The translations under genes and the position numbers were made by a program. Below, piece after piece: positions 1-64,000 of a stretch of 64,000 bases of DNA. Under the pieces are notes generated by a model, which worked only from the letters and a program-made list of their open reading frames with translations, was not told where the DNA came from and ran no database searches. Within the stretch, counting starts at the first letter, position 1; each line of letters starts with the position of its first letter. This DNA comes from Halopiger goleimassiliensis (GTDB taxonomy: Archaea; Halobacteriota; Halobacteria; Halobacteriales; Natrialbaceae), in NCBI RefSeq assembly GCF_000455345.1, contig NZ_HG315691.1, positions 1 to 64,000 of the forward strand. Direction: 5' to 3'.

Positions 1-75
1 GTCGATAGACTCGGGGTGTACGCGCCGAGGCAACGAGGCGTTGAGCCCGCGAGCACTAACCGGCCGAGCCACTCA
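1..75 (+). rRNA. 23S ribosomal RNA, 3' end (partial)
   Basis: The first about 75 bases match the conserved 3' end of haloarchaeal 23S rRNA: the GTCGATAGACTCGGGG block, the GCGAGCACTAAC block and a following ACCGGCCGAG-type tail. The rest of the gene lies outside the window. The exact 3' processing point cannot be fixed; somewhere between 66 and 80 is likely. The 5S gene follows in the same direction, as expected for an archaeal 16S-23S-5S operon. Confidence 0.9.
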
Positions 76-90
76 ATCATACTCTATGCA

Positions 91-119
91 TCTGGATCGG
101 ACCCGAGAACGGGTCCAGA
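91..119 (+). other. Hairpin in the 23S-5S spacer
   Basis: TCTGG at 91-95 pairs with CCAGA at 115-119, and ACCCG at 101-105 pairs with CGGGT at 110-114 around an AGAA loop; five bases (96-100) bulge on the left arm. It lies just after the 23S 3' end, so a role in precursor processing is a reasonable inference. No tRNA is seen in the spacer, although a T-loop-like GGTTCGATTCC occurs at about 180-190 just before 5S. Confidence 0.5.
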
Positions 120-200
120 CGCAAACTGGACTACACGTACGACACGGTCGAGAGAGCCACCGATTACGGTTTGACGGCGGTTCGATTCCGCTGATCGGCG

Positions 201-322
201 TTACGGCGGCCACAGCGGCGGGGAACCTCCCGTACCCGTCCCGAACACGGAAGATAAGCCCGCCTGCGTATCGGCTAGTACTGGAGTGGGCGACCCTCTG
301 GGAACGGCGATTCGCCGCCGAC
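201..322 (+). rRNA. 5S ribosomal RNA
   Basis: This 122-base region has the haloarchaeal 5S core: the CGGCGGCCACAGCGGCGGGG start, the CCCGTACCCGTCCCGAACAC block, AAGATAAGCCCGCC and AGTACTGGAGTG. The ends pair with each other (CGGCGGC near 204-210 with GCCGCCG at 314-320), which is the terminal helix of 5S rRNA. It follows 23S by about 125 bases. Ends may be off by one to three bases. Confidence 0.95.
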
Positions 323-341
323 CACTCATACTCCATCTTCA

Positions 342-371
342 GGCCTCGCACAGCACCTGCTGTGTGGGGCC
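342..371 (+). terminator. Hairpin after 5S, possible rRNA operon terminator
   Basis: CACAGCA (349-355) and TGCTGTG (358-364) form a perfect 7-bp stem with a two-base loop, extended outward by GGCC/GGCC. It is 20 bases past the 5S end. There is no strong T-run directly after it, so it may be a processing or terminating hairpin. A TATA-like TTTATAA follows at 379-385. Confidence 0.4.
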
Positions 372-699
372 GCTCGTATTTATAACGGATCCGCACTAGC
401 GTACGCTGCGGACAACGTCTCCAATTGAGACCGTCTGGAGGAGATGCCAGTAACTGTATGTTACTCCGTGGAGAGACAACCGTCCGAGGTCGGGAGCGCT
501 CGAGGGAAATCGATAATCGTCGGATGAGCAGTCGTGATTCCATCCAACTCGACGACGGTCGAAGCCGATGATCCGGCAAACCTAGCAGAGGAGGTTCCCT
601 GGACGACTCGAACGCTACTGACGCGCCCCGAACGCGATACAATCAGACGTTACGCGTGCGCGTATCGGACGGCTGGTCGAACGGTGATTACTGTCCGTA
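372..699. other. Non-coding stretch after the rRNA operon
   Basis: I see no supportable gene here. Open frames on both strands lack a haloarchaeal coding pattern and run into the 5S gene. Visible structure: an interrupted palindrome at 391-411 (CCGC...GCGG around the perfect palindrome AGCGTACGCT at 398-407) and an inverted repeat AGTAAC/GTTACT at 449-465. No tRNA-Cys, which often follows 5S in haloarchaea, is present. Confidence 0.5.
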
Positions 700-713
700 C
701 CAAATTTATTTGG
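700..713. promoter_or_regulatory. TATA-containing palindrome upstream of a winged-helix gene
   Basis: CCAAATTTATTTGG is a 14-bp inverted repeat (CCAAAT, two bases, ATTTGG) with a TATA-like core. It lies 38 bases before the ATG at 751. A second TATA-like element, TCTTAATC at 719-726, is at the usual leaderless distance. The palindrome could therefore be an operator next to the promoter, possibly for autoregulation; that is inference. Confidence 0.4.
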
Positions 714-750
714 AGCGATTCTTAATCGGGTCTACCACATCGATTCGAGC

Positions 751-1128
751 ATGACCCAGGGCGAAGGAGCGTGGCTCGACACGGTGTTCGATTTGCTGTC
801 CCAGCCACGCCGCCGGTACGTACTGTACTATCTCCTCGAGAACGAGCGAGCGGCGATCGACGAACTGGCTCGGGCGGTGGCTCGCGCGGAGCGCGGTACG
901 TCGCTCGAAAAGGGAGACGGAAGCGGGACGAGCGAGATCGAGATTTCGTTGGTCCACCGGCACGTGCCGAAGCTCGAAACGACCGACATCGTCGAGTACG
1001 ATCCACAGGACGATACGGTCGCGATGGGCGACGAGTTCGAGGCGGTTCGTGACGTGCTCGAGCGCAGTCGCGGCTTCGAGCGCGAGGGAGCATCGGTCAC
1101 CGAGGCTGGCGCGTTCACGGACGACTAG
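751..1128 (+). CDS. Winged-helix DNA-binding regulator, DUF7344 type
   Basis: This 125-aa protein looks like the haloarchaeal DUF7344 family, ArsR-like winged-helix regulators. The N-terminal helix region (WLDTVFDLLSQPRRRYVLYY, about residues 8-27) is the family signature, followed by a recognition-helix region and a wing with the SLVHRHVPKLETTDIVEYD stretch at about 66-84. It is acidic and has no ligand or kinase domain, so it is probably a one-component transcription factor. The target is unknown. A palindrome containing a TATA-like core lies just upstream, consistent with autoregulation. A second member of the family lies at 5927-6358 on the other strand. Confidence 0.8.
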   Translation: MTQGEGAWLDTVFDLLSQPRRRYVLYYLLENERAAIDELARAVARAERGTSLEKGDGSGTSEIEISLVHRHVPKLETTDIVEYDPQDDTVAMGDEFEAVRDVLERSRGFEREGASVTEAGAFTDD

Positions 1129-1390
1129 GCGTCGTGACTCGAGAAACGAAGTGTCACCCGGAACACTAACGTCCAGCCTCATCCCGTGGCGGCGTGCCGC
1201 GTCGGCTGGCTAACCCTCGTGCCGGGCGGGGGAACTCGTGGCGTTCCCCGGTACCTGTCGCGTGCCCGGGTTCGCCGGCCCGTCATCGCACCCGGATGGG
1301 TATACTCGGGCGGGGACGAAAGGCACGCATCGGTTCTAGACGAGCGAGTGGTAAAACAGTTTCAGTCGGCCGTGTCGGGTGATCGTTCCG

Positions 1391-2206
1391 TTACTCTTCC
1401 GGATCGTTGTACGTCGACGGATCGGGGTCCGGTGCGACGACTTCGCCGTCACCGGGCTGTTCGGCGAGGTAGGAAAACTGGCCCTTGCTGTCGGGCGTAT
1501 CCCCCTGTGTCCAGGGATAGCCGGGATCGGGCTGGGGATCCCGTCGGGTGGACATGAACGCGTAGTTGACGTCCTGGTTTTCCTGTTCCTGCGGGAAGCT
1601 GGCGGGGACGGGAACCGGATCATCGAGCGACTCGAGGGCCTCGAGCCACTGGTTCTGGTGCATCGTGTCGCGGGCGATGAGGTACGAGAGCATGTCCTTC
1701 ATTCCGGGGTCGTCGGTGTACTCCCAGAGACGGGTCGCGAGCGTGCGACCGGTCGCTTCGGCCATCACGTTCGCGTAGAGGTCACCGGCAAGATTGCCCG
1801 ATGCGACGACGTAGCCGCCGGTGAACGGAACGCCGTTGCTGTCGACGGGCATCGCCGAAAGGCCCGACGAGAGGTACTGCCGGGGGTTCTGCCCGGTCAT
1901 CGCTGCGGCCGCCGCCGCGGTCTCCTCGACGTCGTCGCGCATCTGCTTGGGCGACCCGCGGAGGTTCTTCGTGACGGCGGAGGCGAGCATCTCGATGTGG
2001 CCGAGTTCTTCGGTGGCGGTTTCCATCAGGAGGTCGCGATACGCTTCGTACTCGTCGGGCAGCGCCCAGGCCTGGAACATGTACTGCATGGCGACGCGCA
2101 TCTCGCCTTCCTGGCCGCCGATGGCCTGCTGGAGGAGTTTCGCGAAGTGCGGATCGGGATCTTCGACGGTAACCTCGTACTGCAACTCCGGTTCGTGGAA
2201 GAACAT
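1391..2206 (-). CDS. Manganese catalase
   Basis: The 271-aa product is a non-haem dimanganese catalase, which converts hydrogen peroxide to water and oxygen. Metal ligands are recognisable by comparison with the Lactobacillus enzyme: Glu35 in GGQEGEM, Glu67 and His70 in EELGHIE, Glu150 in AEATGR and His183 in ARDTMHQNQW. The C-terminal tail is proline- and aspartate-rich, as in haloarchaeal homologues. The frame stays open to 2254, but the start at 2206 (MFFHEPELQYEV) fits the family and has a TTTATG box about 30 bases upstream. It is convergent with the winged-helix gene; no link to that regulator is proven. Confidence 0.93.
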   Translation of the reverse strand: MFFHEPELQYEVTVEDPDPHFAKLLQQAIGGQEGEMRVAMQYMFQAWALPDEYEAYRDLLMETATEELGHIEMLASAVTKNLRGSPKQMRDDVEETAAAAAAMTGQNPRQYLSSGLSAMPVDSNGVPFTGGYVVASGNLAGDLYANVMAEATGRTLATRLWEYTDDPGMKDMLSYLIARDTMHQNQWLEALESLDDPVPVPASFPQEQENQDVNYAFMSTRRDPQPDPGYPWTQGDTPDSKGQFSYLAEQPGDGEVVAPDPDPSTYNDPEE

Positions 2207-2404
2207 CACCCGTCCCTGCCCACCTCCAGAGCCATAAACGACAGTTGCGAACACGGATGAAACTCAGTTCTACCTGGACGAGCCGACTCGAACGAGTCCG
2301 TCCTGAAACCGATCTCGAGGCCTCGAGCGGCCGCATCGACGATGCCGGTATCATCACGGCAAACGGTTATACCGACGTTGGTGGTCGGAGTACTGATACG
2401 ACAG

Positions 2405-2812
2405 ATGACCTCCGACGATTCACGACCGACGAGACGAGCGGTGCTCAAGAGTGGCGTCGTAGCGACGGGTGCAGTGATCGGTGCGTCGACGGCGAGTGCT
2501 ACGTCGTCGAACGCGACCGCCGACCGGTCCGATCCGAACGGAACTCCGTCGCTCGAGGGTGCGATGTATCCCTACCAACTCGTCCCGGGACGGCGGGCGT
2601 CCGTCGTCGAAACCGAGCTGGGGTGGCGGCCCGCGGGTGCGGACGGATCAGCCTACTCGCACGTCATCGCGTACGAGCACGCGCCCTCGCTTCGAGCGTT
2701 GTTCGTCGCCGACGAGGCGCTCTCGCCGGACCAGTCGGTGGCGCTCGGATCGATAACCAGCAACGGAGCCGCGGGCGGAGGGCTGGTTTCCGTAGAGTAC
2801 CGGACCGTGTGA
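2405..2812 (+). CDS. Small Tat-exported protein of unknown function
   Basis: The 135-aa product begins with a twin-arginine signal: TRRAVLKSGVVATGAVIGAS at about residues 9-28, followed by an Ala-Ser rich cleavage region. It should be folded in the cytoplasm and exported through Tat. The mature part, about 100 residues, carries a YPYQLVPGR stretch and no recognisable enzyme motif or cysteine. I chose ATG 2405 because the signal peptide starts there; an upstream in-frame ATG at 2342 would place 21 extra residues before it. A TATA-like GGTTATACC lies 34-42 bases before 2405. Function not recognised. Confidence 0.7.
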   Translation: MTSDDSRPTRRAVLKSGVVATGAVIGASTASATSSNATADRSDPNGTPSLEGAMYPYQLVPGRRASVVETELGWRPAGADGSAYSHVIAYEHAPSLRALFVADEALSPDQSVALGSITSNGAAGGGLVSVEYRTV

Positions 2813-2847
2813 GGTTCGAATCGACGGGCAGCGACGGGCAGCGTGAT

Positions 2848-4236
2848 TCAGTAGAGGTAGTCGTCCTCGGGGAACTGGACGTAGCCGCCGTCGCGGTAGC
2901 CGAACTTTCGTTTCCTGTACGAGGCGAGCAGTTTCACGGCGTCGAGACCGGCCGAGAAGCGATTCGAGATCAGCTCGTCGTCACCGCCGCCTTGCATGTC
3001 GTTGGCGACGCCGAAGGCCCAGTCCCAGTCGTCGGGACCGTACTCCCGGACGATATCGGCGAAGACGACGTTCCGCAGGACCTCGTCGCCGATCGCTTGC
3101 TTCCAGAGGTCGTTGTAGTGTTCGAGCGAGTCCGTCGCGGCGAGGCGGCCGGCGATCTTGCCGGTGCGGACGGCGACGTGGTAGCCGCCCTCGTGGAACG
3201 CCGAGGTCGTCCCCATCGCACCGCCGGCGACGGCGACGTTCGCGCCGACGGGCGAGTCGATCGGCCGGGTCGAGGAGATCGGATACGTTTCGGTCCCCTT
3301 GGACTTGCCGCGGTCCTCGACGCGGGGGATGTCGGACTCGACGTCGTACTCGTCGCCATACTCCTGTTCGAGGAGTCGACTGATGTACTCCGATCCGGAG
3401 GGCAACTGGCTGTCGGAGGGTTCGAGCAGTTTGTACGAGGCAGGGTCGTCGACGTCCTCGAGTTGCATGCCGATCGGCATCGTGAGGCCGACGCGGGCGA
3501 CCCGGCTGTCGTTGGGGAAGATCCAGGGATAGGCCGTTTCGCCGGGCATGTAGCCCCACCAGAATTTGAGACGATCCTCGAACTCGGCGAACAGTTCCTC
3601 GGGGAACTCCCGGTACTCCTGGTAGGCGATGTGGTTGGCCTCCGGCGGTGAGAGGGAGTCTGCGATGCTGCGGCCCGGTGGAGTGAACTGGTCGAGCGCG
3701 TCCAGCGTGATCCGGCGCTGCGGACCGTCGGCCAGGACGACGTACTGGGCCTCGAGCTGGTCGCCGTTCGACAGGGTCAGCGTGTGGGTCGGCCCCTTCG
3801 GACTCGAGGCACGAAGGTCGGTCTCGAGGTCGGTGACGCCGGTGCCGACGCGGAGGTCCGCACCGGCGTCGGCGGCGCGTTCGTGGAGCCAGTCGTCCAT
3901 GCGGGCACGGTGGAAGGTGTACCCGAACTTCGGGTAGCTGGCGTCCATCCCGGTGGTCGTCAACTCGACGCTCGTCGAGGGGCCGACGAACTCGGTGCCC
4001 TCGAGTTCCCGGAGGATGATCTCGTCGGGAATCTCCCGGTAGTCGAAGTCCATGATGTCGACCCAGTAATCGAGCATTCCGGCGGCGTCGGTCGAATCGG
4101 GCCCGAGTTCGTCCCGGTCCTCGCGTGGGACGCCCTGCTCGAACAGGACCGTCTCGGCACCGTGGGCTGCGGCCCGCTCGGCTGCACAGGCACCCGCGGG
4201 GCCGCCGCCGACGATCGCGACGTCTACGCGTTCCAT
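2848..4236 (-). CDS. FAD-dependent oxidoreductase, geranylgeranyl reductase family
   Basis: The 462-aa protein starts with a Rossmann FAD-binding motif (VAIVGGGPAGACAAERAA, residues 5-22), has the mid-sequence YVVLADGPQRR segment and a third FAD contact around VGANVAVAGGAMGTTSAFHEGG near residue 360. This is the geranylgeranyl reductase/FixC-like flavoprotein fold. In archaea such enzymes saturate isoprenoid chains of ether lipids or quinones, but paralogues are many, so the substrate is not assigned. The open frame continues far upstream, but the start at 4236 is fixed by the Rossmann motif and by a TTTAATATG box 27 bases upstream, giving a leaderless transcript. Confidence 0.85.
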   Translation of the reverse strand: MERVDVAIVGGGPAGACAAERAAAHGAETVLFEQGVPREDRDELGPDSTDAAGMLDYWVDIMDFDYREIPDEIILRELEGTEFVGPSTSVELTTTGMDASYPKFGYTFHRARMDDWLHERAADAGADLRVGTGVTDLETDLRASSPKGPTHTLTLSNGDQLEAQYVVLADGPQRRITLDALDQFTPPGRSIADSLSPPEANHIAYQEYREFPEELFAEFEDRLKFWWGYMPGETAYPWIFPNDSRVARVGLTMPIGMQLEDVDDPASYKLLEPSDSQLPSGSEYISRLLEQEYGDEYDVESDIPRVEDRGKSKGTETYPISSTRPIDSPVGANVAVAGGAMGTTSAFHEGGYHVAVRTGKIAGRLAATDSLEHYNDLWKQAIGDEVLRNVVFADIVREYGPDDWDWAFGVANDMQGGGDDELISNRFSAGLDAVKLLASYRKRKFGYRDGGYVQFPEDDYLY

Positions 4237-4258
4237 ACTCCGTTGGCACTCAGTGGCC

Positions 4259-4267
4259 CATATTAAA
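4259..4267 (-). promoter_or_regulatory. TATA box for the flavoprotein gene
   Basis: On the minus strand this reads TTTAATATG, centred about 27 bases before the ATG at 4236. That spacing is typical of leaderless haloarchaeal genes and supports the chosen start. Confidence 0.6.
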
Positions 4268-4341
4268 CTGCCTGCATTTCGTCCCCGAATCGGGGGGCTC
4301 GAGCCGGGAGACTTTTGCTCGCGTCGGTCGACCGGACGCAC

Positions 4342-5328
4342 ATGTCCGCAACCGACGGGACGACGAGCGACGAGACCCCGGACGTCCTCGTACTGCGTCG
4401 GGGGACCCACGGAACGCCGGTCGAGGAGTACGCCAAGGCCATCCGGGCGCGGCTTCCGGATCGGGCCGTCGAACTGGCGCGCACGCCGGCCGACGAACGG
4501 GACGCGATCCGGAACGTTCCGTTCGTCACGGGGATGACCCTCGAGGAGTCGGTGCTCGAGCGCGCCGAGAACCTCGAGGTGTTCGCCTGTGCCTACGCCG
4601 GGACGGATCACCTCCCGATGGACGAACTCGACGAACGCGGCGTCGCGGTGACGAACGCGTCGGGCGTCCACGCGCCGAACATGGGCGAACACGTCCTGGG
4701 ATCGATCCTCTATTTCACCCGCCGGTTCCACGTCGCCGGGCGTCGCCAGCGCCGCCGCGAGTGGCGACACTACAAGGCCCACGAACTGCAGGGCTCGACC
4801 GTGACCATCGTCGGCCTGGGTGCGATCGGCCGGGCGGTGGCCGACCGCCTCGAGCCGTTCGGCGTCGAGACGGTCGGCGTCCGTTACACGCCGTCGAAGG
4901 GCGGACCCACGGACGAGGTCGTCGGCTTCGAGCGCGACGCGTTCCACGACGCACTCGCGCGGACGGACTACCTGGTGCTCGCCTGTCCGCTGACGGAGAC
5001 GACGCGGGGGCTGGTCGACGCCGACGCCCTGACGACGCTCGATCCGAACGCGGTCGTAGTCAACGTCGCCCGCGGGCCCGTCGTCGACACCGAGGCGCTC
5101 GTCGACGCCCTGCGCCGGGAGGCGATCCGCGGCGCGTCGCTGGACGTGACCGATCCGGAGCCGCTCCCGGAGGACCACCCCCTGTGGAACTTCGGAAACG
5201 TCCAGATCACGCCCCACAACGCGGGCCACACGCCGAAGTACTACGATCGGCTGGCCGACATCGTCGCGGAGAACGCCCGCCGCTTCTACGGGGACGGCGG
5301 GCCGCTCCGTAACGAGGTCGAACTGTAA
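4342..5328 (+). CDS. D-2-hydroxyacid dehydrogenase
   Basis: The 328-aa product has the D-isomer-specific 2-hydroxyacid dehydrogenase layout: an N-terminal substrate lobe, a central NAD(P)-binding Rossmann motif (TVTIVGLGAIGRAVADRL, about residues 154-171), the LACPLTETTRGLVD segment, the catalytic arginine in NVARGPVVDTEAL, the glutamate in DVTDPEPLPEDHPLW and the histidine in ITPHNAGHT. It would reduce a 2-oxoacid to a D-hydroxyacid or the reverse; substrate unknown. The start at 4342 skips nine residues of a longer frame and gives the usual short N-terminus. It is transcribed away from the flavoprotein gene. Confidence 0.88.
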   Translation: MSATDGTTSDETPDVLVLRRGTHGTPVEEYAKAIRARLPDRAVELARTPADERDAIRNVPFVTGMTLEESVLERAENLEVFACAYAGTDHLPMDELDERGVAVTNASGVHAPNMGEHVLGSILYFTRRFHVAGRRQRRREWRHYKAHELQGSTVTIVGLGAIGRAVADRLEPFGVETVGVRYTPSKGGPTDEVVGFERDAFHDALARTDYLVLACPLTETTRGLVDADALTTLDPNAVVVNVARGPVVDTEALVDALRREAIRGASLDVTDPEPLPEDHPLWNFGNVQITPHNAGHTPKYYDRLADIVAENARRFYGDGGPLRNEVEL

Positions 5329-5464
5329 CCCACGATCGAGGGGCCGGACCCGCGTGTACCTTTTTCAGGGCGCGGTTCGAAGTGACGGCTATGAATCGAC
5401 GGACTGCGGGCTTCGACGGGGCGGTACCGAACCGTCGGATCGGGGCGGACGTGGGTGATCGGCG

Positions 5465-5890
5465 ATGACGCTCTCGCTCTCGGGGACGGTGCTCCTCCCG
5501 GTGGCCGACCCCGACGACGCGGAGGAGACTGCCGAATCGCTCGTTCCGTACCTCGAGGAGACGAGTTCGGTCGTCGTGGTCAACGTGATCGAGAAGGCCG
5601 GCGGCGCGCCCGACAAGGCGTCGGTCGAACAGCGCGAGGCGTACGCCGAGGAGATGTTCGAGCGTGCCGAGAGCGTGCTCACCTCGTCGCCCGCGACCGT
5701 CGAGACGGCCGTCCTCTTCGGAACCGACGTCGTGGATCGGATCTTCGACGAGGCCGAGGACCGAGGCGTCGACGTCGTCGCCTTCTCGCCGCGGGAGGGG
5801 AACCGGCTCACGGAGTTGTTGACCGGGGACGTGGCCCGACGGATGGTCAAGGAGGCGTCCGTCCCGGTCGTCGCCCTCCCGCATCGCTGA
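5465..5890 (+). CDS. Universal stress protein (UspA family)
   Basis: This 141-aa protein matches the single-domain UspA fold. It has the starting strand TVLLPVADPDDA, the VVVVNVIEK strand near residue 37, and the C-terminal SPREGNRLTELLTGDVARRMVKEASVPVVAL region. In ATP-binding members the loop near the end reads G-x2-G-x9-G-(S/T); here it is degenerate (REGNRLTELLTGD), so nucleotide binding is uncertain. Probably cytoplasmic. It follows the dehydrogenase by 136 bases on the same strand. The role is likely stress adaptation, but the specific cue is unknown. Confidence 0.85.
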   Translation: MTLSLSGTVLLPVADPDDAEETAESLVPYLEETSSVVVVNVIEKAGGAPDKASVEQREAYAEEMFERAESVLTSSPATVETAVLFGTDVVDRIFDEAEDRGVDVVAFSPREGNRLTELLTGDVARRMVKEASVPVVALPHR

Positions 5891-5926
5891 TCGCGATCGG
5901 TCGCGTCCAAAACGAGCGGCGGATTT

Positions 5927-6358
5927 CTACGTACTCGAGGCCTCGAGCGGCGCGTCGGCCTCGGCAACGGCGTCGAGTCCCGTCGCCCGCTCGAGCAGGG
6001 CTTCGCCGCGCTCGCGGATCGCCAGGGTGTTCTCCTCGATATCGAACGCGACGGCATCGACGTCGGCGAGCGCCGGCGCGTGCACGTGTCGAAGCGAAAT
6101 CTGCAGCCGTCGGCGCGTCCCCAACAGTGCGTCGCCCCACCCAGCGATCCGGCCGGCGGACCGATCGTCGTCCTCGAGTTCGACCGTCAGGTGATCGGCC
6201 AGGTCCGTGATGGGGACCGCCGACTCCTGGGTCGCCACATAGCGGAGAACGGCGAGCCGCAGCGGGTCCTCGAGGACGGCTGCCGTATCCGAGTCCTCGA
6301 AAGCGGGGGCCGAACCGGGAGTCGACAGGGATTCGGGATCGGAGATGACGGGCAACAT
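5927..6358 (-). CDS. Winged-helix regulator, DUF7344 type (second copy)
   Basis: A 143-aa relative of the regulator at 751-1128. The helix-turn-helix region reads AVLEDPLRLAVLRYVATQES near residues 26-45, followed by ITDLADHL and the family-specific RRRLQISLRHVHAPALADVD segment. A C-terminal helix (IRERGEALLERATGL) ends the fold. The frame is open to 6457, but the start at 6358 (MLPVISDPES) gives the family length; an ATG at 6403 is the alternative. Tail-to-tail with the universal stress gene (36 bases apart). Target genes unknown. Confidence 0.7.
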   Translation of the reverse strand: MLPVISDPESLSTPGSAPAFEDSDTAAVLEDPLRLAVLRYVATQESAVPITDLADHLTVELEDDDRSAGRIAGWGDALLGTRRRLQISLRHVHAPALADVDAVAFDIEENTLAIRERGEALLERATGLDAVAEADAPLEASST

Positions 6359-6530
6359 AGTTTCCTTTTGCACCGTCGGTACTAGTGCCCGCCGCCAAAT
6401 CATGCAGGGTGTTCGGTCGCTCGAGTCCGATCGTTCGGCACGTTGGGCCGGGAGCACGCTCTAGGCGGGCGAATCGTCGTATCGGGGACCTCGTGAGAAC
6501 GAACGGACGCGAGTAGGTGGTTGGGCCGGG

Positions 6531-7565
6531 TTAGAGGTAGCCGTTCTCGAGCAGCAGTTCGCCGTTGAGAACGCTCGCCCCAGCCGCGCCGCGTAGCGTG
6601 TTGTGGGCGAGACAGTTGTACTGGAGGCCGAACGTCGACTCGCGGTGGCCGCCCGCGGCGATGGCCATCCCGTCGCCGACGTTGCGGTCCATGCGGGGCT
6701 GGGGGCGGTCGGGCTCCTCGAAGACGTGGATGAGCGGGTCCGGTGAGGAACGCAGGTCGAGCGAGGGGTACTCGCGCATCGCGTCTTTCGCTGCCTCGGG
6801 AGAGAGGTCCTCGGCGGTTTCGACCCAGACGTTCTCGAGGTGACCGTCGACCGTCGGGATGCGGTTACACGAGGCGGCGACCTCCATACTGTTGTGGGTC
6901 AGGGAAGCGCCGTCGAACTCGCCGAGCAGCTTCCGGGACTCGGTCTCGAGTTTGTCCTCTTCGCTGCCGATGTAGGGGATGGCGTTGTCGATGATCTCCA
7001 TCGAGGTGACGCCGTCGTAGCCCGCGCCGGAGACGGCCTGCAGCGTCGAGACGTGGACCTTCTCGAGGCCGTAGTCGGTCAGTGCGGCCAGCGTGGGGAC
7101 GAAGGTGATCGTCGAGCAGTTCGGGTTCTTGACCATCGCGCCGTCCCAGCCGCGCCGATCGCGCTGGACCTCGAGCAGGTCGAGGTGTTCGGCGTTGACC
7201 TCCGGGATGACCAGCGGCACGTCGTCGTCCATCCGGCCGTTCGAGGAGTTCGAGGAGACGACGTAGCCCGCCTCACAGAAGCCGGGTTCGACCTCGGCTC
7301 CGACGTTCGAGGGGAGCGACGAGAAGATCAACGCGACGTCGTCCGGCACCGCGTCGGGATCGGTTTCCGTAACGGTCATCTCGGCGACGTCCTCGGGGAT
7401 CGGCCCCTCGACGCGCCACTTCGCGGCCTGTCGATACGTCTTGCCGGCGCTCGATTCGCTGGCTGTCAGTGCTGCGATCTCGAACTCCGGGTGGGGATCG
7501 AGCAGCTGGATCAGTCGTTGTCCGACGGCCCCGGTTGCGCCGAGTACGCCAACTCGTACTGCCAT
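6531..7565 (-). CDS. asd: Aspartate-semialdehyde dehydrogenase
   Basis: The 344-aa enzyme reduces aspartyl-4-phosphate to aspartate semialdehyde with NADPH, the branch point to lysine, threonine, methionine and isoleucine. It starts with a Rossmann motif ([20 protein letters not shown]), has the catalytic cysteine in [15 protein letters not shown] (near residue 154) and the histidine/arginine region [20 protein letters not shown] (near 240-260). It is the archaeal/fungal-type enzyme. The frame continues upstream, but ATG 7565 places the Rossmann motif at the N-terminus. The next minus-strand gene upstream is rps17e, an adjacency often seen in haloarchaea. Confidence 0.95.
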
Positions 7566-7798
7566 TTCCCGGCACTCGGGTACGTGACCGCAAAACCGTT
7601 TGGGTTCGGGCCGATTTGCCCGTTCTCCAGCGAACGCATCCCCGGGCGGACGGTCACAGCGGACTGAGCGCTCGAGGCGGGCAACGCGGTCCACCTTGCA
7701 TAGAAGGGATTAAGAAAACGGAGTGTTACGTACTCACCAATGCACGACAACCGAGACGTGGTCGAACCGGTGTATTGCGTCGAAGGCGGGTGGTCGGC

Positions 7799-8056
7799 GT
7801 GACGACCTCGACCACCAGTTCCGACGGGTTGCGGCTGACCGAGTCGACGTTCAATATCGTCGCGACCGTCGGGGCCGTCGTCCTCGCGCTGATCGCACTC
7901 GTCGTCCTCTGGACGGGATACCAGGACTCGACGCTGCCGGTCCTCGGCACGGAACTGTCCCTGGTGAAAGGGGTCGTCGGGTTCATGCTCACGATGTTTT
8001 TCGCCATCGGCGCGTTCATCGTGGCGGCGTTCATGGAACTGGGCTGGGACTACTGA
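7799..8056 (+). CDS. Small two-helix membrane protein
   Basis: An 85-aa hydrophobic protein with two membrane segments: about residues 19-40 (VATVGAVVLALIALVVLW) and 52-80 (VVGFMLTMFFAIGAFIVAAF). The N-terminus is Ser/Thr-rich and probably exposed. The start is taken as GTG 7799, directly before TTSTTSSDGLRLTEST; upstream codons in this frame are arginine-rich and do not look coding. It sits between the divergent asd promoter and rps17e. No family function recognised; it resembles short haloarchaeal membrane proteins. Confidence 0.7.
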   Translation: MTTSTTSSDGLRLTESTFNIVATVGAVVLALIALVVLWTGYQDSTLPVLGTELSLVKGVVGFMLTMFFAIGAFIVAAFMELGWDY

Positions 8057-8199
8057 TTCTCGAAGCGAGACCGGCCGACCGACGGCCGCCCCCCATACTC
8101 ACGCGGTAGCGTCGACGCCGACGCTGCCAACGACACATGACGGACTACCCGATCGTGACGCGTAGCTACGGGGCTCGATGAACGCAGCAGAACGGCGGC

Positions 8200-8391
8200 T
8201 TATGCGGCAGCCTGCGAACTCTTCTTCCGGGTGACGTAGCCGGCGATGCGGTTCCGGACGCCCTTCGATTCGACGTTCGTGAGCTTCTCGACGCTCTCTT
8301 TGTTCTGTTCGAAGTCGGTCGTGAACGCGTCCGGGTACCGTTCCAGGAGGAGGTTCCCGGTCTTCTTGACGTAGGCCGGTTTGATTGCCAT
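8200..8391 (-). CDS. rps17e: 30S ribosomal protein S17e
   Basis: The 63-aa product matches archaeal S17e along its length: [20 protein letters not shown] at the start, [15 protein letters not shown] in the middle and [15 protein letters not shown] near the end. It is part of the small ribosomal subunit and is specific to archaea and eukaryotes. A TATA-like GATTAAGAG is centred about 26 bases upstream of the ATG on the minus strand. asd follows downstream in the same direction but with the small plus-strand membrane gene in between. Confidence 0.95.
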
Positions 8392-8467
8392 ATCGGATCG
8401 TTCGTCCAGAGGCTCTTAATCCCTTTCTCTTTCGGTCTCCACGGGAACCCCAGCAGGACGAACCCGT

Positions 8468-9082
8468 TCACCACGAGGTGTGGCCCCGAACCCGCTCGAG
8501 CGCCGCGCGTTCGCGTTCGTCGCCGGCGCGCTCGACCACCGAGGCGCAGTAGGAGAGGCGAGCCCGGAGTTCGTCCTCGTCGTACCCGTCCACGTCGAGT
8601 CGCGAGGCGGCGACGGTCGCCTCGATCACCGCCCCGAACCCACGATCGATCGTGGGCACCGTCCGCCGTTCGACCGCCGACTCGAGGGGCTCGAGTGTCC
8701 ACTCCTCCCACTCGGTGTCGCCCTCGGTCCCGCGGTCGACGGGGTCGACGGCGACGCGGCACCAGGCGGCCGCCGACTCGAGGACGGGGTCGTCGCGCTC
8801 GACGATCGACAGCGCGGCGTCGGCGAAGACGACCGGATCGTCGACGAACTGGACGTAGCCCTCTCCCTGACGGTGGAAGTTGCCCCGCGTCCGCGTTCGG
8901 CCCCACGTTCTCGCGGTGACGGGGTCACCGGCGAACAGCCCGAGCGCGGCGGCGTTCCAGCGGCCGTTCGGACCGAGCGTCGTGACGACGGTTTCCGTCA
9001 CGCCGGACAGGTCGACGGGCCACTCGCCGTCGATAGCGCCCGACCTCTCCTCCCCATCCTCGGCGTCGCCGGAGCCAGTCAT
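8468..9082 (-). CDS. DUF447 family flavin-reductase-like protein
   Basis: The 204-aa protein has the DUF447 pattern: an N-terminal VTETVVTTLGPNGRWNAAAL strand-turn near residues 28-47, an RTWGRTRTRGNF basic loop, the YVQFVDDPVVFADAAL segment and a helical C-terminus ending in YCASVVERAGDERE. DUF447 has an FMN-binding split-barrel fold related to flavin reductases. Its ATG overlaps the stop of the upstream CitG-like gene by four bases, so the two are co-transcribed and probably translationally coupled. DUF447 and CitG-like genes recur near methanopterin-type pterin genes in methanogens and methylotrophs, so a one-carbon cofactor role is a reasonable inference; the reaction is unknown. Confidence 0.8.
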   Translation of the reverse strand: MTGSGDAEDGEERSGAIDGEWPVDLSGVTETVVTTLGPNGRWNAAALGLFAGDPVTARTWGRTRTRGNFHRQGEGYVQFVDDPVVFADAALSIVERDDPVLESAAAWCRVAVDPVDRGTEGDTEWEEWTLEPLESAVERRTVPTIDRGFGAVIEATVAASRLDVDGYDEDELRARLSYCASVVERAGDERERAALERVRGHTSW

Positions 9083-9930
9083 AGCTCGAGCCCTCCCCGC
9101 TCGAGGGCGACGAACAACCCGGCCGCGGTGACGTCGGCGGTCGTCCCGGGGTTGACCCCGCGTTCGACGAGGTCGTCAGCGAACGCCTCGATGGCCTCGC
9201 GGTCGGTCTCGAGGGCGTTTCGCTCGTGCAGATCGCGCGCACGGTCGGTCACTTCTGCGGCGACGGCCTCACCGCTTCGGGTGGCGACGAGCGTGTCGGG
9301 CCGGTCGGCGAGCAACGAGAGGAAGACGGCGGCGGTCCGATCCAGCACAGTCCCGTTCGCGTCCGCGAGACGCTCGGCCGCGGTGAACGAGCGCTCGAAG
9401 CCACGCACCCACTCGCGGGCGACGTCGTCGCCGGGGACGCTACGCTCCAGCACGTCGAACAGGGTCAGTCCCCGGTCCTCGAGCGCCGGGACGGCGTCGC
9501 TCCCGCGACGGACGTCGAGCGCGTCCATCTCCGCGGGGGGGTCGTCGACGAAGACGTCGACGTGATCGAACGCCCGGTAGAACGCCGCGGCGTCGGCGAC
9601 GGTCGTCTCCTCGACTACCGACTCGACGACCGGCTGTGTGAGGTCCTCGCGCGCCGCCCTGACCAGCGGAACGAGCAGGAGCAACGCGCCGAACTGGGTG
9701 TTGCCGGCCGACTGAGTGGCCATCCCCTCGACCGCCCGCTCGAAGGCCGGTCCCACGCCCGCACCGTCGGCTGCCATCTCGAGGCCCCGCTGGGCACCCA
9801 CCGACCCCGCGAGGAAGTGTTCGAACCGCAGGTCCGCGAGGTCACGGTGGCGGTCCACGTTGCCCGGCTTGGGCGTCCCCGCGACCTCGAGCAGGAGCGC
9901 CAGTTGTGCGTTCTGGGCTGGCGTGTACAT
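9079..9930 (-). CDS. Triphosphoribosyl-dephospho-CoA synthase-like protein (CitG family)
   Basis: The 283-aa protein resembles CitG/MdcB: the N-terminal LLLEVAGTPKPGNVDRHRDL motif (residues 12-31), the AGNTQFGALLLLVPLVRAA helix near residue 75, and NPGTTADVTAAGLFVALE near the end. Bacterial CitG joins ATP and dephospho-CoA to make the citrate lyase prosthetic-group precursor, but haloarchaea lack that lyase, so the archaeal substrate is probably different. The gene is the first of a two-gene operon with DUF447 (four-base overlap). The start at 9930 has a CTTAACTC box about 27 bases upstream; the frame is open much further upstream but that part is antisense to mutY. Confidence 0.8.
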   Translation of the reverse strand: MYTPAQNAQLALLLEVAGTPKPGNVDRHRDLADLRFEHFLAGSVGAQRGLEMAADGAGVGPAFERAVEGMATQSAGNTQFGALLLLVPLVRAAREDLTQPVVESVVEETTVADAAAFYRAFDHVDVFVDDPPAEMDALDVRRGSDAVPALEDRGLTLFDVLERSVPGDDVAREWVRGFERSFTAAERLADANGTVLDRTAAVFLSLLADRPDTLVATRSGEAVAAEVTDRARDLHERNALETDREAIEAFADDLVERGVNPGTTADVTAAGLFVALERGGLEL

Positions 9931-10071
9931 ACGCGACTCGAGGCGGGCCGGTGAGTTAAGCGGTGGTGTCCTGGTACCACGCGAGCGGTGACGTGCAGTC
10001 GACCCCGCCGTCACTCGGGGGCTCGCCACAGGACCACCACCCCTAAACCGTCGCTCTCCTAACTGCCGTCG

Positions 10072-11001
10072 ATGACCGACACGGAGGCGACGGACGACTG
10101 GTGCCTCCCCGACGACCGCGAGGCCGTCCGCAACGCCCTGATCGAGTGGTACGAAGCCGACCATCGCGAGTTCCCCTGGCGACGGACCGACGACCCCTAC
10201 GAGATCCTCGTCAGCGAGGTGATGAGCCAGCAGACCCAACTCGATCGGGTGGTCGACGCCTGGGAGGGGTTCCTCGAGCGGTGGCCGACGACGGCCGACC
10301 TCGCGGCCGCGGATCGGGCGGCCGTCGTCGGTTTCTGGACCGACCACAGCCTGGGGTACAACAACCGTGCGAAGTACCTCCACGAGGCAGCGCGTCAGGT
10401 GGAAGACGAGTACGACGGTGAATTTCCGGACTCCCCCGACGAACTGCAGGAGTTGATGGGCGTCGGCCCCTACACCGCCAACGCGGTCGCGAGCTTCGCG
10501 TTCAACAACGGCGACGCCGTCGTCGACACGAACGTCAAACGGGTCTGCTACCGGGCGTTCGACGTCCCGGACGACGACGCGGCCTTCGAGGACGCAGCGA
10601 GCGACCTCATGCCCCACGGGAAATCGCGGGTGTGGAACAACGCGATCATGGAACTGGGCGGCGTCGCCTGTACGCAGACGCCCCGCTGTGACGAAACCGG
10701 CTGTCCCTGGCGCGAGTGGTGTTCGGCCTACGCCAGCGGCGACTTCACCGCGCCGGACGTACCGACCCAGCCGAGTTTCGAGGGGAGTCGCCGGCAGTTC
10801 CGGGGCCGCGTGATCGCCACGCTCCGGGAGTACGACGAACTGGAACTCGACGCGCTCGGCCACCGCATCCGCGTCGATTACGCGCCCGACGGTGAGTACG
10901 GTCGCGAGTGGCTCGAGGGACTGCTCGGAGACCTCGTGGACGACGAACTCGTCGAGATCGAACGAGGCGACGACGGGGTTCGTGCGCGCCTCCGACGATA
11001 A
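10072..11001 (+). CDS. mutY: A/G-specific adenine glycosylase MutY
   Basis: This 309-aa base-excision enzyme removes adenine opposite 8-oxoguanine. It shows the catalytic glutamate in SEVMSQQTQLDRV (near residue 48), the helix-hairpin-helix LMGVGPYTANAVASFAF (near 130), the catalytic aspartate in VVDTNVKRVCYR (near 155) and a cysteine cluster for a 4Fe-4S centre near 203-220. The cysteine spacing is C-x5-C-x4-C-x5-C rather than the classical 6-2-5. The C-terminal 75 residues form a winged-helix-like tail, not the Nudix-like domain of bacterial MutY. A CTAAAC box lies 27 bases before the ATG. Confidence 0.93.
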   Translation: MTDTEATDDWCLPDDREAVRNALIEWYEADHREFPWRRTDDPYEILVSEVMSQQTQLDRVVDAWEGFLERWPTTADLAAADRAAVVGFWTDHSLGYNNRAKYLHEAARQVEDEYDGEFPDSPDELQELMGVGPYTANAVASFAFNNGDAVVDTNVKRVCYRAFDVPDDDAAFEDAASDLMPHGKSRVWNNAIMELGGVACTQTPRCDETGCPWREWCSAYASGDFTAPDVPTQPSFEGSRRQFRGRVIATLREYDELELDALGHRIRVDYAPDGEYGREWLEGLLGDLVDDELVEIERGDDGVRARLRR

Positions 11002-11052
11002 TCTCCTGCTCCCGACGTCAACGGTCACGGTTATCTCCTGCTCCCGGCGTCA
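11002..11052. repeat. Imperfect 19-bp direct repeat
   Basis: TCTCCTGCTCCCGACGTCA at 11002-11020 recurs with one change (CCGGCGTCA) at 11034-11052, 32 bases later, directly after the mutY stop. It may be a small slippage duplication or a binding site pair upstream of the 919-aa exported protein. Confidence 0.6.
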
Positions 11053-11161
11053 CCACTCGAACGTGGGGACCGACAACGAGTTGTCCGTCGTCGTGGCACA
11101 CGATTACGGAACGGGTTACATTTCCAATAGATTGAAGGGAAAAGATTCTGAAGAGTCAGGT

Positions 11162-13921
11162 ATGCGAAGACGCGAACTGATCGTCGGAAGCGGGACCGTC
11201 GCAGCGATCGCCCTCTCCGGATACGCCGGCGCAGCGACGGCCGACGCTGACGACGAGGGTCGGACGTCCCTCCCGTCCGACCTCGAGTCCGTTCTCGAAC
11301 TGGTTCCCGGCGAATCGGCCCTCGACACGAGCTATCGGCACCTCATATACGTGGACCTCCGCGATTCGGAGGCGTGGCCCGGCTACGTCGGAATCAACGG
11401 CGTGTCCGCGGAGATCGACGATATCGACGCCGATTCGGTCGCGGAAACGGCCATCGCATTCGGCGAGGAGACGACGATCGCCGTTATCAGCGGCTCGTTC
11501 GACCGACCTGACGGCGACGAGGAGATCGACGGCTGGACCGTCGGTACGGTCGACGGTGGAACGTTCGCGGCCACGGACGGCCGCCTGGTCGCCGCGGAAG
11601 GCGACGGGACTGCCGTCGTCGAAACCGCCATCGCGGCAGCAAACGGCGACGAACCGACCGTCATCACCGATCCCGAAACGACTGAATCGACGTTCGAGTT
11701 CCTGGACTCGAAGTCGTACGTTACGTTCGTCCCCGACTTCTCCGAAATACCGCACCACGAGTTCGACGGCGACGTCGTCGAAGCGATCGGTACCGGCCGG
11801 GAGGTGCCGCCCTCGGAGCGAACCGACGACGACACCCTCGAGACCGAGTACGTCCTCCACCTCGCCGACGACGCCGACGTCGAGGTCGACGGCGAGTGGG
11901 TTCGCGAACGAATCGAACGGCTCGAGCAGGGTGACGTCCTCGAGACGACGTTCGAGCAACCGAACGGCGATCGCTTCGTCCACGTCGAGGCCGTCGTCGA
12001 ACAGCCCCCCGAGCGCGACCGTGACGCCGCACCGGACGCGCGAATCCGCGCCCGCTCGAACGCCGACGAGGGTACCGTCACGTTCGAACACGACCACGGC
12101 GAACCGATCGACACCGCAATGCTCGAGGTGTGGAACAACGGCGAACTCGCGGACGAGCAACTCGCGGACGAGCACGCGACGTTCGCCGAAGGCGACACCT
12201 TCGAACTCGAGACCGGCCCGCTGGCTGACGTCGGCCTGCGCTGGTTCGACGAAGCCGAGAACGTGTACTACTACTACGATACGACGCTCGTCGGCTCTGA
12301 GTCGTTCGAGACGACTCACGACCTCGAGAACGACGCCGTCGAGATCACGTACGTCGGGGAACTCGCGGCCGATCCGGACCTCCTCGAACTGGTGCGACAG
12401 GAGGAGGGGTCGGCCGAGGCCGAGCAGTCGGCGATCGACGTCTCCGGCTCGCTCACCGCCGGCGATACGATCGTCGCGGAGGACGTCACCCTCGGTGACG
12501 GAGTCTCGCTCCGCCTGTCGGTGCCGGCCAACCCGAACCGGGGACGCCGGTCGCTGGTCTACTTCCGCGTCCGTCCGCCGCGCATGCGTCTCTCCAGTCG
12601 CCACGACTCCGTCGTCGCCCGCTACTGGAGTGACGTCGAACGCGACGCCGACGAGTTCCGCGTGCTGGTCGAGGGCGAACCCGCCGACGTGCAGTTTACC
12701 GACGTCACCGACACGCTCTCGGAGAACGACGAGGTCGACCTCGGGGACATCGAACACGGGACGCACGTCGCCGTCGAGTGGCTCGAGCCCGACGACCCCG
12801 AGGTCATCGCCGAACAGATCGTCCGGCCCACTGCTCGTGCCGACCTCTCGTACGACGACAGCGATGGAACCGTCACGGTGGAGTATACGGATCGGGACGA
12901 GGGGCCGGACGGTGACGCGATCGACGCCGACGAACTCGAGCTTCGTGTCGCCGGCGAACCGGCGGGCACGCAGCCGTCCGACGAGTTCGATACCTTCGAA
13001 CCCGGCGACGCGTTCACGGTCGACGTCGAACCCGTCGCACACGTCGAACTCGTCTGGGTGGGGCCCCAGGATACCGAGCAGCCGATCGGGCAGACTACGG
13101 CCGGTCGGGAGTCGTTCGACGCCGAATACGATCCCGACGCCGAGGAGATCGAACTGGTCTACACCGGCGAACAGCCGGGCGATCCGTCGAACCTGACGGT
13201 CGCCCTCCGCGGCGACGAGACGAGGACCGACGAGGAGCTGTTTGCCCAGGAGCACGACACGCTGACCGACGGCGACAGCGTCGTCCTCGAGGACGTCGAC
13301 GTCGAGGACCGGGTCTCCGTACGACTCGTTCAGGAGGGCGACAACTACGTCTCGTCGAGGTCGATCTTCCGGTTCCGCGCGGAGCCACGGTGGGCGTTTA
13401 GCGTCGACGAGCGCGAAAACGGGCTGGTCGCAGTCTACCGGGAGCACGTGAGCCGCGACGCCGATAACTTCCGGGTGCTCGTCGACGGCGAGCCCGCAGC
13501 CGTCCAGCCGGCCGACCACTACGACACGTTGACCGACGGCGACGAATTCGAACTCGGCGAGTTCGAGGTCGGCACCGTACTCACCCTCGAGTGGACCGTT
13601 CCGGACGACCCACGGGAGGTTCTCGAACACGTCGTCGCCCCCGACGCCGAGTTCGACGTCGATTACGACGAGGAGGCCGGCGAACTCACCGTCGAACACA
13701 CAGGCGGAGACGCGATCGACGCCACCGATCTCGGCGTCGTCGCCGAGCCCACCATGCGCGAACCCACCGACTGGGACGGTCACGAGACGGTTTCCGAGGG
13801 CGACGCGACGACCGTCGACCTGACGGACGAGGACAGCGCGAACCCCCAACGCGATCCGATCGTCGTCGGCGTCGTCTACCGGGACTCCGAGACGATCACC
13901 TACGTGAATCTCGAGGACTGA
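11162..13921 (+). CDS. Large exported repeat protein (beta-rich, cell surface)
   Basis: The 919-aa product begins with a twin-arginine-like signal: MRRRELIVGSGTVAAIALSG followed by a small-residue cleavage region near residue 31. Residues about 35-285 form an N-terminal domain of unknown type. From about residue 292 onward the protein is built of a long repeat of about 268 residues that occurs slightly more than twice. Modules include GTVTFEH..IDTAMLEV, SFETTHDLENDAVEITY and RDADEFRVLVEGEPADVQ. It is very acidic, has no cysteine and no C-terminal anchor, so secretion or loose surface attachment is likely. The repeated GTVTVEHTGGDAID phrase resembles the C-terminal domain of haloarchaeal type IV pilins. 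The frame is open upstream into mutY, but the signal peptide fixes ATG 11162. Confidence 0.8.
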   Translation: MRRRELIVGSGTVAAIALSGYAGAATADADDEGRTSLPSDLESVLELVPGESALDTSYRHLIYVDLRDSEAWPGYVGINGVSAEIDDIDADSVAETAIAFGEETTIAVISGSFDRPDGDEEIDGWTVGTVDGGTFAATDGRLVAAEGDGTAVVETAIAAANGDEPTVITDPETTESTFEFLDSKSYVTFVPDFSEIPHHEFDGDVVEAIGTGREVPPSERTDDDTLETEYVLHLADDADVEVDGEWVRERIERLEQGDVLETTFEQPNGDRFVHVEAVVEQPPERDRDAAPDARIRARSNADEGTVTFEHDHGEPIDTAMLEVWNNGELADEQLADEHATFAEGDTFELETGPLADVGLRWFDEAENVYYYYDTTLVGSESFETTHDLENDAVEITYVGELAADPDLLELVRQEEGSAEAEQSAIDVSGSLTAGDTIVAEDVTLGDGVSLRLSVPANPNRGRRSLVYFRVRPPRMRLSSRHDSVVARYWSDVERDADEFRVLVEGEPADVQFTDVTDTLSENDEVDLGDIEHGTHVAVEWLEPDDPEVIAEQIVRPTARADLSYDDSDGTVTVEYTDRDEGPDGDAIDADELELRVAGEPAGTQPSDEFDTFEPGDAFTVDVEPVAHVELVWVGPQDTEQPIGQTTAGRESFDAEYDPDAEEIELVYTGEQPGDPSNLTVALRGDETRTDEELFAQEHDTLTDGDSVVLEDVDVEDRVSVRLVQEGDNYVSSRSIFRFRAEPRWAFSVDERENGLVAVYREHVSRDADNFRVLVDGEPAAVQPADHYDTLTDGDEFELGEFEVGTVLTLEWTVPDDPREVLEHVVAPDAEFDVDYDEEAGELTVEHTGGDAIDATDLGVVAEPTMREPTDWDGHETVSEGDATTVDLTDEDSANPQRDPIVVGVVYRDSETITYVNLED
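12036..13921 (+). repeat. Intragenic long repeats of about 0.8 kb
   Basis: Corresponding points in the repeat protein recur about every 800-810 bases: the GTVTFEH/GTVTVEY/GELTVEH phrase near 12070, 12870 and 13685, and the RDADEFRVLVEGEPA/RDADNFRVLVDGEPA phrase near 12640 and 13455. The first two cycles are complete and the third is cut after the first module. The repeats are diverged at protein level, so the duplication is not recent. Confidence 0.65.
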
Positions 13922-14134
13922 TCGACGACCGGCTCCGTCTCTCGAGCCTTCTGTTCCGTGACGTTCCGCTGTCGTCGTCCGCTGTTACGGAACGATACTG
14001 ATTCCCGGTCCGACGACAGCCAGGACGTAGTTTCTCGAAAATGGCGGACGTCGGTCCTCGCTACTAGCGGTTGCTTTCGGCGTCGCCGCCCAGTTGTACG
14101 TACGCACTCGAGAGCGAGCGGAGCGCCGGCGCTG

Positions 14135-14830
14135 TCAGGGGTCGAGCGTTCGCTGAAAGCGCCACTGGTGAGCGAGTACGGCACAGAGGGCAAACCCGAC
14201 GGCACCGAGCTGGATCGCGTCGATCTGTACGACCACCGTCGTGACCTCGAGCGAGAGCGGCGGGGAGACAACGGTCCAGTCGGCGACCTGGGCGGACGCG
14301 AGCAACACCGCTCCCCCGGCTGCAAGCAACAGGGCCGGGACCACGAGCGCCACCAGCGGATGCAACACGGACCGCGGCGCTCGGAGCGAGAACGCCCGGC
14401 GCTCGAGCGACAGTTGGCCGGTGAGGACGACGACCAGGACGACGGTCCCGGCCACGACGCCGGCTCGCCCGCCGACGGCGTCGGCGACGAACAGCCAGAG
14501 CACCCACCCTCCGGTCAGCGCCAGCGCCGCTCCCACCCTGGGTGGCTGGAGGAGATCACCCAGTTCGCCGACGGTCCGGCCGAAGATCCCGGTCCGGAGC
14601 AGCGATCCGCAGAAGAGAATCCCCAGCCCTCCCAGCGCCGTCGACGCCGATGGAGAGCCCGACACGAGGCCGAACCAGCTGACGACGGCGAGGGTTTCCA
14701 GGGCTGCCGTCGTCAGCGCGGCCGTGACGCCGACGAGGCGACGCCTGGTCGTCCGCCCCAGCATCCCCGGCTGACGAATGACGCTCATTACCCCCAGTTC
14801 GGTCACGACGGCTTTCGTTATGCAACCCAT
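14135..14830 (-). CDS. Multi-pass membrane protein, unknown function
   Basis: The product (231 aa) has about six hydrophobic segments, for example VGVTAALTTAALETLAVVSW, GGLGILFCGSLLRTG, ALALTGGWVLWLFVA, VVAGTVVLVVVLTG, LVALVVPALLLAAGGAVLL and QLGAVGFALCAVLAH. Basic residues cluster at the cytoplasmic ends. No known transporter motif is visible. ATG 14830 is chosen because a CTATAAA box (14861-14867) lies about 34 bases upstream; the internal ATG at 14788 is an alternative start. Its stop is 213 bases from the end of the repeat-protein gene, with which it converges. Confidence 0.7.
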   Translation of the reverse strand: MGCITKAVVTELGVMSVIRQPGMLGRTTRRRLVGVTAALTTAALETLAVVSWFGLVSGSPSASTALGGLGILFCGSLLRTGIFGRTVGELGDLLQPPRVGAALALTGGWVLWLFVADAVGGRAGVVAGTVVLVVVLTGQLSLERRAFSLRAPRSVLHPLVALVVPALLLAAGGAVLLASAQVADWTVVSPPLSLEVTTVVVQIDAIQLGAVGFALCAVLAHQWRFQRTLDP

Positions 14831-15171
14831 TACTCAGCACGAATGCGACGCGCTCGTGACTTTATAGCGGGGTAACACGACGTTTCGGGTGGTCAGAGAG
14901 GGGTGGTCGTCGGTCCGACCGGACGAGTGCTCGACCGGCTACTCTGGTGTCAGGCTGACGGTCCGATCGCTCCGTTCGCTCGATCGATCGATGCCGCTAC
15001 TCGATACCCCACGTACCCGTTCGGACCACTCCTCACGAACGAAACCCGGTAGGTAATTTACGATTACCGACGGCGACGAGAAGCGTACGCCCCGTTTAAC
15101 GCTACGCGATGGCAGTAAACCCGTCGCAACGGTGAACAGAACTATATGCGCCGCTGACATCGAAGCGGATT
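14831..15171. other. Divergent intergenic region with promoters
   Basis: No gene is seen. It contains the minus-strand CTATAAA box (14861-14867), an inverted repeat GGTAAT/ATTACC with a five-base loop (15052-15068) and the plus-strand ACTATAT box (15141-15147), 27 bases before the ATG at 15172. A minus-strand open frame at 14939-15160 lacks coding character. Confidence 0.5.
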
Positions 15172-15720
15172 ATGCCCGAAACGGAACAACAGGACCAGTC
15201 GCTCTCCGAACTCGTCGTCAAAGAAGCCGTCGAGATGGGCCTCGATAGCCCGCTTCGGGATTCGATCCTCGAGGCCGTCGACGAGTCCGGCGCGCGGCCG
15301 AGCGGCCGCCGTCTCCCGTTGATCGGTGCGGCGTTCGGCCTCGGCGCGGCCCTCGGGTTCGCCGTCGGCCAGAGCTCAGGTGAGATCGAGACGCCTTCGC
15401 TCGAGGACGTTCAGGAGCCCGAAATCATCGAGGACGTCGCGGAGGAGGCGATGGAAGCCAAGACGGAGGCGGAACCGGAGCCGACGGCAGACGAGGACTC
15501 CGGCCGCAGTTTGCCCCGGCTCATCCTCGCGCTGGGTGCCATCGGCGTCGCCGCCGTGCTGGTGCGACGACAGCTCTCGGGCGGCGAGGAAGAGGAGTGG
15601 GAACCGATCGAGGAGTTCGAACCGGCCACGAGCGGCGAGGAGGAGGAAGAAGCCTCCGACGAGTCCGACGAAGACGAGGAGGAACTCGAAGCGGAAGACG
15701 ACGAAATGACCGAAGAGTAA
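15172..15720 (+). CDS. Membrane protein with acidic tails, unknown function
   Basis: The 182-aa protein has two short membrane segments, about residues 46-64 (PLIGAAFGLGAALGFAVG) and 110-127 (LPRLILALGAIGVAAVLV), separated by a Glu-rich linker. The last 50 residues are almost entirely acidic (EEEEEASDESDEDEEELEAE). It is typical of haloarchaeal envelope-associated proteins of unknown role. Start is well supported by the TATA box 27 bases upstream, a leaderless arrangement. Confidence 0.75.
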   Translation: MPETEQQDQSLSELVVKEAVEMGLDSPLRDSILEAVDESGARPSGRRLPLIGAAFGLGAALGFAVGQSSGEIETPSLEDVQEPEIIEDVAEEAMEAKTEAEPEPTADEDSGRSLPRLILALGAIGVAAVLVRRQLSGGEEEEWEPIEEFEPATSGEEEEEASDESDEDEEELEAEDDEMTEE

Positions 15721-15890
15721 CGGTTCGCCCCGCTTCCCACCAGCCATCAGGAGCGGTATCCAGGATCGCATCGAAGCCGATTGCGACGGGACTCGCGTCT
15801 CTCTCGAGTCGAACGGGTCGTGTTCGGCCCCGGAATCGCCAGCCGTCGGTGACGAAGGAGCTAAGGGGCCGACGGGGACAGTGCCAGGTA

Positions 15891-16946
15891 ATGGAGACGA
15901 CCCATCGCGTGTTCGTCGGCGATTCTCGTCGCCTCTCCGACGTCGACGACGAGTCCGTCGAACTCGTCGTCACGTCGCCGCCGTATCCGATGATCGAGAT
16001 GTGGGACGAGCTGTTCGCGGAGCTCGATCCGGCGGTCGCCGACGCGCTCGAGGACGGGGACGGGACCGCGGCGTTCGAGGCGATGCACGCCCAGTTGGAT
16101 CGCGTCTGGGACGAACTCGAGCGGGTACTCGTCGACGGCGGCATCGCCTGCATCAACGTCGGCGACGCGACCCGATCGCTCGACGGGAGCTTTCGGGTCT
16201 ATTCGAACCACGCCCGGGTGCTCGAGGCGTTCGAGGCCCGGGGCTTCGAACCGCTCCCGGACGTCCTCTGGCGGAAGCCGGCCAACAGCGCCGCCAAATT
16301 CATGGGGAGCGGAACGTTGCCGCCGAACGCCTACGTCACCTTAGAACACGAGTACGTCCTGCTCTTCCGGAAGGGTGACGACCGCCGCTCGTTCGAGCCC
16401 GGAGCGGACAGTCGGTACGAGGCCGCCTTCTTCTGGGAGGAACGAAACCGGTGGTTCTCGGACGTCTGGACGGACGTCAACGGCGAACTCCAGGCCCTCG
16501 AGTTCGACGCCGGCGACGACCTCCGCGAGCGATCGGCCGCCTACCCGCTCGAGATTCCCTACCGGCTAATCTGCATGTACTCGGCCTACGGCGACACCGT
16601 GCTCGATCCGTTCTGGGGGACCGGGACGACGACCCTGGCCGCGATGTGTGCCGGCCGACACTCAGTGGGGTACGAACTCGAGGAGGCCTTCCTCGAGGCG
16701 TTCGAGGACCGCATCGACGACGTCCCGGCGCTCTCCCGGTCGGTCGGCCGAACCCGGCTGGCCCGCCACCGGGAGTTCGTCGATCAGCGACGGACCGCCG
16801 GCGACTCCTTCGAGTACGAGGCCACGTACTACGACACCCCGGTCGTGACGAAGATGGAACGGGACATCCGCCTGCGCGAGGTCGCCGACGTCGAGGAGAT
16901 CGAGGACGGCTACCGACTCGAGCACGCGCCGCTCTCGCTCGAGTGA
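15891..16946 (+). CDS. DNA methyltransferase, N4-cytosine/N6-adenine type (orphan)
   Basis: The 351-aa protein has the amino-methyltransferase motifs in the beta-class order: catalytic motif IV TSPPYPM near residue 28, then the AdoMet-binding motif I DPFWGTGTTTLAA near residue 238, with GYELEE after it. TSPPY suggests N4-cytosine. No restriction endonuclease or specificity gene is adjacent, so it is an orphan methylase. Haloarchaea widely carry an orphan N4-cytosine methylase that modifies CTAG; this could be that protein, but the target cannot be read from sequence alone. ATG 15891 is preferred over the longer arginine-rich upstream frame, which does not look coding. Confidence 0.85.
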   Translation: METTHRVFVGDSRRLSDVDDESVELVVTSPPYPMIEMWDELFAELDPAVADALEDGDGTAAFEAMHAQLDRVWDELERVLVDGGIACINVGDATRSLDGSFRVYSNHARVLEAFEARGFEPLPDVLWRKPANSAAKFMGSGTLPPNAYVTLEHEYVLLFRKGDDRRSFEPGADSRYEAAFFWEERNRWFSDVWTDVNGELQALEFDAGDDLRERSAAYPLEIPYRLICMYSAYGDTVLDPFWGTGTTTLAAMCAGRHSVGYELEEAFLEAFEDRIDDVPALSRSVGRTRLARHREFVDQRRTAGDSFEYEATYYDTPVVTKMERDIRLREVADVEEIEDGYRLEHAPLSLE

Positions 16947-17023
16947 GCTCTACCGTCCCCGGAGTGCACGAACAGTTGGCCGCCTCGCCAACGTTTTAGT
17001 CCGGGCTCGAACGTAGCCCGTGC

Positions 17024-18691
17024 ATGGACGAACAAGTCGATCTGGATCGATTCGAGTCGCGGCGATCGACGGCGTACGCGAACCGCGGGATGGTCGCCAC
17101 GAGCCAGCCGCTGGCCGCGGAGGCGGGGCTGGAGATCCTGCGCGACGGCGGCAACGCCTTCGACGCGGCGGTCGCGACCGCCGCGACGCTCAACGTCGTC
17201 GAACCGACGTCGACCGGCCTCGGGGGCGACGTCTTCGCGCTCTACCGCACGGCCGACGGCGAGGTCGGGGCGATGCGCTCGTGTGGACCCGCCCCGGAGG
17301 GCGCGACCATCGACCGCGTCCGCGAGGCCCTCGAGAGCCACGACGATCCGAGCGCGTACTATCCCGAGTCCCGCGGCTACGCGGTCGACGGGGACGCGGA
17401 CGCCGACGAGTTGGAAATGCCGTTTCTCGGTCCCCACGCGGTGACCGTCCCCGGGACGGCGCGTGGGTGGGAACTGACCGTCGCGGAACTCGGCCGGAAA
17501 TCGCTGGGCGAGGTGCTCGAGCCCGCGATCGAGTACGCGACCGAGGGGTATCCCGTCTCGCCGGTCATCGCCCATCACTGGAGCGGTGCGGAGCGGCTGT
17601 TCACCGACGACCACGCCCGCGAGGCGTATCTCTTCGACGGCGAGAGCCCCGATCCGGGACAGACCGTTCGGCTCCCGGAACTCGGCGAGTCGCTCCGCAA
17701 GATCGCCGAACGGGGTGCTGACGTCGTCTACGAGGGCGAGATCGCCGACGCCATCGTCGAGGAGATCCAGTCCGCAGGCGGGTTCATGACCCACGACGAT
17801 CTCGCCGGTTTCGAACCCGAGTTCGTCGACCCCGTGAGCACGACCTACAACGGCGTCGAGGTTTACGAACTGCCGCCGAACAACCAGGGGCTGATCGCCC
17901 TCGAGGCGCTCAACGTCGCCGAGGAGATCGGTGCGGGCGATCACCCCTACGACTCGCCGGAGCGGATCCACGCGTTCGCCGAGGCCACGAAACTCGCGTT
18001 CGTGGACGGCCACCACTACGTGACGGATCCCGCGTTCGAGGAGATCCCGCCGCTCGAATCGAAGTCCTACGCGCGCGAGCGAGCGCGAGCGATCGGCGAA
18101 ACGCCGATCTCGAACCCCGAAATCGGCGTGCCGAACGCGAACGCCGAGGACGCCGACACCGTCTTGCTGACGGTCGGCGACGAGGAAGGAAACCTCGTCT
18201 CCTACATCAACTCGCGGTTCGCCGGGTTCGGCAGCGGACTCGTCGCGGGCGACACCGGCATCGCACTCCAGAACCGCGGCGCGTCGTTCTCCCTCGACCC
18301 GGACCACCCGAACAGCCTCGAACCGGGCAAACGCCCCTTCCACACGCTCGTCCCCGCGGTGGCGAAACTCGACGAGGACGACTGGATGGCGTTCGGCGTC
18401 ATGGGCGGGTACATGCAACCCCAGGGACACGTCCAGGTCCTGTCGAATCTCGTCGATTACGGGATGACGCCGCAGGAAGCGCTCGACGCGCCGCGATGGC
18501 GCTACCGCGAGGACGGCACCCTCGGCGTCGAGGAGCGACTTCCGTCGAAGGCGAAACTCGCACGGAAGGGCCACGACGTCGGCGTCCTGCCGCCGGTCAT
18601 GTTCGGCGGTGCCCAACTGGTCCGGCGGACCGACGGGACGCTCAGCGGAGCGACGGAACCGCGGAAAGACGGCGTCGCGATCGGGTACTGA
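17024..18691 (+). CDS. Gamma-glutamyltransferase family protein
   Basis: The 555-aa protein matches the gamma-glutamyltranspeptidase fold: GMVATSQPLAAEAGLEILRD with the following GGNAFDAAVATAATLNVVEP near residues 22-60, TGLGGDVFALY, and FLGPHAVTVPGTARGWEL. The self-cleavage site should be the Thr in EDADTVLLTVGDEEGNLVSY near residue 380, which would become the catalytic nucleophile of the small subunit. GGY and PRW motifs near the end are also typical. It lacks an obvious signal peptide, unlike bacterial periplasmic enzymes, so it may be cytoplasmic. A GTTTTAG box lies 28 bases upstream of ATG 17024. Substrate (glutathione-like or other gamma-glutamyl compound) is unknown; haloarchaea use gamma-glutamylcysteine. 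Confidence 0.9.
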   Translation: MDEQVDLDRFESRRSTAYANRGMVATSQPLAAEAGLEILRDGGNAFDAAVATAATLNVVEPTSTGLGGDVFALYRTADGEVGAMRSCGPAPEGATIDRVREALESHDDPSAYYPESRGYAVDGDADADELEMPFLGPHAVTVPGTARGWELTVAELGRKSLGEVLEPAIEYATEGYPVSPVIAHHWSGAERLFTDDHAREAYLFDGESPDPGQTVRLPELGESLRKIAERGADVVYEGEIADAIVEEIQSAGGFMTHDDLAGFEPEFVDPVSTTYNGVEVYELPPNNQGLIALEALNVAEEIGAGDHPYDSPERIHAFAEATKLAFVDGHHYVTDPAFEEIPPLESKSYARERARAIGETPISNPEIGVPNANAEDADTVLLTVGDEEGNLVSYINSRFAGFGSGLVAGDTGIALQNRGASFSLDPDHPNSLEPGKRPFHTLVPAVAKLDEDDWMAFGVMGGYMQPQGHVQVLSNLVDYGMTPQEALDAPRWRYREDGTLGVEERLPSKAKLARKGHDVGVLPPVMFGGAQLVRRTDGTLSGATEPRKDGVAIGY

Positions 18692-18879
18692 TCCCGACGA
18701 CTCCGGTGGCGCTATCGCCAGTTCCGTCGTCGCCTTCGCAACAGTGTATGGGGAAGTCCCACAATTCCTAACGATACGTTCGAATCTAGCTCGTTCCAGT
18801 TACAAAAATAATAACCATACTCATTACGGAGAACATCGAAAACCGACTGTCTTCCGAACGCGGGGGCGATGGAATACAG

Positions 18880-19170
18880 ATGACACCAACACGTTTGCGA
18901 ACGGACGAGGGAGAATCCGCCGTTACCGTACAGTACGATCGCTCCACGGACGACCCGCTGACGGTCGTGGTCGCCGACGCCGTCGCCACCGCCCGTGGCG
19001 TCGACGTCACCGAACTCGAGACACTGCACGACGCGATCGATACGGACGCGCTCGAGCGGTTGTTCGAGCCACACGCCGACGGCGCTCGAACCCGAGGCTC
19101 GGTGACCTTCGAGTATCAGGGCTGTCTGGTCACGGTCGGGGCAGACGGCGAGATTCGCGTGGAAACGTAA
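18880..19170 (+). CDS. HalOD1 single-domain protein
   Basis: The 96-aa protein is a stand-alone HalOD1 (halobacterial output domain 1). The pattern is clear: DPLTVVVADAVATARGVDVTEL near residues 24-45 (in two phrases), LHDAIDTDALERLF near 49-62, and SVTFEYQGCLVTVGADGEI near 73-91. In multi-domain proteins HalOD1 sits at the C-terminus of response-regulator-like proteins; single-domain copies are common in haloarchaea and have no assigned biochemical role. It faces a second HalOD1 gene at 19304-19561. AT-rich DNA at 18803-18816 (AAAATAATAACC) may hold the promoter. Confidence 0.8.
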   Translation: MTPTRLRTDEGESAVTVQYDRSTDDPLTVVVADAVATARGVDVTELETLHDAIDTDALERLFEPHADGARTRGSVTFEYQGCLVTVGADGEIRVET

Positions 19171-19303
19171 CCGAACGAAATCGGCGCGATCGCGGATCGT
19201 ATTGTCGGATCCTGTCAACCCACTCGGAGGCGGCTACTGGCAACCGCTACGACCGGCTGTTCGACCTCGCTCGAGCGAGGTGGGCTGACCTTCCGGGGGA
19301 CGA

Positions 19304-19561
19304 TCAGTCGGTCCGTGCCTCCTCCGTGACGGTCGCCTCGCCGACGTCGACAGTCCCAGTACTGTCCACGCGAACGGGTCGACCCCGGTAGACGAACTCG
19401 ACCGTCACGTCTGCCTCTGCCCGAGTCGACGCTACGAGGGCATCGAGCGCGTCCGTATCGACCACCTCGCCTAGCGGTGGCTCGAGGTCGAACGGATCGA
19501 TCCCTTCCGCAGCGGCGACTTGATTGACGATGCTGAGGCTCGGTTTCTCCCCAATCCCCAT
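19304..19561 (-). CDS. HalOD1 single-domain protein (second, convergent copy)
   Basis: An 85-aa HalOD1 domain: SLSIVNQVAAAEGIDPFDL near residues 8-26, LGEVVDTDALDALV near 30-43 and VTVEFVYRGRPVRVDSTG near 52-69. It differs clearly from the plus-strand copy, so the pair is an old duplication or two independent genes rather than a recent one. A TTTTATTTA box lies 27 bases upstream of its ATG, giving a leaderless transcript. The two genes end 133 bases apart, tail to tail. Function unknown. Confidence 0.78.
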   Translation of the reverse strand: MGIGEKPSLSIVNQVAAAEGIDPFDLEPPLGEVVDTDALDALVASTRAEADVTVEFVYRGRPVRVDSTGTVDVGEATVTEEARTD

Positions 19562-19583
19562 AATACAACCACAACTACGGACG

Positions 19584-19592
19584 TAAATAAAA
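19584..19592 (-). promoter_or_regulatory. TATA box for the minus-strand HalOD1 gene
   Basis: On the minus strand it reads TTTTATTTA, centred 27 bases before the ATG at 19561, the standard leaderless spacing. Confidence 0.6.
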
Positions 19593-19774
19593 CCACTGGC
19601 GATTTACTGGCAACTACCTGTCACTCGTTGCCCCGTCCGAGCAACTTGCTACGTACCTGATGCATCTGGTGGTATCGTCGGGTAGTCGAACGGGAACGGC
19701 TTCCACCACATCTCGTTATTCGTGGTACAGAACCTGCTATATATCGCCCGATTGTAACATCGCGGAGAACGTGA

Positions 19775-19838
19775 GTGGTCAGGGAGGGCTATCGAATCAC
19801 GGATGAACCCTCTGCGTTCATTACTCCATCGTGAAAAT
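19775..19838. repeat. Decayed, internally deleted copy of the tRNA-Met-end unit
   Basis: About 45 bases from 19775 (GTG..AGGGAGGGCT..CGAATCACGGA..CTGCGTTC) align with the start of the 155-bp unit; in the stretch after GGGCT I count 21 of 27 positions identical. The last dozen bases (ATCGTGAAAATG) align with its end (ATCGGAAAAGTG). The middle of the unit is missing. This is the copy farthest from the tRNA and the most changed, which suggests that it is the oldest. Confidence 0.6.
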
Positions 19839-19993
19839 GCCCGGGGAGGGCTCCGAACCATGGAAAGACTCACTGCGTTCGCCTTTCCTGCCTTGCGCTC
19901 ACTCCGTTCGCGCAAGACCTACGGGTTCGGAGCGAGCCGAGCACTTTTCCGAGAGTTGTCACTCGTCTTCGACTCGTGACGAATCGGAAAAGT
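19839..19993. repeat. 155-bp unit carrying the tRNA-Met 3' end, copy 1
   Basis: The unit starts with GCCCGGGGAGGGCTCCGAACC, which on the minus strand is the T arm and 3' acceptor strand of the neighbouring tRNA-Met. It then has three inverted repeats: GGAAAG/CTTTCC, CTTGCGC/GCGCAAG and a 12-bp GCACTTTTCCGA/TCGGAAAAGTGC pair (19941-19952 and 19984-19995). By reading, it differs from copy 2 by a single base (ATGG versus ACGG after the tRNA part). There is no protein-coding gene. Confidence 0.85.
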
Positions 19994-20148
19994 GCCCGGG
20001 GAGGGCTCCGAACCACGGAAAGACTCACTGCGTTCGCCTTTCCTGCCTTGCGCTCACTCCGTTCGCGCAAGACCTACGGGTTCGGAGCGAGCCGAGCACT
20101 TTTCCGAGAGTTGTCACTCGTCTTCGACTCGTGACGAATCGGAAAAGT
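19994..20148. repeat. 155-bp unit carrying the tRNA-Met 3' end, copy 2
   Basis: Tandem to copy 1 with exactly the same 155-base period; it ends where the real tRNA 3' end begins (20148/20149). Its large inverted repeat is at 20096-20107 and 20139-20150, so the right arm includes the tRNA discriminator and last two acceptor bases. Viewed from the tRNA, each unit lies immediately downstream and ends with a fresh copy of the tRNA 3' end, the arrangement left by site-specific insertion at a tRNA gene or by unequal exchange. Confidence 0.85.
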
Positions 20149-20299
20149 GCCCGGGGAGGGCTCCGAACCCTCGATCTCCGCATGTCCCAGGTTCGAGGCT
20201 CGGCGGTCCTCGTTCGGGACACGGAGGCTTCCAAGGCGAACCGCACCGAATCTCTGAACCCTATGAGTGCGGCGCTATGTCCAGCTAAGCCACCCGGGC
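20148..20299 (-). tRNA. tRNA-Met (anticodon CAT) with a 78-nt intron
   Basis: On the minus strand the acceptor GCCCGGG (20299-20293) pairs with CCCGGGC (20155-20149), with A as discriminator at 20148. The anticodon stem CCGCA/TGCGG encloses the loop C-T-CAT-A-A, which is interrupted after position 37 by an intron at 20184-20261. The T arm is GAGGG-TTCGGAG-CCCTC. GGTTC near the intron start pairs with GAACC near its end, consistent with a bulge-helix-bulge splice site. Haloferax elongator tRNA-Met is known to carry an intron of similar size (about 75 nt), so this is most likely the elongator rather than tRNA-Ile2. Mature length 74 bases. Confidence 0.92.
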
Positions 20300-20325
20300 T
20301 CAGTTTCCCGTAGTCGACTGCATTT

Positions 20326-20333
20326 CTTTAACC
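20326..20333 (-). promoter_or_regulatory. Promoter TATA-like box for tRNA-Met
   Basis: On the minus strand GGTTAAAG followed by AAATG lies about 27-34 bases before the tRNA 5' end at 20299, the expected place for an archaeal tRNA promoter. Confidence 0.55.
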
Positions 20334-20447
20334 TTCTCATTCGGCGTCGCCGTGCAACGGCGACCCACGGAGGTCGTTCGGGAACGTCCGCGTGGCCGAC
20401 AGGTCCGACCCACGGATTTATCACAGGGTCGTACGAACTACCGCGAC

Positions 20448-21545
20448 ATGAGCGTTCCCGGTATCGTTCAGTCTACTCTCGACGGCGAGGAAATCGCGAC
20501 GCGGGTCTCTCTCGGCGGTGAGGACGAACTTTTCGTCACGCCGACGCGAACGCTCGTCTATCGGGCCGAAGGACTGTTGAGCGACGAATCGGTCGAGGAG
20601 TTCTCCCACGAGGCCGATCGGCTCACCCTCTCGGAAGGGCGCCGAAAGACCACGTTCACGCTCGAGTACCCCCTCGAAGGCACCTCGGAGTTTACGATCC
20701 CCTCGAGCAAGACGGACGCGGCGTTACATCCGGTTCTCGCGGGCGTCTTGAACGGCAACGACATCACCGAGGCCGGCGAGACGGTCGTCCAGACCTACCG
20801 CTTTAGCGAACTCACGCTGATCGTGACGAGCGACCGCCTCGTCAAACACATCGGCAGCGCCGTCTGGGACGAGGACTACGAGGAGTATCACTACGGCGAC
20901 GTCACGAACCTCGACTTCGAGGCCGGCAGCGTCGCGACCCAGATCGTTCTCGAGGTCGACGGCCGCCCACAGCGAATCAAGGCCCCGAACGACGAGGCCG
21001 ACGACCTCAGCGAACGACTCAAACGAGCGCTCTTCGAGTACCACGACGTCGACTCGCTCGAGGAGTTGAACGCGCTGGTCGACGACGACGGGACGGAAGA
21101 GTCCGAGTCGTCGATGGACTTCGGCGACGGCGTCGATCCGCTGAACGCGGACCCGCCCGAACCGGAGGAGTACGAGGGCGAGGCCGCCGCCGAGACGACC
21201 ACGCAGTCGGCAGGCAGCGAGGCCACGACGGCCGAGTCGACTGCCGGAGGTCCTGTCGAGTCGGACGACGGCGGCGACACCGCCGCCGAAAGCGACTGGG
21301 AGTTCGAAACTGAGTCGGGATCGGACACCTCCTCGACTACCGTCGAGGCCGGCGACGTGTTCGAGGACGCCGACGCTACCGACGAGGCGGTCGTCGAGAG
21401 TGACCCGACGAGCGGAGACGCCGACGCCGAGATTCTCGAGCGCCTCGAGGCACTCGAGACGGCGGTCGAAGCCCAGTCCGAACGCATCGAAGCACAGCAG
21501 GAGACGATCGAACAGTTGATCGCGGAACTCCGCCAGGGACGGTAA
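20448..21545 (+). CDS. DUF7115 domain protein
   Basis: The 365-aa protein has an N-terminal DUF7115-type domain (residues about 1-200) beginning MSVPGIVQSTLDGEEIATRV and containing DELFVTPTRTLVYRAEGLLS, which resembles a pleckstrin-like beta fold, present twice (the second around LTLIVTSDRLVKHIGSAVW). Residues about 215-325 are a low-complexity acidic Ser/Thr/Glu linker. The last 40 residues form a predicted coiled coil (ILERLEALETAVEAQSERI and on). It is haloarchaea-specific with no known activity; the coiled coil suggests oligomerisation. ATG 20448 has a GATTTATC box about 30 bases upstream. Confidence 0.8.
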   Translation: MSVPGIVQSTLDGEEIATRVSLGGEDELFVTPTRTLVYRAEGLLSDESVEEFSHEADRLTLSEGRRKTTFTLEYPLEGTSEFTIPSSKTDAALHPVLAGVLNGNDITEAGETVVQTYRFSELTLIVTSDRLVKHIGSAVWDEDYEEYHYGDVTNLDFEAGSVATQIVLEVDGRPQRIKAPNDEADDLSERLKRALFEYHDVDSLEELNALVDDDGTEESESSMDFGDGVDPLNADPPEPEEYEGEAAAETTTQSAGSEATTAESTAGGPVESDDGGDTAAESDWEFETESGSDTSSTTVEAGDVFEDADATDEAVVESDPTSGDADAEILERLEALETAVEAQSERIEAQQETIEQLIAELRQGR

Positions 21546-21568
21546 GCAGGCGACGCTGCACTCGCGAG

Positions 21569-21964
21569 TTACTCCCGTCCCGTCACTTTTCGGATACACG
21601 AGGAACCGAACGGTCCCAGTTCTCCCGCCTCGAGGTCGATGAAGTACCCCGTCGAGAGGCTCGAACCACACCGCTGGCACGTGAACTCCCCCTCTTTCGT
21701 GATCACGTCGCTATCGAAACTGACGTACTGGCGACTCTTCGGGCGGACGATGCCGTCCTCGCGGGCGACGATCCCCCGGAGTTCGGCCTCGTCGAGGATC
21801 GTCCGGGTGACCGTCGGATCGGTCGTCACCGTCTCGATCCGATCGACGACGTCAGCGAGCGGCAACGACTCGTGCTCTAGGCGCTCGAGCAACGCGAGTC
21901 CTAGTTCGACCCGGTCGTCGTCGATGCCGTCGTAGCCCCCACCCGTTGACTCGTCCCGATCCAT
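21569..21964 (-). CDS. DUF5830 family protein
   Basis: A 131-aa haloarchaeal protein. The first 75 residues look like a helical, winged-helix-like domain (VELGLALLERLEHESLPLAD, then DPTVTRTILDEAELRGIV). The C-terminal part has EFTCQRCGSSLSTGYFIDL and FGSSCIRKV, giving a likely zinc site from CxxC plus a later cysteine. DNA or RNA binding is plausible but not shown. A CGTATATTC box is centred about 29 bases upstream of the ATG. It converges on the DUF7115 gene, 23 bases away. Confidence 0.75.
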   Translation of the reverse strand: MDRDESTGGGYDGIDDDRVELGLALLERLEHESLPLADVVDRIETVTTDPTVTRTILDEAELRGIVAREDGIVRPKSRQYVSFDSDVITKEGEFTCQRCGSSLSTGYFIDLEAGELGPFGSSCIRKVTGRE

Positions 21965-22143
21965 CGGTGTGTGCTGTCGGGGCTGGTCGAATATACGGAT
22001 TACTGTAACGGTTTACCGGCGCACCCGCCGCCCGGGTTGCAGTTGCACGGGAACTGACCCACAGTAACTCGTATAACCGTTGCATCGGACCGGAACCGCC
22101 GCGAGACACAAAAGTTTCAACACTCGACTGAAAACTCCGATCG

Positions 22144-22866
22144 ATGTCGACGCCGTCGACCCGCGCGCTCGTCGGACTCGCGCTGGTCAGTTCGATCCTC
22201 GTGGCCGGCCTGCTCGTCTCGCCGTCGGCCGTGATCGGGACGCTCGAGACGCTTTCGGCCGATCCCGTGGTTTTCGGAGCCGTCGTGGCCGCTCTCTACC
22301 TCGTTCGGCCGCTGCTGGCCTGGCCGACGACGCCGCTCGCGATCGTCGCCGGCTACGGCTTCGGGGTCGCGATGGGCGTTCCGATCGCGTTACTCGGCGT
22401 CCTCGTGACGGTCACCCCGGTCTTTCTCGTGGCACGCCGGGTGATGGATCCCGGGCGAGGCTCGACCGGCCCACTGTCCTCGAGCGGCTCCCTCGGCGGC
22501 GTGATCGACCGCGCCGCGCGGGTGACGAAACGGTACTACCGAACGGCCGGTCCCCTTCGAGGGGTGATCGCCTCCCGTCTCGCACCGATTCCATCCGACG
22601 TCGCGACCTGTGCGGCCGCAGCCAGCGGCGTCCAACTGCGGTACTTCCTCGCCGGCACGGCCATCGGCGAACTCCCCTGGACGATCGCAGCGGTCGTCGT
22701 CGGCAGTTCCGCGGCGACGATTACGACCGGTGGACTCGGCGACCTCGGTCTCGAACTCTCGGTCGTCTGCGGACTGGCCGCCGCGGCGTTACTCGCCGGT
22801 CCCGTCTACAGAGCCCTCCAGACGCGGGTCAACGCTCGAGACGGAAAGCGGTCGCTCGATAGCTGA
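22144..22866 (+). CDS. TVP38/TMEM64 family membrane protein
   Basis: The 240-aa integral membrane protein fits the TVP38/TMEM64 (DedA-like, VTT domain) family. It has hydrophobic segments near residues 8-28, 43-75, 79-97, 170-190 and 205-225. The characteristic region is GVIASRLAPIPSDVATCAAAASGVQLRYFLAGTAIGE, with the conserved arginine, proline and glycine pattern of re-entrant helices, near residues 142-178 (phrases RLAPIPSDVATC and FLAGTAIGELPW). Eukaryotic relatives are lipid scramblases; the archaeal substrate is unknown. Ends 18 bases from the zinc-finger gene on the other strand. Confidence 0.82.
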   Translation: MSTPSTRALVGLALVSSILVAGLLVSPSAVIGTLETLSADPVVFGAVVAALYLVRPLLAWPTTPLAIVAGYGFGVAMGVPIALLGVLVTVTPVFLVARRVMDPGRGSTGPLSSSGSLGGVIDRAARVTKRYYRTAGPLRGVIASRLAPIPSDVATCAAAASGVQLRYFLAGTAIGELPWTIAAVVVGSSAATITTGGLGDLGLELSVVCGLAAAALLAGPVYRALQTRVNARDGKRSLDS

Positions 22867-22883
22867 TTCGCTACCGTGGTCGG

Positions 22884-23057
22884 CTACAGAAACGGATCGC
22901 TACAGTCGATGATCGGCCCGTGCTGCGGACAGACGTACTTACAGTGGCGCTCGTACAGCAGCGCCTCACAGTGTGGACAGGTCGGCGCGCCGTTCGCCCC
23001 GGTCTCGAGCGGTCCGTCGCTCGATCCCCGGTCCGTCCCCTCGTCGCCGGAACTCAT
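22884..23057 (-). CDS. Small zinc-finger protein (57 aa)
   Basis: The 57-aa protein has a low-complexity N-terminus and a compact C-terminal zinc motif: APTCPHCEALLYERHCKYVC then PQHGPIIDCSDPF. The pattern C-x2-C-x8-C-x3-C with nearby histidines and a last cysteine can bind one or two zinc ions. It resembles the haloarchaeal small zinc-finger family named after HVO_2523, although I cannot confirm that by search. A CTTAG-type box is centred about 28 bases before the ATG, supporting the start. Such small proteins in Haloferax influence growth and stress behaviour. Confidence 0.75.
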   Translation of the reverse strand: MSSGDEGTDRGSSDGPLETGANGAPTCPHCEALLYERHCKYVCPQHGPIIDCSDPFL

Positions 23058-23156
23058 ACGTCCGTCTCGGGGAGCCAGTCGCTAAGTAGTATCGGTGGTC
23101 TCGAGCCGAAACGCGAATCGAAAGAACGAACCCGTCAGTCGGACGCTACGCCCGGC

Positions 23157-26100
23157 TCAGCACTCGCTCCAGCCACAGGACTCGCAGGTCTTGCAGCCTT
23201 CCGAGTAGTACAGCGACAGCGAGCCACACTCGGGACACTCGGGCGACTCGCCCGCGTCGATGAGGTCCTGCGTGGCGTCCCCGGATTCGCTACTCGCGGC
23301 GGCCGCACCGCCGTCGGTCTGACGGTCGACAGCGCCGGCGTCGGCCGACTCCTCTAGGGTCTGCTGGGTCGGGTACGGCTTGTCGATCTCGTCCTCGAGG
23401 TAGCGACGCATCGCGGTGCCGATGGCGTCCGGGATGGACTGGATCTGTTCGCCCTTGTCCCAGGCGACCTTCGGCGAGCGCGTACCGCAGAGTTCGTCGA
23501 CGATCTCCTCGGGGTCGACGCCCGAGCGCAGCGAGGTCGAGATGACTTTCGCCAGGGCCTCGGTGAAGGAGTTGGTGAAGCCGCCGGAGTGGCCGATGTT
23601 CGCGAACAGTTCGAACGGCTGGCCGGTCTCGGGGTCCTCGTTGATCGTCACGTAGACCTTGCCGTAGCCGGTGTCGATGCGCTGGCTGACGCCCTGCAGG
23701 GCGTCGGGTCGTTCGCGTTTCTCGGTGAAGTCGACGTGAACCGGCTTCTCGCCGTCGTCGCCGACCAGTGAGTCGACGTCCGCCTCGAGGACGTCGGCGA
23801 CCTCCTCGCTCTCGAGGAACTCCTCGAGGCCGCCGAAGATCTCGTCGATCTGCTCGACCAGGGCCTGGGCGGCCTCGGTCTCGTCGGCGAAGTCGGTGTT
23901 CTCGGCGCGAGTCGTCAGCACCTGCTTGCTGCGGGTGCCGTCGCGGTAGTAGGTGACGCCCTTGCCGCCGTGCTCGTAGATGTACTCGAAGACCTCCTTG
24001 GCGTCCTCGAGCGTGGAGTCGTTGGGTGCGTTGACGGTCTTCGAGATGGCGGAGTCGACGCCCTCCTGGCAGGCGACCTGGACGCCGGCGTGCTCTTTCG
24101 CCGAGAGGTCGCCGGTCGTGACGAACAGTTCGCCGATGGCGTCGGGTACCGTCGAGAGGCCCTCGACGCCCTCGAACTGGTTGGTCGCCATCTGCTCCTG
24201 GGCCTCCTCCTTGACTGCTTCGACGTCGATGTCGTTGTCCTCGAGGACGCGCAGGAAGTAGTCGTCGAACTCGACGAGCATCTCGTCGCCCTGGACGTCG
24301 TCGGAGACGTTCTTGTAGTAGGCGACGTTGTAGATCGGCTCACAGCCACCGGTGGTGTTGCCGACCATGCTCGTGGTGCCGGTCGGCGCGATGGTCGTCG
24401 TGTTGTGGTTCCGGATCGGGAACCCCTCGGCCCAGTCGTCGGCGTCGAGGCCGGTCTGCTTCTCGAACCACTCGCGGTACTCGGTTGGGTTGGCGTACTT
24501 GGACTTGTCCCACTCGTCGAAGCTGCCCCGCTCCTCGGCGAGTTCGTGGGAGGTCCACTTCGAGGTGTGGTTGATGTGACGCATCAACTGGCGCGCGACC
24601 TCGTTGGAGGCCTCGCTGCCGTACTCCATGCCCAGCTGAATGTACAGCTGGGCCAGCCCCATGATTCCCAGCCCGATCTTGCGCATCTCCCGGACCTTCT
24701 GCTCGATCTTCTCGACCGGGAAGTCGCTCATCGTGACGACGTTCTCGAGGAACCGCGTCCCCATCTCGATGCGCCGATCGAACTCCTCGAAGTCGACGGC
24801 CTCCGCGAGGAAGGCGTCGACGGCGTCCTCGAGCGAGTCGTACTCGTCGCCGTGCTCGTCGTACCAGACACGCCAGTCGGGTGCGTCCAGGTCGGCCAGC
24901 GTCGAGAGGTTGATGTGCCCGAGGTTACAGGCCTCGTACTCCTCGAGTGGCTGTTCCCCGCAGTTGTGGACGACGAGACCGTTGGCAACGAACGAGTGCG
25001 TATCCGGCTCGGTCAGATCGTAGACTGCTTCGTGTCCGTCGTGTTCGACGGCTTCGACGGTCGCCTCGAATCGTTCGCTGTACGGACCGCGGTCGTACTC
25101 CGAGAGACGCTGCTCGAGTGCGTCGGTCTTGTAATCGAGCAGGAACCCGATCTCGTCGGCGAACCGCTCGAGGTTATCCTTGACGATGACGAGTTCGTGC
25201 TGATCCTTCGTCTCGTACTCTTTCGTTCCCCCGTTGCCGTCTGAGAGTTCTCGAGTCCCTGCTTCCTTGCGGTTTTCGTAGATCTTGCTGGCGATTCCGA
25301 AGTTGAGGAGGAGCTGCTGGACGTCGCCGAGCAGATTAGCATCCGAACTCCACAGGCGAACCGAGACGCCTTTTTCGACGTTGCCCTGAACGCATCCGTC
25401 CGCAGTGAACAGCGACTGGAGGAATCCGCGCGCCATCTCCTCACTGCCGCGCATCACTGCATCGGGGACCTGGAGTTTGTCCTCTGTGAGGCCGACTTCC
25501 TCGGCGTACTCGTAGAGGCGAGCAGATCGAATGCGCTGTTCGATCGCCTGCGCACCGCGGTATCCGTCGTCACGAGTTATCTCGTTGACTCCGATGTCGT
25601 AGTTTGCGTTACCGAGCGGCTCGCGAACGACCTCGTTGACGTCCTCAGCGAGAGCTTCGGAAATCTCGGCGTCCTCGTCGTAGAAGTTCAGCACGGCACG
25701 TTCTTCACCGTGCTTGAGGTGGCCGTCTCCGACGAGCCAGCCGAGCGTTCGGCCTTCTTCGGCGGTTCCGTGTTGGCCGAATTCACCCTTACGATTCTGA
25801 ATGTGGACTGTATCGCCGGTATCGAGATCTTGTGCTTCGACCCAACCGTCGTCAGTCATGACGCGGTGGTCTGCAGTGAGTCGAAGCTCGTACCCTTCCT
25901 CGGTAGTCAGCTTGTAGACGTCCTTCTCGCCGGTCTTGTAGACGCTACTAGCTTCCTTCACGCGGTCCTCACTGAGACGTCCGTCGACTACGACATCACG
26001 CGCGATCCCTCGCTCGTACAGCTCTTCGGCTTCGACTAGACCGTTTTCCGTGCTGATGAGCGTATCTCCGGTGACACACGGATTCGTCGCGAGAATCCGG

Positions 26101-27377
26101 TGATCGGGATGTTTCTCGACGTCGAAGGAGTGTTGTTTGTTGACGCGCTCGAGGTAGATCACGCCGGGTTCGCCGTTCTCGTGGGCACCCTCGACGATGT
26201 CGTCCCAGAGTTCCTCGGCGGGGACGGACAGTTCCTCGCCGACCTCGACGTGCTCGCCGAGGCCGAACATCTCGTAGAGCTCTTTGGTTTCCTCCGTGGC
26301 GATGTGGGGCTCGCCCGTGCGCGGGTTCGTGAAGGTGAACTCCTCGCCGTTCTGCAGGGCCTCCATGAAGTCGTCGGTGATGCCGACGGAGATGTTGAAG
26401 TTCGAGAGGTGCCCCTCGACGGCGTTGCGGAGGTGCTTCGGAACGCGACCCTCCTCGTCGATGAGGTCGCGAGCCTCCTCGAGAGCTTCCTGGAAGGAGG
26501 TGTGCGTGTAGTCGTCGGGGTCGTTCAGGCGCAGCGTCTCGGCCAGCGAAACGTCCTTGTTCTTGGCGTGAATGAACTGGATGACGTCGGGGTGAGAGAC
26601 GCGCATGACGCCCATCTGTGCGCCACGTCGCGCGCCGCCCTGGGCGATCGTCTCGCACATCTGGTCGTACGTGCGCATGAACGTGATCGGGCCGCTGGCG
26701 ATGCCGCCGGTCGAGCCGACCGCGTCGCCGTACGGGCGCAGCCGCCAGAAGGCATAGCCCATGCCGCCGCCGCTCTGGAAGACCTGGGCGGCCTCCTTGG
26801 CGGTCTGGTGGATGTCGTCGATGTCGTCCTCGGGGGAGTCGACGAAACACGCCGAGAGCTGCTGCAGTTCGTCGCCAGCGTTCATCAGCGTGGGCGAGTT
26901 CGGCATGAAGTCCAGGTTCTCCATCATCTCCTGGAACTCGTCGGCGGTCTCTTCGACGTGCTCGCGAATGCCGTCAGGGAGTTCGGGGACGATCGTGTCG
27001 TACGCGAACTTGTTGACGTTGTAGATAGATAGCGTGGTTTCTGCGTCGTCGCCCGCGGTAGTCCCCGCACCGAAGACCTCCTCGGCGAGTTCGTCGCGTC
27101 GCGGGTGGTCGGGCTTGAGCTGATCGGGCGTGACCGTGATCTCGGCGTCGCGCTTGCGGGCCTCGAAGACGGCCTCGGCCAGCGCGATGTTCTTCCCGAC
27201 GCGCTCGAAGAGGTCCTCCTGCTCCTCGATGAGGTCCCCGTCCGCGTTCTTGCGGAGATAGCGGGCGGGGAGGATGTTGTGGTACGCGTTTCCGGTCAGG
27301 CGCTCCTCGAGCGTCTCCCCCTCCGTCCGCTTGATCGGAAGCGTGAGCTCCTCCGCAGTGATGTCGTGCTGGCTCAT
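23157..27377 (-). CDS. nrdJ: Adenosylcobalamin-dependent ribonucleotide reductase (class II) with intein
   Basis: The 1406-aa precursor makes deoxyribonucleotides from ribonucleotides using vitamin B12. The extein has the class II features: the first redox cysteine in LQQLSACFVDSPED (near 177), the SGGGMGYAF loop, MRTYDQMCETIAQGGARRGA, and the thiyl-radical site Asn-Pro-Cys-Gly-Glu, split by a 372-residue intein after Pro433. After splicing the protein is 1034 aa. The C-terminus has a four-cysteine zinc ribbon (CPECGSLSLYYSEGCKTC...C). No ATP-cone is evident at the N-terminus. The start at 27377 gives MSQHDITAEELTLPIKRTEG, normal for haloarchaeal homologues. Activity depends on protein splicing. 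Confidence 0.95.
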   Translation of the reverse strand: MSQHDITAEELTLPIKRTEGETLEERLTGNAYHNILPARYLRKNADGDLIEEQEDLFERVGKNIALAEAVFEARKRDAEITVTPDQLKPDHPRRDELAEEVFGAGTTAGDDAETTLSIYNVNKFAYDTIVPELPDGIREHVEETADEFQEMMENLDFMPNSPTLMNAGDELQQLSACFVDSPEDDIDDIHQTAKEAAQVFQSGGGMGYAFWRLRPYGDAVGSTGGIASGPITFMRTYDQMCETIAQGGARRGAQMGVMRVSHPDVIQFIHAKNKDVSLAETLRLNDPDDYTHTSFQEALEEARDLIDEEGRVPKHLRNAVEGHLSNFNISVGITDDFMEALQNGEEFTFTNPRTGEPHIATEETKELYEMFGLGEHVEVGEELSVPAEELWDDIVEGAHENGEPGVIYLERVNKQHSFDVEKHPDHRILATNPCVTGDTLISTENGLVEAEELYERGIARDVVVDGRLSEDRVKEASSVYKTGEKDVYKLTTEEGYELRLTADHRVMTDDGWVEAQDLDTGDTVHIQNRKGEFGQHGTAEEGRTLGWLVGDGHLKHGEERAVLNFYDEDAEISEALAEDVNEVVREPLGNANYDIGVNEITRDDGYRGAQAIEQRIRSARLYEYAEEVGLTEDKLQVPDAVMRGSEEMARGFLQSLFTADGCVQGNVEKGVSVRLWSSDANLLGDVQQLLLNFGIASKIYENRKEAGTRELSDGNGGTKEYETKDQHELVIVKDNLERFADEIGFLLDYKTDALEQRLSEYDRGPYSERFEATVEAVEHDGHEAVYDLTEPDTHSFVANGLVVHNCGEQPLEEYEACNLGHINLSTLADLDAPDWRVWYDEHGDEYDSLEDAVDAFLAEAVDFEEFDRRIEMGTRFLENVVTMSDFPVEKIEQKVREMRKIGLGIMGLAQLYIQLGMEYGSEASNEVARQLMRHINHTSKWTSHELAEERGSFDEWDKSKYANPTEYREWFEKQTGLDADDWAEGFPIRNHNTTTIAPTGTTSMVGNTTGGCEPIYNVAYYKNVSDDVQGDEMLVEFDDYFLRVLEDNDIDVEAVKEEAQEQMATNQFEGVEGLSTVPDAIGELFVTTGDLSAKEHAGVQVACQEGVDSAISKTVNAPNDSTLEDAKEVFEYIYEHGGKGVTYYRDGTRSKQVLTTRAENTDFADETEAAQALVEQIDEIFGGLEEFLESEEVADVLEADVDSLVGDDGEKPVHVDFTEKRERPDALQGVSQRIDTGYGKVYVTINEDPETGQPFELFANIGHSGGFTNSFTEALAKVISTSLRSGVDPEEIVDELCGTRSPKVAWDKGEQIQSIPDAIGTAMRRYLEDEIDKPYPTQQTLEESADAGAVDRQTDGGAAAASSESGDATQDLIDAGESPECPECGSLSLYYSEGCKTCESCGWSEC
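24963..26078 (-). mobile_element. Intein with LAGLIDADG homing endonuclease in nrdJ
   Basis: Precursor residues 434-805 (372 aa). Block A is CVTGDTLISTENGLVEAEEL, with Cys1 as nucleophile; block B is RLTADHRVMTDDGWVEAQDL with the conserved Thr-x2-His; blocks F and G are AVYDLTEPDTHSFVANG and LVVHN, ending in His-Asn. The +1 residue is Cys806. Two dodecapeptides, TLGWLVGDGH near intein residue 111 and RGFLQSLFTADG near 217, mark a DOD-type homing endonuclease, so the element may still be mobile. Removing it joins ..ILATNP to CGEQPLEEYE. Confidence 0.95.
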
Positions 27378-27798
27378 GCGCGGGTCACCTCGATACTATC
27401 CCGGCCTGGCGCGGCGATTCCGGTGCGAATCCGAGTCCTGACTCTCATCATTCGTGACGAAGGTTCGGTATTCATGCATCCCTCATAAGCGTGGTGTTGT
27501 CGTCCAACTTTTCTTGGAATAAGACAACTCTACTTGGAGAGATGTCTCTATCCAGTTCGATTCAGTTCGGTAGCCGGTGAAACGGCCACGTTCGTGTTCG
27601 AAGAACCCTACGTGACCGACCGTCTTAATGATTTTCAGAGCGGACTGAAAGTGGAAGCGAACCGGACTATTCCGGCCGCTGGCTGGCGGTTTTCTGTTTC
27701 GGTTCTGCCAGAAACCGCCCGGGAAGAGAGAGTGATCGGTTCTCGATTTTGTCACGATATCCAGAAAGATTACGTCCCTTCGCTACGGGGGTAGACGT
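27378..27798. other. Intergenic region upstream of nrdJ
   Basis: 420 bases without a credible gene; open frames on both strands have mixed codon use unlike neighbouring genes. A minus-strand GATAGTATCG near 27394-27403 may be the nrdJ promoter. I saw no B12 riboswitch-like conserved box. Base composition is lower in GC than the surroundings, particularly at 27480-27640. Confidence 0.45.
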
Positions 27799-27987
27799 AT
27801 GCTCGAGACACTGACCGGCGAGCCGGTGTTGCTCGGATTGGCAGCCCTCGCCGCATTCGCGGTGGCAGTCATCGCGCTCAAAATCGCCGTCAAGATCGCC
27901 GTCCGGGTCGGAATCGTCGCTGCAATCGTCCTCGCTGGCCTCTACACGGCCGGCATCACGGATCTCTCTTTCCTGCCGTTTTTCTGA
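27799..27987 (+). CDS. Small hydrophobic membrane protein
   Basis: A 62-aa protein, nearly all hydrophobic, with one or two membrane helices: EPVLLGLAALAAFAVAVIAL (residues 8-27), then a short basic-amphipathic stretch KIAVKIAVRVG and a second helix IVAAIVLAGLYTAG. Codon use is haloarchaeal (G/C in third positions). No family assignment. The neighbours are not functionally linked. Confidence 0.6.
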   Translation: MLETLTGEPVLLGLAALAAFAVAVIALKIAVKIAVRVGIVAAIVLAGLYTAGITDLSFLPFF

Positions 27988-28066
27988 TCGGTCTCCGAGT
28001 ACCGTCGAGGAAAGCGCAGCTACGGACGCTTCGTTCTCCAAACGCAACGAGCGTGATCACCGTCGG

Positions 28067-28519
28067 TTACGACGAATCGTCCGGATCGGTTCTGGCGGCC
28101 TCGAGGACCTCACGCACCTCGAGCAGTCCTTTGTTGCCGAGGGGAACGAGGGGTATCGAGGCGAGAACGATACCGAGTCGAACGGGGGTTCCAAGCGATG
28201 GGAACACGTCGGCGACTGCGAGCGTCACTGCACCGACCACGAGAAGGACGACCACGGCCGCGAGGACGTAGTATCCCCGTTTCAGATAGTCGACGATGGA
28301 GGTCCCGTAGCCGACTGCGATGACGGTAACCCCGATAGCTGTGACGATTCCCTGTGTAGTCGATCCGTCGGTTTCGACGCCGCCAACACCGAAAAGTGAA
28401 AGATGTCCGGACAGCGCGACAGAGATTCCCAGTAACGCCAGTGGTGAGATCGAGACGACGATGCCGAATATTGCGATGACGGTCGCCCAGTCCCGCCACG
28501 AGAACGATGAAGTTGCCAT
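28067..28519 (-). CDS. Four-helix membrane protein, unknown function
   Basis: The 150-aa product has about four membrane helices: DWATVIAIFGIVVSISPLAL, a segment around IVTAIGVTVIAVGYG, VLAAVVVLLVVGAVTLAV and VRLGIVLASIPLVPLG. The C-terminus is short and charged. Start at 28519 (MATSSFSWRDW) is preferred; the frame is open further upstream but the extra residues are arginine-rich. No known function. Confidence 0.65.
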   Translation of the reverse strand: MATSSFSWRDWATVIAIFGIVVSISPLALLGISVALSGHLSLFGVGGVETDGSTTQGIVTAIGVTVIAVGYGTSIVDYLKRGYYVLAAVVVLLVVGAVTLAVADVFPSLGTPVRLGIVLASIPLVPLGNKGLLEVREVLEAARTDPDDSS

Positions 28520-28943
28520 TGTCTCACCTCGTTCGAAACGCGTGAGGCCAGTCCGTGTGCCACCCTTGCAGTCGTCCCGGCCCCTGGATCGAGAACCGCG
28601 ACGACGGATTCGTCGATACACCGGCCCCGGTTTCCGTCGTCCCGATCACCCTCAGCAGGTCGTCAGGTTCCATCGTCTGGGAAGACTGTCGTCAGCACTG
28701 CATTATGTCTCTGCCGATACTATCGGAGATACTGAACGTCGGGCGGTGGCACTCACCTGTTTCATTCGACTCCTCGCGCATCTATACACGCGATCCGGTC
28801 CCGTTACGACGCACTCATCGAATCGTCGTCGGTGATCGATATCGAAAATCCGCGGCTCGTATCCCGAACAGGCTACTATCCGCGAGGTTCAGGGCCACCG
28901 CAACCTGTCTGCGGTCGCGCGGACATCGGTACAGAAGAGCGAA
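28520..28943. other. Intergenic region between membrane gene and trpG
   Basis: 424 bases with no supported gene. A plus-strand open frame at 28555-28980 runs into trpG antisense and is rich in rare residues, so I reject it. A small palindrome CCGATACTATCGG lies at 28714-28726. No tRNA signature was found. Confidence 0.45.
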
Positions 28944-29588
28944 TCAGCAGCCGTCGAGGAAGTTCTCGATTACGTCGTGACCGACCGCTGTGAGGACGCT
29001 CTCGGGGTGAAACTGGACGGCCTCGAGGGGGTACTCTCGGTGGCGAACCCCCATTACCAGCGTCTCGTCGACGTGGTCCGCGGTCGCAGTAACGGCGAAG
29101 CAGTCGGGCACCTCGGTGGCGACCAGCGAGTGGTAGCGACCGGCCCGGAACCCCTGTTCGAGACCGCTGAAGACCCCCTCGCCGTCGTGGTCGACGGCCG
29201 ACGCTTTGCCGTGGATGGGATCGGGGGCGCGACCGATCGAGCCGCCGTACTCGTAGACGGCCGCCTCGAGGCCGAGACAGACGCCGAGCGTCGGAATCTC
29301 GGGACTGACCTCCCGGAGGACGTCCATCGTGACACCGACGTCGCGATCGTTCTCCGGGTGACCGGGACCGGGGCTGATGACGATGGCATCCGGATCGACC
29401 GCACGAACGTCCTCGAGCGAAGCCGTGTTCTTCAGCACCTCAGTATCGGTACCCGCCTGCTGACTGACGTACTCGACGAGGTTGTACGTGAACGAGTCGT
29501 AGTTGTCGACGAACAGGACCGTACGGGGAGCGTCGGCCGTCTCGTCGTGCTCCGACGACGTCGCGTCGGTTTCCGCGGTGGCGGTCAT
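28944..29588 (-). CDS. trpG: Anthranilate synthase component II (glutamine amidotransferase)
   Basis: The 214-aa class-I glutamine amidotransferase supplies ammonia to TrpE for anthranilate. It has VLFVDNYDSFTYNLVEYV near residues 24-41, SPGPGHPEND, the catalytic cysteine in TLGVCLGLEAAVYEYGG and the His-Glu pair in AVQFHPESVLT near 194-204. The N-terminal 20 residues are an acidic extension. The ATG overlaps the trpE stop by four bases, so it is the last gene of the trpD-trpF-trpE-trpG operon. Confidence 0.95.
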   Translation of the reverse strand: MTATAETDATSSEHDETADAPRTVLFVDNYDSFTYNLVEYVSQQAGTDTEVLKNTASLEDVRAVDPDAIVISPGPGHPENDRDVGVTMDVLREVSPEIPTLGVCLGLEAAVYEYGGSIGRAPDPIHGKASAVDHDGEGVFSGLEQGFRAGRYHSLVATEVPDCFAVTATADHVDETLVMGVRHREYPLEAVQFHPESVLTAVGHDVIENFLDGC

Positions 29589-31258
29589 CGGCTCACCTCC
29601 GGCGTCTCGAGGGCGTCGGCACGGTCCGCCGCCGGGTCGGCGGTCGTTTCGATCGCCTCGAGTGCGGCCAGTACGCCGCCCATCTTCTGTTCCGTCTCCT
29701 CGTACTCCGCGGTCGGATCGCTGTCGGCGACCAGTCCCGCGCCGGCCCGCACCGTGATCCGATCCCGCTCATCCTCGTTCTCCACGGTCGCCGTCCGAAT
29801 CACGATGGCGAAGTCGGCGTCGCCGGTCCAGGAGTAGTAGCCGACGCCGCCGCCGTAGAGCCCGCGGGGCTGGGCCTCGAGGTCGTCGATGATCTCCATC
29901 GCGCGGATCTTGGGCGCGCCCGAGAGCGTTCCGGCGGGGAACGACGCGCGCGTCGCGTCGAACGCGTCCGCGTCTGCTGCGAGTCGGCCCGTCACCGTCG
30001 ACTCGATGTGCTGGACGTGGCTGTACTTGAGGACGTTCATGAACTCGTCGACCCGGACCGAACCCGCCTCGGAGACGCGACGCACGTCGTTACGCGCCAG
30101 ATCGACCAGCATGGTGTGTTCGGCGCGTTCCTTCTCGTCGGCCAGCATCTCGCCCGCGAGCCGGCGATCCTCGACCGGACTCGAGCCGCGGTCGCAGGTG
30201 CCGGCGATCGGGTTCGACATGACCTCGCGCCCGCGCACGGAGATCAGCGTCTCCGGGCTCGCGCCGACGACGGTCAGGTCGTCGTGCTCGAGCAGATACA
30301 TGTACGGCGAGGGGTTGACGTCGCGCATCGCCTCGTAGAACCCGAGGGGATCGACGTCGCCGTAGAGTTCGCGCTTGCGCGAGACGACGCCCTGGTAGAT
30401 ATCGCCGTCGAGGACGTGCTCCTTTGCCTTGCGAACGCTCTCCTCGTACTCCTCCTTCGGACCCGCAGTTTCGTTCGCCTTGACGAAGCCGCCCGTGTCG
30501 GGCTGCTCTGCGTCGTGCAGCGTTTCGGCCACGGCGGCGGCTTTCTCCTGGAGCGCGTCGTACACCGCATCGGGGTCGTCGCCGTCCTCGAGGATCGGCG
30601 TGAAGACCAGCGAGACGGTTCCCTCCCGCTCGTCGAACGCGAGCGTCTTCGTCGTCAGGACGAACTGCGCGTCGGGGAACCGCGACTCGGGCCGCTCGAG
30701 ACCGACCTCCTCGAGCCAGAGGTCGTAGACGGCGTCGTAGGCCAGGAATCCCACCAGCCCGCCCTCTAAGTGCTGGCGGTCGTGATCGGGGAAGTTCGCC
30801 AGTCGCACGTCGGGCATGGCGGCCCGGAGCGCGTCGACGGTGTCCCCGTCGGGATCGGTCTCGACGCCGGTCAGCGAGGCGTCGTCGGTCAGCGTCTTGA
30901 CGCTGGCCTCGCCGGACTCGACCGTCACCACGGCCTCGGGATCGTAGCCGACGTAAGAGAATCGCGCGTGGCGGTCGGCCCCCGCGGAACTCGGGCGGAA
31001 CGCGCCGTCGGGGTCGCTCGAGGCGGTCTTCTCGGCGCTCTCGAGGAGGAACGCGTAGGGCGATCGCTCCCGGTCGTTCGAGGCGGCCCGTCCGGTGAGC
31101 GCGGCGTAGGCCGCCAGCGGCGTCGTCTCGACGTCGAGTGTCGCGACGGTTCGGACGACTACCGGTCCGTCGGCCGGAGCGCCGGCGAACTCGCGAAACG
31201 CCTCGCGATCGGTGTCGATCGAGACGAGATCGGACGTATCGGCGTCAGTCTCCGTCAT
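29585..31258 (-). CDS. trpE: Anthranilate synthase component I
   Basis: The 557-aa chorismate-binding subunit makes anthranilate with TrpG. The tryptophan feedback site LLES is visible near residue 71 (PYAFLLESAE). The chorismate core has GDIYQGVVSRK, SPYMYLLEHDDLTVVGASPE, SNPIAGTCDRG, DEKERAEHTMLVDLARND, SHVQHIESTVTG and AGTLSGAPKIRAMEIID. All expected active-site residues appear present. Four-base overlaps with trpF upstream and trpG downstream show tight translational coupling. Slightly longer than many bacterial enzymes because of an acidic insert around residues 84-94. Confidence 0.95.
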   Translation of the reverse strand: MTETDADTSDLVSIDTDREAFREFAGAPADGPVVVRTVATLDVETTPLAAYAALTGRAASNDRERSPYAFLLESAEKTASSDPDGAFRPSSAGADRHARFSYVGYDPEAVVTVESGEASVKTLTDDASLTGVETDPDGDTVDALRAAMPDVRLANFPDHDRQHLEGGLVGFLAYDAVYDLWLEEVGLERPESRFPDAQFVLTTKTLAFDEREGTVSLVFTPILEDGDDPDAVYDALQEKAAAVAETLHDAEQPDTGGFVKANETAGPKEEYEESVRKAKEHVLDGDIYQGVVSRKRELYGDVDPLGFYEAMRDVNPSPYMYLLEHDDLTVVGASPETLISVRGREVMSNPIAGTCDRGSSPVEDRRLAGEMLADEKERAEHTMLVDLARNDVRRVSEAGSVRVDEFMNVLKYSHVQHIESTVTGRLAADADAFDATRASFPAGTLSGAPKIRAMEIIDDLEAQPRGLYGGGVGYYSWTGDADFAIVIRTATVENEDERDRITVRAGAGLVADSDPTAEYEETEQKMGGVLAALEAIETTADPAADRADALETPEVSR

Positions 31259-31917
31259 GGTTGGGCCTCGAGTTCGTGGTCTTTTCCTGCTCGAGTCGCG
31301 CGTTCGACGAACGACGCGACCGCGTCAGCATCCTTGATGCCGCCGTCGGTTTCGACGCCGCTGGCGACGTCGACGGCGAACGGTTCGACGGTTCGAACGG
31401 CCTCGGCGACGTTCTCGGGCGTCAACCCACCCGCGAGCACGACCGGCGAGTCGAGTTCTCGAGCGGCCGTTCGCGTTCGACTCCAATCGTGGGTCTCGCC
31501 TGTACCGCCGGCACCGTCCTCGTCGGCCGTGTCGACCACGAAGCCGTCGACCACCTCGTCGTAGCTCTCGGCCGTCGTCGGGTCGTCGGCATCGACCGCG
31601 AGCAGGACCGACGCGTCGACGGACTCGCGGAACGACGAGAGCCTCTCTGCGTCGATCGATCCGTGAAGCTGGACCGCGTCGGGGCCGAGGTCTGCGACGA
31701 GGTCGGCCGTCCGCTCGAGGTCGCTCGCCATCGTAACGAGGACCGACGTGACGAACGGCGGCGTCGCCGCGATCAACGATTCCGCCCGCTCGGGCGACAC
31801 CTCCCGCGGCGTGTCCACGGAGACGTCACAGATGTATCCCACCGCGTCGGCACCCGCGTCGACCGCCGACTCGAGGTCCTCGGCGTTCGTGAGGCCACAG
31901 ATCTTGACGCGGGTCAT
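31255..31917 (-). CDS. trpF: Phosphoribosylanthranilate isomerase
   Basis: This 220-aa TIM-barrel enzyme catalyses the third step of tryptophan synthesis. MTRVKICGLTNAEDLESAVD at the start holds the catalytic Cys7; AVQLHGSIDAERL and the catalytic aspartate region (VVDGFVVDTADEDGAGGTG) follow, and the C-terminal phosphate-binding loops are VVLAGGLTPENV and VDVASGVETDGGIKD. It sits between trpD and trpE with four-base overlaps on both sides. Confidence 0.95.
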   Translation of the reverse strand: MTRVKICGLTNAEDLESAVDAGADAVGYICDVSVDTPREVSPERAESLIAATPPFVTSVLVTMASDLERTADLVADLGPDAVQLHGSIDAERLSSFRESVDASVLLAVDADDPTTAESYDEVVDGFVVDTADEDGAGGTGETHDWSRTRTAARELDSPVVLAGGLTPENVAEAVRTVEPFAVDVASGVETDGGIKDADAVASFVERATRAGKDHELEAQP

Positions 31918-32930
31918 CGTCCCTCCGGCTCCGGGACCGCGGCCTGGAGCTGGTCGAGTTTCGCCGCGGCGTCACCGGATTCGATCGCCTCGCGGGCGAT
32001 CGCCGCACCTTCCTCGAGCGAGTCGGCCTCCCCGGCGACGTAGATCGCGCCGCCGGCGTTCGCGAGGATCACGTCACGTTTCGCTCCCGTGACCTCACCG
32101 TCGACGATCCCGCGCATGTCGCGAGCGTTCTCTTCGGGCGAGCCGCCCGCGATGTCGCCGATGGCATGTTCCTCGAGGCCCAGGTCGGCGGGCTCGAGGG
32201 TGTACTCTTCGACGCTGTCGCCGTCGACTTCTGCCGCGACGGTCTCGCCGTGGATGGCGATCTCGTCGGTGCCCGCGCCGTGGACGACCAGCGCGCGCTC
32301 GACGTCCATGCGTGCGAGAGCGTCCGCGAGAACGGGGACGAGGTCGGGGTCGTAGACGCCGACGATCTGGGCGTCCGCACCCGCGGGGTTCGTCAGCGGC
32401 CCGAGTACGTTGAAGATGGTCCGCATGCCGAGTTCCTTCCGCGGCCCGATGACGGCCTTCATCGCCGGGTGGAACACCGGCGCGAGCATGAAGCCGATCC
32501 CGTCCTCCTCGATGGCGGCCTCGACCGCCGGCGGTTCGGCCTCGACGTTGACGCCGACCTCCTCGAGCACGTCCGCGCTCCCCGACGACGAGGAGACCGA
32601 GTAGTTGCCGTGTTTCGCGACGGGCACGCCCGCTCCCGCGGCGACGATCGCGCTCGTCGTCGAGACGTTGATCGTGTCGTAGTCGTCGCCGCCGGTGCCG
32701 CAGGTGTCGACCAGCGGGTCGCGATCGGGCGAGATCGTCCGCGCGGCCTCGCGCATTCCCTCCGCGAAGCCCGCGATCTCGGCTTCGGTCTCGCCTTTCG
32801 AACGCAACGCGGCGAGCAGTGCACCGATCTGTGCCTCCGTCGCGTCCTCGAAGACGGCCGTCGAGGCCGCTCGAGCGTCCGTCTGTGTGAGATCCTCTCC
32901 GTCGGTCACCCGTTCGACGTACTCCTGCAT
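31914..32930 (-). CDS. trpD: Anthranilate phosphoribosyltransferase
   Basis: The 338-aa enzyme transfers phosphoribosyl from PRPP to anthranilate. It carries VDTCGTGGDDYDTINVST (PRPP-binding, near residues 73-90), KHGNYSVSSSSGSADVLEEV, the APVFHPAMKAV and GMRTIFNVLGPLTNPA anthranilate-site motifs and HGAGTDEIAIHGET. It is the first gene of the trp operon. ATG 32930 is preferred over an ATG 39 bases upstream, because the TATA-like element lies about 28 bases before 32930. Confidence 0.95.
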   Translation of the reverse strand: MQEYVERVTDGEDLTQTDARAASTAVFEDATEAQIGALLAALRSKGETEAEIAGFAEGMREAARTISPDRDPLVDTCGTGGDDYDTINVSTTSAIVAAGAGVPVAKHGNYSVSSSSGSADVLEEVGVNVEAEPPAVEAAIEEDGIGFMLAPVFHPAMKAVIGPRKELGMRTIFNVLGPLTNPAGADAQIVGVYDPDLVPVLADALARMDVERALVVHGAGTDEIAIHGETVAAEVDGDSVEEYTLEPADLGLEEHAIGDIAGGSPEENARDMRGIVDGEVTGAKRDVILANAGGAIYVAGEADSLEEGAAIAREAIESGDAAAKLDQLQAAVPEPEGR

Positions 32931-32941
32931 AGTGGACACCA

Positions 32942-32979
32942 ATGTACGTAGTAGTCTTACAATGCACAAATCAGTACAT
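32942..32979. promoter_or_regulatory. Inverted repeat around the trp promoter, candidate operator
   Basis: ATGTAC at 32942-32947 and GTACAT at 32974-32979 form a perfect inverted repeat. Its centre (about 32960) coincides with the TATA-like TTGTAAG on the minus strand, about 28 bases before trpD. The half-site contains TGTAC, like the TGTACA box bound by TrpY, the tryptophan repressor of Methanothermobacter. No trpY-like gene is seen in the window, so the regulator is unknown. Confidence 0.5.
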
Positions 32980-33116
32980 GAACTTAAGCGTATCGGAGCG
33001 CCGTGCGTGGTGGGGAGTCGCGTACGGCGACCGATTCGAAACCTTCAATTACGGTGGCCGGCAACGAACGAGTGCAGACAGCGTGGCGACGGACGCCACG
33101 GAGAGCGAAACCAGGC

Positions 33117-33191
33117 GGGTTGGTGGTCTAGTCTGGTTATGACACCTCCTTGACATGGAGGAGGCCGGCAGTTCAAATCTGCCCCAACCCA
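33117..33191 (+). tRNA. tRNA-Val (anticodon GAC)
   Basis: GGGTTGG (33117-33123) pairs with CCAACCC (33184-33190), with A as discriminator. The D arm contains GGTCTAGTCTGGTTATGAC, the anticodon loop CTTGACA holds GAC between the CCTC/GAGG stem, and the T arm is GGCAG-TTCAAAT-CTGCC. No intron. The encoded sequence has no CCA, as usual in haloarchaea. It lies just upstream of an inverted repeat that begins at its last base. Confidence 0.95.
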
Positions 33192-33244
33192 TTTCTCAGC
33201 GACATCATGCGGCGAGCGGAGCGAGACGCTCGTCGCTGAGAAAT
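33191..33244 (+). repeat. 13-bp inverted repeat starting at the tRNA-Val 3' end
   Basis: ATTTCTCAGCGAC (33191-33203) and GTCGCTGAGAAAT (33232-33244) are perfectly complementary over 13 bp. The 28-base loop contains a second CGAGCG/CGCTCG pair. The left arm begins at the tRNA discriminator base. It may act as a terminator or be the edge of a small inserted unit, in parallel with the 12-bp inverted repeat at the 3' end of tRNA-Met. Confidence 0.7.
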
Positions 33245-33268
33245 TGTTACGGAAGATTCGAACTAGAC

Positions 33269-33325
33269 CGAGGTTCTGCGCCGAAGGCGCAGGTTCTCGG
33301 GCGCAGTTCAAATCCCCCGACCTCG
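33269..33325 (+). other. tRNA-like fragment able to fold into a three-way junction
   Basis: CGAGGT (33269-33274) pairs with ACCTCG (33320-33325). Inside are CTGCGCC-gaa-GGCGCAG (33276-33292) and CGGG/CCCG (33298-33319) around a loop containing the T-loop-like CAGTTCAAATC. That 11-base string is identical to the T arm of tRNA-Val 135 bases upstream (33169-33179). It could be a decayed copy of the tRNA 3' half, a pseudo-tRNA or a small structured RNA. Expression unknown. Confidence 0.4.
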
Positions 33326-33458
33326 TCTCCCGACGTTTTCGTCCGACCGATTCGAGCCACCGGTTTTCCCTCGAGCCATCGTCCGAACCGCGTTTCCCGA
33401 CCGGTGTGTGACGGCCGCGCGCCGAACGTTTAAGCCCGCCACCGTTGGGCGTTAGAGT

Positions 33459-33599
33459 ATGGCATACCAGCTTCGGTGTGATAGCTGTGACCTCGAGCGG
33501 GAGTGTACCGACTGGGCCGACGCCAACCGGCACGCGAGCGAGCACGAGGCGGAGTACGTCGAGCACTGGGTGAGCATCTACGAACGCCAGGAGGTCTGA
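33459..33599 (+). CDS. Small zinc-finger-like protein (46 aa)
   Basis: The 46-aa protein has MAYQLRCDSCDLERECTDWA with a CxxC pair and a third cysteine, then DANRHASEHEAEYVEH with spaced histidines, a plausible C-C-C/H-H zinc site similar to C2H2 fingers. A GTTTAAG box at 33428-33434 lies 28 bases before the ATG, so start and expression are well supported. Haloarchaea encode many such one-domain zinc proteins with poorly known roles. Confidence 0.7.
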   Translation: MAYQLRCDSCDLERECTDWADANRHASEHEAEYVEHWVSIYERQEV

Positions 33600-33676
33600 C
33601 CGCCGACTGGTCAGCGACAGGGATAGTTCACCGAACGACGCCAGCCTTCTTTTTCGCTCCGCGGTGGCGACGGCCT

Positions 33677-34576
33677 ATGGGAGATATCGACGTAGCCATC
33701 GGCGTCGACGCGGACTGCGTCGCCGGCTGGCTCGGCTCCTACGGCGGCGAAGACTCGCCCGCGGACCTCTCGAGGGGGCTCGCGGCCGGCAACGAGGGCA
33801 TCCCGCGCATGCTCGCGCTCTTCGAGGACACGGGGATCGACACCTCGTGGTACGTCCCGGGCCACACCATCGAGACGTTCCGCAACGAGATCGAGGCCGT
33901 CGCGTCCGCCGGTCACGAACTCGGGGTGCACGGCTACTCCCACGAGAACCCGACCGATCTCTCGCGGGAGCAGGAGGACGCCATCCTCGAGGCCTCCATC
34001 GACCTCATCGAGGACGTGACGGGCTCCGAGCCGACGGGTCACCGCGCGAGCTGGTGGGAGTTCAGCGAGAACACGCCCGGGTTGGTCCAGAAACACGGGT
34101 TCGACTACGACAGCAGCCTCATGGAGCGGATGTTCGAACCGGGCTGGATGCGCGAGGGCGATAGCTGGGAGCAGATCGACTACGACAAATCGCCCGAGAC
34201 GTGGATGGAACCCTACCAGTACGGCGAGGAGACGGACGTCGTCGAGATTCCGATCAGCTGGTACCGCGACGACATCCCGCCGATGTTGTTCATCAAACAG
34301 CCGATCTACCACGCCGGCTACAAGGACCCCGAGATGATGTACGAACAGTACTACAAACGCCAGTTCGACTATCTACACGACCGACGCGGCGCTGGCGTCT
34401 ACACCTTCACCATCCACCCGGACATCCACGGCTTGCCACACATGATCCCGCTGCTCGAGGAGTTCATCCGGTACGTGCAGGGCCACGACAACGCCGAGTT
34501 CGTCACCCTCGAGACCGTCGCCGAGAAGTACCGGGACGATCCGTCGGTGTACGAGTCGGAGGGGCCGTACGTCTAA
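33677..34576 (+). CDS. Polysaccharide deacetylase family protein
   Basis: The 299-aa protein has the NodB-type barrel of polysaccharide deacetylases in the PuuE-like subgroup. Motifs: IGVDADCVAGW near residue 8 (metal-binding Asp-Asp region), TSWYVPGHTIETFRNEI near 55, HELGVHGYSHENPTDLS near 80 (HxxxH metal site) and GHRASWWEFSENTP near 118. A later histidine in YTFTIHPDIHGLPHMI is the likely second catalytic base. Substrate may be a cell-wall glycan or a cyclic imide/ureide. The start at 33677 gives the family N-terminus; the frame is open upstream through the preceding small gene in another frame. Confidence 0.85.
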   Translation: MGDIDVAIGVDADCVAGWLGSYGGEDSPADLSRGLAAGNEGIPRMLALFEDTGIDTSWYVPGHTIETFRNEIEAVASAGHELGVHGYSHENPTDLSREQEDAILEASIDLIEDVTGSEPTGHRASWWEFSENTPGLVQKHGFDYDSSLMERMFEPGWMREGDSWEQIDYDKSPETWMEPYQYGEETDVVEIPISWYRDDIPPMLFIKQPIYHAGYKDPEMMYEQYYKRQFDYLHDRRGAGVYTFTIHPDIHGLPHMIPLLEEFIRYVQGHDNAEFVTLETVAEKYRDDPSVYESEGPYV

Positions 34577-34606
34577 CGCGAACTCGAGCGGCCCGTCCCC
34601 GGTAGA

Positions 34607-35605
34607 CTACCCGCCACGCGGTTCTTCGGGCTGGGCCTCGAGGTGAGCGAACGCGTCCCGGACCGCCGCCGTCCCGTCGCCCGCCGCGAGCGCGAGCATC
34701 AGTCTGAGCCGCGCCTTGCCCGTCGAGAGGTCGCCCGCGAACACCGCGCCGTGGTCGCGAAGCGTGCTACCGCCGCCGGGGCCGCCGTAGACGGGAACCA
34801 CCCGGCCACCCGGACACCGCGAGGTCACGACCACCGGTACGCCGCCCTCGAGCGTGTCCCGAACCGCCTCGCCCAGTCCGACAGTCGCGTTTCCGAGACC
34901 CGTCCCCTCGAGCACGATGCCGTCCGCGCCGCGCTCGAGGGCGGCCTCGAGCATATCGCCCGGCACGCAACTGCCGCTGCGAACCGCGTAGACGGTCGCC
35001 TCGAGCGACGTCGCCGGTACTGGTTCGGTCTCGCTTCGGGGTTGCCGCCGGAAGACGACGGCGTCCCGGTCGACCGTCGCGACGGGGCCGGCGTCGGGTG
35101 ACTCGAACGCGCCGAGCCGCGAGGTGTGAAGCTTTCGGACCCAGCGGGCGGCGTGGATCGTCTCGTCGAACGCGACGAAGACGCCGCTGGCGTCGCGGTC
35201 GTGAACTGCCTTCGCCGCACGGACGGCAGTAAGCAGGTTCGCGGGTCCGTCGGGGCTCACCTCGTCCGGGCGTCGCTGGGCCCCGGTGACGAACACGGGC
35301 AGATCGGGCCGTCTCGCGACGTCGAGGTAGTAGGCCGTCTCGGCCATCGTGTCTGTCCCGTGGGTGACGACGACGGCTTCGACGTCGTCCTCGAGCGTCG
35401 CCACCTGCTCGCCGATGGACTCGAGGGTTTCGGCGTCCATCTGGTAACTCGGCACCTGAGCGGCGCTCTCGACGGTCACGTCGGCTTCCTCGGCGAGTTC
35501 GGGTACTGCCTCGACCAGTTCCTCGCCGCGTTTGGTCGGCGTCGCGCCGCCCTCGCCGGCCGTACTGGCGATGGTGCCGCCGGTCGTCAGCACCGTGACG
35601 TTCAT
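34607..35605 (-). CDS. L-asparaginase
   Basis: The 332-aa protein matches type I/II L-asparaginases: the nucleophile Thr in MNVTVLTTGGTIASTAGEG (near residue 12) and the second Thr-Asp pair in VVVTHGTDTMAETAYYL near 85-101. VFVTGAQRRPDEVSPDGPAN and VVTSRCPGGRVVP are further family segments. It hydrolyses asparagine to aspartate and ammonia and is probably cytoplasmic as no signal peptide is seen. It converges on the deacetylase gene, 30 bases apart. Start at 35605 is seven residues inside the longest frame. Confidence 0.9.
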   Translation of the reverse strand: MNVTVLTTGGTIASTAGEGGATPTKRGEELVEAVPELAEEADVTVESAAQVPSYQMDAETLESIGEQVATLEDDVEAVVVTHGTDTMAETAYYLDVARRPDLPVFVTGAQRRPDEVSPDGPANLLTAVRAAKAVHDRDASGVFVAFDETIHAARWVRKLHTSRLGAFESPDAGPVATVDRDAVVFRRQPRSETEPVPATSLEATVYAVRSGSCVPGDMLEAALERGADGIVLEGTGLGNATVGLGEAVRDTLEGGVPVVVTSRCPGGRVVPVYGGPGGGSTLRDHGAVFAGDLSTGKARLRLMLALAAGDGTAAVRDAFAHLEAQPEEPRGG

Positions 35606-35688
35606 GGCGGCACCTTTCAGCCCCACGTCCGAAAAGTTGCAGTCGGAAACGCCGCCGGATCCGTTCGGGGAATGTGGTCCATGAATCC

Positions 35689-36156
35689 CTACTGCTGCGC
35701 GCTCGAGTCTACGTCGTCCCTCGTCGGCTGTTCGCCTGTGATCTCGGATTCGTCGGGCGTCGCCTGCTCGAGTGCCGCCTCGACGATTCCGGTGTGGATC
35801 GTCTGCAGGTCGGCGTCTCGGACCGTCGCGGCGGCCTGAAACCGCTCGCGCAGGTCCGAGACGCGTCTGGGCGCGGCAGCGAGTCGCACGAGGTCGAACT
35901 CGTCGTGGGAGACGGCCGCTGCGGACTCGAACGCGGCCGCGTCGTAGAGGTCCGGGAACGATTCGAGCACGCCCGCGACGAACTCGTCCATCGCCTCCGC
36001 CCCCGGGTCGCCGGCGGGCACCGAGTCGGCCGTCTCCTCGAGATAGCTCTCGAGGTCGACGATTCCCGCCCGCTCGTAGAGGTGTGACTCGAGGGAATCC
36101 GCAACCGACTCGGAGAGATAGACGCCGAACACCTTGTACCGGTCGTCAGCGACCAT
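35689..36156 (-). CDS. Haloarchaeal protein of unknown function
   Basis: A 155-aa, strongly acidic, mostly alpha-helical protein. It begins MVADDRYKVFGVYLSESVAD and shows helices such as LESHLYERAGIVDLESYLEE and MDEFVAGVLESFPDLYDAAA. No cysteine, no signal peptide, no recognised domain. The start was chosen at 36156 because the frame upstream is arginine- and proline-rich. It is downstream of the zinc-ribbon gene at 36228-36380 in the same direction. Confidence 0.65.
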   Translation of the reverse strand: MVADDRYKVFGVYLSESVADSLESHLYERAGIVDLESYLEETADSVPAGDPGAEAMDEFVAGVLESFPDLYDAAAFESAAAVSHDEFDLVRLAAAPRRVSDLRERFQAAATVRDADLQTIHTGIVEAALEQATPDESEITGEQPTRDDVDSSAQQ

Positions 36157-36227
36157 ATCCGACCCTCGAGCCGAACGAACAAAAATGGCGACGGCGGGAC
36201 GAGGGGTAGTCCACGCCGGGACGACGA

Positions 36228-36380
36228 TCAGACGACGGCGGTCACCCACTCCGCGGTGACGAACTTGTACCGACAGCCCTCGCAGAGCTCGAGTTCGACG
36301 ACCTCGTCCGTCTCGAGGTAGACGTGGTGTCGGCTGACGGTGTCGACCCGCACCCCGCAGTTCGCACAGGCCGGGGCCAT
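36228..36380 (-). CDS. Small zinc-ribbon protein (50 aa)
   Basis: The 50-aa protein MAPACANCGVRVDTVSRHHV.. ends with ELCEGCRYKFVTAEWVTAVV. Two CxxC knuckles (CANC, CEGC) about 31 residues apart make one zinc ribbon. ATG 36380 is preferred since an AATTATG box lies about 31 bases upstream; an in-frame ATG at 36410 overlaps that box and would add ten residues. It diverges from dnaJ, 192 bases away. Possibly a nucleic-acid or protein-binding adaptor; function unknown. Confidence 0.65.
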   Translation of the reverse strand: MAPACANCGVRVDTVSRHHVYLETDEVVELELCEGCRYKFVTAEWVTAVV

Positions 36381-36572
36381 CCCGATTCGAACATTGGTGC
36401 CGAGTAGCATAATTGGAGGTGCGACGAGTAGGGTTTCGGACTGGACGGTGAGCGCTCCCGGTCGCAGGGTCGGCAACCGAAGCGACTCGTCGGGCCACGA
36501 GAGGGCCTCGAGGCGGGTTTCGCGAGGGAACGTTCGTTTCAAGTGGCGCAAGCGAGTATCGGGGCACAACGA

Positions 36573-37733
36573 ATGAGCGAGGATTTCTACGACGTGCTCG
36601 GTGTGAGTCGGGACGCCTCCACCGAGGAGATCAAGCAGGCCTACCGGAAGAAGGCCACGGAGTACCATCCGGACGTCAGCGACGACCCGGACGCCGAGGA
36701 GAAGTTCAAGAAGATCCAGAAGGCGAAACAGGTGCTGACGGACGAGGAGAAGCGGGAAGCCTACGATCGGATGGGCCACGAGCGGTACGAACAGGCCGAG
36801 AAACACGGTTTCGACGCCAGCGAAGGCGGTGCCGGCGGCATGGGCGGCGACCCGTTCGGCGGCATGGGCGGCGGCGGAATGGGTGGCGGCGGCCTCGGCG
36901 ACCTCTTCGAGCAGGTCTTCGGCGGCGGTGGCGGCCGCGGTCGCCGTCGTCCCCGGAAGGGTCGCGACCTCCGGACCGAACTCGAGATCGACCTCGAGGA
37001 GGCCTACGACGGTGCGGAAAAGCAGTTCACCCTCGAGCGTCCCGAGGAGTGTGAGGTCTGTAACGGGGAGGGTCATCCCCCGGACGCGGACGCCCGAACG
37101 TGTCCCGAGTGTCAGGGCCAGGGCCAGGTGACCCAGGTCCAGCAGACGCCGCTCGGGCGGGTCCAGCAGACGACCACCTGTCGGCGCTGCGAGGGCGAGG
37201 GGACCCTCTACTCGGAGACCTGCGGTGAGTGTCGCGGCGAGGGCTACGTCCGCAACGAGGCGACGCTGACGGTCGACGTGCCGGCCGGCATCCAGGACGG
37301 CCAGACCCTCCGCATGGAACGCGAGGGGGCACCCAGCCCCGAGGGCGGTCCGAGCGGCGACCTGTTGATCGACGTCTCGATCCGCGAGCACGACGAGTTC
37401 GAACGCGACGGCGACGACCTGCGCTACAGACTGCCCATCTCCTTCCCGCAGGCCGTCTTCGGCGATACGGTCGAGGTGCCCACGTTCGACGGGGCCGCCG
37501 AGTTCGACGTCCCGGAGGGCACCCAGAGCGGCGAGACGTTCCGCCTCGAGGGCAAGGGCATGCCCCGCCTGCGCGGGCGCGGCCACGGCGACCTCTACGT
37601 CCAGGTGCAGGTCGTCACCCCCGAGAGCTTGAACGAGGAGCAACGCGAGGCGCTCGAGGCGTTCGCCGAGGCCGGCGGCGACGAAATCGAGGTCAACGAG
37701 GGCTTCTTCGAGAAGATCAAGCGCGCGTTCTAA
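36573..37733 (+). CDS. dnaJ: Chaperone protein DnaJ
   Basis: The 386-aa co-chaperone stimulates the DnaK ATPase. It has the J domain (residues 1-68) with the HPD motif in YRKKATEYHPDVSDDPD, a Gly/Phe/Met-rich linker (GGMGGDPFGGMGGGGMGGGG), four CxxCxGxG zinc repeats (CEVCNGEG, CPECQGQG, CRRCEGEG, CGECRGEG) near residues 145-220 and the C-terminal substrate-binding beta domains. ATG 36573 is ten residues inside the longest frame and gives MSEDFYDVLGVSRDA, the standard start. dnaK and grpE are not in the window. Confidence 0.96.
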   Translation: MSEDFYDVLGVSRDASTEEIKQAYRKKATEYHPDVSDDPDAEEKFKKIQKAKQVLTDEEKREAYDRMGHERYEQAEKHGFDASEGGAGGMGGDPFGGMGGGGMGGGGLGDLFEQVFGGGGGRGRRRPRKGRDLRTELEIDLEEAYDGAEKQFTLERPEECEVCNGEGHPPDADARTCPECQGQGQVTQVQQTPLGRVQQTTTCRRCEGEGTLYSETCGECRGEGYVRNEATLTVDVPAGIQDGQTLRMEREGAPSPEGGPSGDLLIDVSIREHDEFERDGDDLRYRLPISFPQAVFGDTVEVPTFDGAAEFDVPEGTQSGETFRLEGKGMPRLRGRGHGDLYVQVQVVTPESLNEEQREALEAFAEAGGDEIEVNEGFFEKIKRAF

Positions 37734-37984
37734 CGCTCGGACCGGACCTCCGGTCGCCGACGTCCCGCGGTGGACTCTTCGGCGCGGTGAAATGCGTTCT
37801 CGTCTCCCGGCCGGCGCGTCACGACGGTACCTCTCTTGCGGTCAGGACGACTCGTGTTAACTCTTCGACCCCAGGTATCGGATACTTGTGTGACAGGTTC
37901 ATTTCGGCCGGGAGCGTAGTCGAGGTGGGTCTCCGGCCGTACCCGTGGGTGGCCGATTCTGCGCGGGTCGGCCGGAGATCCACA

Positions 37985-37990
37985 GGAGGA
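37985..37990 (+). promoter_or_regulatory. Shine-Dalgarno site before the AhpD-like gene
   Basis: GGAGGA stands five bases before ATG 37996. Most genes here look leaderless, so a clear ribosome-binding site is unusual; it fixes the start and implies a leadered transcript. Confidence 0.6.
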
Positions 37991-37995
37991 AGCCA

Positions 37996-38400
37996 ATGGT
38001 ATCAAACGAAACGCGAGCGGAGATCGAGGAGTACCTCGGACGGGTTCCGAGCTGGCTCGAGGAGGTGCCGGAACCCGCCGCGGATCACAGCTGGGGGATC
38101 GTCCGGGATCTCCAGCTAGGGGAGACCGAACTCGAGGGGCGCGAGAAGGCGCTGGTCGGGGTCGGCGCGGCGGCGGCGCTGCAGTGTCCGTACTGCGTTC
38201 GCTTCCACCGCGAGGAGGCGAAACTCGAGGACGTGACCGACGACGAACTGAGCGAAGCGATCGGGGTCGCGAGCGGCGTGCGGTACTTCTCGACGGTACT
38301 GCACGGAGCGGAGATCGACCGCGAGGCGTTCGTCTCCGAGACCGAGGAGATCGTCGAGCACGTCAGGGAGCAGCAGGCTGCGGCATCGGGGGACGACTGA
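37996..38400 (+). CDS. Carboxymuconolactone decarboxylase/AhpD-like protein
   Basis: The 134-aa all-helical protein has the AhpD core: VGVGAAAALQCPYCVRFH near residues 55-72 with the redox CxxC pair and the nearby histidine, then LSEAIGVASGVRYFSTVLHG. Family members are peroxidase or decarboxylase-like; with CPYC and the His, an alkylhydroperoxidase-type activity is plausible. A GGAGGA site precedes the ATG. It is followed on the same strand by a DJ-1/PfpI gene, 114 bases downstream, which could fit an oxidative or carbonyl stress pairing. Confidence 0.85.
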   Translation: MVSNETRAEIEEYLGRVPSWLEEVPEPAADHSWGIVRDLQLGETELEGREKALVGVGAAAALQCPYCVRFHREEAKLEDVTDDELSEAIGVASGVRYFSTVLHGAEIDREAFVSETEEIVEHVREQQAAASGDD

Positions 38401-38514
38401 CCCGTCGGACCCCGGTCGCGCCGTTTTTTCGCACCCGCGATACACCAGGGGAAGTCGTGGTAGCATACACCACAGCTATCACCGCTGCCGTCCAACGACC
38501 ACCCGGGGATACCC

Positions 38515-39105
38515 ATGTCACAGCAGATCCTGCTCCTCGCCGGCGACTTCGTCGAGGATTACGAGGTAATGGTCCCGTTTCAGGCGCTCCGGATGGTCGG
38601 CCACGAGGTCCACGCCGTCTGTCCCGAGAAGGAGGCGGGCGACACCTGTCCGACGGCCATCCACGATTTCGAGGGCGACCAGACCTACACCGAGAAGCCG
38701 GGCCACCAGTTCGAGCTGAACCACGACTTCGACGCCGTCGATCCCGACGCGTACGACGCGCTCGTCGTCCCCGGCGGTCGCGCGCCGGAGTACCTCCGGA
38801 CCTACGACGAGGTGCTCGAGATCGTCCGGCACTTCTTCGCGGAAGAGAAACCCGTCGCGGCCCTCTGCCACGGCGTTCAGATACTCGCGGCGGCGGACGT
38901 GCTCGAGGGACGGACCTGTACCGGTTATCCGGCGCTCGAGGCCGACGTTCGCGGGGCGGGCGCGGAGTGGGCCGGCGACGTCACGCGCGACGGAAACCTC
39001 GTGACCGGACAGGCCTGGCCGGACCACCCCGAGTGGCTCGCGGCGTTCCTCGAGTGTCTCGGCACCGACGTCGACCACGCCGAACCCGCGGCGGCCGACG
39101 ACTGA
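38515..39105 (+). CDS. DJ-1/PfpI family protein
   Basis: The 196-aa protein has the class-I amidotransferase-like fold: [20 protein letters not shown] with the conserved glutamate, [19 protein letters not shown] and the nucleophile elbow cysteine in [19 protein letters not shown] near residue 124, followed by histidine. Members are proteases, deglycases or chaperones; the His after the Cys and the GGRAPEYLR motif fit the PfpI branch. The C-terminus is acidic. Cytoplasmic; specific role unknown. Confidence 0.88.
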
Positions 39106-39207
39106 TCCGAACTCGGATCCGTGTGAAACCCGTCGTATGACGGCGAACGCCCCGGGACGGCGACGCGAGTCGGGGCGCTTTTTTCCCCGCGCTGTCGACC
39201 ATCCGGT

Positions 39208-39960
39208 ATGACCACGACGACCGTCGACGACCTCCTGACCGGCGAACTCGACGAGGATCGAACCGCGCTCGTCGACGCAACCGGTCGGGAGTTCGAGCAC
39301 CACTGGGTCTGTAGCTCCGCCTGGCAGGCGGGCAACTTCCTCCGTCACGCCGGGGTCCGCGAGGGCGTCACCGTCGGCGTCGTCGGGGAGAGCCCCCTCG
39401 CCCTGCTGGGGTTTTTCGGGACGACGCTGCTCGAGGGGACGACCCAGTTCGCCCCGCCGACCGACCTGACCGATCGCGACGACCTCCGGGCGCTCGTCGC
39501 ACCGGTCCCGGACCTCGAGTCGGGGGCGTACGACCTCCCGCGGGGCGCTCAGCGAGTCGGCTACGGCAGCAAGCCCGCGGAGCCGGACGTCCATCACTTC
39601 GACGCCGGCATCTGGACCGAGAACCCCGCGTTCCCGCCGCTCGAGGTCGATCCGGAGACGGCGATCCTGACGGACGGCGACCGGACGTTCACACACGCGG
39701 ACGTCCTCGAGGCGGCACGTTCGGTCGTCGACGAGTACGGCCTCGAGGAAGGGGACCGCGTGGTCGTCCGTGGGCCGCTCTCCGATCCACGGACGGTCGT
39801 AGCAGGGATCCTCGCACCGCTGCTCGCGGACGGCGTGATCGTGCTGACCGGCGACGGGCTGGGGGCGGAGACCGTCGTCGAGCGCGGAGCGTACGCCGTC
39901 GCTACCGAGTCGGTCCCCGAGGAGACGCGGATCGATCCGGCCGACGCCGCGCTCACGTAG
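39208..39960 (+). CDS. Acyl-CoA synthetase-like fragment (AMP-binding N-terminal part)
   Basis: The 250-aa protein resembles only the N-terminal lobes of ANL-type acyl-CoA synthetases, for instance HHWVCSSAWQAGNFLRHAGV and VTVGVVGESPLALLGFFGTT near residues 31-75, and again AILTDGDRTFTHADVLEAAR with GVIVLTGDG near 150-220. It lacks the P-loop (SSGTTGxPK-like) and the A5-A10 core and C-terminal domain, so it cannot form an acyl-adenylate by the usual mechanism. It could be a regulator, a scaffold or a reduced paralogue. Codon use is normal and the frame is intact, so it is not a fresh pseudogene. Confidence 0.65.
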   Translation: MTTTTVDDLLTGELDEDRTALVDATGREFEHHWVCSSAWQAGNFLRHAGVREGVTVGVVGESPLALLGFFGTTLLEGTTQFAPPTDLTDRDDLRALVAPVPDLESGAYDLPRGAQRVGYGSKPAEPDVHHFDAGIWTENPAFPPLEVDPETAILTDGDRTFTHADVLEAARSVVDEYGLEEGDRVVVRGPLSDPRTVVAGILAPLLADGVIVLTGDGLGAETVVERGAYAVATESVPEETRIDPADAALT

Positions 39961-40028
39961 CCGACCCTCGAACCCGCCGCCGGCGTGGAACGACCACCGA
40001 GCGCAACGAGAGGGCGACGGACGACCGC

Positions 40029-41009
40029 TCAGCCGAACTCGAGCGTCCGACGAATCCCGTCCGCGATCCGCTCCGCGTCGGGGAGGTAGTCGTCCTCGCG
40101 GGCGAACAGCGGCACGGGCACGTCGTAGCCGGTGACGCGCTCGACCGGCGCTTCGAGGTAGAGGAACGCCTCCTCGTTGACGCGCGCGGTGATCTCGCCG
40201 GCCAGCCCACCGGTTCGGGGTGCCTCGTGGACGACGACGCAGCGGCCGGTCTTCACGACGGACTCGACGATCGTCTCCGTATCGAGCGGGTAGAGGGTGC
40301 GGGGATCGATCACCTCGACGCTCGCATCGACGTCGTCAATGGCGTCCAGCGTCTCGCGGAGCATCGAGCCCCACGCGACGACGGTCACGTCCTCTCCCGG
40401 TTCGACGACTCGAGCCTCGCCGAGCGGAATCTCGTGGTCGGCGGGCACGTCCTCACGGAAGGAGCGATACAGCCGCGTCGGCTCCATGAACACGACGGGA
40501 TCCGGGCTGCGGATCGCCGCAGTGAGCAGCCCTTTCGTCTCGGGAGGTGAAGACGGGAAGACGACCTTCAACCCCGGAACGTGGGCGAACCCGGTCTCGA
40601 AGCTCTCGGAGTGCAACTCCAGAGCGTGGATACCGCCGCCGTAGGGGGTTCGGATCGTCATCGGGCAGGTGATCGTACCGCGCGTCCGACTCCGGATGCG
40701 CGCCACGTGCTGGGCCAGTTGGTGAAAGCCCTGGTAGATGAAGCTCTGGAACTGGATCTCGGGGACGGGTCGCATGCCGGTCGCGGCGAGCCCGACCCCC
40801 GCGCCGATGATTCCGGCCTCGGCGACCGGCGCGTCGAACACCCGGTCCGGGTAGTCGTCGATCAGCCCCTGCGTGGCCCGGAAGACGCCCCCGGCCCGGC
40901 CGACGTCCTCGCCGTAGACGACGACCGCGTCGTCGCGCTCGAGTTCCTGGCGCAGCGTCTCGTTGACGGCCTCGATCGTGCGGAGCCGCTCGGTCCCGGT
41001 TTCAGCCAT
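40029..41009 (-). CDS. 2-oxoacid dehydrogenase E1 component, beta subunit
   Basis: The 326-aa beta subunit of a pyruvate/branched-chain 2-oxoacid dehydrogenase E1. It has TIEAVNETLRQELERDDAVV and VYGEDVGRAGGVFRATQGL near residues 12-45, PEIQFQSFIYQGFHQLAQHV near 85, and the IRTPYGGGIHALELHSESFE loop near 125. The C-terminal transketolase domain ends with EAPVERVTGYDVPVP. It overlaps the alpha-subunit stop by eight bases, so the pair is translated together. Genes for E2 and E3 are not adjacent in the window. Substrate unknown; haloarchaea have several such clusters. Confidence 0.92.
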   Translation of the reverse strand: MAETGTERLRTIEAVNETLRQELERDDAVVVYGEDVGRAGGVFRATQGLIDDYPDRVFDAPVAEAGIIGAGVGLAATGMRPVPEIQFQSFIYQGFHQLAQHVARIRSRTRGTITCPMTIRTPYGGGIHALELHSESFETGFAHVPGLKVVFPSSPPETKGLLTAAIRSPDPVVFMEPTRLYRSFREDVPADHEIPLGEARVVEPGEDVTVVAWGSMLRETLDAIDDVDASVEVIDPRTLYPLDTETIVESVVKTGRCVVVHEAPRTGGLAGEITARVNEEAFLYLEAPVERVTGYDVPVPLFAREDDYLPDAERIADGIRRTLEFG

Positions 41010-42087
41010 CCGTCTCACCTCCCGCGCCGCCCTCGAAGGCCTCGAGTTGCGCCTCGAGTTCGGGCGGCAGGTCGTCGTAGACGAACCGGAACATGTCCGC
41101 GGGATCGACTCGGTCGCGGGCCTCCCGCGCCCGGTCGATCGCCTCCGCCAGTTCCGACTCGATCCGCTCGTCGATCTCGGCTTTCGTCCCCTCGTCGAGC
41201 AGGTCGCGATCCTCGAGGAACACCTGGAATCGAACGATCGGATCGCGAGCCTCCCACTCGGCTTCCTCCTCGCGCTCGCGGTAGACGGTGGGGTCGTCCG
41301 AGGTCGTGTGCATCGAGCGGCGGTAGGTGAGCGCTTCGATCAGGACCGGCTCGCCGTCGCGGGCCAGGTCGAGGGCCTCCTGTGCGACGCGGTAGACGCC
41401 GAGCACGTCGTTACCGTCGACCTGGATCCCCTCGATGCCCGCCGCGATCGCCTTCTGCGCCAGGGTTTCGGCGGCGGTCTGCTTCTCGATCCCGGTGGAG
41501 ATGGCGTAGCGGTTGTTCTGACAGACGAAGACGGTCTGGGCGTCGTAGACGCCGGCGAAGTTAAGCGCCTCGTAGACGTCTCCCTCGCTGGTCGCGCCGT
41601 CGCCGAAGTAGGTGACCGCGACGTTCTCGCGACCCTGCAACCGTTCCCCCCAGCCGATGCCGGCGGCGTGCAACGGTTGCGTCCCGACGGGGATTGCCGG
41701 TGGCAAACCTCCCTCGCCACCGGGAATTTCCCCTCCTTCTTCCATGCCCAGTGCGTACTGGAGGATCCGGTCGGGCGGCGTTCCGTGGACCAACAACGCG
41801 GGTTGCTCGCGGAACGACGGCACGATCCAGTCGTCGTCGGCCATGGCGTAGGCTGTCCCGACCTGGGCCGCCTCCTGGCCGATGGCGGGCGCGTACGTCC
41901 CCAGTTCGCCGCGGCGCTGGAGGGCGATGGCACGTTCGTCGAGCCGACGCGATCGCTTCATCGCCTCGTACAGGTCGAGCAGCGCCTCGTCGCTCAGTTC
42001 GGGCAGCAAACCGTCGTCGACCGTTTCGTCCGCGTCCAGTACCCGTACCGACTCGATGGTGAACTCGGCGACCTCCTCGCGAGCCAT
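41002..42087 (-). CDS. 2-oxoacid dehydrogenase E1 component, alpha subunit
   Basis: The 361-aa thiamine-diphosphate-binding subunit. The ThDP motif begins GDGATSEGDVYEALNFAG and ends in NN about 28 residues on (VFVCQNNRYAIS). Other marks: DERAIALQRRGELGTYAPAIGQEAA near residue 50 and the phospho-loop region RRSMHTTSDDPTVYR near 255. The frame is open to 42303, but ATG 42087 (MAREEVAEFTIESVRV) is favoured because a CATTAACA box lies about 27 bases upstream; ATG 42141 is an alternative. The beta gene overlaps its end. Confidence 0.92.
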   Translation of the reverse strand: MAREEVAEFTIESVRVLDADETVDDGLLPELSDEALLDLYEAMKRSRRLDERAIALQRRGELGTYAPAIGQEAAQVGTAYAMADDDWIVPSFREQPALLVHGTPPDRILQYALGMEEGGEIPGGEGGLPPAIPVGTQPLHAAGIGWGERLQGRENVAVTYFGDGATSEGDVYEALNFAGVYDAQTVFVCQNNRYAISTGIEKQTAAETLAQKAIAAGIEGIQVDGNDVLGVYRVAQEALDLARDGEPVLIEALTYRRSMHTTSDDPTVYREREEEAEWEARDPIVRFQVFLEDRDLLDEGTKAEIDERIESELAEAIDRAREARDRVDPADMFRFVYDDLPPELEAQLEAFEGGAGGETDG

Positions 42088-42314
42088 TGCGATCCGTACG
42101 TGCTCGAGCGTGTTAATGCGCGACCCGGTGTACGACGGCATCAGCCGAACTCTAGTACGCGAGCGCCCATGGCAGGCGGCAGGCTTTACTCGTGGATCAG
42201 AGTGCATGTATTTATGTGCGATAGCCGACCGTTGGATCCTCGCTCGTCGACCGGACTGATCCGCGGTGGCGATTCGAATCGGAGTTCGGCCTCGAGTAGT
42301 CACGACGAGTCAAC

Positions 42315-43703
42315 GTGTTCGACGACGGTGGTGTCGCCGTGAGCCGACGGTCACTCGGGACGATCGGGCTGGCCGCCGCGCTGACGCTCCCGTGGGTGGT
42401 CGTTTGGGCGGCGACCGACGTCGTCCCCCGGTTCGGCGTCGCCGCTCCCTCGACCCTCGCGACACTGTCGACGCTCGCGACCGTCGCCGTCAGCGGCGTA
42501 TCGATCCTCGGTGCCGCGTTCCTGCTCGCCTGGGCAGCCGAAACCGCCGAGAAGGACGTGCCTCGAGCGTTCGCGATCGCCGTACTGGCCGTGCTCGCGG
42601 TCGCCCCCGAGTACGCGGTCGACGCCCTCTACGCCTGGAACGCGGGCCAGTTCGCTGGGACCGAGCGCGGGATCGAAGCGGGCAACCTGGCCGTCGCCAA
42701 CATGACCGGAGCCAATCGGATCCTCATCGGTCTCGGCTGGTCGGGCATCGCCCTCTTCACGATCTTCCGTCGGAAAGCGGATATCGACCCTGCCGTCGTC
42801 AACCGCGAGGGGATCATGACGGACGCGATCACGGTCGATCGAGACATCGGCCTCGAGATCGTCTTCCTGCTGATCGCGACGCTGTGGGCGTTCCTGGTGC
42901 CGCTTTCCGGCGGCATCGACGCGCTGGACATGCTCTTCCTGGTCGGACTGTACGTCGCCTACATCGCCATCGTGCTCCGCGGCGAACTCGAGCCCAGCGA
43001 GATGCACACCGGGGTTCCGGCGTACCTCCAGTCGTTCTCCAAACCGAAGCGGATCGGCAGCGTCCTCCTGCTGTTTGCCTACTCCGGGCTGGTGATCTTC
43101 GTCGCCGTCGAACCGTTCGCCCACGGCCTCGAGGAGGTCGGGACGAACGTCGGCATCCCGCCCTTCTTCATGATCCAGTGGATCGCACCGCTGGCCTCGG
43201 AATCGCCCGAACTCATCGTCGTCGCCTACCTGGTCAACAAAGCGCGGTCGACGGCGGGATTCAACGCCCTGATCTCGTCGAAGCTCAACCAGTGGACCCT
43301 GCTCATCGGCACCCTCGTACTCGTCTACTCGCTCGGTCTGGGACAGTACGGCACGCTGGCGTTCGACCAGAAGCAGGCGGGCGAGATCTGGATCACGGCG
43401 GCCCAGTCGCTGTTCGCCGTCGCCCTCCTGATCGACTTCGAGATCACGGCCCGCGAGGCCGTCGCCCTGCTGGTGCTGTTCCTCTCCCAGGTGTTGCTCG
43501 AGTTCGCCATGATCCGCGACCTCGTCGCGCTCCCGATCGACGAGTACCAGGTGTTGCTCGTCTACACCGCGGTCTACGTCGTGCTCGCACTGGCCCTGTT
43601 CGTCCACCGCCGCGAGCAGTTTCGGCACCTCCTCGGTCGGACCGCCGGAACCGTCAGCAGCGCCGTGTCGGGGAGCGACGAGCCCCACGGCGCGGACGAT
43701 TGA
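42315..43703 (+). CDS. Sodium/calcium exchanger family membrane protein
   Basis: The protein (462 aa from GTG 42315, or 454 from GTG 42339) has about 11 membrane helices and two inverted alpha-repeats typical of cation/Ca2+ exchangers: LAVAPEYAVDALYAWNAGQF with GNLAVANMTGANRILIG near 94-140, and APLASESPELIVVAYLVNK with STAGFNALISSKLNQW near 295-335. The acidic residues in PEYAVDAL and SESPELI are the expected ion ligands. It probably exports Ca2+ in exchange for Na+. Start uncertain; a TATTTATG box lies about 100 bases upstream. Confidence 0.85.
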   Translation: MFDDGGVAVSRRSLGTIGLAAALTLPWVVVWAATDVVPRFGVAAPSTLATLSTLATVAVSGVSILGAAFLLAWAAETAEKDVPRAFAIAVLAVLAVAPEYAVDALYAWNAGQFAGTERGIEAGNLAVANMTGANRILIGLGWSGIALFTIFRRKADIDPAVVNREGIMTDAITVDRDIGLEIVFLLIATLWAFLVPLSGGIDALDMLFLVGLYVAYIAIVLRGELEPSEMHTGVPAYLQSFSKPKRIGSVLLLFAYSGLVIFVAVEPFAHGLEEVGTNVGIPPFFMIQWIAPLASESPELIVVAYLVNKARSTAGFNALISSKLNQWTLLIGTLVLVYSLGLGQYGTLAFDQKQAGEIWITAAQSLFAVALLIDFEITAREAVALLVLFLSQVLLEFAMIRDLVALPIDEYQVLLVYTAVYVVLALALFVHRREQFRHLLGRTAGTVSSAVSGSDEPHGADD

Positions 43704-43779
43704 GCGACGATCGGGTGCGCTCGAGACGGTCGGCCGTCCCTGCACAACGGTTTTCAGCGCGGTCGTTGAGGGGCCGACT

Positions 43780-44340
43780 ATGCCGGACGTAGCTGTCGTC
43801 GGCGGCGGCCCCGCCGGCCTGAGCGCCGCACTGTTCACCGCGAAAAACGGCCTCGAGACGGTCGTCTTCGATACGGACGAGACGTGGATGCACAAGGCCC
43901 ACCTGTTCAACTATCCGGGGATCCGGAGCATCTCCGGCAGCGAGTTCATGACCGTCACCCGCGGGCAGGTTCGCGACCGGGGTGCCGACGTTCGCGAGGA
44001 CGAGGAGGTGACCGATGTCGAGCCGATCGGTGACGGCGGCTTCACGGTCGAAACCACGGATGACGCCTACGACGCAGACTACGTCGTGCTCGCGACCGGC
44101 GCGGACCGGTCGATCGCCGAGGACCTCGCGGTGGAGTTCGCCGACGACGGAACCGTCGACGTCGACCTCGATACGGAGACGAGCATCGACGACCTGTACG
44201 CGACGGGCGCGATGGTCCGCGACGAGGAGTGGCAGGCCGTCATCGCCGCGGGCGACGGGGCGTCCGCGGCCCTAGACATCTTGAGCAAGGAGAAAGGTGA
44301 GCACTTCCACGACTTCGACGTCCCCGACGACGTGGCCTGA
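43780..44340 (+). CDS. Short FAD-dependent oxidoreductase (half thioredoxin reductase)
   Basis: The 186-aa protein carries a FAD-binding start, VAVVGGGPAGLSAALFTAKN, and ATGADRS near residue 106, plus a C-terminal FAD contact near DDLYATGAMVRDEEWQ. It lacks the NADPH-binding domain and the redox CxxC pair of thioredoxin reductase. It is therefore a single-domain FAD protein similar to those haloarchaea use as electron-transfer modules. The HLFNYPGI segment is typical of the family. Partner and substrate unknown. Confidence 0.8.
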   Translation: MPDVAVVGGGPAGLSAALFTAKNGLETVVFDTDETWMHKAHLFNYPGIRSISGSEFMTVTRGQVRDRGADVREDEEVTDVEPIGDGGFTVETTDDAYDADYVVLATGADRSIAEDLAVEFADDGTVDVDLDTETSIDDLYATGAMVRDEEWQAVIAAGDGASAALDILSKEKGEHFHDFDVPDDVA

Positions 44341-44454
44341 TCCGGGCCTCGAGTCCGAGTGATCGCCGACGGCCAGGGAGCCGCGGTCGGCGGCGACTCG
44401 ATCCCTGCGTGTTCGGGGCCGACGACTATGCGACTCGCCGACGCCGTGTTCCGT

Positions 44455-44979
44455 ATGGCCACGACCAGCCCCGACCGGATCGCCGACCTCGAGGAACTGT
44501 TCCACCACAAACTCGCCCAGCAGTATCACATCGAGCAGGAACTCGTCGGAACGCTCGACGAGATGGCGATCGACGCGACGAACGATCGGATGAGCACCGG
44601 TTTCGCCGATCACCGTGACGAAACGCGAACGCAGGTCGAGCGTCTCGAGGACGTGTTCGCGGCGCTGGACCGCCCCGCAGAACGGCGCGAGGCCCCGATC
44701 CTCGACGCGCTCGAGACCGAACGGCAGACGATGGAGGAGGCCATCGAGGACGACGACCTCCGCAACATGCTGTACCTGAACGCCGGGATGATGACAGAGC
44801 GGATAGAGATGACCGCTTACGAAGGGCTGTCGACGATGGCGAACCAACTCGACTACGGCGACGAGGTGCGCAACCCGCTGGAATCGAACTACGACGAGGA
44901 GAAATCCGCCTACCGCGAACTCGAGACGATGGCGACGGCGAAGGACATGAAGTCGCTGTGGGATCGGCTGACGCCGTAA
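44455..44979 (+). CDS. DUF892-like (ferritin-like) four-helix protein
   Basis: The 174-aa protein is all helical with ferritin-like metal ligands: FHHKLAQQYHIEQELVGTLD near residues 14-33, then FADHRDETRTQVERLEDVF with E-x6-H-type spacing, and helices MTERIEMTAYEGLSTMANQL and YDEEKSAYRELETMA. This matches the YciF/DUF892 group, linked to stress. An ATG at 44428 would add nine residues; 44455 is chosen because MATTSPDRIADLEELF is a typical start. It lies 2 bases before the hydrolase gene. Confidence 0.75.
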   Translation: MATTSPDRIADLEELFHHKLAQQYHIEQELVGTLDEMAIDATNDRMSTGFADHRDETRTQVERLEDVFAALDRPAERREAPILDALETERQTMEEAIEDDDLRNMLYLNAGMMTERIEMTAYEGLSTMANQLDYGDEVRNPLESNYDEEKSAYRELETMATAKDMKSLWDRLTP

Positions 44980-44981
44980 TC

Positions 44982-45824
44982 GTGCTCGAGACCGAGTCGG
45001 GAACCCTTCCCGGCGGCTATCCGTACGCCAGCGTCGGCGACGGTTCACGTGCGCTCGTCGTGTTGCCGGGGTTCGAGGACTCCATGTTTGCCGGCGTCTA
45101 TCCGCCGGGATCCGGCTGGGCGCTCGTCCCCTACGTCGGTCGCTTCCTCGAGAGCCACAGCGTCTCCATCGTCAGCCGCCCCCGGGGGTTGCCGGCCGAC
45201 TACGACGAGGAGACGGCCGCCGACGGCCACGCCCGATCGCTCGAAGCGCTCGCGAAATCGGCGGCAGGCGTCGACCTCGTGGGATTCTCGATGGGCGGTC
45301 TAGTCGGCCAGGCGCTCGCCCGCCGTCACCCGGACCTCGTGGATCGCCTCGTTCTCGCGAACAGCGCCTGTCGGATCGACGACGACGCGCTCGACGACGT
45401 CCGGACGTTCGAACGCTACGCGCGGCGACGCGACTGGAGCGCGATCCGATCGAAACTCGTCGCCGACATGTTCGCGGACGGCCGCGCCGTCGCGTACCCG
45501 CCGTGGCTGCTGACGATCGGTCAGTTCCTGCAACCTCGGCCGGCTGACCCGGACGACGTCCTGCGGTCGCTCGAGTTCATCCGCTCGTTCGACGGCTGCG
45601 ACGCGCTCGGCGACGTCCACCAGCCGACGCTCGTCTTCGGCGGCGAGCGCGACCCCTACTTCACGCCCGATCGGACCCGGGAAACCGCCGCGGGGATTCC
45701 GAACGCCGAACTCGAACTCGTCCCGGGTGCGAAACACGGCGCTTACCACGAACGCAAACGGACCTTCGACGAGCGCGTCTCGGCGTTCCTCGAGCGGACG
45801 GATCGCCTCGTGCTCGAGCACTGA
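44982..45824 (+). CDS. Alpha/beta hydrolase
   Basis: The 280-aa protein has the hydrolase fold: VVLPGFEDSMFAG (oxyanion region) near residue 27, the nucleophile elbow GFSMGGLVGQAL near residue 103, the acid in VFGGERDPYFTPD near 220 and the histidine in PGAKHGAYHE near 250. It is probably an esterase or lactonase with unknown substrate. The start is GTG 44982, two bases after the previous stop; GTG 44958 would overlap the previous gene by 22 bases. Likely co-transcribed with the DUF892 gene. Confidence 0.8.
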   Translation: MLETESGTLPGGYPYASVGDGSRALVVLPGFEDSMFAGVYPPGSGWALVPYVGRFLESHSVSIVSRPRGLPADYDEETAADGHARSLEALAKSAAGVDLVGFSMGGLVGQALARRHPDLVDRLVLANSACRIDDDALDDVRTFERYARRRDWSAIRSKLVADMFADGRAVAYPPWLLTIGQFLQPRPADPDDVLRSLEFIRSFDGCDALGDVHQPTLVFGGERDPYFTPDRTRETAAGIPNAELELVPGAKHGAYHERKRTFDERVSAFLERTDRLVLEH

Positions 45825-45832
45825 CCCGTCGG

Positions 45833-45937
45833 TTACTCGTGAGGCTCGGCCGATCCCCCAACGGCCGTGAGGAACTGCCCGCAGTGGCCACACTTCCCCG
45901 CGAACGGCGATGTATGGGGGCTCGAGTGCCGTTTCAC
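45833..45937 (-). CDS. Possible 34-aa zinc-knuckle protein
   Basis: From GTG 45937 the frame encodes MKRHSSPHTSPFAGKCGHCG followed by QFLTAVGG and a short acidic tail. A single CxxC with two histidines nearby could bind zinc, as in other tiny haloarchaeal proteins. Coding signals are weak, and it fills a 165-base gap between plus-strand genes, so it may not be real. Confidence 0.3.
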   Translation of the reverse strand: MKRHSSPHTSPFAGKCGHCGQFLTAVGGSAEPHE

Positions 45938-45989
45938 GACCGGCGACGGACCATCAAGAGTTATCGGGATCGCCACCGCTCTGCTAGCC

Positions 45990-47111
45990 ATGACGGAGTT
46001 CGCAGCACGGGTCGAGCAGGTGTCGATCAGCGGGATTCGCGAAGTGTTCGAGGCCGCCGGCGAGGACGCCATCAACCTCGGACTCGGCCAGCCGGACTTC
46101 CCGACGCCCGCACACGCCCGTCGCGGCGCGATCGAAGCGATCGAGGAGGGACTGACCGACGCCTACACCTCGAACAAGGGGACCGCCTCCCTCCGCGAGG
46201 CGATCGCCGCGAAGTACGACCGGGACTACGGCCTCGAGGTCGATCCCGGCGATATCATCGCCACCTCCGGCGGCAGCGAGGCGCTGCACCTCGCACTCGA
46301 GGCCCACGTCGATCCCGGCGAGGAGGTGATCTTCCCGGATCCCGGATTCGTCTCCTACGATGCGCTGACGAAACTCGCCGACGGGACGCCGAAGCCGGTA
46401 GGGCTGCGCGAGGACCTCACCCTCGACCCGGCGACCGTCGAGGACGCGATCACCGACGAAACGGCGGCGTTCGTCGTCAACAGCCCCGCGAACCCGACCG
46501 GTGCCGTCCAGAGCGAGGAGGACATGCGCGAGTTCGCCCGCATCGCCGACGAACACGACGTGCTCTGTCTCTCCGACGAGGTCTACGAGAAGATCGTCTT
46601 CGACGGCGAGCACCGGTCGCCGATGGAGTTCGCCGAGACCGACAACGTGGTCGTCGTCAGCGCCTGTTCGAAGACCTACTCGATGACCGGCTGGCGACTC
46701 GGCTGGGTCGTCGGCTCGACCCGTCGCATCGAGCGGATGCTGCGGGTCCACCAGTACGCTCAGGCCTGTGCGTCCGCGCCGGCCCAGTACGCCGCCGAGG
46801 CCGCGCTGACCGGTCCGCAGGATCCCGTCGACGAGATGGTCGAAGCCTTCGAACAGCGCCGGGACGTCGTCCTCGACGGCCTCGAGGACGCCGGCCTCGA
46901 GGTACCGACGCCCGACGGGGCGTTCTACGCCATGCCGAAGGTGCCCGATGGCTGGTGCGACGCAGTGCTGGATCGTGACGTTGTCGTCGTCCCCGGCGAC
47001 GCATTCGGGGAGAACGGCGGGGGCTACGCACGACTCTCCTATGCGACCAGCATGGCGGAGTTGAAGGAAGCCCTCGAGATCATCGACGACGCGACGAAAG
47101 CAGTCCGATAA
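45990..47111 (+). CDS. Class I aminotransferase (PLP-dependent)
   Basis: The 373-aa enzyme fits the aspartate/aromatic aminotransferase family. It has the start AARVEQVSISGIREVFEAA, GLGQPDFPTPAHARR, TSGGSEALHLALEA (PLP phosphate region), VVNSPANPTGAVQSEE (Asn), LCLSDEVYEKIVFDG (Asp, Tyr) and the PLP lysine in VSACSKTYSMTGWRLGW near residue 230. Arg in YARLSYATS near the end binds the substrate carboxylate. The frame is open upstream, but ATG 45990 is the family start with GAGTTATCG about 28 bases before it. Amino donor unknown. Confidence 0.92.
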   Translation: MTEFAARVEQVSISGIREVFEAAGEDAINLGLGQPDFPTPAHARRGAIEAIEEGLTDAYTSNKGTASLREAIAAKYDRDYGLEVDPGDIIATSGGSEALHLALEAHVDPGEEVIFPDPGFVSYDALTKLADGTPKPVGLREDLTLDPATVEDAITDETAAFVVNSPANPTGAVQSEEDMREFARIADEHDVLCLSDEVYEKIVFDGEHRSPMEFAETDNVVVVSACSKTYSMTGWRLGWVVGSTRRIERMLRVHQYAQACASAPAQYAAEAALTGPQDPVDEMVEAFEQRRDVVLDGLEDAGLEVPTPDGAFYAMPKVPDGWCDAVLDRDVVVVPGDAFGENGGGYARLSYATSMAELKEALEIIDDATKAVR

Positions 47112-47166
47112 CGCACCTGCCGCTCGCTTCTCCGTCGCTTCTGCGTCGGTTTCGGTCCGTCGATCG

Positions 47167-49152
47167 CTATCGACGCCGGCCGACTCCGTCGGCCAGCGGC
47201 GTCGGAACCCCCTCGAGCCCGGTCCGATTCCACTCCTCGAGGGTCGCGTCGATCGCCTCGGCTTCCGCGACGAGTCGGTCTGTGGTGAGTTGTTTCTCCC
47301 GACGGATGGCGTCGCGGGAGACCCGACCCGCGAGGTGACGAACGTCGCGGATGCTGAACCCCTCGGTGGCGTCGACGACCGCGTCGACGTCGACCGAGTC
47401 AGCCAGGAACCCTTCGGGGACCGCGTCGGCCAGGATCGCGAACCGCGTCTCGCCGTCCGGCGGCGGCACCTCGATGCGCTCGTCGAACGTCCCCGCGTGG
47501 AGCACGTCGACGTTGATCCCGTCGATCGATCTGGCGGTCCCGACGACGAGTACGTCGTCCGGGAGGGTCGGTAACAGCGACTCGAGTTGGGAGGCGATCC
47601 GTTTCGTCGCCCGTGAACCCCCGGTTGCCGGCGCGAGTTCGTCCACGTCGTCGAGGACGAGCACGCTCGGGGCGATCTCGCGGGCGTCCTCGACGATTTC
47701 GGCGGTTCGATCGGCGGGATCGTCGACGCCCTCGCGGTGGAACCGGTCCGGACCGACCTCGACGACCGGGCGGTCGAGTTCGGCGGCGATCGAGCGCGCG
47801 AGCGCGGTCTTGCCCGCGTCAGGCGGCCCGTAGAGCAGGGTTCCGTCGACGCGCTCCACGCCGAACTTCTCGTACGCGTCGGGGTTTCGCACCGGTCCGA
47901 GAACGCGGCGCTCGAGCAGTGCTGTGAGGTCGTCCATCCCCGGCAACTCGTGGAAGGGACGGGGCTCGTCCGCCGAGGAGCGACCGAGGTCCTCCTCGAA
48001 CTGGTCCTCGTACCGATCCAGCCACGTCGGAATGCTGGTGTCGATCTCCTCGACGGCTTGCCGGAGGTGTGACTGCTGGACCGGCGACTCGTCGCCGATC
48101 GCGTGGCGGATGGCGACGTCCCCCACGAGGGTCACGTCGCTCGAGGCGTAGCCGGCCGTCGCGGCCGCGATGGACTCGAGGCTGACGTCGTCGGCGACCG
48201 GTGCGTCGGCGAGTTCGAGTCGGAGCATCTCGAGGCGAGCCTGTCGATCCGGCGGCGGGACCTCGATGCGCTCGTCGAACCGACCCGACCGGAGGATGGC
48301 GTCGTCGACGTCCTCGAGATAGTTCGTCGCCGCGAAGACGACGATGTCGGCGTCGTTCTGTGACTCGAGTTCGGTCAGCAACTGGTTGACCATCTGCTGT
48401 TCGCTCGTGGCCATCCGGCCCGAGCGGTCGCCTGCGATCGCGTCGATCTCGTCGATGAAGACGAGACACGGTTCGTTCTCGCGGGCGACCTCGAAGACGG
48501 TCGCGACGTTGTCCGCGGCCTCGCCGATGTACTTGCTAGTGATGTCGCTTGGCGTCACTTCGATGTAGTCGTACTCGGTCTCCGCTGCGAGCGCGCTGGC
48601 GACGAAGGTCTTCCCGCACCCGGGTGGGCCGTGAAAGAGGACGCCGTTGACGGTGCCGATGCCGTAGTAGTCGTAGACGTCCTCGCGCGTGAGGGGGTCG
48701 ATTACCCGGTCGTGGAGCGTTTCCTTGAGGTCGTCCATCCCGGCGACGTCGGAGAAGTCGTGACCCGGTGGATCCGTATCGAGTTCCTCTGCAGTGAGGC
48801 CCGTTTCGTCCCCGTCGTCCCCGGAGCCACTGCCTCCCCCGTCCTCACTCGACGAAGGGTGACGGCGTCGTGGACCGTGGTCGACGTACCGGCCGACGAA
48901 CACCCAGGCCAGCGTCGCCGTCGGCGGTGCGAAGACGAGGGCGGGATCTTCGGTGAAGACGAACCCGACGACGCCAGTGACGTACGCGACGCCTAACAGT
49001 AGCCGGTCGAACTGGGTGGTCGCCAGCCAGGAGACCGTCCGGACGGCGACGGCGAGGACTCCGAACGTGAGCACGACCGCCAGGAACGTGGTCTCGCTCG
49101 GCACCAACGAACTCGATGGCTCCAGTTGCGCAACCGATGACGAGACAATCAT
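47167..49152 (-). CDS. Membrane-tethered double AAA ATPase (Cdc48-like)
   Basis: The 661-aa protein begins with two membrane segments (about residues 24-46 and 52-85), a short acidic linker, then two AAA domains. D1 is complete: Walker A GPPGCGKT near 176, Walker B CLVFIDEIDA near 235, sensor ATNY and arginine-finger region SGRFDERIEV. D2 has Walker A GPPDAGKT near 460, but Walker B reads VLVLDDVDEL (Asp for the catalytic Glu) and the arginine finger region reads AGTFDERIEV (Arg lost). D2 is thus probably hydrolysis-defective. Such proteins remodel or extract membrane proteins; partners unknown. It diverges from cheY. Confidence 0.88.
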   Translation of the reverse strand: MIVSSSVAQLEPSSSLVPSETTFLAVVLTFGVLAVAVRTVSWLATTQFDRLLLGVAYVTGVVGFVFTEDPALVFAPPTATLAWVFVGRYVDHGPRRRHPSSSEDGGGSGSGDDGDETGLTAEELDTDPPGHDFSDVAGMDDLKETLHDRVIDPLTREDVYDYYGIGTVNGVLFHGPPGCGKTFVASALAAETEYDYIEVTPSDITSKYIGEAADNVATVFEVARENEPCLVFIDEIDAIAGDRSGRMATSEQQMVNQLLTELESQNDADIVVFAATNYLEDVDDAILRSGRFDERIEVPPPDRQARLEMLRLELADAPVADDVSLESIAAATAGYASSDVTLVGDVAIRHAIGDESPVQQSHLRQAVEEIDTSIPTWLDRYEDQFEEDLGRSSADEPRPFHELPGMDDLTALLERRVLGPVRNPDAYEKFGVERVDGTLLYGPPDAGKTALARSIAAELDRPVVEVGPDRFHREGVDDPADRTAEIVEDAREIAPSVLVLDDVDELAPATGGSRATKRIASQLESLLPTLPDDVLVVGTARSIDGINVDVLHAGTFDERIEVPPPDGETRFAILADAVPEGFLADSVDVDAVVDATEGFSIRDVRHLAGRVSRDAIRREKQLTTDRLVAEAEAIDATLEEWNRTGLEGVPTPLADGVGRRR

Positions 49153-49267
49153 GGCGATACGATTATGTTAATATTACAAAATTATTCTGGTGTCAGAATC
49201 CCCGCCGTCGAATCGACGCGATCGCCGGGAACCCACCGCCCTGAGTGTCACATAGTTGGTCATTATC

Positions 49268-49273
49268 GTTAAG
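49268..49273 (+). promoter_or_regulatory. TATA-like box for cheY
   Basis: CGTTAAGTC contains GTTAAG centred 27 bases before the cheY ATG at 49298, so the transcript should be leaderless and start near the coding region. Confidence 0.5.
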
Positions 49274-49297
49274 TCCTCCTGGTGTATTCACCTGCCC

Positions 49298-49654
49298 ATG
49301 GACGTGTTGATAACGGACGATTCCGGATTCATGCGGGATCTCCTGCGGGAAATTCTCGAGGAAGACCACAATATCGTCGGCGAGGCTGAAAACGGCGTCG
49401 AAGCGGTCGAACTCTACGAACAGGAAGATCCGGACATCGTCTTCATGGACATCGTGATGCCGATCAAGGACGGCATCGAGGCCACGGACGAGATCACGGA
49501 CAAAGATCCCAACGCCAAGATCGTGATGTGTACGAGCGTCGAGCAGGCCGAACAGATGAAAGACTCGATCAAGGCGGGCGCGGAGGGATACATCACGAAA
49601 CCGTTCCAGAAGGAGAGCGTTCTGGAAGAACTCAACAGCATCGCCGCCGAGTAA
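49298..49654 (+). CDS. cheY: Chemotaxis response regulator CheY
   Basis: The 118-aa receiver domain has the acidic pocket ITDDSGFMRDLL (Asp6-Asp7 region), the phospho-acceptor Asp in IVFMDIVMPIKDG near residue 52, the conserved Thr/Ser in IVMCTSVEQAE near 82 and the Lys in YITKPFQKES near 104. No output domain. In haloarchaea CheY~P switches archaellum rotation via CheF proteins. The start at 49298 gives the canonical short N-terminus. The cheC gene starts eight bases after its stop, so they form an operon. Confidence 0.95.
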   Translation: MDVLITDDSGFMRDLLREILEEDHNIVGEAENGVEAVELYEQEDPDIVFMDIVMPIKDGIEATDEITDKDPNAKIVMCTSVEQAEQMKDSIKAGAEGYITKPFQKESVLEELNSIAAE

Positions 49655-49662
49655 CCCATCCT

Positions 49663-50871
49663 ATGGAAATCGACATACGCGAACTCGAAACCTATCAGGA
49701 ACTGGCCCACGACGGCGCTCAGTCGGCCGCCCAATCGCTCTCGCAGTTGACCGGTATCGAGACCGGCGTTCAGGTGACCGACGTCTCGTTGATGTCTCCC
49801 CAGAGCCTGAGCTACGAGTTCATCGGCGACGAGTTCGCCGGCGTCAACATCGATCTGACCGGCGAAATATCGGGCGAGATCGTCCTCGCGTTCGACGAGC
49901 AAGGCCGCCAGGCGATCACCGAGACGCTCGTGCCGGCCGACGACCCCGCGAAGAAAAAGAGCAGCATCAAAGAAGTCGGGAACATCATGACCAGCGGCTT
50001 CGTCGACGGCTGGGCGAACTACCTCGAGGCGAAGATCAAGAGTTCGCCCCCGACCTACATCGAGGGGACTGGCCCCGACATCCTCCCGACCTCCGCGAAC
50101 GAGGACGACACCCATCTGTTCGTCTTCCGCAGTCGCGTCGAAGCATCGAAGGACGCCGTCAACGAGCCGATCGACTTCCGCATCCTCCTCGTTCCGGACG
50201 CCGACTCGCTCGAGCGCTCGCTGGAACCCCAGACCGACCAGATCGTCTCGCTCGAGAAACTCGAGGTCTTCAACGAGATGACCAAGGAGGGCGCTGAGAA
50301 GTCGGCGGCCAACATCACGTCGATGACGGGCATCGACACGACGGTCAACGTCAGCCGGCTGAGCCTCATCCCGATCGAGGACATCCCGATGGAGGTGGGG
50401 AACAAACGCTACGTCGGCACCGTCATGGAGTTCGAAGGGAAACTCGGCGGCTACCTCGTCATCCTGTTCGACCAGCCCTCCGGCCGGGCCGTGGTCGACT
50501 CGCTGGTGCCGATGGAGACCGACGAGCAGTGGGGGTCGACTGAACAGGGCGCGTTGCGCGAACTCGGCAACATCATGACCAGCGGCTTCGTCGACGGCTG
50601 GGCGAACGTCCTCAACGCCGAGATCAAACACTCGCCCCCGGAGTTCGTCGCCGACACCGGCGCTTCGATCCTGCGACCCATCACGGCCGAAATCGCCGAA
50701 ACCGACGACCACGCGTTCATGCTCGACTCGAGCATCCAGACCGACAGCGACCAGGTGTTCACCTGTCAGATGCTCGCCCTGCCCCGTCGTGACGAACTCG
50801 AGCAGGCGCTCGACGACCTCCTGCTCGAGAACGCCGAGAACACGAGCATCGATCCGGACGACCTGTTCTGA
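49663..50871 (+). CDS. cheC: Chemotaxis protein CheC, double-domain
   Basis: The 402-aa protein is a tandem duplication of the CheC phosphatase domain. Each half has the active-site consensus E-x2-N and a downstream proline: IKEVGNIMTSGFVDGWANYL (near 105) and LRELGNIMTSGFVDGWANVL (near 305), followed by SSPP and HSPP. CheC lowers CheY~P, helping adaptation. The halves share the NIMTSGFVDGWAN block exactly, so the pair is an internal duplication retained by function. Directly follows cheY. Confidence 0.93.
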   Translation: MEIDIRELETYQELAHDGAQSAAQSLSQLTGIETGVQVTDVSLMSPQSLSYEFIGDEFAGVNIDLTGEISGEIVLAFDEQGRQAITETLVPADDPAKKKSSIKEVGNIMTSGFVDGWANYLEAKIKSSPPTYIEGTGPDILPTSANEDDTHLFVFRSRVEASKDAVNEPIDFRILLVPDADSLERSLEPQTDQIVSLEKLEVFNEMTKEGAEKSAANITSMTGIDTTVNVSRLSLIPIEDIPMEVGNKRYVGTVMEFEGKLGGYLVILFDQPSGRAVVDSLVPMETDEQWGSTEQGALRELGNIMTSGFVDGWANVLNAEIKHSPPEFVADTGASILRPITAEIAETDDHAFMLDSSIQTDSDQVFTCQMLALPRRDELEQALDDLLLENAENTSIDPDDLF

Positions 50872-50900
50872 GGGCGTTTCCGGTTCGATCCGTCGATTCC

Positions 50901-51131
50901 TCAGTGTCTGAACAGCACCATATCGTTCGCGCGTCGGAGGAGACAGAACGGACGGCCGTCGTTTTCCGGAAATCGGACACCCCGTGACTCGATGATCATC
51001 AGTCGGTCGAACGACTTCGAGCAGGTCGGACACGTCAACTCGTCCCGATTTTCGAACGCGGCGGTGTCGCCGCTGTCTTTCAGCTGTTTCAGCTGATGGC
51101 GGTGATCGTGGATGTCGAATTCGGCGTCCAT
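50901..51131 (-). CDS. Flagella cluster protein (DUF7385 type)
   Basis: The 76-aa product begins MDAEFDIHDHRHQLKQLKDS and has a zinc-ribbon-like core: LTCPTCSKSFDRLMI (CxxC) and a later cysteine in RPFCLLRRANDMVLF. Haloarchaeal genomes carry this small protein beside chemotaxis/archaellum genes, which is how it got its name. It converges with cheC (29 bases). Its ATG is overlapped for 36 bases by the start of a plus-strand open frame. Function unknown. Confidence 0.8.
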   Translation of the reverse strand: MDAEFDIHDHRHQLKQLKDSGDTAAFENRDELTCPTCSKSFDRLMIIESRGVRFPENDGRPFCLLRRANDMVLFRH

Positions 51132-51398
51132 ACGTCGTCGTTCGACCGATCGACGCTGAAGGTTTCGGCCACCGAGCGCGACGCGATCACCGACGCGGTG
51201 GGCTTCGTCGCATCGATCACCGGCGACGCCGACGGTACCAAGGCCGACCTCGCGGCGATCCACGAATCGATCGACGCGACCGAAGCCGAACTCGAGGCCC
51301 GACTCTCGAGTTCGGCCGCCCACGTCGGGATCGGCGTCGACGTGGCGGCGGATCGTCTCACGGCGTCGGCGATCTACGAGACGGGCGTGACGGGGTGA
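51096..51398 (+). CDS. Small haloarchaeal protein of unknown function, overlapping start
   Basis: The 100-aa frame has almost only G or C in third positions and ends 18 bases before the aldo-keto reductase stop, so it behaves like a real gene. It encodes VEFGVHTSSFDRSTLKVSAT and helical stretches such as AAIHESIDATEAELEARLSS. The 5' 36 bases overlap the divergent flagella-cluster gene. A GTG at 51102 is an alternative start. No domain recognised. Confidence 0.55.
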   Translation: MAVIVDVEFGVHTSSFDRSTLKVSATERDAITDAVGFVASITGDADGTKADLAAIHESIDATEAELEARLSSSAAHVGIGVDVAADRLTASAIYETGVTG

Positions 51399-51416
51399 TT
51401 CTGGGAGCGACGGGGG

Positions 51417-52256
51417 TTACTGCGGAATCCCCCAGACGTCGTCGTTCCAGTCCCGTGCCGGGAAGTCGTAGACGGGCTGATTTCGGTCGCGCTGGTCGAG
51501 GCGTCGGCGATCCGCCTCCGAGAGTTCCCAGTCGAACAGGTCGGCGTTCGCCCGGATGTGATCGGGCGTGGTCGAGCGCGGCAGGACGACCACGTCGCGG
51601 TCGATCGCCCACCGGAGGACGATCTGTGCGGGCGACTTGTCGTACTCGTCGGCGAGTTCCTGTACGACCTCGTCCTCGAACACGTCCGTCCGGGCGAGCG
51701 GCGCGGCGGCCTCTACGACCGTGTCGGTCTCCCGGCAGTACTCGACCAGGTCCGGCCGCTGGAGCCACGGGTGGAACTCGATCTGATTGACCGCGATCGG
51801 GACGTCCGCGACGTGCTGGGCCGCGCTTAGCTGGTAGGCGCTGAAGTTCGAGACCCCGACGTTCCGGACGAGTCCTTCCTCGTGGAGGGTCGCCATCGCG
51901 TCCAGCGTCTCGCGCAGCGAAATGGCCGGGTTCGGCCAGTGGATCAGGTACAGATCGAGGTAGTCGGTGCCCAACCGCTCGAGACTCTCCTCGCACGAGG
52001 CGATCACGTCGCCGTAGTGGAGGTTCTTCGGGAGCACCTTCGACGTGAGAAAGAGGTCGTCGCGGTCGTAGTCGGCGATGACCTCGCCGATCTCCGCTTC
52101 GTTCATGTACCCCTCGGCGGTGTCGATGTGGGTGTACCCCGCCTCGAGGGCGGTCTCGACCGATTCGCGGGCGGTCTCGCCCTCGAGTTCCCACGTCCCG
52201 AAGCCGATCGTCGGCAGTTCGTCGCCACCGGGGAGCGGTTTCGTTGGGACCGTCAT
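51417..52256 (-). CDS. Aldo-keto reductase
   Basis: The 279-aa NADPH-dependent TIM-barrel enzyme reduces aldehydes or ketones. The catalytic tetrad is visible: Asp in YTHIDTAEGYMNEAEIG (near 45), Tyr in the same GYMNE segment, Lys in LFLTSKVLPKNLHYGD (near 75) and His in YLIHWPNPAISL (near 110). Cofactor-binding motifs VLPRSTTPDHIRAN and VGVSNFSAYQL are present. Start 52256 follows an AGAATTATTG promoter box about 29 bases upstream. Substrate unknown. Confidence 0.92.
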   Translation of the reverse strand: MTVPTKPLPGGDELPTIGFGTWELEGETARESVETALEAGYTHIDTAEGYMNEAEIGEVIADYDRDDLFLTSKVLPKNLHYGDVIASCEESLERLGTDYLDLYLIHWPNPAISLRETLDAMATLHEEGLVRNVGVSNFSAYQLSAAQHVADVPIAVNQIEFHPWLQRPDLVEYCRETDTVVEAAAPLARTDVFEDEVVQELADEYDKSPAQIVLRWAIDRDVVVLPRSTTPDHIRANADLFDWELSEADRRRLDQRDRNQPVYDFPARDWNDDVWGIPQ

Positions 52257-52356
52257 CGGTCTCGAGTTTCGACACGAATCCAATAATTCTGCTGATCGCG
52301 GTGGTCCCGGTGCCTGGAAGACGGCTTCGGCTCGAAACCCGCTGCTCCCGCCTGGG

Positions 52357-53370
52357 CTACCGGAGCGTCTCCGCGAGGAACGCTCCGATCGCGTCCGGGC
52401 CGGCCGGCGACCGTGCCTCGAGCAGCGGCCCCCCACCGTCGCCGTCGGCGGTGGCCGTCGCGGTCACGCTCTGGGCGTGGCGCTCCGACTCGAGGACGTC
52501 TATCGCCGTCCGTTCGGAGTCGGCACCCCAGACGTGTCCGAGGTCGTGCAGGTCGTACAGCGTCGCGTCCACGCCGGCGTCGGCCAACGCGTCGAACAGG
52601 CGACGACTCTGTTCGATGGGGACGACCCCGTCCTCGCGGCCGTGCATCAGGAGGAAGGGCGGATCGTCTGCCGTCACGTACGTAACCGGACTCGCGCGGC
52701 AAGCACGGCCCGGATGCTCCGTGGGCGATCCGCCGAGCAGGAGGGACCCCACGTCGCCCTCCTCGCCGGTCAACGCGAGCAGATCGTGAATCCCGTACCA
52801 GTCGACGACCGCCTGAACGGCACCGGATTCGTCGGGCGCAACCCGCTTCGCGACGGCCTCGTTCGAGTAAACGTCGCCGGCAATGGCCTCGACGTCGTCG
52901 ACGAGACCGGCCAGCGCGGCCAGATGGCCGCCCGCGGACGACCCCCACGTCGCCACGCGTTCCCCGTCGAAGCCGTACTCGTCGGCGTTCGCGCGGAGCC
53001 ACCTGATCGCCGCCTTCACGTCGACGATCTGGTCGGGAAAGACGCCCCGCGGCGTCGGGTTCTCCGGATCGACCTCGAACGGCAACTCGACGTCGTCCGG
53101 AACTACCGCCAGCCGATAGCTGACACTGGCCATCGCGCAATCCCACTCGGCCGCGAACCGCTCGAGGTCCGGTGCGTTCTTCCGGGTCTCGAAGACCCAC
53201 CCGCCGCCGTGGACGTAGACGACGAGCGGCGTCGACCCGTCGGTCTCGGGGACGTAGAGATCCAGTTTCATCGCGCCGGCCTCGCGCTCGGCGTAGGTGA
53301 CGTCCTCGTAGACGGTGACCGAGGCGTCTCCGGACCCGTCGATCGCGTTCGAACTCGAACCGGGTGCCAT
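52357..53370 (-). CDS. Alpha/beta hydrolase, carboxylesterase-like
   Basis: The 337-aa protein belongs to the hormone-sensitive-lipase-like esterases: oxyanion motif VVYVHGGGWVFETRK near residue 50, nucleophile elbow WGSSAGGHLAALAG near 142, catalytic Asp in FLLMHGREDGVVPIEQS near 247 and His in YDLHDLGHVWGADS near 278. A C-terminal tail follows. No signal peptide, so probably cytoplasmic. The aldo-keto reductase gene lies 100 bases downstream on the same strand. Physiological substrate unknown. Confidence 0.88.
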   Translation of the reverse strand: MAPGSSSNAIDGSGDASVTVYEDVTYAEREAGAMKLDLYVPETDGSTPLVVYVHGGGWVFETRKNAPDLERFAAEWDCAMASVSYRLAVVPDDVELPFEVDPENPTPRGVFPDQIVDVKAAIRWLRANADEYGFDGERVATWGSSAGGHLAALAGLVDDVEAIAGDVYSNEAVAKRVAPDESGAVQAVVDWYGIHDLLALTGEEGDVGSLLLGGSPTEHPGRACRASPVTYVTADDPPFLLMHGREDGVVPIEQSRRLFDALADAGVDATLYDLHDLGHVWGADSERTAIDVLESERHAQSVTATATADGDGGGPLLEARSPAGPDAIGAFLAETLR

Positions 53371-53550
53371 GACGACCGTTCGACACCGGTCGCGCCTAAG
53401 CGTTACCGTGGCGGTACTCCGTTCCGGTTGTGCGACACGAAAACGAGAGTTACCGCGACGCCCGGACGAACGGGATGAGGAGACGCTTCCACCCGGATAG
53501 GCCGGATGCGGGCCGACCGGGAGCGCCCGGCAGGATCGAGGGTCGGCGCG

Positions 53551-54342
53551 TCAGAACGGGAATAGCGAGTCGGCCTCGAGGTCGCGCTCGAGCAGTTCGA
53601 TCTCGTGGCCGTCCTGATCCTTGGTGAACGCGTACATGTCGTCGTTGCTCTCGGGATCCCGATACTCGGGAGCCTCGCGCTCCATCAGGGTCTCCCAGTC
53701 CTCCTGGAGGTCGTCGACGCGGACGCAGAGGTGGCCCCAGGCGTCGCCCATGTCGTAGGTGCGGCCGTCGTAGTTGTACGTGAGTTCGACGGACATCGCC
53801 TCGTCGGCGGCGTCTTCGGGTTCGACGAAGTAGTTCGCGAAGGTGTCGGCCTCCCAGCGGCCGACCTCGTCGTACTCGAACTTGCGGGTCCAGAAGCCAA
53901 GCGCCTCGTCGGCGTCCTCGACGCGGATCATGGTGTGGTCGAGCGACCACGTCGTCAGGTCGGGGTCGCGCTGGACGATCTCGATCTCGTGGCCGTCGGG
54001 GTCCTTCACGAAGGCGTATCGGCCGCCGCAGGACTCGGGGTCTCGATAATCCTCGACGCCTTCGTCCATCAGCTGCTGGTAGTACTCCTCGAGTTCTCCC
54101 TCGGGAACGCGGACGGCGATGTGGCCCCAGGCGTCACCCAGTTCCGGCGTTTCGCCCTCGTTGTGGGTGAGCTCGAGCATGGCACCCTCCTCGTGCAGCT
54201 CCTCGGGACCGAGGTAGACGATGGTGAACCCGTCGCCCTCGTAGCGGTCCTTCTCCTCGTACTCGAGGTGAGTCTGGTACCAGTCGAGCGATTCCTCGAG
54301 GTCCGCGACGCGGATCATCGTGTGGTCGATCGTACCGTCCAT
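53551..54342 (-). CDS. Tandem glyoxalase/VOC-fold protein
   Basis: The 263-aa protein holds two glyoxalase-I-like halves. Each begins DHTMIRVADLEESLDWYQTH / DHTMIRVEDADEALGFWTRK and ends with PDGHEIEIVQRD / QDGHEIELLERD, the strand that usually supplies a metal-ligand glutamate. Conserved DAWGH-I/L-xVRV strands are present in both halves. Metal ligands (His near the start, Glu near the end) fit lactoylglutathione-lyase-type chemistry; haloarchaea use other thiols, so the true substrate is open. Start at 54342 gives MDGTIDHTMIRV. Confidence 0.85.
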   Translation of the reverse strand: MDGTIDHTMIRVADLEESLDWYQTHLEYEEKDRYEGDGFTIVYLGPEELHEEGAMLELTHNEGETPELGDAWGHIAVRVPEGELEEYYQQLMDEGVEDYRDPESCGGRYAFVKDPDGHEIEIVQRDPDLTTWSLDHTMIRVEDADEALGFWTRKFEYDEVGRWEADTFANYFVEPEDAADEAMSVELTYNYDGRTYDMGDAWGHLCVRVDDLQEDWETLMEREAPEYRDPESNDDMYAFTKDQDGHEIELLERDLEADSLFPF

Positions 54343-54444
54343 ACCCGGAGGATGGCCCGGAGCGGCCAAAAACGTGGCGAAGGCGGCGTTCTGGACGACG
54401 TTTGGAAGCGTGGCTTCGGAGACCGAGGGGACGAAAGCCCTCCT

Positions 54445-54527
54445 CGCTCTCGACCCCCGCGGCTCGCTGCGCGCTTCGGGCGCTACGCGCCCTGCAGTGC
54501 TTGCGTCGCCGGGGGTCGCCGAGAGCG
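54445..54527. repeat. 83-bp palindromic intergenic element
   Basis: CGCTCTCG (54445-54452) pairs with CGAGAGCG (54520-54527), CCCCCG (54454-54459) with CGGGGG (54510-54515), and GGGCGC (54478-54483) with GCGCCC (54487-54492). This makes a long, bulged hairpin in the 300-base gap before the CinA gene (54343-54642), where I see no gene. The style (GCTCGCTGCGCGC, GCTACGCGCC) resembles palindromic intergenic sequences common in haloarchaea. Could be a terminator or a mini-element. Confidence 0.6.
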
Positions 54528-54642
54528 ACTCGCCCGTTCAGTCCGCCAGGATGGAGTCTCCTCGACGCGCAGTACTGGGGGTGTCTCCGATGCTACCCGA
54601 ATCGCCGACAGTCTGACAACGCCGCCGGCCGTCTCCCCGCGT

Positions 54643-55161
54643 ATGAGTCTGGACGTCGACCTCGAGCGATCGGAGCGCGTCGGCGAGGCGTTACGCGAGA
54701 CGGACGCGACGCTCGCCGTCGCCGAGTCCTGTACGGGCGGGTTGATCGGCGCGGCGATCACGGCCGTCCCGGGAGCGAGCGACTACTTCGACTCGGCGGT
54801 GGCGACCTACTCCTACGGCGCGAAACGCCGCGAACTGGGCGTCAGTCGCGAGGCGCTCGACGAACACGGGGCTGTCTCGGAACCCGTCGCGCTCGAGATG
54901 GCCCGCGGCGTCCGCGACGTCGCCGACGTCACCTGGGGCGTCGCGACCACTGGCATCGCCGGCCCATCCGGAGGAACCGAGGACGACCCCGTGGGAACGG
55001 TCTACGTCGGCATCGCGTACGCCGGCGACTGGGGCACCGAATCGTCGTTCGCAACCGCCTCGCGGTACGAGTTCGACGGCGACCGGGCGACGGTCCGCGA
55101 GAAGACCGTCGATCGGGCACTCGCGGACCTCCTCGGGGCAATCGACGACCGACGCTCCTGA
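54643..55161 (+). CDS. CinA C-terminal domain protein (nicotinamide-nucleotide amidase type)
   Basis: The 172-aa protein is a stand-alone CinA C-terminal domain (PncC-type NMN amidohydrolase). It has TLAVAESCTGGLIGAAITAV near residues 21-40 and WGVATTGIAGPSGGTEDDPV with GTVYVGIA near 99-126. PncC turns nicotinamide mononucleotide into nicotinate mononucleotide in NAD salvage. The N-terminal molybdopterin-like domain of full CinA is absent. Preceded by a palindrome-rich 300-base gap. Confidence 0.9.
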   Translation: MSLDVDLERSERVGEALRETDATLAVAESCTGGLIGAAITAVPGASDYFDSAVATYSYGAKRRELGVSREALDEHGAVSEPVALEMARGVRDVADVTWGVATTGIAGPSGGTEDDPVGTVYVGIAYAGDWGTESSFATASRYEFDGDRATVREKTVDRALADLLGAIDDRRS

Positions 55162-55267
55162 TCGGCCACCCCGACTCGAATTGCCCGACCGCTCGAGCCG
55201 ATCGTTCGGTCCGGACGACAGTTCGGAAAGAAAGCTATTCGGCGGTCGGTTCGAGAGTCACACGTGA

Positions 55268-55765
55268 ATGAACAAGAAGGGACACGTCCTCAACGCCGTC
55301 CTGTTGAGCGTCGGCCTCGGAATCATGCTCGAGCCGGCGACCGAACCTGCCGAGGCGGTGGCGACGCTCGAGACCATCGTCAAAATCGGCGTCCCGGTGA
55401 CGCTCGGCGCGCTGTTTCCGGACGTCGACACCGCCTTCGGTCGACACCGGAAAACGCTGCACAACCTCGCGGTACTCGGTGCCTTCCTCGCCTTCCCCTA
55501 CCACTTCGGGAACCTCGAGTTCGTCTGGATCGGCGTGCTCACCCACTACGTCCTCGACGTCGCGGGGAGCAAACGCGGCATCGCGCTGTTCTATCCCCTC
55601 TCGTCGAAGGAGTACGGGCTCCCGCTCGGCGTCGCCGTCAGCAGTAGCCGATCGACCATCGTGACCGTGCTGGTGACGGTGTTCGAACTCGGCGGCGCTG
55701 CAGCGATCGTTTACGACGCCCCGCAGTGGGGCTTCGAACTCGGCCGACAGTCGCTGGGACTCTAG
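55268..55765 (+). CDS. Membrane-bound metal-dependent hydrolase-like protein (DUF457/YdjM)
   Basis: The 165-aa protein begins MNKKGHVLNAVLLSVGLGIM, with the conserved His6 after the start helix. GALFPDVDTAFGRHRKTLHN near residues 43-62 has the Asp-x-Asp and two His residues typical of YdjM/DUF457 proteins, and LTHYVLDVAGSKRG near 98-111 has a further His/Asp pair. About three membrane helices are predicted. The metal-binding pattern suggests a membrane-embedded hydrolase but no substrate is known. Confidence 0.8.
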   Translation: MNKKGHVLNAVLLSVGLGIMLEPATEPAEAVATLETIVKIGVPVTLGALFPDVDTAFGRHRKTLHNLAVLGAFLAFPYHFGNLEFVWIGVLTHYVLDVAGSKRGIALFYPLSSKEYGLPLGVAVSSSRSTIVTVLVTVFELGGAAAIVYDAPQWGFELGRQSLGL

Positions 55766-55841
55766 CGCCCGTCACGCCGCGACTCGTCGATACTCTGCCT
55801 CGAGAACGAATCGCGAAGCCTCGAAAAACCGTCTTCGAACG

Positions 55842-56885
55842 TTACCGTCGGTTCGGCGACCAGGCGTCGCAGGCGTCCATGTCGTCCATCGTCTCTTCGT
55901 GGCGGGCACAGTAGGGGACCATGCCCGAGGAGGAGCGGACGTACTCGAAGTGCTCGCAGTTCCCGCAGTAGCGGTCGCCGAGTTCGGTGTCGTCAGCCGC
56001 GCTCGAGCCGTCGACGACGACGGCGTCGCGACCCTGCTGGGCCGCGGTCGGCCCGTCGTCGAGCGGCGAGGAGATGTCCGCAGTCGTCGACCCGCCGTCG
56101 CTGGTGGCCGCGCCGGTTCCGGGACCGGTCGGTTCCGCAGTTCGTCGGGAGCGGGACGAGGTGGCCGTCTCCTCGTCGTAGGACATCACGGTCGCGTCGT
56201 CGCTGGATGCGTTTGCCCCGTCGGACGCCTGCGTGGGGGCGTTCGTCTGGGTCTCGACCTCGCCGTCTGGCGTACCGCCGAAGAAGCCGATGCCGCCGAG
56301 ACCGGCGGACTCGTCCTCGGATTCCGAGACCTCCACGACGGTCTGGTTGCGCCGCGTGACGTTCATCTCGAGCATCCCGCCGGGATCGTTCCGCGTCTTG
56401 AAGTTGACGACGGCGGTGAACAGACACCAGACGGCGATGAACAGTCCGAGCAGATAGACCGCCGAGACCTGCAGGGTGAGTTCCTCGCCGTGGCCGCGCC
56501 AGTGGATCGGGTAGGCGTACCAGAACAGCGTCACGCCGAGGAGACAGAGGCTGGCACTGATCGCGCCGGCAGCCCGGACCCAGCGACCGGCGGGTAACAC
56601 CATGAAGATGCCGACCAGGACCGCCGGGACGCCCAGACCGGCCAGAGCGCCCGCGATCCGGACGGACGCGTACAACTCCGTCTCTCCCGACGGATACTGT
56701 TCGGTCGACGCCCAGGAGCCGGCGATCGTCTCCACGACGCCGGCGAAGAGATCGGTCGTCGCCAACAGTACGGCCACTACGGAGAGGACCGCCCCGAGCA
56801 GGACGAGCGCCGTCCCCGCGTACAGCCGCCGGAGGCTCGTGGCGTCCCGAGCGCTCCCATCGTAGACCTCCGTCAGGCTTGCCAT
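55842..56885 (-). CDS. Haloarchaeal membrane protein with C-terminal zinc ribbon
   Basis: The 347-aa protein (from ATG 56885) has about five membrane helices in the first 165 residues (for example YAGTALVLLGAVLSVVAVLL, AGALAGLGVPAVLVGIFMVL, SAVYLLGLFIAVWCLFTAV), followed by a long acidic Ser/Thr linker and a C-terminal module: RYCGNCEHFEYVRSSSG then MVPYCARHEETMDDMDACDA. The cysteines and histidine could bind zinc. An ATG at 56912 would add nine residues. Family appears restricted to haloarchaea; function unknown. Confidence 0.75.
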   Translation of the reverse strand: MASLTEVYDGSARDATSLRRLYAGTALVLLGAVLSVVAVLLATTDLFAGVVETIAGSWASTEQYPSGETELYASVRIAGALAGLGVPAVLVGIFMVLPAGRWVRAAGAISASLCLLGVTLFWYAYPIHWRGHGEELTLQVSAVYLLGLFIAVWCLFTAVVNFKTRNDPGGMLEMNVTRRNQTVVEVSESEDESAGLGGIGFFGGTPDGEVETQTNAPTQASDGANASSDDATVMSYDEETATSSRSRRTAEPTGPGTGAATSDGGSTTADISSPLDDGPTAAQQGRDAVVVDGSSAADDTELGDRYCGNCEHFEYVRSSSGMVPYCARHEETMDDMDACDAWSPNRR

Positions 56886-57021
56886 GCGGTCGCGTACGAA
56901 CTCCCGCCACAAAACGCTATGTCAGACATCTCTCGGTTCGCAGAGGGGTTGTCGGCCGGCGAACCGCCGATCGGCCGCCGAAGCGAAACCTTGAATCGAC
57001 GGGCTCGCGAACCGACCGCAC

Positions 57022-57309
57022 ATGAGCGACGACACCGAGGACGAGGAGCCGGCGGTCGAACTGGGGGAGCGGACGCCGGTCGAGGGTGCGCCTCTCGCTC
57101 GCGTGAGTTCGCGACTGACCTGGCCCAAGGAGAAAAGCGAAGTCGACCGGCTCGAGGGTGACAGCGTCATCCGGACCCCGGACGGGCCGCGCGAACTCTC
57201 GGCGGTACTCGAGGATGTCGACGAGACGTACTTCGAGCGCCACCAGGAGTTCGAGTCCCACGTCCGTGCGGTCATCGGGACCGGACCGATCCCGACGGCC
57301 GAGGAGTAG
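57022..57309 (+). CDS. DUF5789 family protein
   Basis: The 95-aa protein shows the DUF5789 pattern: PLARVSSRLTWPKEKSEVDR near residues 24-43, EGDSVIRTPDGPRELSAVLE near 45-64 and ETYFERHQEFESHVRAVIG near 68-86. Small, acidic, soluble and haloarchaea-specific, with no known role. It lies 11 bases before the next gene, so the two probably share a transcript. Confidence 0.8.
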   Translation: MSDDTEDEEPAVELGERTPVEGAPLARVSSRLTWPKEKSEVDRLEGDSVIRTPDGPRELSAVLEDVDETYFERHQEFESHVRAVIGTGPIPTAEE

Positions 57310-57320
57310 CGACGGAAACA

Positions 57321-58013
57321 GTGGCGACCGAGGACCGCACGTTCGGCTGGGCCCGCGACCAGTTCGACCGGCTCTCGTGGGTCCAGAAGTCGCTGCTAAC
57401 GGGGGCCGTGCTGACGGTCCTCTGGATGCACGCCGTCCCGAACGAGCTCCAGCGGCGGGTCGTCGTCGATAGCGTCTTGCTCATCGGCGGCCCGCTGGCA
57501 CTGGGGCTGACGCACGGTCGTCACGTCGGCTGGACGATCAACCGGACCGCCGTCCGGAACGCCGTCCTGCTCTCGCTGTTCGTCCTGCCGTTCTACCTGG
57601 TCGGCTCGACGCTGCCGACGATCCGGGCGTACTACCCGATGTGGGAGACCACCGCAGCACTGGGGTCGTTCGTCCCCCACGCCGTACAGCTGTTTCTGCT
57701 CGCGCTGGCGGCGGAGACCTACTACCGGGGCCTGCTGTGCGTCGGCGTCAAGGAGATCGGGTTCACGGCCGTGTTCATCTCGCCGGTCGTCTACATGATC
57801 CACCACTCCTCGAAGCCGCCGGTCGAGTTCCTCCTCTCGGGACCGACGGACGTTCTCTTCGGGGCCGTCGACTACCAGTCGGACTCCATCCTGCCGTCGG
57901 TGCTGGCCCACGGGGCCGGTCTCGTCCTGCTCGACTGGCTCGTCCTGCACGAACCGCTGTTCGATCCGACGAAGGCCCTGGGATACCTGGAGTGGCTACC
58001 GGTTCCCCTCTGA
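57321..58013 (+). CDS. CPBP-family-like intramembrane protein, degenerate active site
   Basis: The 230-aa protein (GTG start) has about six membrane helices. It resembles CPBP/Rce1 intramembrane endopeptidases, with AAETYYRGLLCVGVKE in place of EExxxR near residue 130, YMIHH in place of FxxxH near 156 and LAHGAGLVLLDW near 193. The first catalytic Glu of motif 1 is Ala, so normal proteolysis is doubtful. It could be a pseudoprotease or be misassigned. It follows DUF5789 closely. Confidence 0.65.
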   Translation: MATEDRTFGWARDQFDRLSWVQKSLLTGAVLTVLWMHAVPNELQRRVVVDSVLLIGGPLALGLTHGRHVGWTINRTAVRNAVLLSLFVLPFYLVGSTLPTIRAYYPMWETTAALGSFVPHAVQLFLLALAAETYYRGLLCVGVKEIGFTAVFISPVVYMIHHSSKPPVEFLLSGPTDVLFGAVDYQSDSILPSVLAHGAGLVLLDWLVLHEPLFDPTKALGYLEWLPVPL

Positions 58014-58200
58014 CGAGCGGCGTCGGCGATTCGCTCTCGACCGTGGCGGCCTACAACGAAGATTTCGACCACGGGTAATCGACCCGAGAAGACGACGGAC
58101 AGCGGGCAACGGTACTCACGAATTTTGGCCGTCGGTTTCACGGTCGCGTCCGCAGAGCCGCCGGCAGTGTCGCCGACCGAGGACCGCGAAGTAACCGGTA

Positions 58201-59736
58201 CTATTCGTCGGACCGCGCGTCGTGGTTCCCTGCCTCCGTCTCCGTTCGTCGAGCGAGGTGGTAGCCGACGCCGCCGACGCTCGCGAGCGTCCCGACGATG
58301 CCGGGACCCGGAATCCCGTCGTCCGCCGCCTCCGTTTCGTCCTCGGTCGTATCGTTCGTCGCACTATCGTCACCGCTGTCACCGTCGTCAGCACCGGCAG
58401 ACGCCGATTCTTCGGTCTCGTCCGACGTATCATCGTAACCGTCTCCATCACCGTCCGCCGTCGAGTCAGTTCCGTCGCTACCGCCGTCCTCGGTGCTTTC
58501 ACCCGCCGTCTCCTCGTCCGATTCCGGCGCTTCGAACTCGATCGCAGGGCTCTCCTCGGCCCAGTGGTCGGTGTGTCCGAGCGTTCCGAGACGGACGCGC
58601 GATCCGACACTGTCCCCGGACTCGGGATCCGCGACGACCGTCGGAGCGTAGACGCCAGCGAACTCTTTTAGCTCCTGGCTCCACTCGAGCGTCCCGGACT
58701 CGGCGTCGACCGCGTAGACCGACCCGTCGATCGAGCCGACGTATACCGTTCCGTCGTGGACCGTCGGCGCGTCGGTGGTCGAGCCCGAGGGAGCGTCGAA
58801 CGTCCAGCGCCGATCGCCCGTCTCGGCGTCGAGCGCGTATACCGGCCCCTCGTCCGATCCGACGTAGACGACGCCGTCAGCCACCGTCGGAATCACCGCA
58901 TCGTCGTCCGTGACCTCGAGCGACCACTCCTCCTCGCCGGTGGCAGCGGTGACGGCGTAGAGCGTACCGTCGTCGGCACCGGCGTACACCGTGCCGTCGA
59001 AGACGGTTGGTGCGCGCACCGGTTCGTCGGGCGTACCGAACTGCCAGACCCGGTTGCCCGTCTCCGCATCGACAGCGTGTAGTCGGAGATCGTTCCCCCC
59101 GGCGAACGCGATGCCGCCGGCGACCGTCGGCGTGTTGATCACGTAGTAGTTCGAATCGCCGTAGAGCCACTCTTGCTCTCCAGTCGCCGCGTCGATCGCG
59201 TACAGGTTCGCGTTCACCGAGCCGGCGTAGACCGTTCCATCCACGACGTTCGGTGACGTCGGAAACCGCGACTGGAAGTCGCTGAACGACCACTCCTCCT
59301 CGCCGGTCGTCGCGTCGATCGCGTACAGCGTCTGGTCTCTGGACCCGGACCCAGCGTACACCGTCCCATCCACGACCGTCGGCGATCCCGGGATCTTCTT
59401 GGACGGTTTCTCGAACGCCCACTCTTCCGTCCCCGTCGCCGCGTCGATCGCGTACACCGTCTCGTCCTCCGAGCCGACGTACGCCGTTCCGTCCGCGACC
59501 GTCGGCGCAGTCATGCGCGTGAACGAGTCCTCTCGGCTATCGAACTCCCACGTTACGTCCCCACTCGCGGCGTCGAGCGCGTACAACGTGTTGTCCGCGG
59601 ACGAAACGTAGACGGTCGGGCCGCTCGCCGTCCCAGCCGTCGCTCCTGCGGCCGTCGATGCGACCATCGCCCCGCCGGCGACGCTGATGCCGGTCGCCTT
59701 CAGTAGCGTTCGCCGCGTCGGCCCGCCGTCACTCAT
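58201..59736 (-). CDS. Tat-exported PQQ-like beta-propeller, C-terminally anchored
   Basis: The 511-aa protein begins with a Tat signal (PTRRTLLKATGISVAGGAMV). It then has eight repeats of the propeller type, such as VYVSSADNTLYALDAASGDV and TVYVGSIDGSVYAVDAESG, each with the DAxTG-xxxW signature (residues about 35-380). Residues 400-475 are a long Asp/Glu/Ser/Thr linker. The end DDGIPGPGIVGTLASVGGVG then HLARR resembles a PGF-CTERM-like archaeosortase signal with PGPG in place of PGFG. It is probably a surface protein; enzymatic activity is not evident. No PQQ-binding disulfide was seen. Confidence 0.85.
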   Translation of the reverse strand: MSDGGPTRRTLLKATGISVAGGAMVASTAAGATAGTASGPTVYVSSADNTLYALDAASGDVTWEFDSREDSFTRMTAPTVADGTAYVGSEDETVYAIDAATGTEEWAFEKPSKKIPGSPTVVDGTVYAGSGSRDQTLYAIDATTGEEEWSFSDFQSRFPTSPNVVDGTVYAGSVNANLYAIDAATGEQEWLYGDSNYYVINTPTVAGGIAFAGGNDLRLHAVDAETGNRVWQFGTPDEPVRAPTVFDGTVYAGADDGTLYAVTAATGEEEWSLEVTDDDAVIPTVADGVVYVGSDEGPVYALDAETGDRRWTFDAPSGSTTDAPTVHDGTVYVGSIDGSVYAVDAESGTLEWSQELKEFAGVYAPTVVADPESGDSVGSRVRLGTLGHTDHWAEESPAIEFEAPESDEETAGESTEDGGSDGTDSTADGDGDGYDDTSDETEESASAGADDGDSGDDSATNDTTEDETEAADDGIPGPGIVGTLASVGGVGYHLARRTETEAGNHDARSDE

Positions 59737-59791
59737 CGTCTCCCCCCACCATATGCTGAATTCGACATCGTGCCGACACACTCGAGCAGAC

Positions 59792-59807
59792 TAATATAAA
59801 TATATTA
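59792..59807. promoter_or_regulatory. AT-only perfect palindrome between divergent genes
   Basis: TAATATA-AA-TATATTA is a perfect 7+7 bp inverted repeat, entirely A/T in otherwise GC-rich DNA. It lies midway between the starts of the propeller gene (59736) and the DUF302 gene (59857), a natural place for a shared operator or a pair of divergent TATA boxes. Confidence 0.5.
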
Positions 59808-59856
59808 ATAAATCCGGGGACGATCCCTTTTGTCACTCGCAGTCGAACTACCGGTC

Positions 59857-60321
59857 ATGTCACTACCGATCGACCCAGCAACGATCGATCCCGAAGCGTT
59901 CGGCGAGAAGCAGGCCGTCCTCGAGATGGACCACGAGGACGCGATCGAACACGTCCGCGAGGTCTGTCTCGAGGTGGGCTTCGGCATTCCCGTCGAGTTC
60001 TCCCCCTCGGAACTGTTGAACGAGAAGGTCGACGCAGACCGTGATCCCTACTACGTGCTGGGTGCCTGCAACCCCGAGATCGCGGATCGGGCGCTGGACG
60101 AGACGTTGCGGATCGGCGGCCTCTTCCCGTGCAATATGATCGTCTGGCAGGAAGAACCGGGTCGCCAGCGCGTCTATCACGTTTCGATCATGAAAATCGC
60201 CCGTCTGCTCGGGATAGCGCCGGACAACGACGCGTGGGCCGACATCGTCGATACGACGGGTGATCTCACCGAGGAGGCCTTCGAACGGTTCGATTCGGTC
60301 GAGACCGAGGTGACCGACTGA
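59857..60321 (+). CDS. DUF302 family protein
   Basis: The 154-aa protein has the DUF302 fold: HEDAIEHVREVCLEVGFGIP near residues 26-45, LLNEKVDADRDPYYVLGACN near 55-74 and GGLFPCNMIVWQEEP near 88-102, whose single cysteine and the NP pair are typical. The C-terminal 45 residues are an extra helical part. DUF302 proteins are small and of unknown biochemical role, possibly linked to stress or sulfur metabolism. ATG 59857 is preferred over GTG-like upstream codons. Confidence 0.82.
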   Translation: MSLPIDPATIDPEAFGEKQAVLEMDHEDAIEHVREVCLEVGFGIPVEFSPSELLNEKVDADRDPYYVLGACNPEIADRALDETLRIGGLFPCNMIVWQEEPGRQRVYHVSIMKIARLLGIAPDNDAWADIVDTTGDLTEEAFERFDSVETEVTD

Positions 60322-60442
60322 GCGGAATCGACCGCACTCGCCGCCGTGTGAGACGGGTTGCTCGAGGCTGATCCACGTCGCGTCCTCCCCATCCTCCCGA
60401 TTCGCCGCTATCAGTTTCCGGATCACGTCCTGGTGGTTCGAC

Positions 60443-60461
60443 GGAATCGTCTGACGATTCC
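60443..60461. promoter_or_regulatory. 8-bp inverted repeat upstream of AI-2E transporter
   Basis: GGAATCGT-ctg-ACGATTCC is a perfect hairpin 59 bases before ATG 60520. It could be a terminator for the DUF302 gene or an operator. The 198-base gap holds no gene. Confidence 0.4.
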
Positions 60462-60519
60462 TTCTCACGAACATTCATAGAACGAAACAACTTAATCGGT
60501 TGCCGAATCAACACGAGGT

Positions 60520-61611
60520 ATGGATCCCCGGACTGGATTCTTCGCCCTCCTGCTTCTCGTCCTCGCCGGGATCGCGACCCTCATCGTCGCACCCCTCCTC
60601 CAGTACATCCTGGCGGCAGGGCTCCTCGCGTTCATCCTGTATCCGGCTCACAGACGACTCGAGCCGACGTTCGGCGCTCGGCCGACGGCCTTCGGGCTGA
60701 CCGTCGTCGCCGTCCTCGGCGTCGTCGTCCCGTTGCTGTTGGTCTCGGTGATCGTCCTCCAGACCGCCTTCACGATGGTCGGCAGCATCGACGCCGGACA
60801 GCTACTCGAGACCGTCCGCGGAATCGCCCGGGAGGACATCGGACTCGAGGAGAGTCAGGTCGCCTCGCTCGAGGCCACGGTCGTCTCCGAGGCGGAATCG
60901 TCGCTTTCGGGAGCGTTGGACATCGCTATCGAGGAAGCCGTCGGACTGGTCGGGACGAGCATCGAGACGGGACTCGGACTGCTAGTGTTCGTCTTCCTGC
61001 TGTACTACATGCTGGCCGACGGCGACCACCTCGTCGACTGGCTCCGCGACGTCGTCCCGCTCGAGAACCACGTGCGCGACGAACTGTTCGAGGAAGTATC
61101 CGTCGTCACCTGGGCGGTCATCAAGAGCCACGTGTTCGTCGCGATCATCGAAGGCGTGATGGGTGGTCTGGGCTTCTACGTCCTCGGCGTACCGAACGTC
61201 GTCTTCTGGACCATCGTCATGATCGGCGTCGCGTTCCTCCCGGTCATCGGGGTCTGGCTCGTCTGGGGCCCCGCAGTCGTGTGGCTCGTGATGATCGACA
61301 ACGTCCTGGGGGGCGTCGCTCTCGCCGTCTACGGGCTGACCGTCCTCTCGGCGATCGACAACTACCTCAGAGCCTACTTCGTGGACCGCGGATCGGGACT
61401 GCATCCGGCGGTCGTCATCGTCGGCGTCATCGGCGGCATCTACGTCCTCGGCATCATGGGGCTGTTCCTCGGCCCGGTCGTCCTCGCGGTCTTCAAGGCC
61501 GGCGTGAACGTCTTCAGCGAGCACAACCTGACGTTCGAGGCCCGCGAGTCAGTGTCACTTCGATCGGAGTCGATCGACGACGGTGAGTTACGGGCCGAGC
61601 CAACCGAGTGA
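60520..61611 (+). CDS. AI-2E family transporter
   Basis: The 363-aa membrane protein has the PerM/AI-2E exporter layout: N-terminal helices (FFALLLLVLAGIATLIVAPL, LLAFILYPAHRRLEPTFGA), a hydrophilic domain of about 80 residues, and a C-terminal set of helices with GPAVVWLVMIDNVLGGVAL, DNYLRAYFVDRGSGLHPAVV and GIMGLFLGPVVLAVFKAGVN, which match the family core near residues 250-330. Haloarchaea do not make AI-2, so it probably exports another small molecule or ion. Ends 17 bases before the converging NhaC gene. Confidence 0.88.
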   Translation: MDPRTGFFALLLLVLAGIATLIVAPLLQYILAAGLLAFILYPAHRRLEPTFGARPTAFGLTVVAVLGVVVPLLLVSVIVLQTAFTMVGSIDAGQLLETVRGIAREDIGLEESQVASLEATVVSEAESSLSGALDIAIEEAVGLVGTSIETGLGLLVFVFLLYYMLADGDHLVDWLRDVVPLENHVRDELFEEVSVVTWAVIKSHVFVAIIEGVMGGLGFYVLGVPNVVFWTIVMIGVAFLPVIGVWLVWGPAVVWLVMIDNVLGGVALAVYGLTVLSAIDNYLRAYFVDRGSGLHPAVVIVGVIGGIYVLGIMGLFLGPVVLAVFKAGVNVFSEHNLTFEARESVSLRSESIDDGELRAEPTE

Positions 61612-61628
61612 GACACCGCTCGAGGCCC

Positions 61629-63065
61629 TTAGTCGGCCGGCTGGCTCCGTTCCGTGCGTCGGGTCGTCGGCACGCCCCACCCCGAGAGCGCCATCGCGAA
61701 CAGGACCAGCGGTGAGAGGATGCCGAACAGGTAGTACGGTGCGTACGAGAGCGTCGGGACTTCAGTCACGGTCGTCATGAAGACGCCGCCGGCGTGCCAC
61801 GGAATGAGGGCACCGGTCGGGGTGCCTGCCGCCTCGACCGCCCTCGAGAGTTCGTCGCTGTCGAGCGAGAACTCTTCGTAGAGGTTTCGCAGGGTCATCC
61901 CGGGCAGGACGATGCTCATGTACTGCTGGGCGGTCAAGACGTTGATCGCCATCGCGGAGAGCCCCGTACCGGCGATCAGACTTCCGGAGCTACGGACGCC
62001 CTGCGACAGGCGGTGGGCGAGCACCGCAAGGACCCCGGTCTTCTCGAGCAACCCGCCGAGGGCCAGCGCGGTGACGACGACCGTGATCGTCCAGGCGGAA
62101 CCGGTGAGACCACCCGTCTCGAGGAGTTTGTCCACCAGGTCGGAGCCGGTCACGGGTTCGGTCCCCTCGAGGAAGACCTCCCAGGCGGGGACGAAGCCCG
62201 CACCCTGCAGGAGGATCGACGTGAGGACGCCAGCGAAGGTGCCGGCGACGAGCGTCGACAACGCGGGTACTCCCCAGAGCGCCAGACCGAACGTGATCAC
62301 GAGCGGCAAGAAGACGAGCGGCGAGACGTTGTACGTCCCGGCGAGGGCGGTCTGGATCTCCGTGACCTGCCCGCTCGGCACCGTCCCGCTCGCCTGGAGG
62401 CCGAGCACGGCGAAGATCGCGACCGAGAGGCCGAACGCGATCGCGGTACCGGTTCGCATCCGACGGATGTGATCGTACAGCGGCGTGTTGGTCACGCCCG
62501 CCGCGAGGTTCGTCGTGTCCGAGAGCGGCGACTGCTTGTCCCCCGCGTACGCGCCGGAGATCACTGCTCCGACCGTCATCGGGGCCGAGACGTCCAGGCC
62601 TGTACCGATTCCGACGAACGCAACCCCGAGCGTCCCGACCGTCGTCCACGAGGACCCGATGGCGAAGGCCACCACCGCCGCGAGGATGGCCGCGACGGGC
62701 AGAAACACCGTTGGCGTCAGCAACTCGAGGCCGTAGTACATCATCGCCGGAATCGTGCCGGCGTCGACCCAGGTCGCGATCAGCGCGTAGATAGTGAAGA
62801 TGATCAGGATCGCCTGCAGCCCCATCAGCAACGCGTTGGCGATTCCGTCGTAGAGGTCCGACCACGAGTAGCCCAGGTAGGTACCGAACGCGCCGGTGAA
62901 GACGATACTCCAGAGCAGCGGGACGTGGGGATCGAGTCCCAGCACCGCCGAGCCGATCCCGAGAAATCCGACGACCGCGAGCACTGGAACGAGCGCCTGT
63001 CCGACGGTCGGACGACGCGCTGGATCCAACTCGTCGATCGTCGTCGGGGTGAAATCGAACGACAT
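61629..63065 (-). CDS. Na+/H+ antiporter NhaC family
   Basis: The 478-aa membrane protein has about twelve helices and NhaC marks: AFAIGSSWTTVGTLGVAFVG near residues 135-154, VISGAYAGDKQSPLSDTTNL near 170-190 (the conserved Asp region), NTPLYDHIRRM, then NVLTAQQYMSIVLPGMTLRN near 385-405 and GALIPWHAGGVFM near 430. It expels Na+ in exchange for protons, essential for a salt-loving cell. Start at 63065 has a CTTTTATT box 27 bases upstream. Confidence 0.92.
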   Translation of the reverse strand: MSFDFTPTTIDELDPARRPTVGQALVPVLAVVGFLGIGSAVLGLDPHVPLLWSIVFTGAFGTYLGYSWSDLYDGIANALLMGLQAILIIFTIYALIATWVDAGTIPAMMYYGLELLTPTVFLPVAAILAAVVAFAIGSSWTTVGTLGVAFVGIGTGLDVSAPMTVGAVISGAYAGDKQSPLSDTTNLAAGVTNTPLYDHIRRMRTGTAIAFGLSVAIFAVLGLQASGTVPSGQVTEIQTALAGTYNVSPLVFLPLVITFGLALWGVPALSTLVAGTFAGVLTSILLQGAGFVPAWEVFLEGTEPVTGSDLVDKLLETGGLTGSAWTITVVVTALALGGLLEKTGVLAVLAHRLSQGVRSSGSLIAGTGLSAMAINVLTAQQYMSIVLPGMTLRNLYEEFSLDSDELSRAVEAAGTPTGALIPWHAGGVFMTTVTEVPTLSYAPYYLFGILSPLVLFAMALSGWGVPTTRRTERSQPAD

Positions 63066-63087
63066 CAGCCACGTTATGCGCCAAGGG

Positions 63088-63095
63088 AATAAAAG
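63088..63095 (-). promoter_or_regulatory. TATA box for the NhaC gene
   Basis: On the minus strand CTTTTATT, centred 27 bases before ATG 63065, the usual leaderless distance. This confirms the chosen start over ATG 63101. Confidence 0.6.
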
Positions 63096-63265
63096 AGGCA
63101 CGATGTATTATCAGGGCGTATGCAGGCTGGTATCAGCAGTCATTGCTCAACGAACTGAATTGCAATCGGTAGGCTCGAGGCAACCGTTCCTCCCAACGGC
63201 GGCTGCCCTTCGAGACGGACGTGACGCTGCGTCTCAGCAAACAATCGGGGGTCTCTGTACGCGAA

Positions 63266-63472
63266 CTACTCCGTTTCGGCGTCGGTTTCGCCCGACGCGT
63301 CGGCATCGTCGACCGCTTCGGCCTCGAGTTCCTCGAGGTAGCGTTCGCCGTCGTAGCGAACGTAGCCGGTGTAGAGCATGATGCCGCCGAACAGGATCGC
63401 TGGAACCCCGATCAGCAGGAAGAGCGCAGCGAGGAGGGTAAACGCGTCCGGCGGAAGTGAGGCCACGGGCAT
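63266..63472 (-). CDS. Small single-helix membrane protein (68 aa)
   Basis: A 68-aa protein with one membrane helix (TLLAALFLLIGVPAILFGGI, residues 12-31), a short YTGYVRYDGERYLEEL segment and an acidic tail rich in Ala/Asp/Glu. Likely membrane-anchored with a cytoplasmic or external acidic tail. The start at 63472 is favoured because upstream residues look non-coding. No known function. Confidence 0.6.
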   Translation of the reverse strand: MPVASLPPDAFTLLAALFLLIGVPAILFGGIMLYTGYVRYDGERYLEELEAEAVDDADASGETDAETE

Positions 63473-63631
63473 CGGTCGACCCGAGGGTCCGAGCGGTGAA
63501 AGGGTTTCTGCCTCCGGTCGTCGCCGGTAGCGGGACGCGAATCTGTCCGTAGCGGTGGACACAGGGCAATTCCGGGCGGATGGGGACGGATCGGATACTT
63601 CTATGCGCGTTGCCTGTGTCGTCGGTAGCAA

Positions 63632-63898
63632 ATGGAGCGATCGAAGGCGAAAGCACGCGCCGAGGAGTACCTCGAACGGGAAACAGCCGCATTCGTCCGA
63701 GACCTCGAGTTCGCCGAATCGTTCGACGTTCACGGCGAGCGATCGTACGTCTTCACTGCGCGGACGTCTGCGGGCGACCGGACGGAGTGGTGGGTCGTCG
63801 CTGGCGGCCTCCCGACCGGCCACTACCCGAGAGCCGAGTTCGACGATCCGACCGGCGTCTTCGCCTACCATATGGGGGCGACGGCCGGGGATCGGTAG
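63632..63898 (+). CDS. Small protein of unknown function (88 aa)
   Basis: An 88-aa protein: SKAKARAEEYLERETAAFVR (helical, residues 4-23), SFDVHGERSYVFTARTS and TEWWVVAGGLPTGHYPRAEF with a YHMGATAGDR end. The alternation of strands suggests a small alpha/beta fold. It resembles short conserved haloarchaeal proteins but I cannot name a family. Codon pattern supports coding. Confidence 0.6.
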   Translation: MERSKAKARAEEYLERETAAFVRDLEFAESFDVHGERSYVFTARTSAGDRTEWWVVAGGLPTGHYPRAEFDDPTGVFAYHMGATAGDR

Positions 63899-63935
63899 CG
63901 GCAGATCGCCGATCACAGCCGGTCTCGAGACGGCC

Positions 63936-64000
63936 TCACGATCGAGAGAACGCGTCGAGGTTCGACTGGACGGCAGCGGCGAGTTCGGACTTGCGCTGGA
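63936..64000 (-). CDS. 3' end of a minus-strand gene (partial)
   Basis: The last 65 bases encode, on the minus strand, the C-terminal end QRKSELAAAVQSNLDAFSRS followed by TGA at 63936-63938. Codons are haloarchaeal. The rest of the gene lies beyond the window, so product is unknown. Confidence 0.5.
   Translation of the reverse strand, partial: QRKSELAAAVQSNLDAFSRS

Follow-up and report, generated by a model that had tools for sequence, protein, structure and literature searches.

Directly behind an elongator tRNA-Met gene in the window (the whole 64-kb stretch of DNA that was analysed) we found a tandem array of gene-less hairpin units, each tied to the 3′ end of the tRNA. It belongs to a larger family of hairpin cassettes, which lie behind many tRNAs and are nearly confined to the Halobacteriales within the phylum.

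The array consists of two units and the decayed remnant of a third (Table 1). The two units follow the tRNA directly on its 3′ side on the minus strand, have no genes inside and agree at 154 of 155 positions, being one base apart. The tRNA gene was called by ARAGORN only with introns allowed, and was missed without them. The exact 21-nt 3′ end of tRNA-Met (the tail, GGTTCGGAGCCCTCCCCGGGC) has three sites, D1 in the tRNA gene and the copies closing the two units, and a degenerate fourth copy with 6 edits (~19777-19797) terminates the remnant. The first-pass annotation had recorded tandem 155-bp units at this tRNA and a farther, diverged third copy that had lost its middle. Both observations are real and correctly placed.

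Table 1 Features of the tRNA-Met array and of the second family unit in the window.
Feature	Position in window	Strand	Description	Basis
Elongator tRNA-Met (CAU) gene	20148-20299	(-)	intron ~20184-20261 (~78 nt), anticodon 20263-20265	ARAGORN with introns
D1	20149-20169	(-)	21-nt 3′ end in the tRNA-Met gene (3′ part of T-arm and 3′ strand of acceptor)	exact pattern search
Unit 1	19994-20148	(-)	155 bp; hairpin A, inverted tRNA-end copy, hairpins C and D, direct copy D2	
Hairpin A, unit 1	20097-20149	(-)	outer stem 13 bp, GA/GA mismatch, GAA triloop; abuts tRNA end	folds
I	20079-20097	(-)	inverted tRNA 3′-end copy (GCTCGGCTCGCTCCGAACC), pairing partner of D2	folds and covariation
Inner hairpin C	20045-20073	(-)	GTCTTGCGC-GA-AC-GGA-GT-GA-GCGCAAGGC	
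Inner hairpin D	20017-20043	(-)	GGAAAGGC-GA-AC-GCA-GT-GA-GTCTTTCC	
D2	19994-20014	(-)	exact tRNA-Met 3′-end copy, closes unit 1	exact pattern search
Unit 2	19839-19993	(-)	155 bp; closes with exact copy D3 (19839-19859)	
Decayed third unit	19775-19838	(-)	64 bp; start of hairpin A and degenerate tRNA-end copy, middle gone	
Second family unit	33192-33324	(+)	partly decayed; hairpin A, inverted copy, hairpin, degenerate direct copy; behind tRNA-Val(GAC) 33117-33191	

From the tRNA outward, the order of parts is hairpin A, inverted tail I, inner hairpins C and D, and direct tail D2. I and D2 form a long stem, stem B, which encloses hairpins C and D. The inner hairpins share one plan: a stem, a tandem GA/GA mismatch, two base pairs and a GNA triloop. 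The inverted repeats reported in the first pass are real and correspond to hairpin A with its stem next to the tRNA, stem B, and hairpins C and D. The hairpin motif occurs four times in the window, only in units 1 and 2 and always on the tRNA strand. Compared with shuffled sequences, the folding of the unit had a z of -4.4 as DNA and of -5.4 as RNA (0/200 shuffles each).

The same architecture is shared with many other tRNA genes, including the tRNA-Val in the same window, which the first pass had overlooked. Among all tRNA loci found in the genome of the window, the gene’s own 21-nt tail recurred no more than 450 bp downstream, with three mismatches or fewer, in 23 of 43, whereas the tails of other tRNAs matched in 6 of 1808 comparisons (Fisher p ~1e-35). 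Upstream, the own tail was found for 1/43, a tandem tRNA-Asp pair which also counts among the 23 downstream cases. Most of the 23 show hairpin A, an inverted tail, an inner hairpin and a direct tail; across the family, the number of inner hairpins per cassette is one or two. A pattern of gapped inverted and direct tails was present in 46 of the 53 sampled Halobacteriales genomes (at most 25 matches each) and in 6 of 242 genomes from elsewhere in the phylum; the reversed control pattern gave 0 matches in these genome sets. The fractions 23/43 and 46/53 are the unbiased counts, several loci having been picked via model matches and not at random. Thirty pattern loci were examined: 24 followed a same-strand tRNA whose tail matched the copy (at most 6 mismatches in 21, mostly exact), and a 25th had a tRNA tail match with 8 mismatches. 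Hairpins behind tRNAs were sense in 54 cases and antisense in 5, and were ~46-fold denser there than elsewhere. The unit had been regarded earlier as a tiny, unusual element; gene-less and tied to the tRNA 3′ end it is, but it is no lone oddity, being a member of an order-wide family with conserved structure.

A search with the tRNA-Met locus retrieved counterparts in Natrialbaceae-like relatives and in other families. At tRNA-Met, the units of relatives are 134-171 bp long and divergent in sequence, with the same fold. With a covariance model, units were detected in many of 125 family genomes, the strongest matches being nearly all at tRNA-Met; named carriers include Natronorubrum, Natrialba, Natronobiforma, Halorientalis, Halomicroarcula, Halapricum and Halorhabdus. 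Following weaker matches, we found arrays downstream of tRNA-Phe, -Pro and -Arg, each carrying the tail of its own tRNA. In four other genomes, a small sample chosen for well-scoring tRNAs, units stood behind tRNA-Arg(TCT), Lys and Gly, and none at the few Ala tRNAs examined. Across 45 aligned units, in an alignment fitted to the structure and hence biased in its favour, double changes affected 28 of 38 pairs, with 206 compensated cells, which 0 of 500 shuffles reached. Slid structures, used as a control, collapsed in the same test. There is little doubt that covariation backs the fold, since these controls and the effect sizes outweigh the alignment bias.

Comparison of arrays shows that the cassettes are gained and lost as whole units between tail copies, that those at a greater distance from the tRNA are older, and that similar cassettes occur across genera. 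The number of units at tRNA-Met varied between 0 and 3 among relatives. In one pair of genomes (G099 and G101) the arrays were exactly one unit apart, between tail copies, so that a filled and an empty site differ by exactly one element. The distal remnant common to both is 66 bp long, with 91% identity, and the flanks beyond it were not alignable. Halorientalis pallida carried two identical units where H. persicus had a different one, 70% similar, again with a distal remnant common to both. Among arrays with at least two copies, the proximal tail was better preserved in 23 and the distal one in 7, and both equally in 12 (p 0.005), in agreement with the stratified record envisaged in the first pass. 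The nearest relative of a Met unit was often in another genus (for example 90% vs 67% within the genus, with several similar cases); part of this likeness could come from ancestral arrays that were sorted differently.

Equal counts in relatives and a unit found nowhere else had been named earlier as grounds for abandoning the insertion reading; the counts differ, and related units lie behind many other tRNAs. That reading, repeated insertion at the tRNA or unequal exchange, stands as far as the layered unit bound to the tRNA end is concerned. For the duplicate units in the window, recent duplication of a single resident unit is the best reading, rather than two separate insertions, and insertion by a recombinase is something we infer.

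We see an even chance that the array is made of gene-less DNA cassettes (“tRNA-tail cassettes”) that are anchored at tRNA 3′ ends and recombine there. This explanation draws on the recurrence of own over foreign tails, the order-wide occurrence, the covariation, the DNA-like pairing described below and the strand bias, as well as on the presence or absence of whole units, the nearest relatives in other genera and the viral ends found at the tails. The crossover site would be the 21-nt tail, and the site recognised would be the folded hairpin of inverted and direct tail. Cassette insertion, deletion and carriage may be provided in trans by tyrosine recombinases of tRNA-targeting viruses. The SNJ2-type integrases of haloarchaea target a tRNA 3′ end (PMC8371274). 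The two identical Met units would have arisen recently through exchange between tail copies. More speculatively, matching at a new tRNA could start from the universal T-loop sequence GTTCRAATC and be completed by palindrome correction.

As in integrated elements, direct repeats of the tRNA end lie at both borders of the unit. In haloarchaea, tRNA 3′ ends serve SNJ2-type and other tRNA-targeting integrases as target sites, and elements integrate at the same tail copies: viral or mobile elements were found at the tRNA’s own tail in two genomes (G102, G097) and at a downstream tail copy at two loci (L003, L062). SNJ2-type elements, however, are kilobases long and carry an integrase gene, whereas the unit, of 134-171 bp and of a length that is not a multiple of 3, has no coding content. 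Against the cassette explanation count the lack of an integrase or any other gene in or adjoining the unit, the absence of the unit from known phage and plasmid records, and the very small substrate that a 155-bp double-stranded circle would offer to an integrase. Persistence at the same tRNAs (Arg-TCT, Lys, Gly), with absence at the few sampled Ala tRNAs, would also fit a host function.

A rather unlikely alternative is that the arrays are a by-product of mutation, with fold-back (template-switching) synthesis making the tail copies, followed by quasi-palindrome correction and unequal exchange, and with nothing selected or mobile. The alternation of direct and inverted copies with hairpins between them and the Watson-Crick-only stems are as expected from such a process, and the identical tandem pairs, at tRNA-Met here and in H. 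pallida, resemble plain duplication. However, the same motifs (AGTCGCAG, GNA triloops and GA/GA mismatches) recur in the hairpins of different tRNAs, indicating that these hairpins are related. The GA/GA mismatches persist, though correction should remove them. Distant genera carry the units, yet these stay nearly within one order, and the nearest relatives of units cross genera.

It is also unlikely, in our view, that the unit is a structured RNA co-transcribed with the tRNA, either processed or acting as a switch in which the inverted copy takes either the tRNA tail or the decoy D2 as its pairing partner, tuning folding or 3′ processing. The strong covariation, the same set of tRNAs across several families and the rttR RNA annotated in an analogous repeat of E. 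coli speak for it. So does the strict strand bias: since the hairpin motif is strand-specific, a single strand folds. We count this among three lines that favour folding of DNA, although strand specificity by itself would fit RNA too. The other two are the base pairs and the loops. In the stems of the units there were 42 G-U against 54 A-C combinations, compared with 26 against 2 in the tRNA acceptor stems of the same genomes (p = 2e-6). Hairpins C and D taken alone gave 11 G-U and 10 A-C (p = 0.002 against acceptor stems), and the GA hairpins 3 and 3 (p = 0.03). At the foot of hairpin C a U-G pair is conserved in 37/42 units; it was left out of these counts and is the exception to the DNA-like pairing; it fits the RNA reading more easily and counts against cassettes of DNA. 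Covariation was present, without the excess of G-U that wobble tolerance in a structured RNA would bring. GNA triloops made up 43 of 75 unit loops, and GNRA tetraloops 0. GNA triloops closed by C-G are very stable mini-hairpins in DNA. Whole-unit turnover, sister species with different cassettes and the tolerance of 0-3 copies also disagree with a structured RNA, and a scan of the haloarchaeal unit against Rfam yielded no family, with no RtT match even at E = 1. Indirectly, the Watson-Crick-only stems, the GNA triloops and the tandem GA mismatches show that what folds is single-stranded DNA of the tRNA-sense strand. A kink-turn was considered for the CGGAG/CGGAG internal loop; on inspection, the surplus bases of the second strand did not fit. 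Other units have GCTCC, fully paired, or GCGAC in place of this loop.

That the units are remnants of viruses or plasmids integrated at the tRNA attachment site and decayed to their ends is very improbable and largely refuted: genuine proviruses and elements do use the tRNA-Met tail, but their ends differ in sequence from the units, the units fold alike everywhere, no phage record matched the unit, plasmid records gave only two tRNA-Met genes (on annotated haloarchaeal replicons of 0.8-1.0 Mb), both without it, and in G102 the unit is separated from the tRNA by a 44-kb element and, being outside that element, is not that element. The exact tail occurred in one viral contig (L365), an unrelated head-tail provirus that ends at tRNA-Met and has no unit. 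A viral scan with a generic inverted-tail pattern was not specific among the matches listed. A common element end (ACTYATCAAATTCTTTACATGCCC) was seen at tRNA-Met in many genomes (L017, L021, L024, L027, L342-L361).

Among known systems, the closest case to the tRNA-tail cassettes is the tyrT/tyrV - rttR (RtT RNA) repeats of E. coli, of 178 bp, judging by an architecture that is the same and does not imply homology. In both, gene-poor repeats immediately follow a tRNA in tandem, and every repeat finishes in the tRNA 3′ end and has an internal inverted tail copy that pairs with the direct one. In E. coli K-12 we read the closing tRNA-Tyr tail as AATCCTTCCCCCACCACCA, the inverted copy as GCGGGGAAGGAT and the inner hairpin as CGAGCGCCAGCGAG; the whole repeat folds no better than shuffles (z -0.6). 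The E. coli repeat occupies one locus, includes the CCA and overlaps both an annotated RNA and the small gene tpr, whereas the haloarchaeal units occur at many tRNAs, vary in length and type and are apparently exchanged between genera. The haloarchaeal units are an order-wide family, as opposed to one E. coli locus.

Integrons hold attC cassettes in tandem after a fixed site, the newest proximal, and recombine them at a strand-specific, folded single-stranded site. The haloarchaeal units resemble them in tandem order behind a fixed site, in the proximal place of the newest and in the folded strand, and differ in having no genes and in having a tail in place of the attC core boxes; the tails read GTTCRAA or GTTCGGA, with C and not R at base four of the core GTTRRRY / RYYYAAC. 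REP/PATE elements and IS200/IS605-type hairpins are also short and gene-less, with strand-specific imperfect DNA hairpins, and insert without copying their target. The units, in contrast, contain the 21-nt tRNA tail copied in both orientations. A wider proposal, possible though doubtful, is that these are order-wide, integron-like cassettes without genes, whose site is the folded single-stranded hairpin of direct and inverted tail, re-matched at each tRNA, with E. coli tyrT as a lone bacterial member of that class. A literature search for a haloarchaeal tRNA-tail repeat returned no description; an earlier report may exist.

The 3′ ends of tRNAs are a common landing site of mobile DNA in microbes, and the sequence behind them is usually ignored. 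In one archaeal order, related strand-specific hairpin cassettes fill much of this space. They also place the E. coli tyrT repeat, long known but isolated, in a wider context. Should the cassettes prove to be recombination sites, they would account for the origin of tandem attachment sites and represent a natural single-stranded-DNA recombination substrate in archaea. Annotators and predictors of integrase sites should expect several tail copies per tRNA.

Some further repeats were noted. In arrays behind tRNA-Phe (L084 in G016, L093 in G093, L072 in G124) two unit types alternate, one of which contains both the anticodon arm of tRNA-Phe and its T-arm, whose loop is interrupted by two hairpins; G016 shows a tandem duplication of a unit pair. 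A related ~57-bp double-hairpin module lies in frame within conserved genes (L066, L069, L075, L085, L091, L097; from position 1201), named by reading as peptidyl-prolyl isomerase, UvrA, acyl-CoA ligase and Kae1, where it encodes ...SASEASGGSSDERSESDG...; it is alike in kind to the palindromic elements of Rickettsia. R1-based matches in protein genes, which form part of a wider double-hairpin repeat, were set aside. A separate dispersed repeat (GCGCGCAGCGAC...GGAGGGTGGGGAGG) with the same kind of double hairpin is located away from tRNAs (L068, L080, L082, L083, L086).

The tRNA-Met gene sits on a contig of 875,838 bp (~876 kb; G000:C2) in a three-contig genome. Elsewhere in the window (23157-27377), an ORF of 1406 aa resembling a ribonucleoside-diphosphate reductase contains, by reading, a candidate intein (CVTGDTLISTENG...VVHNC).
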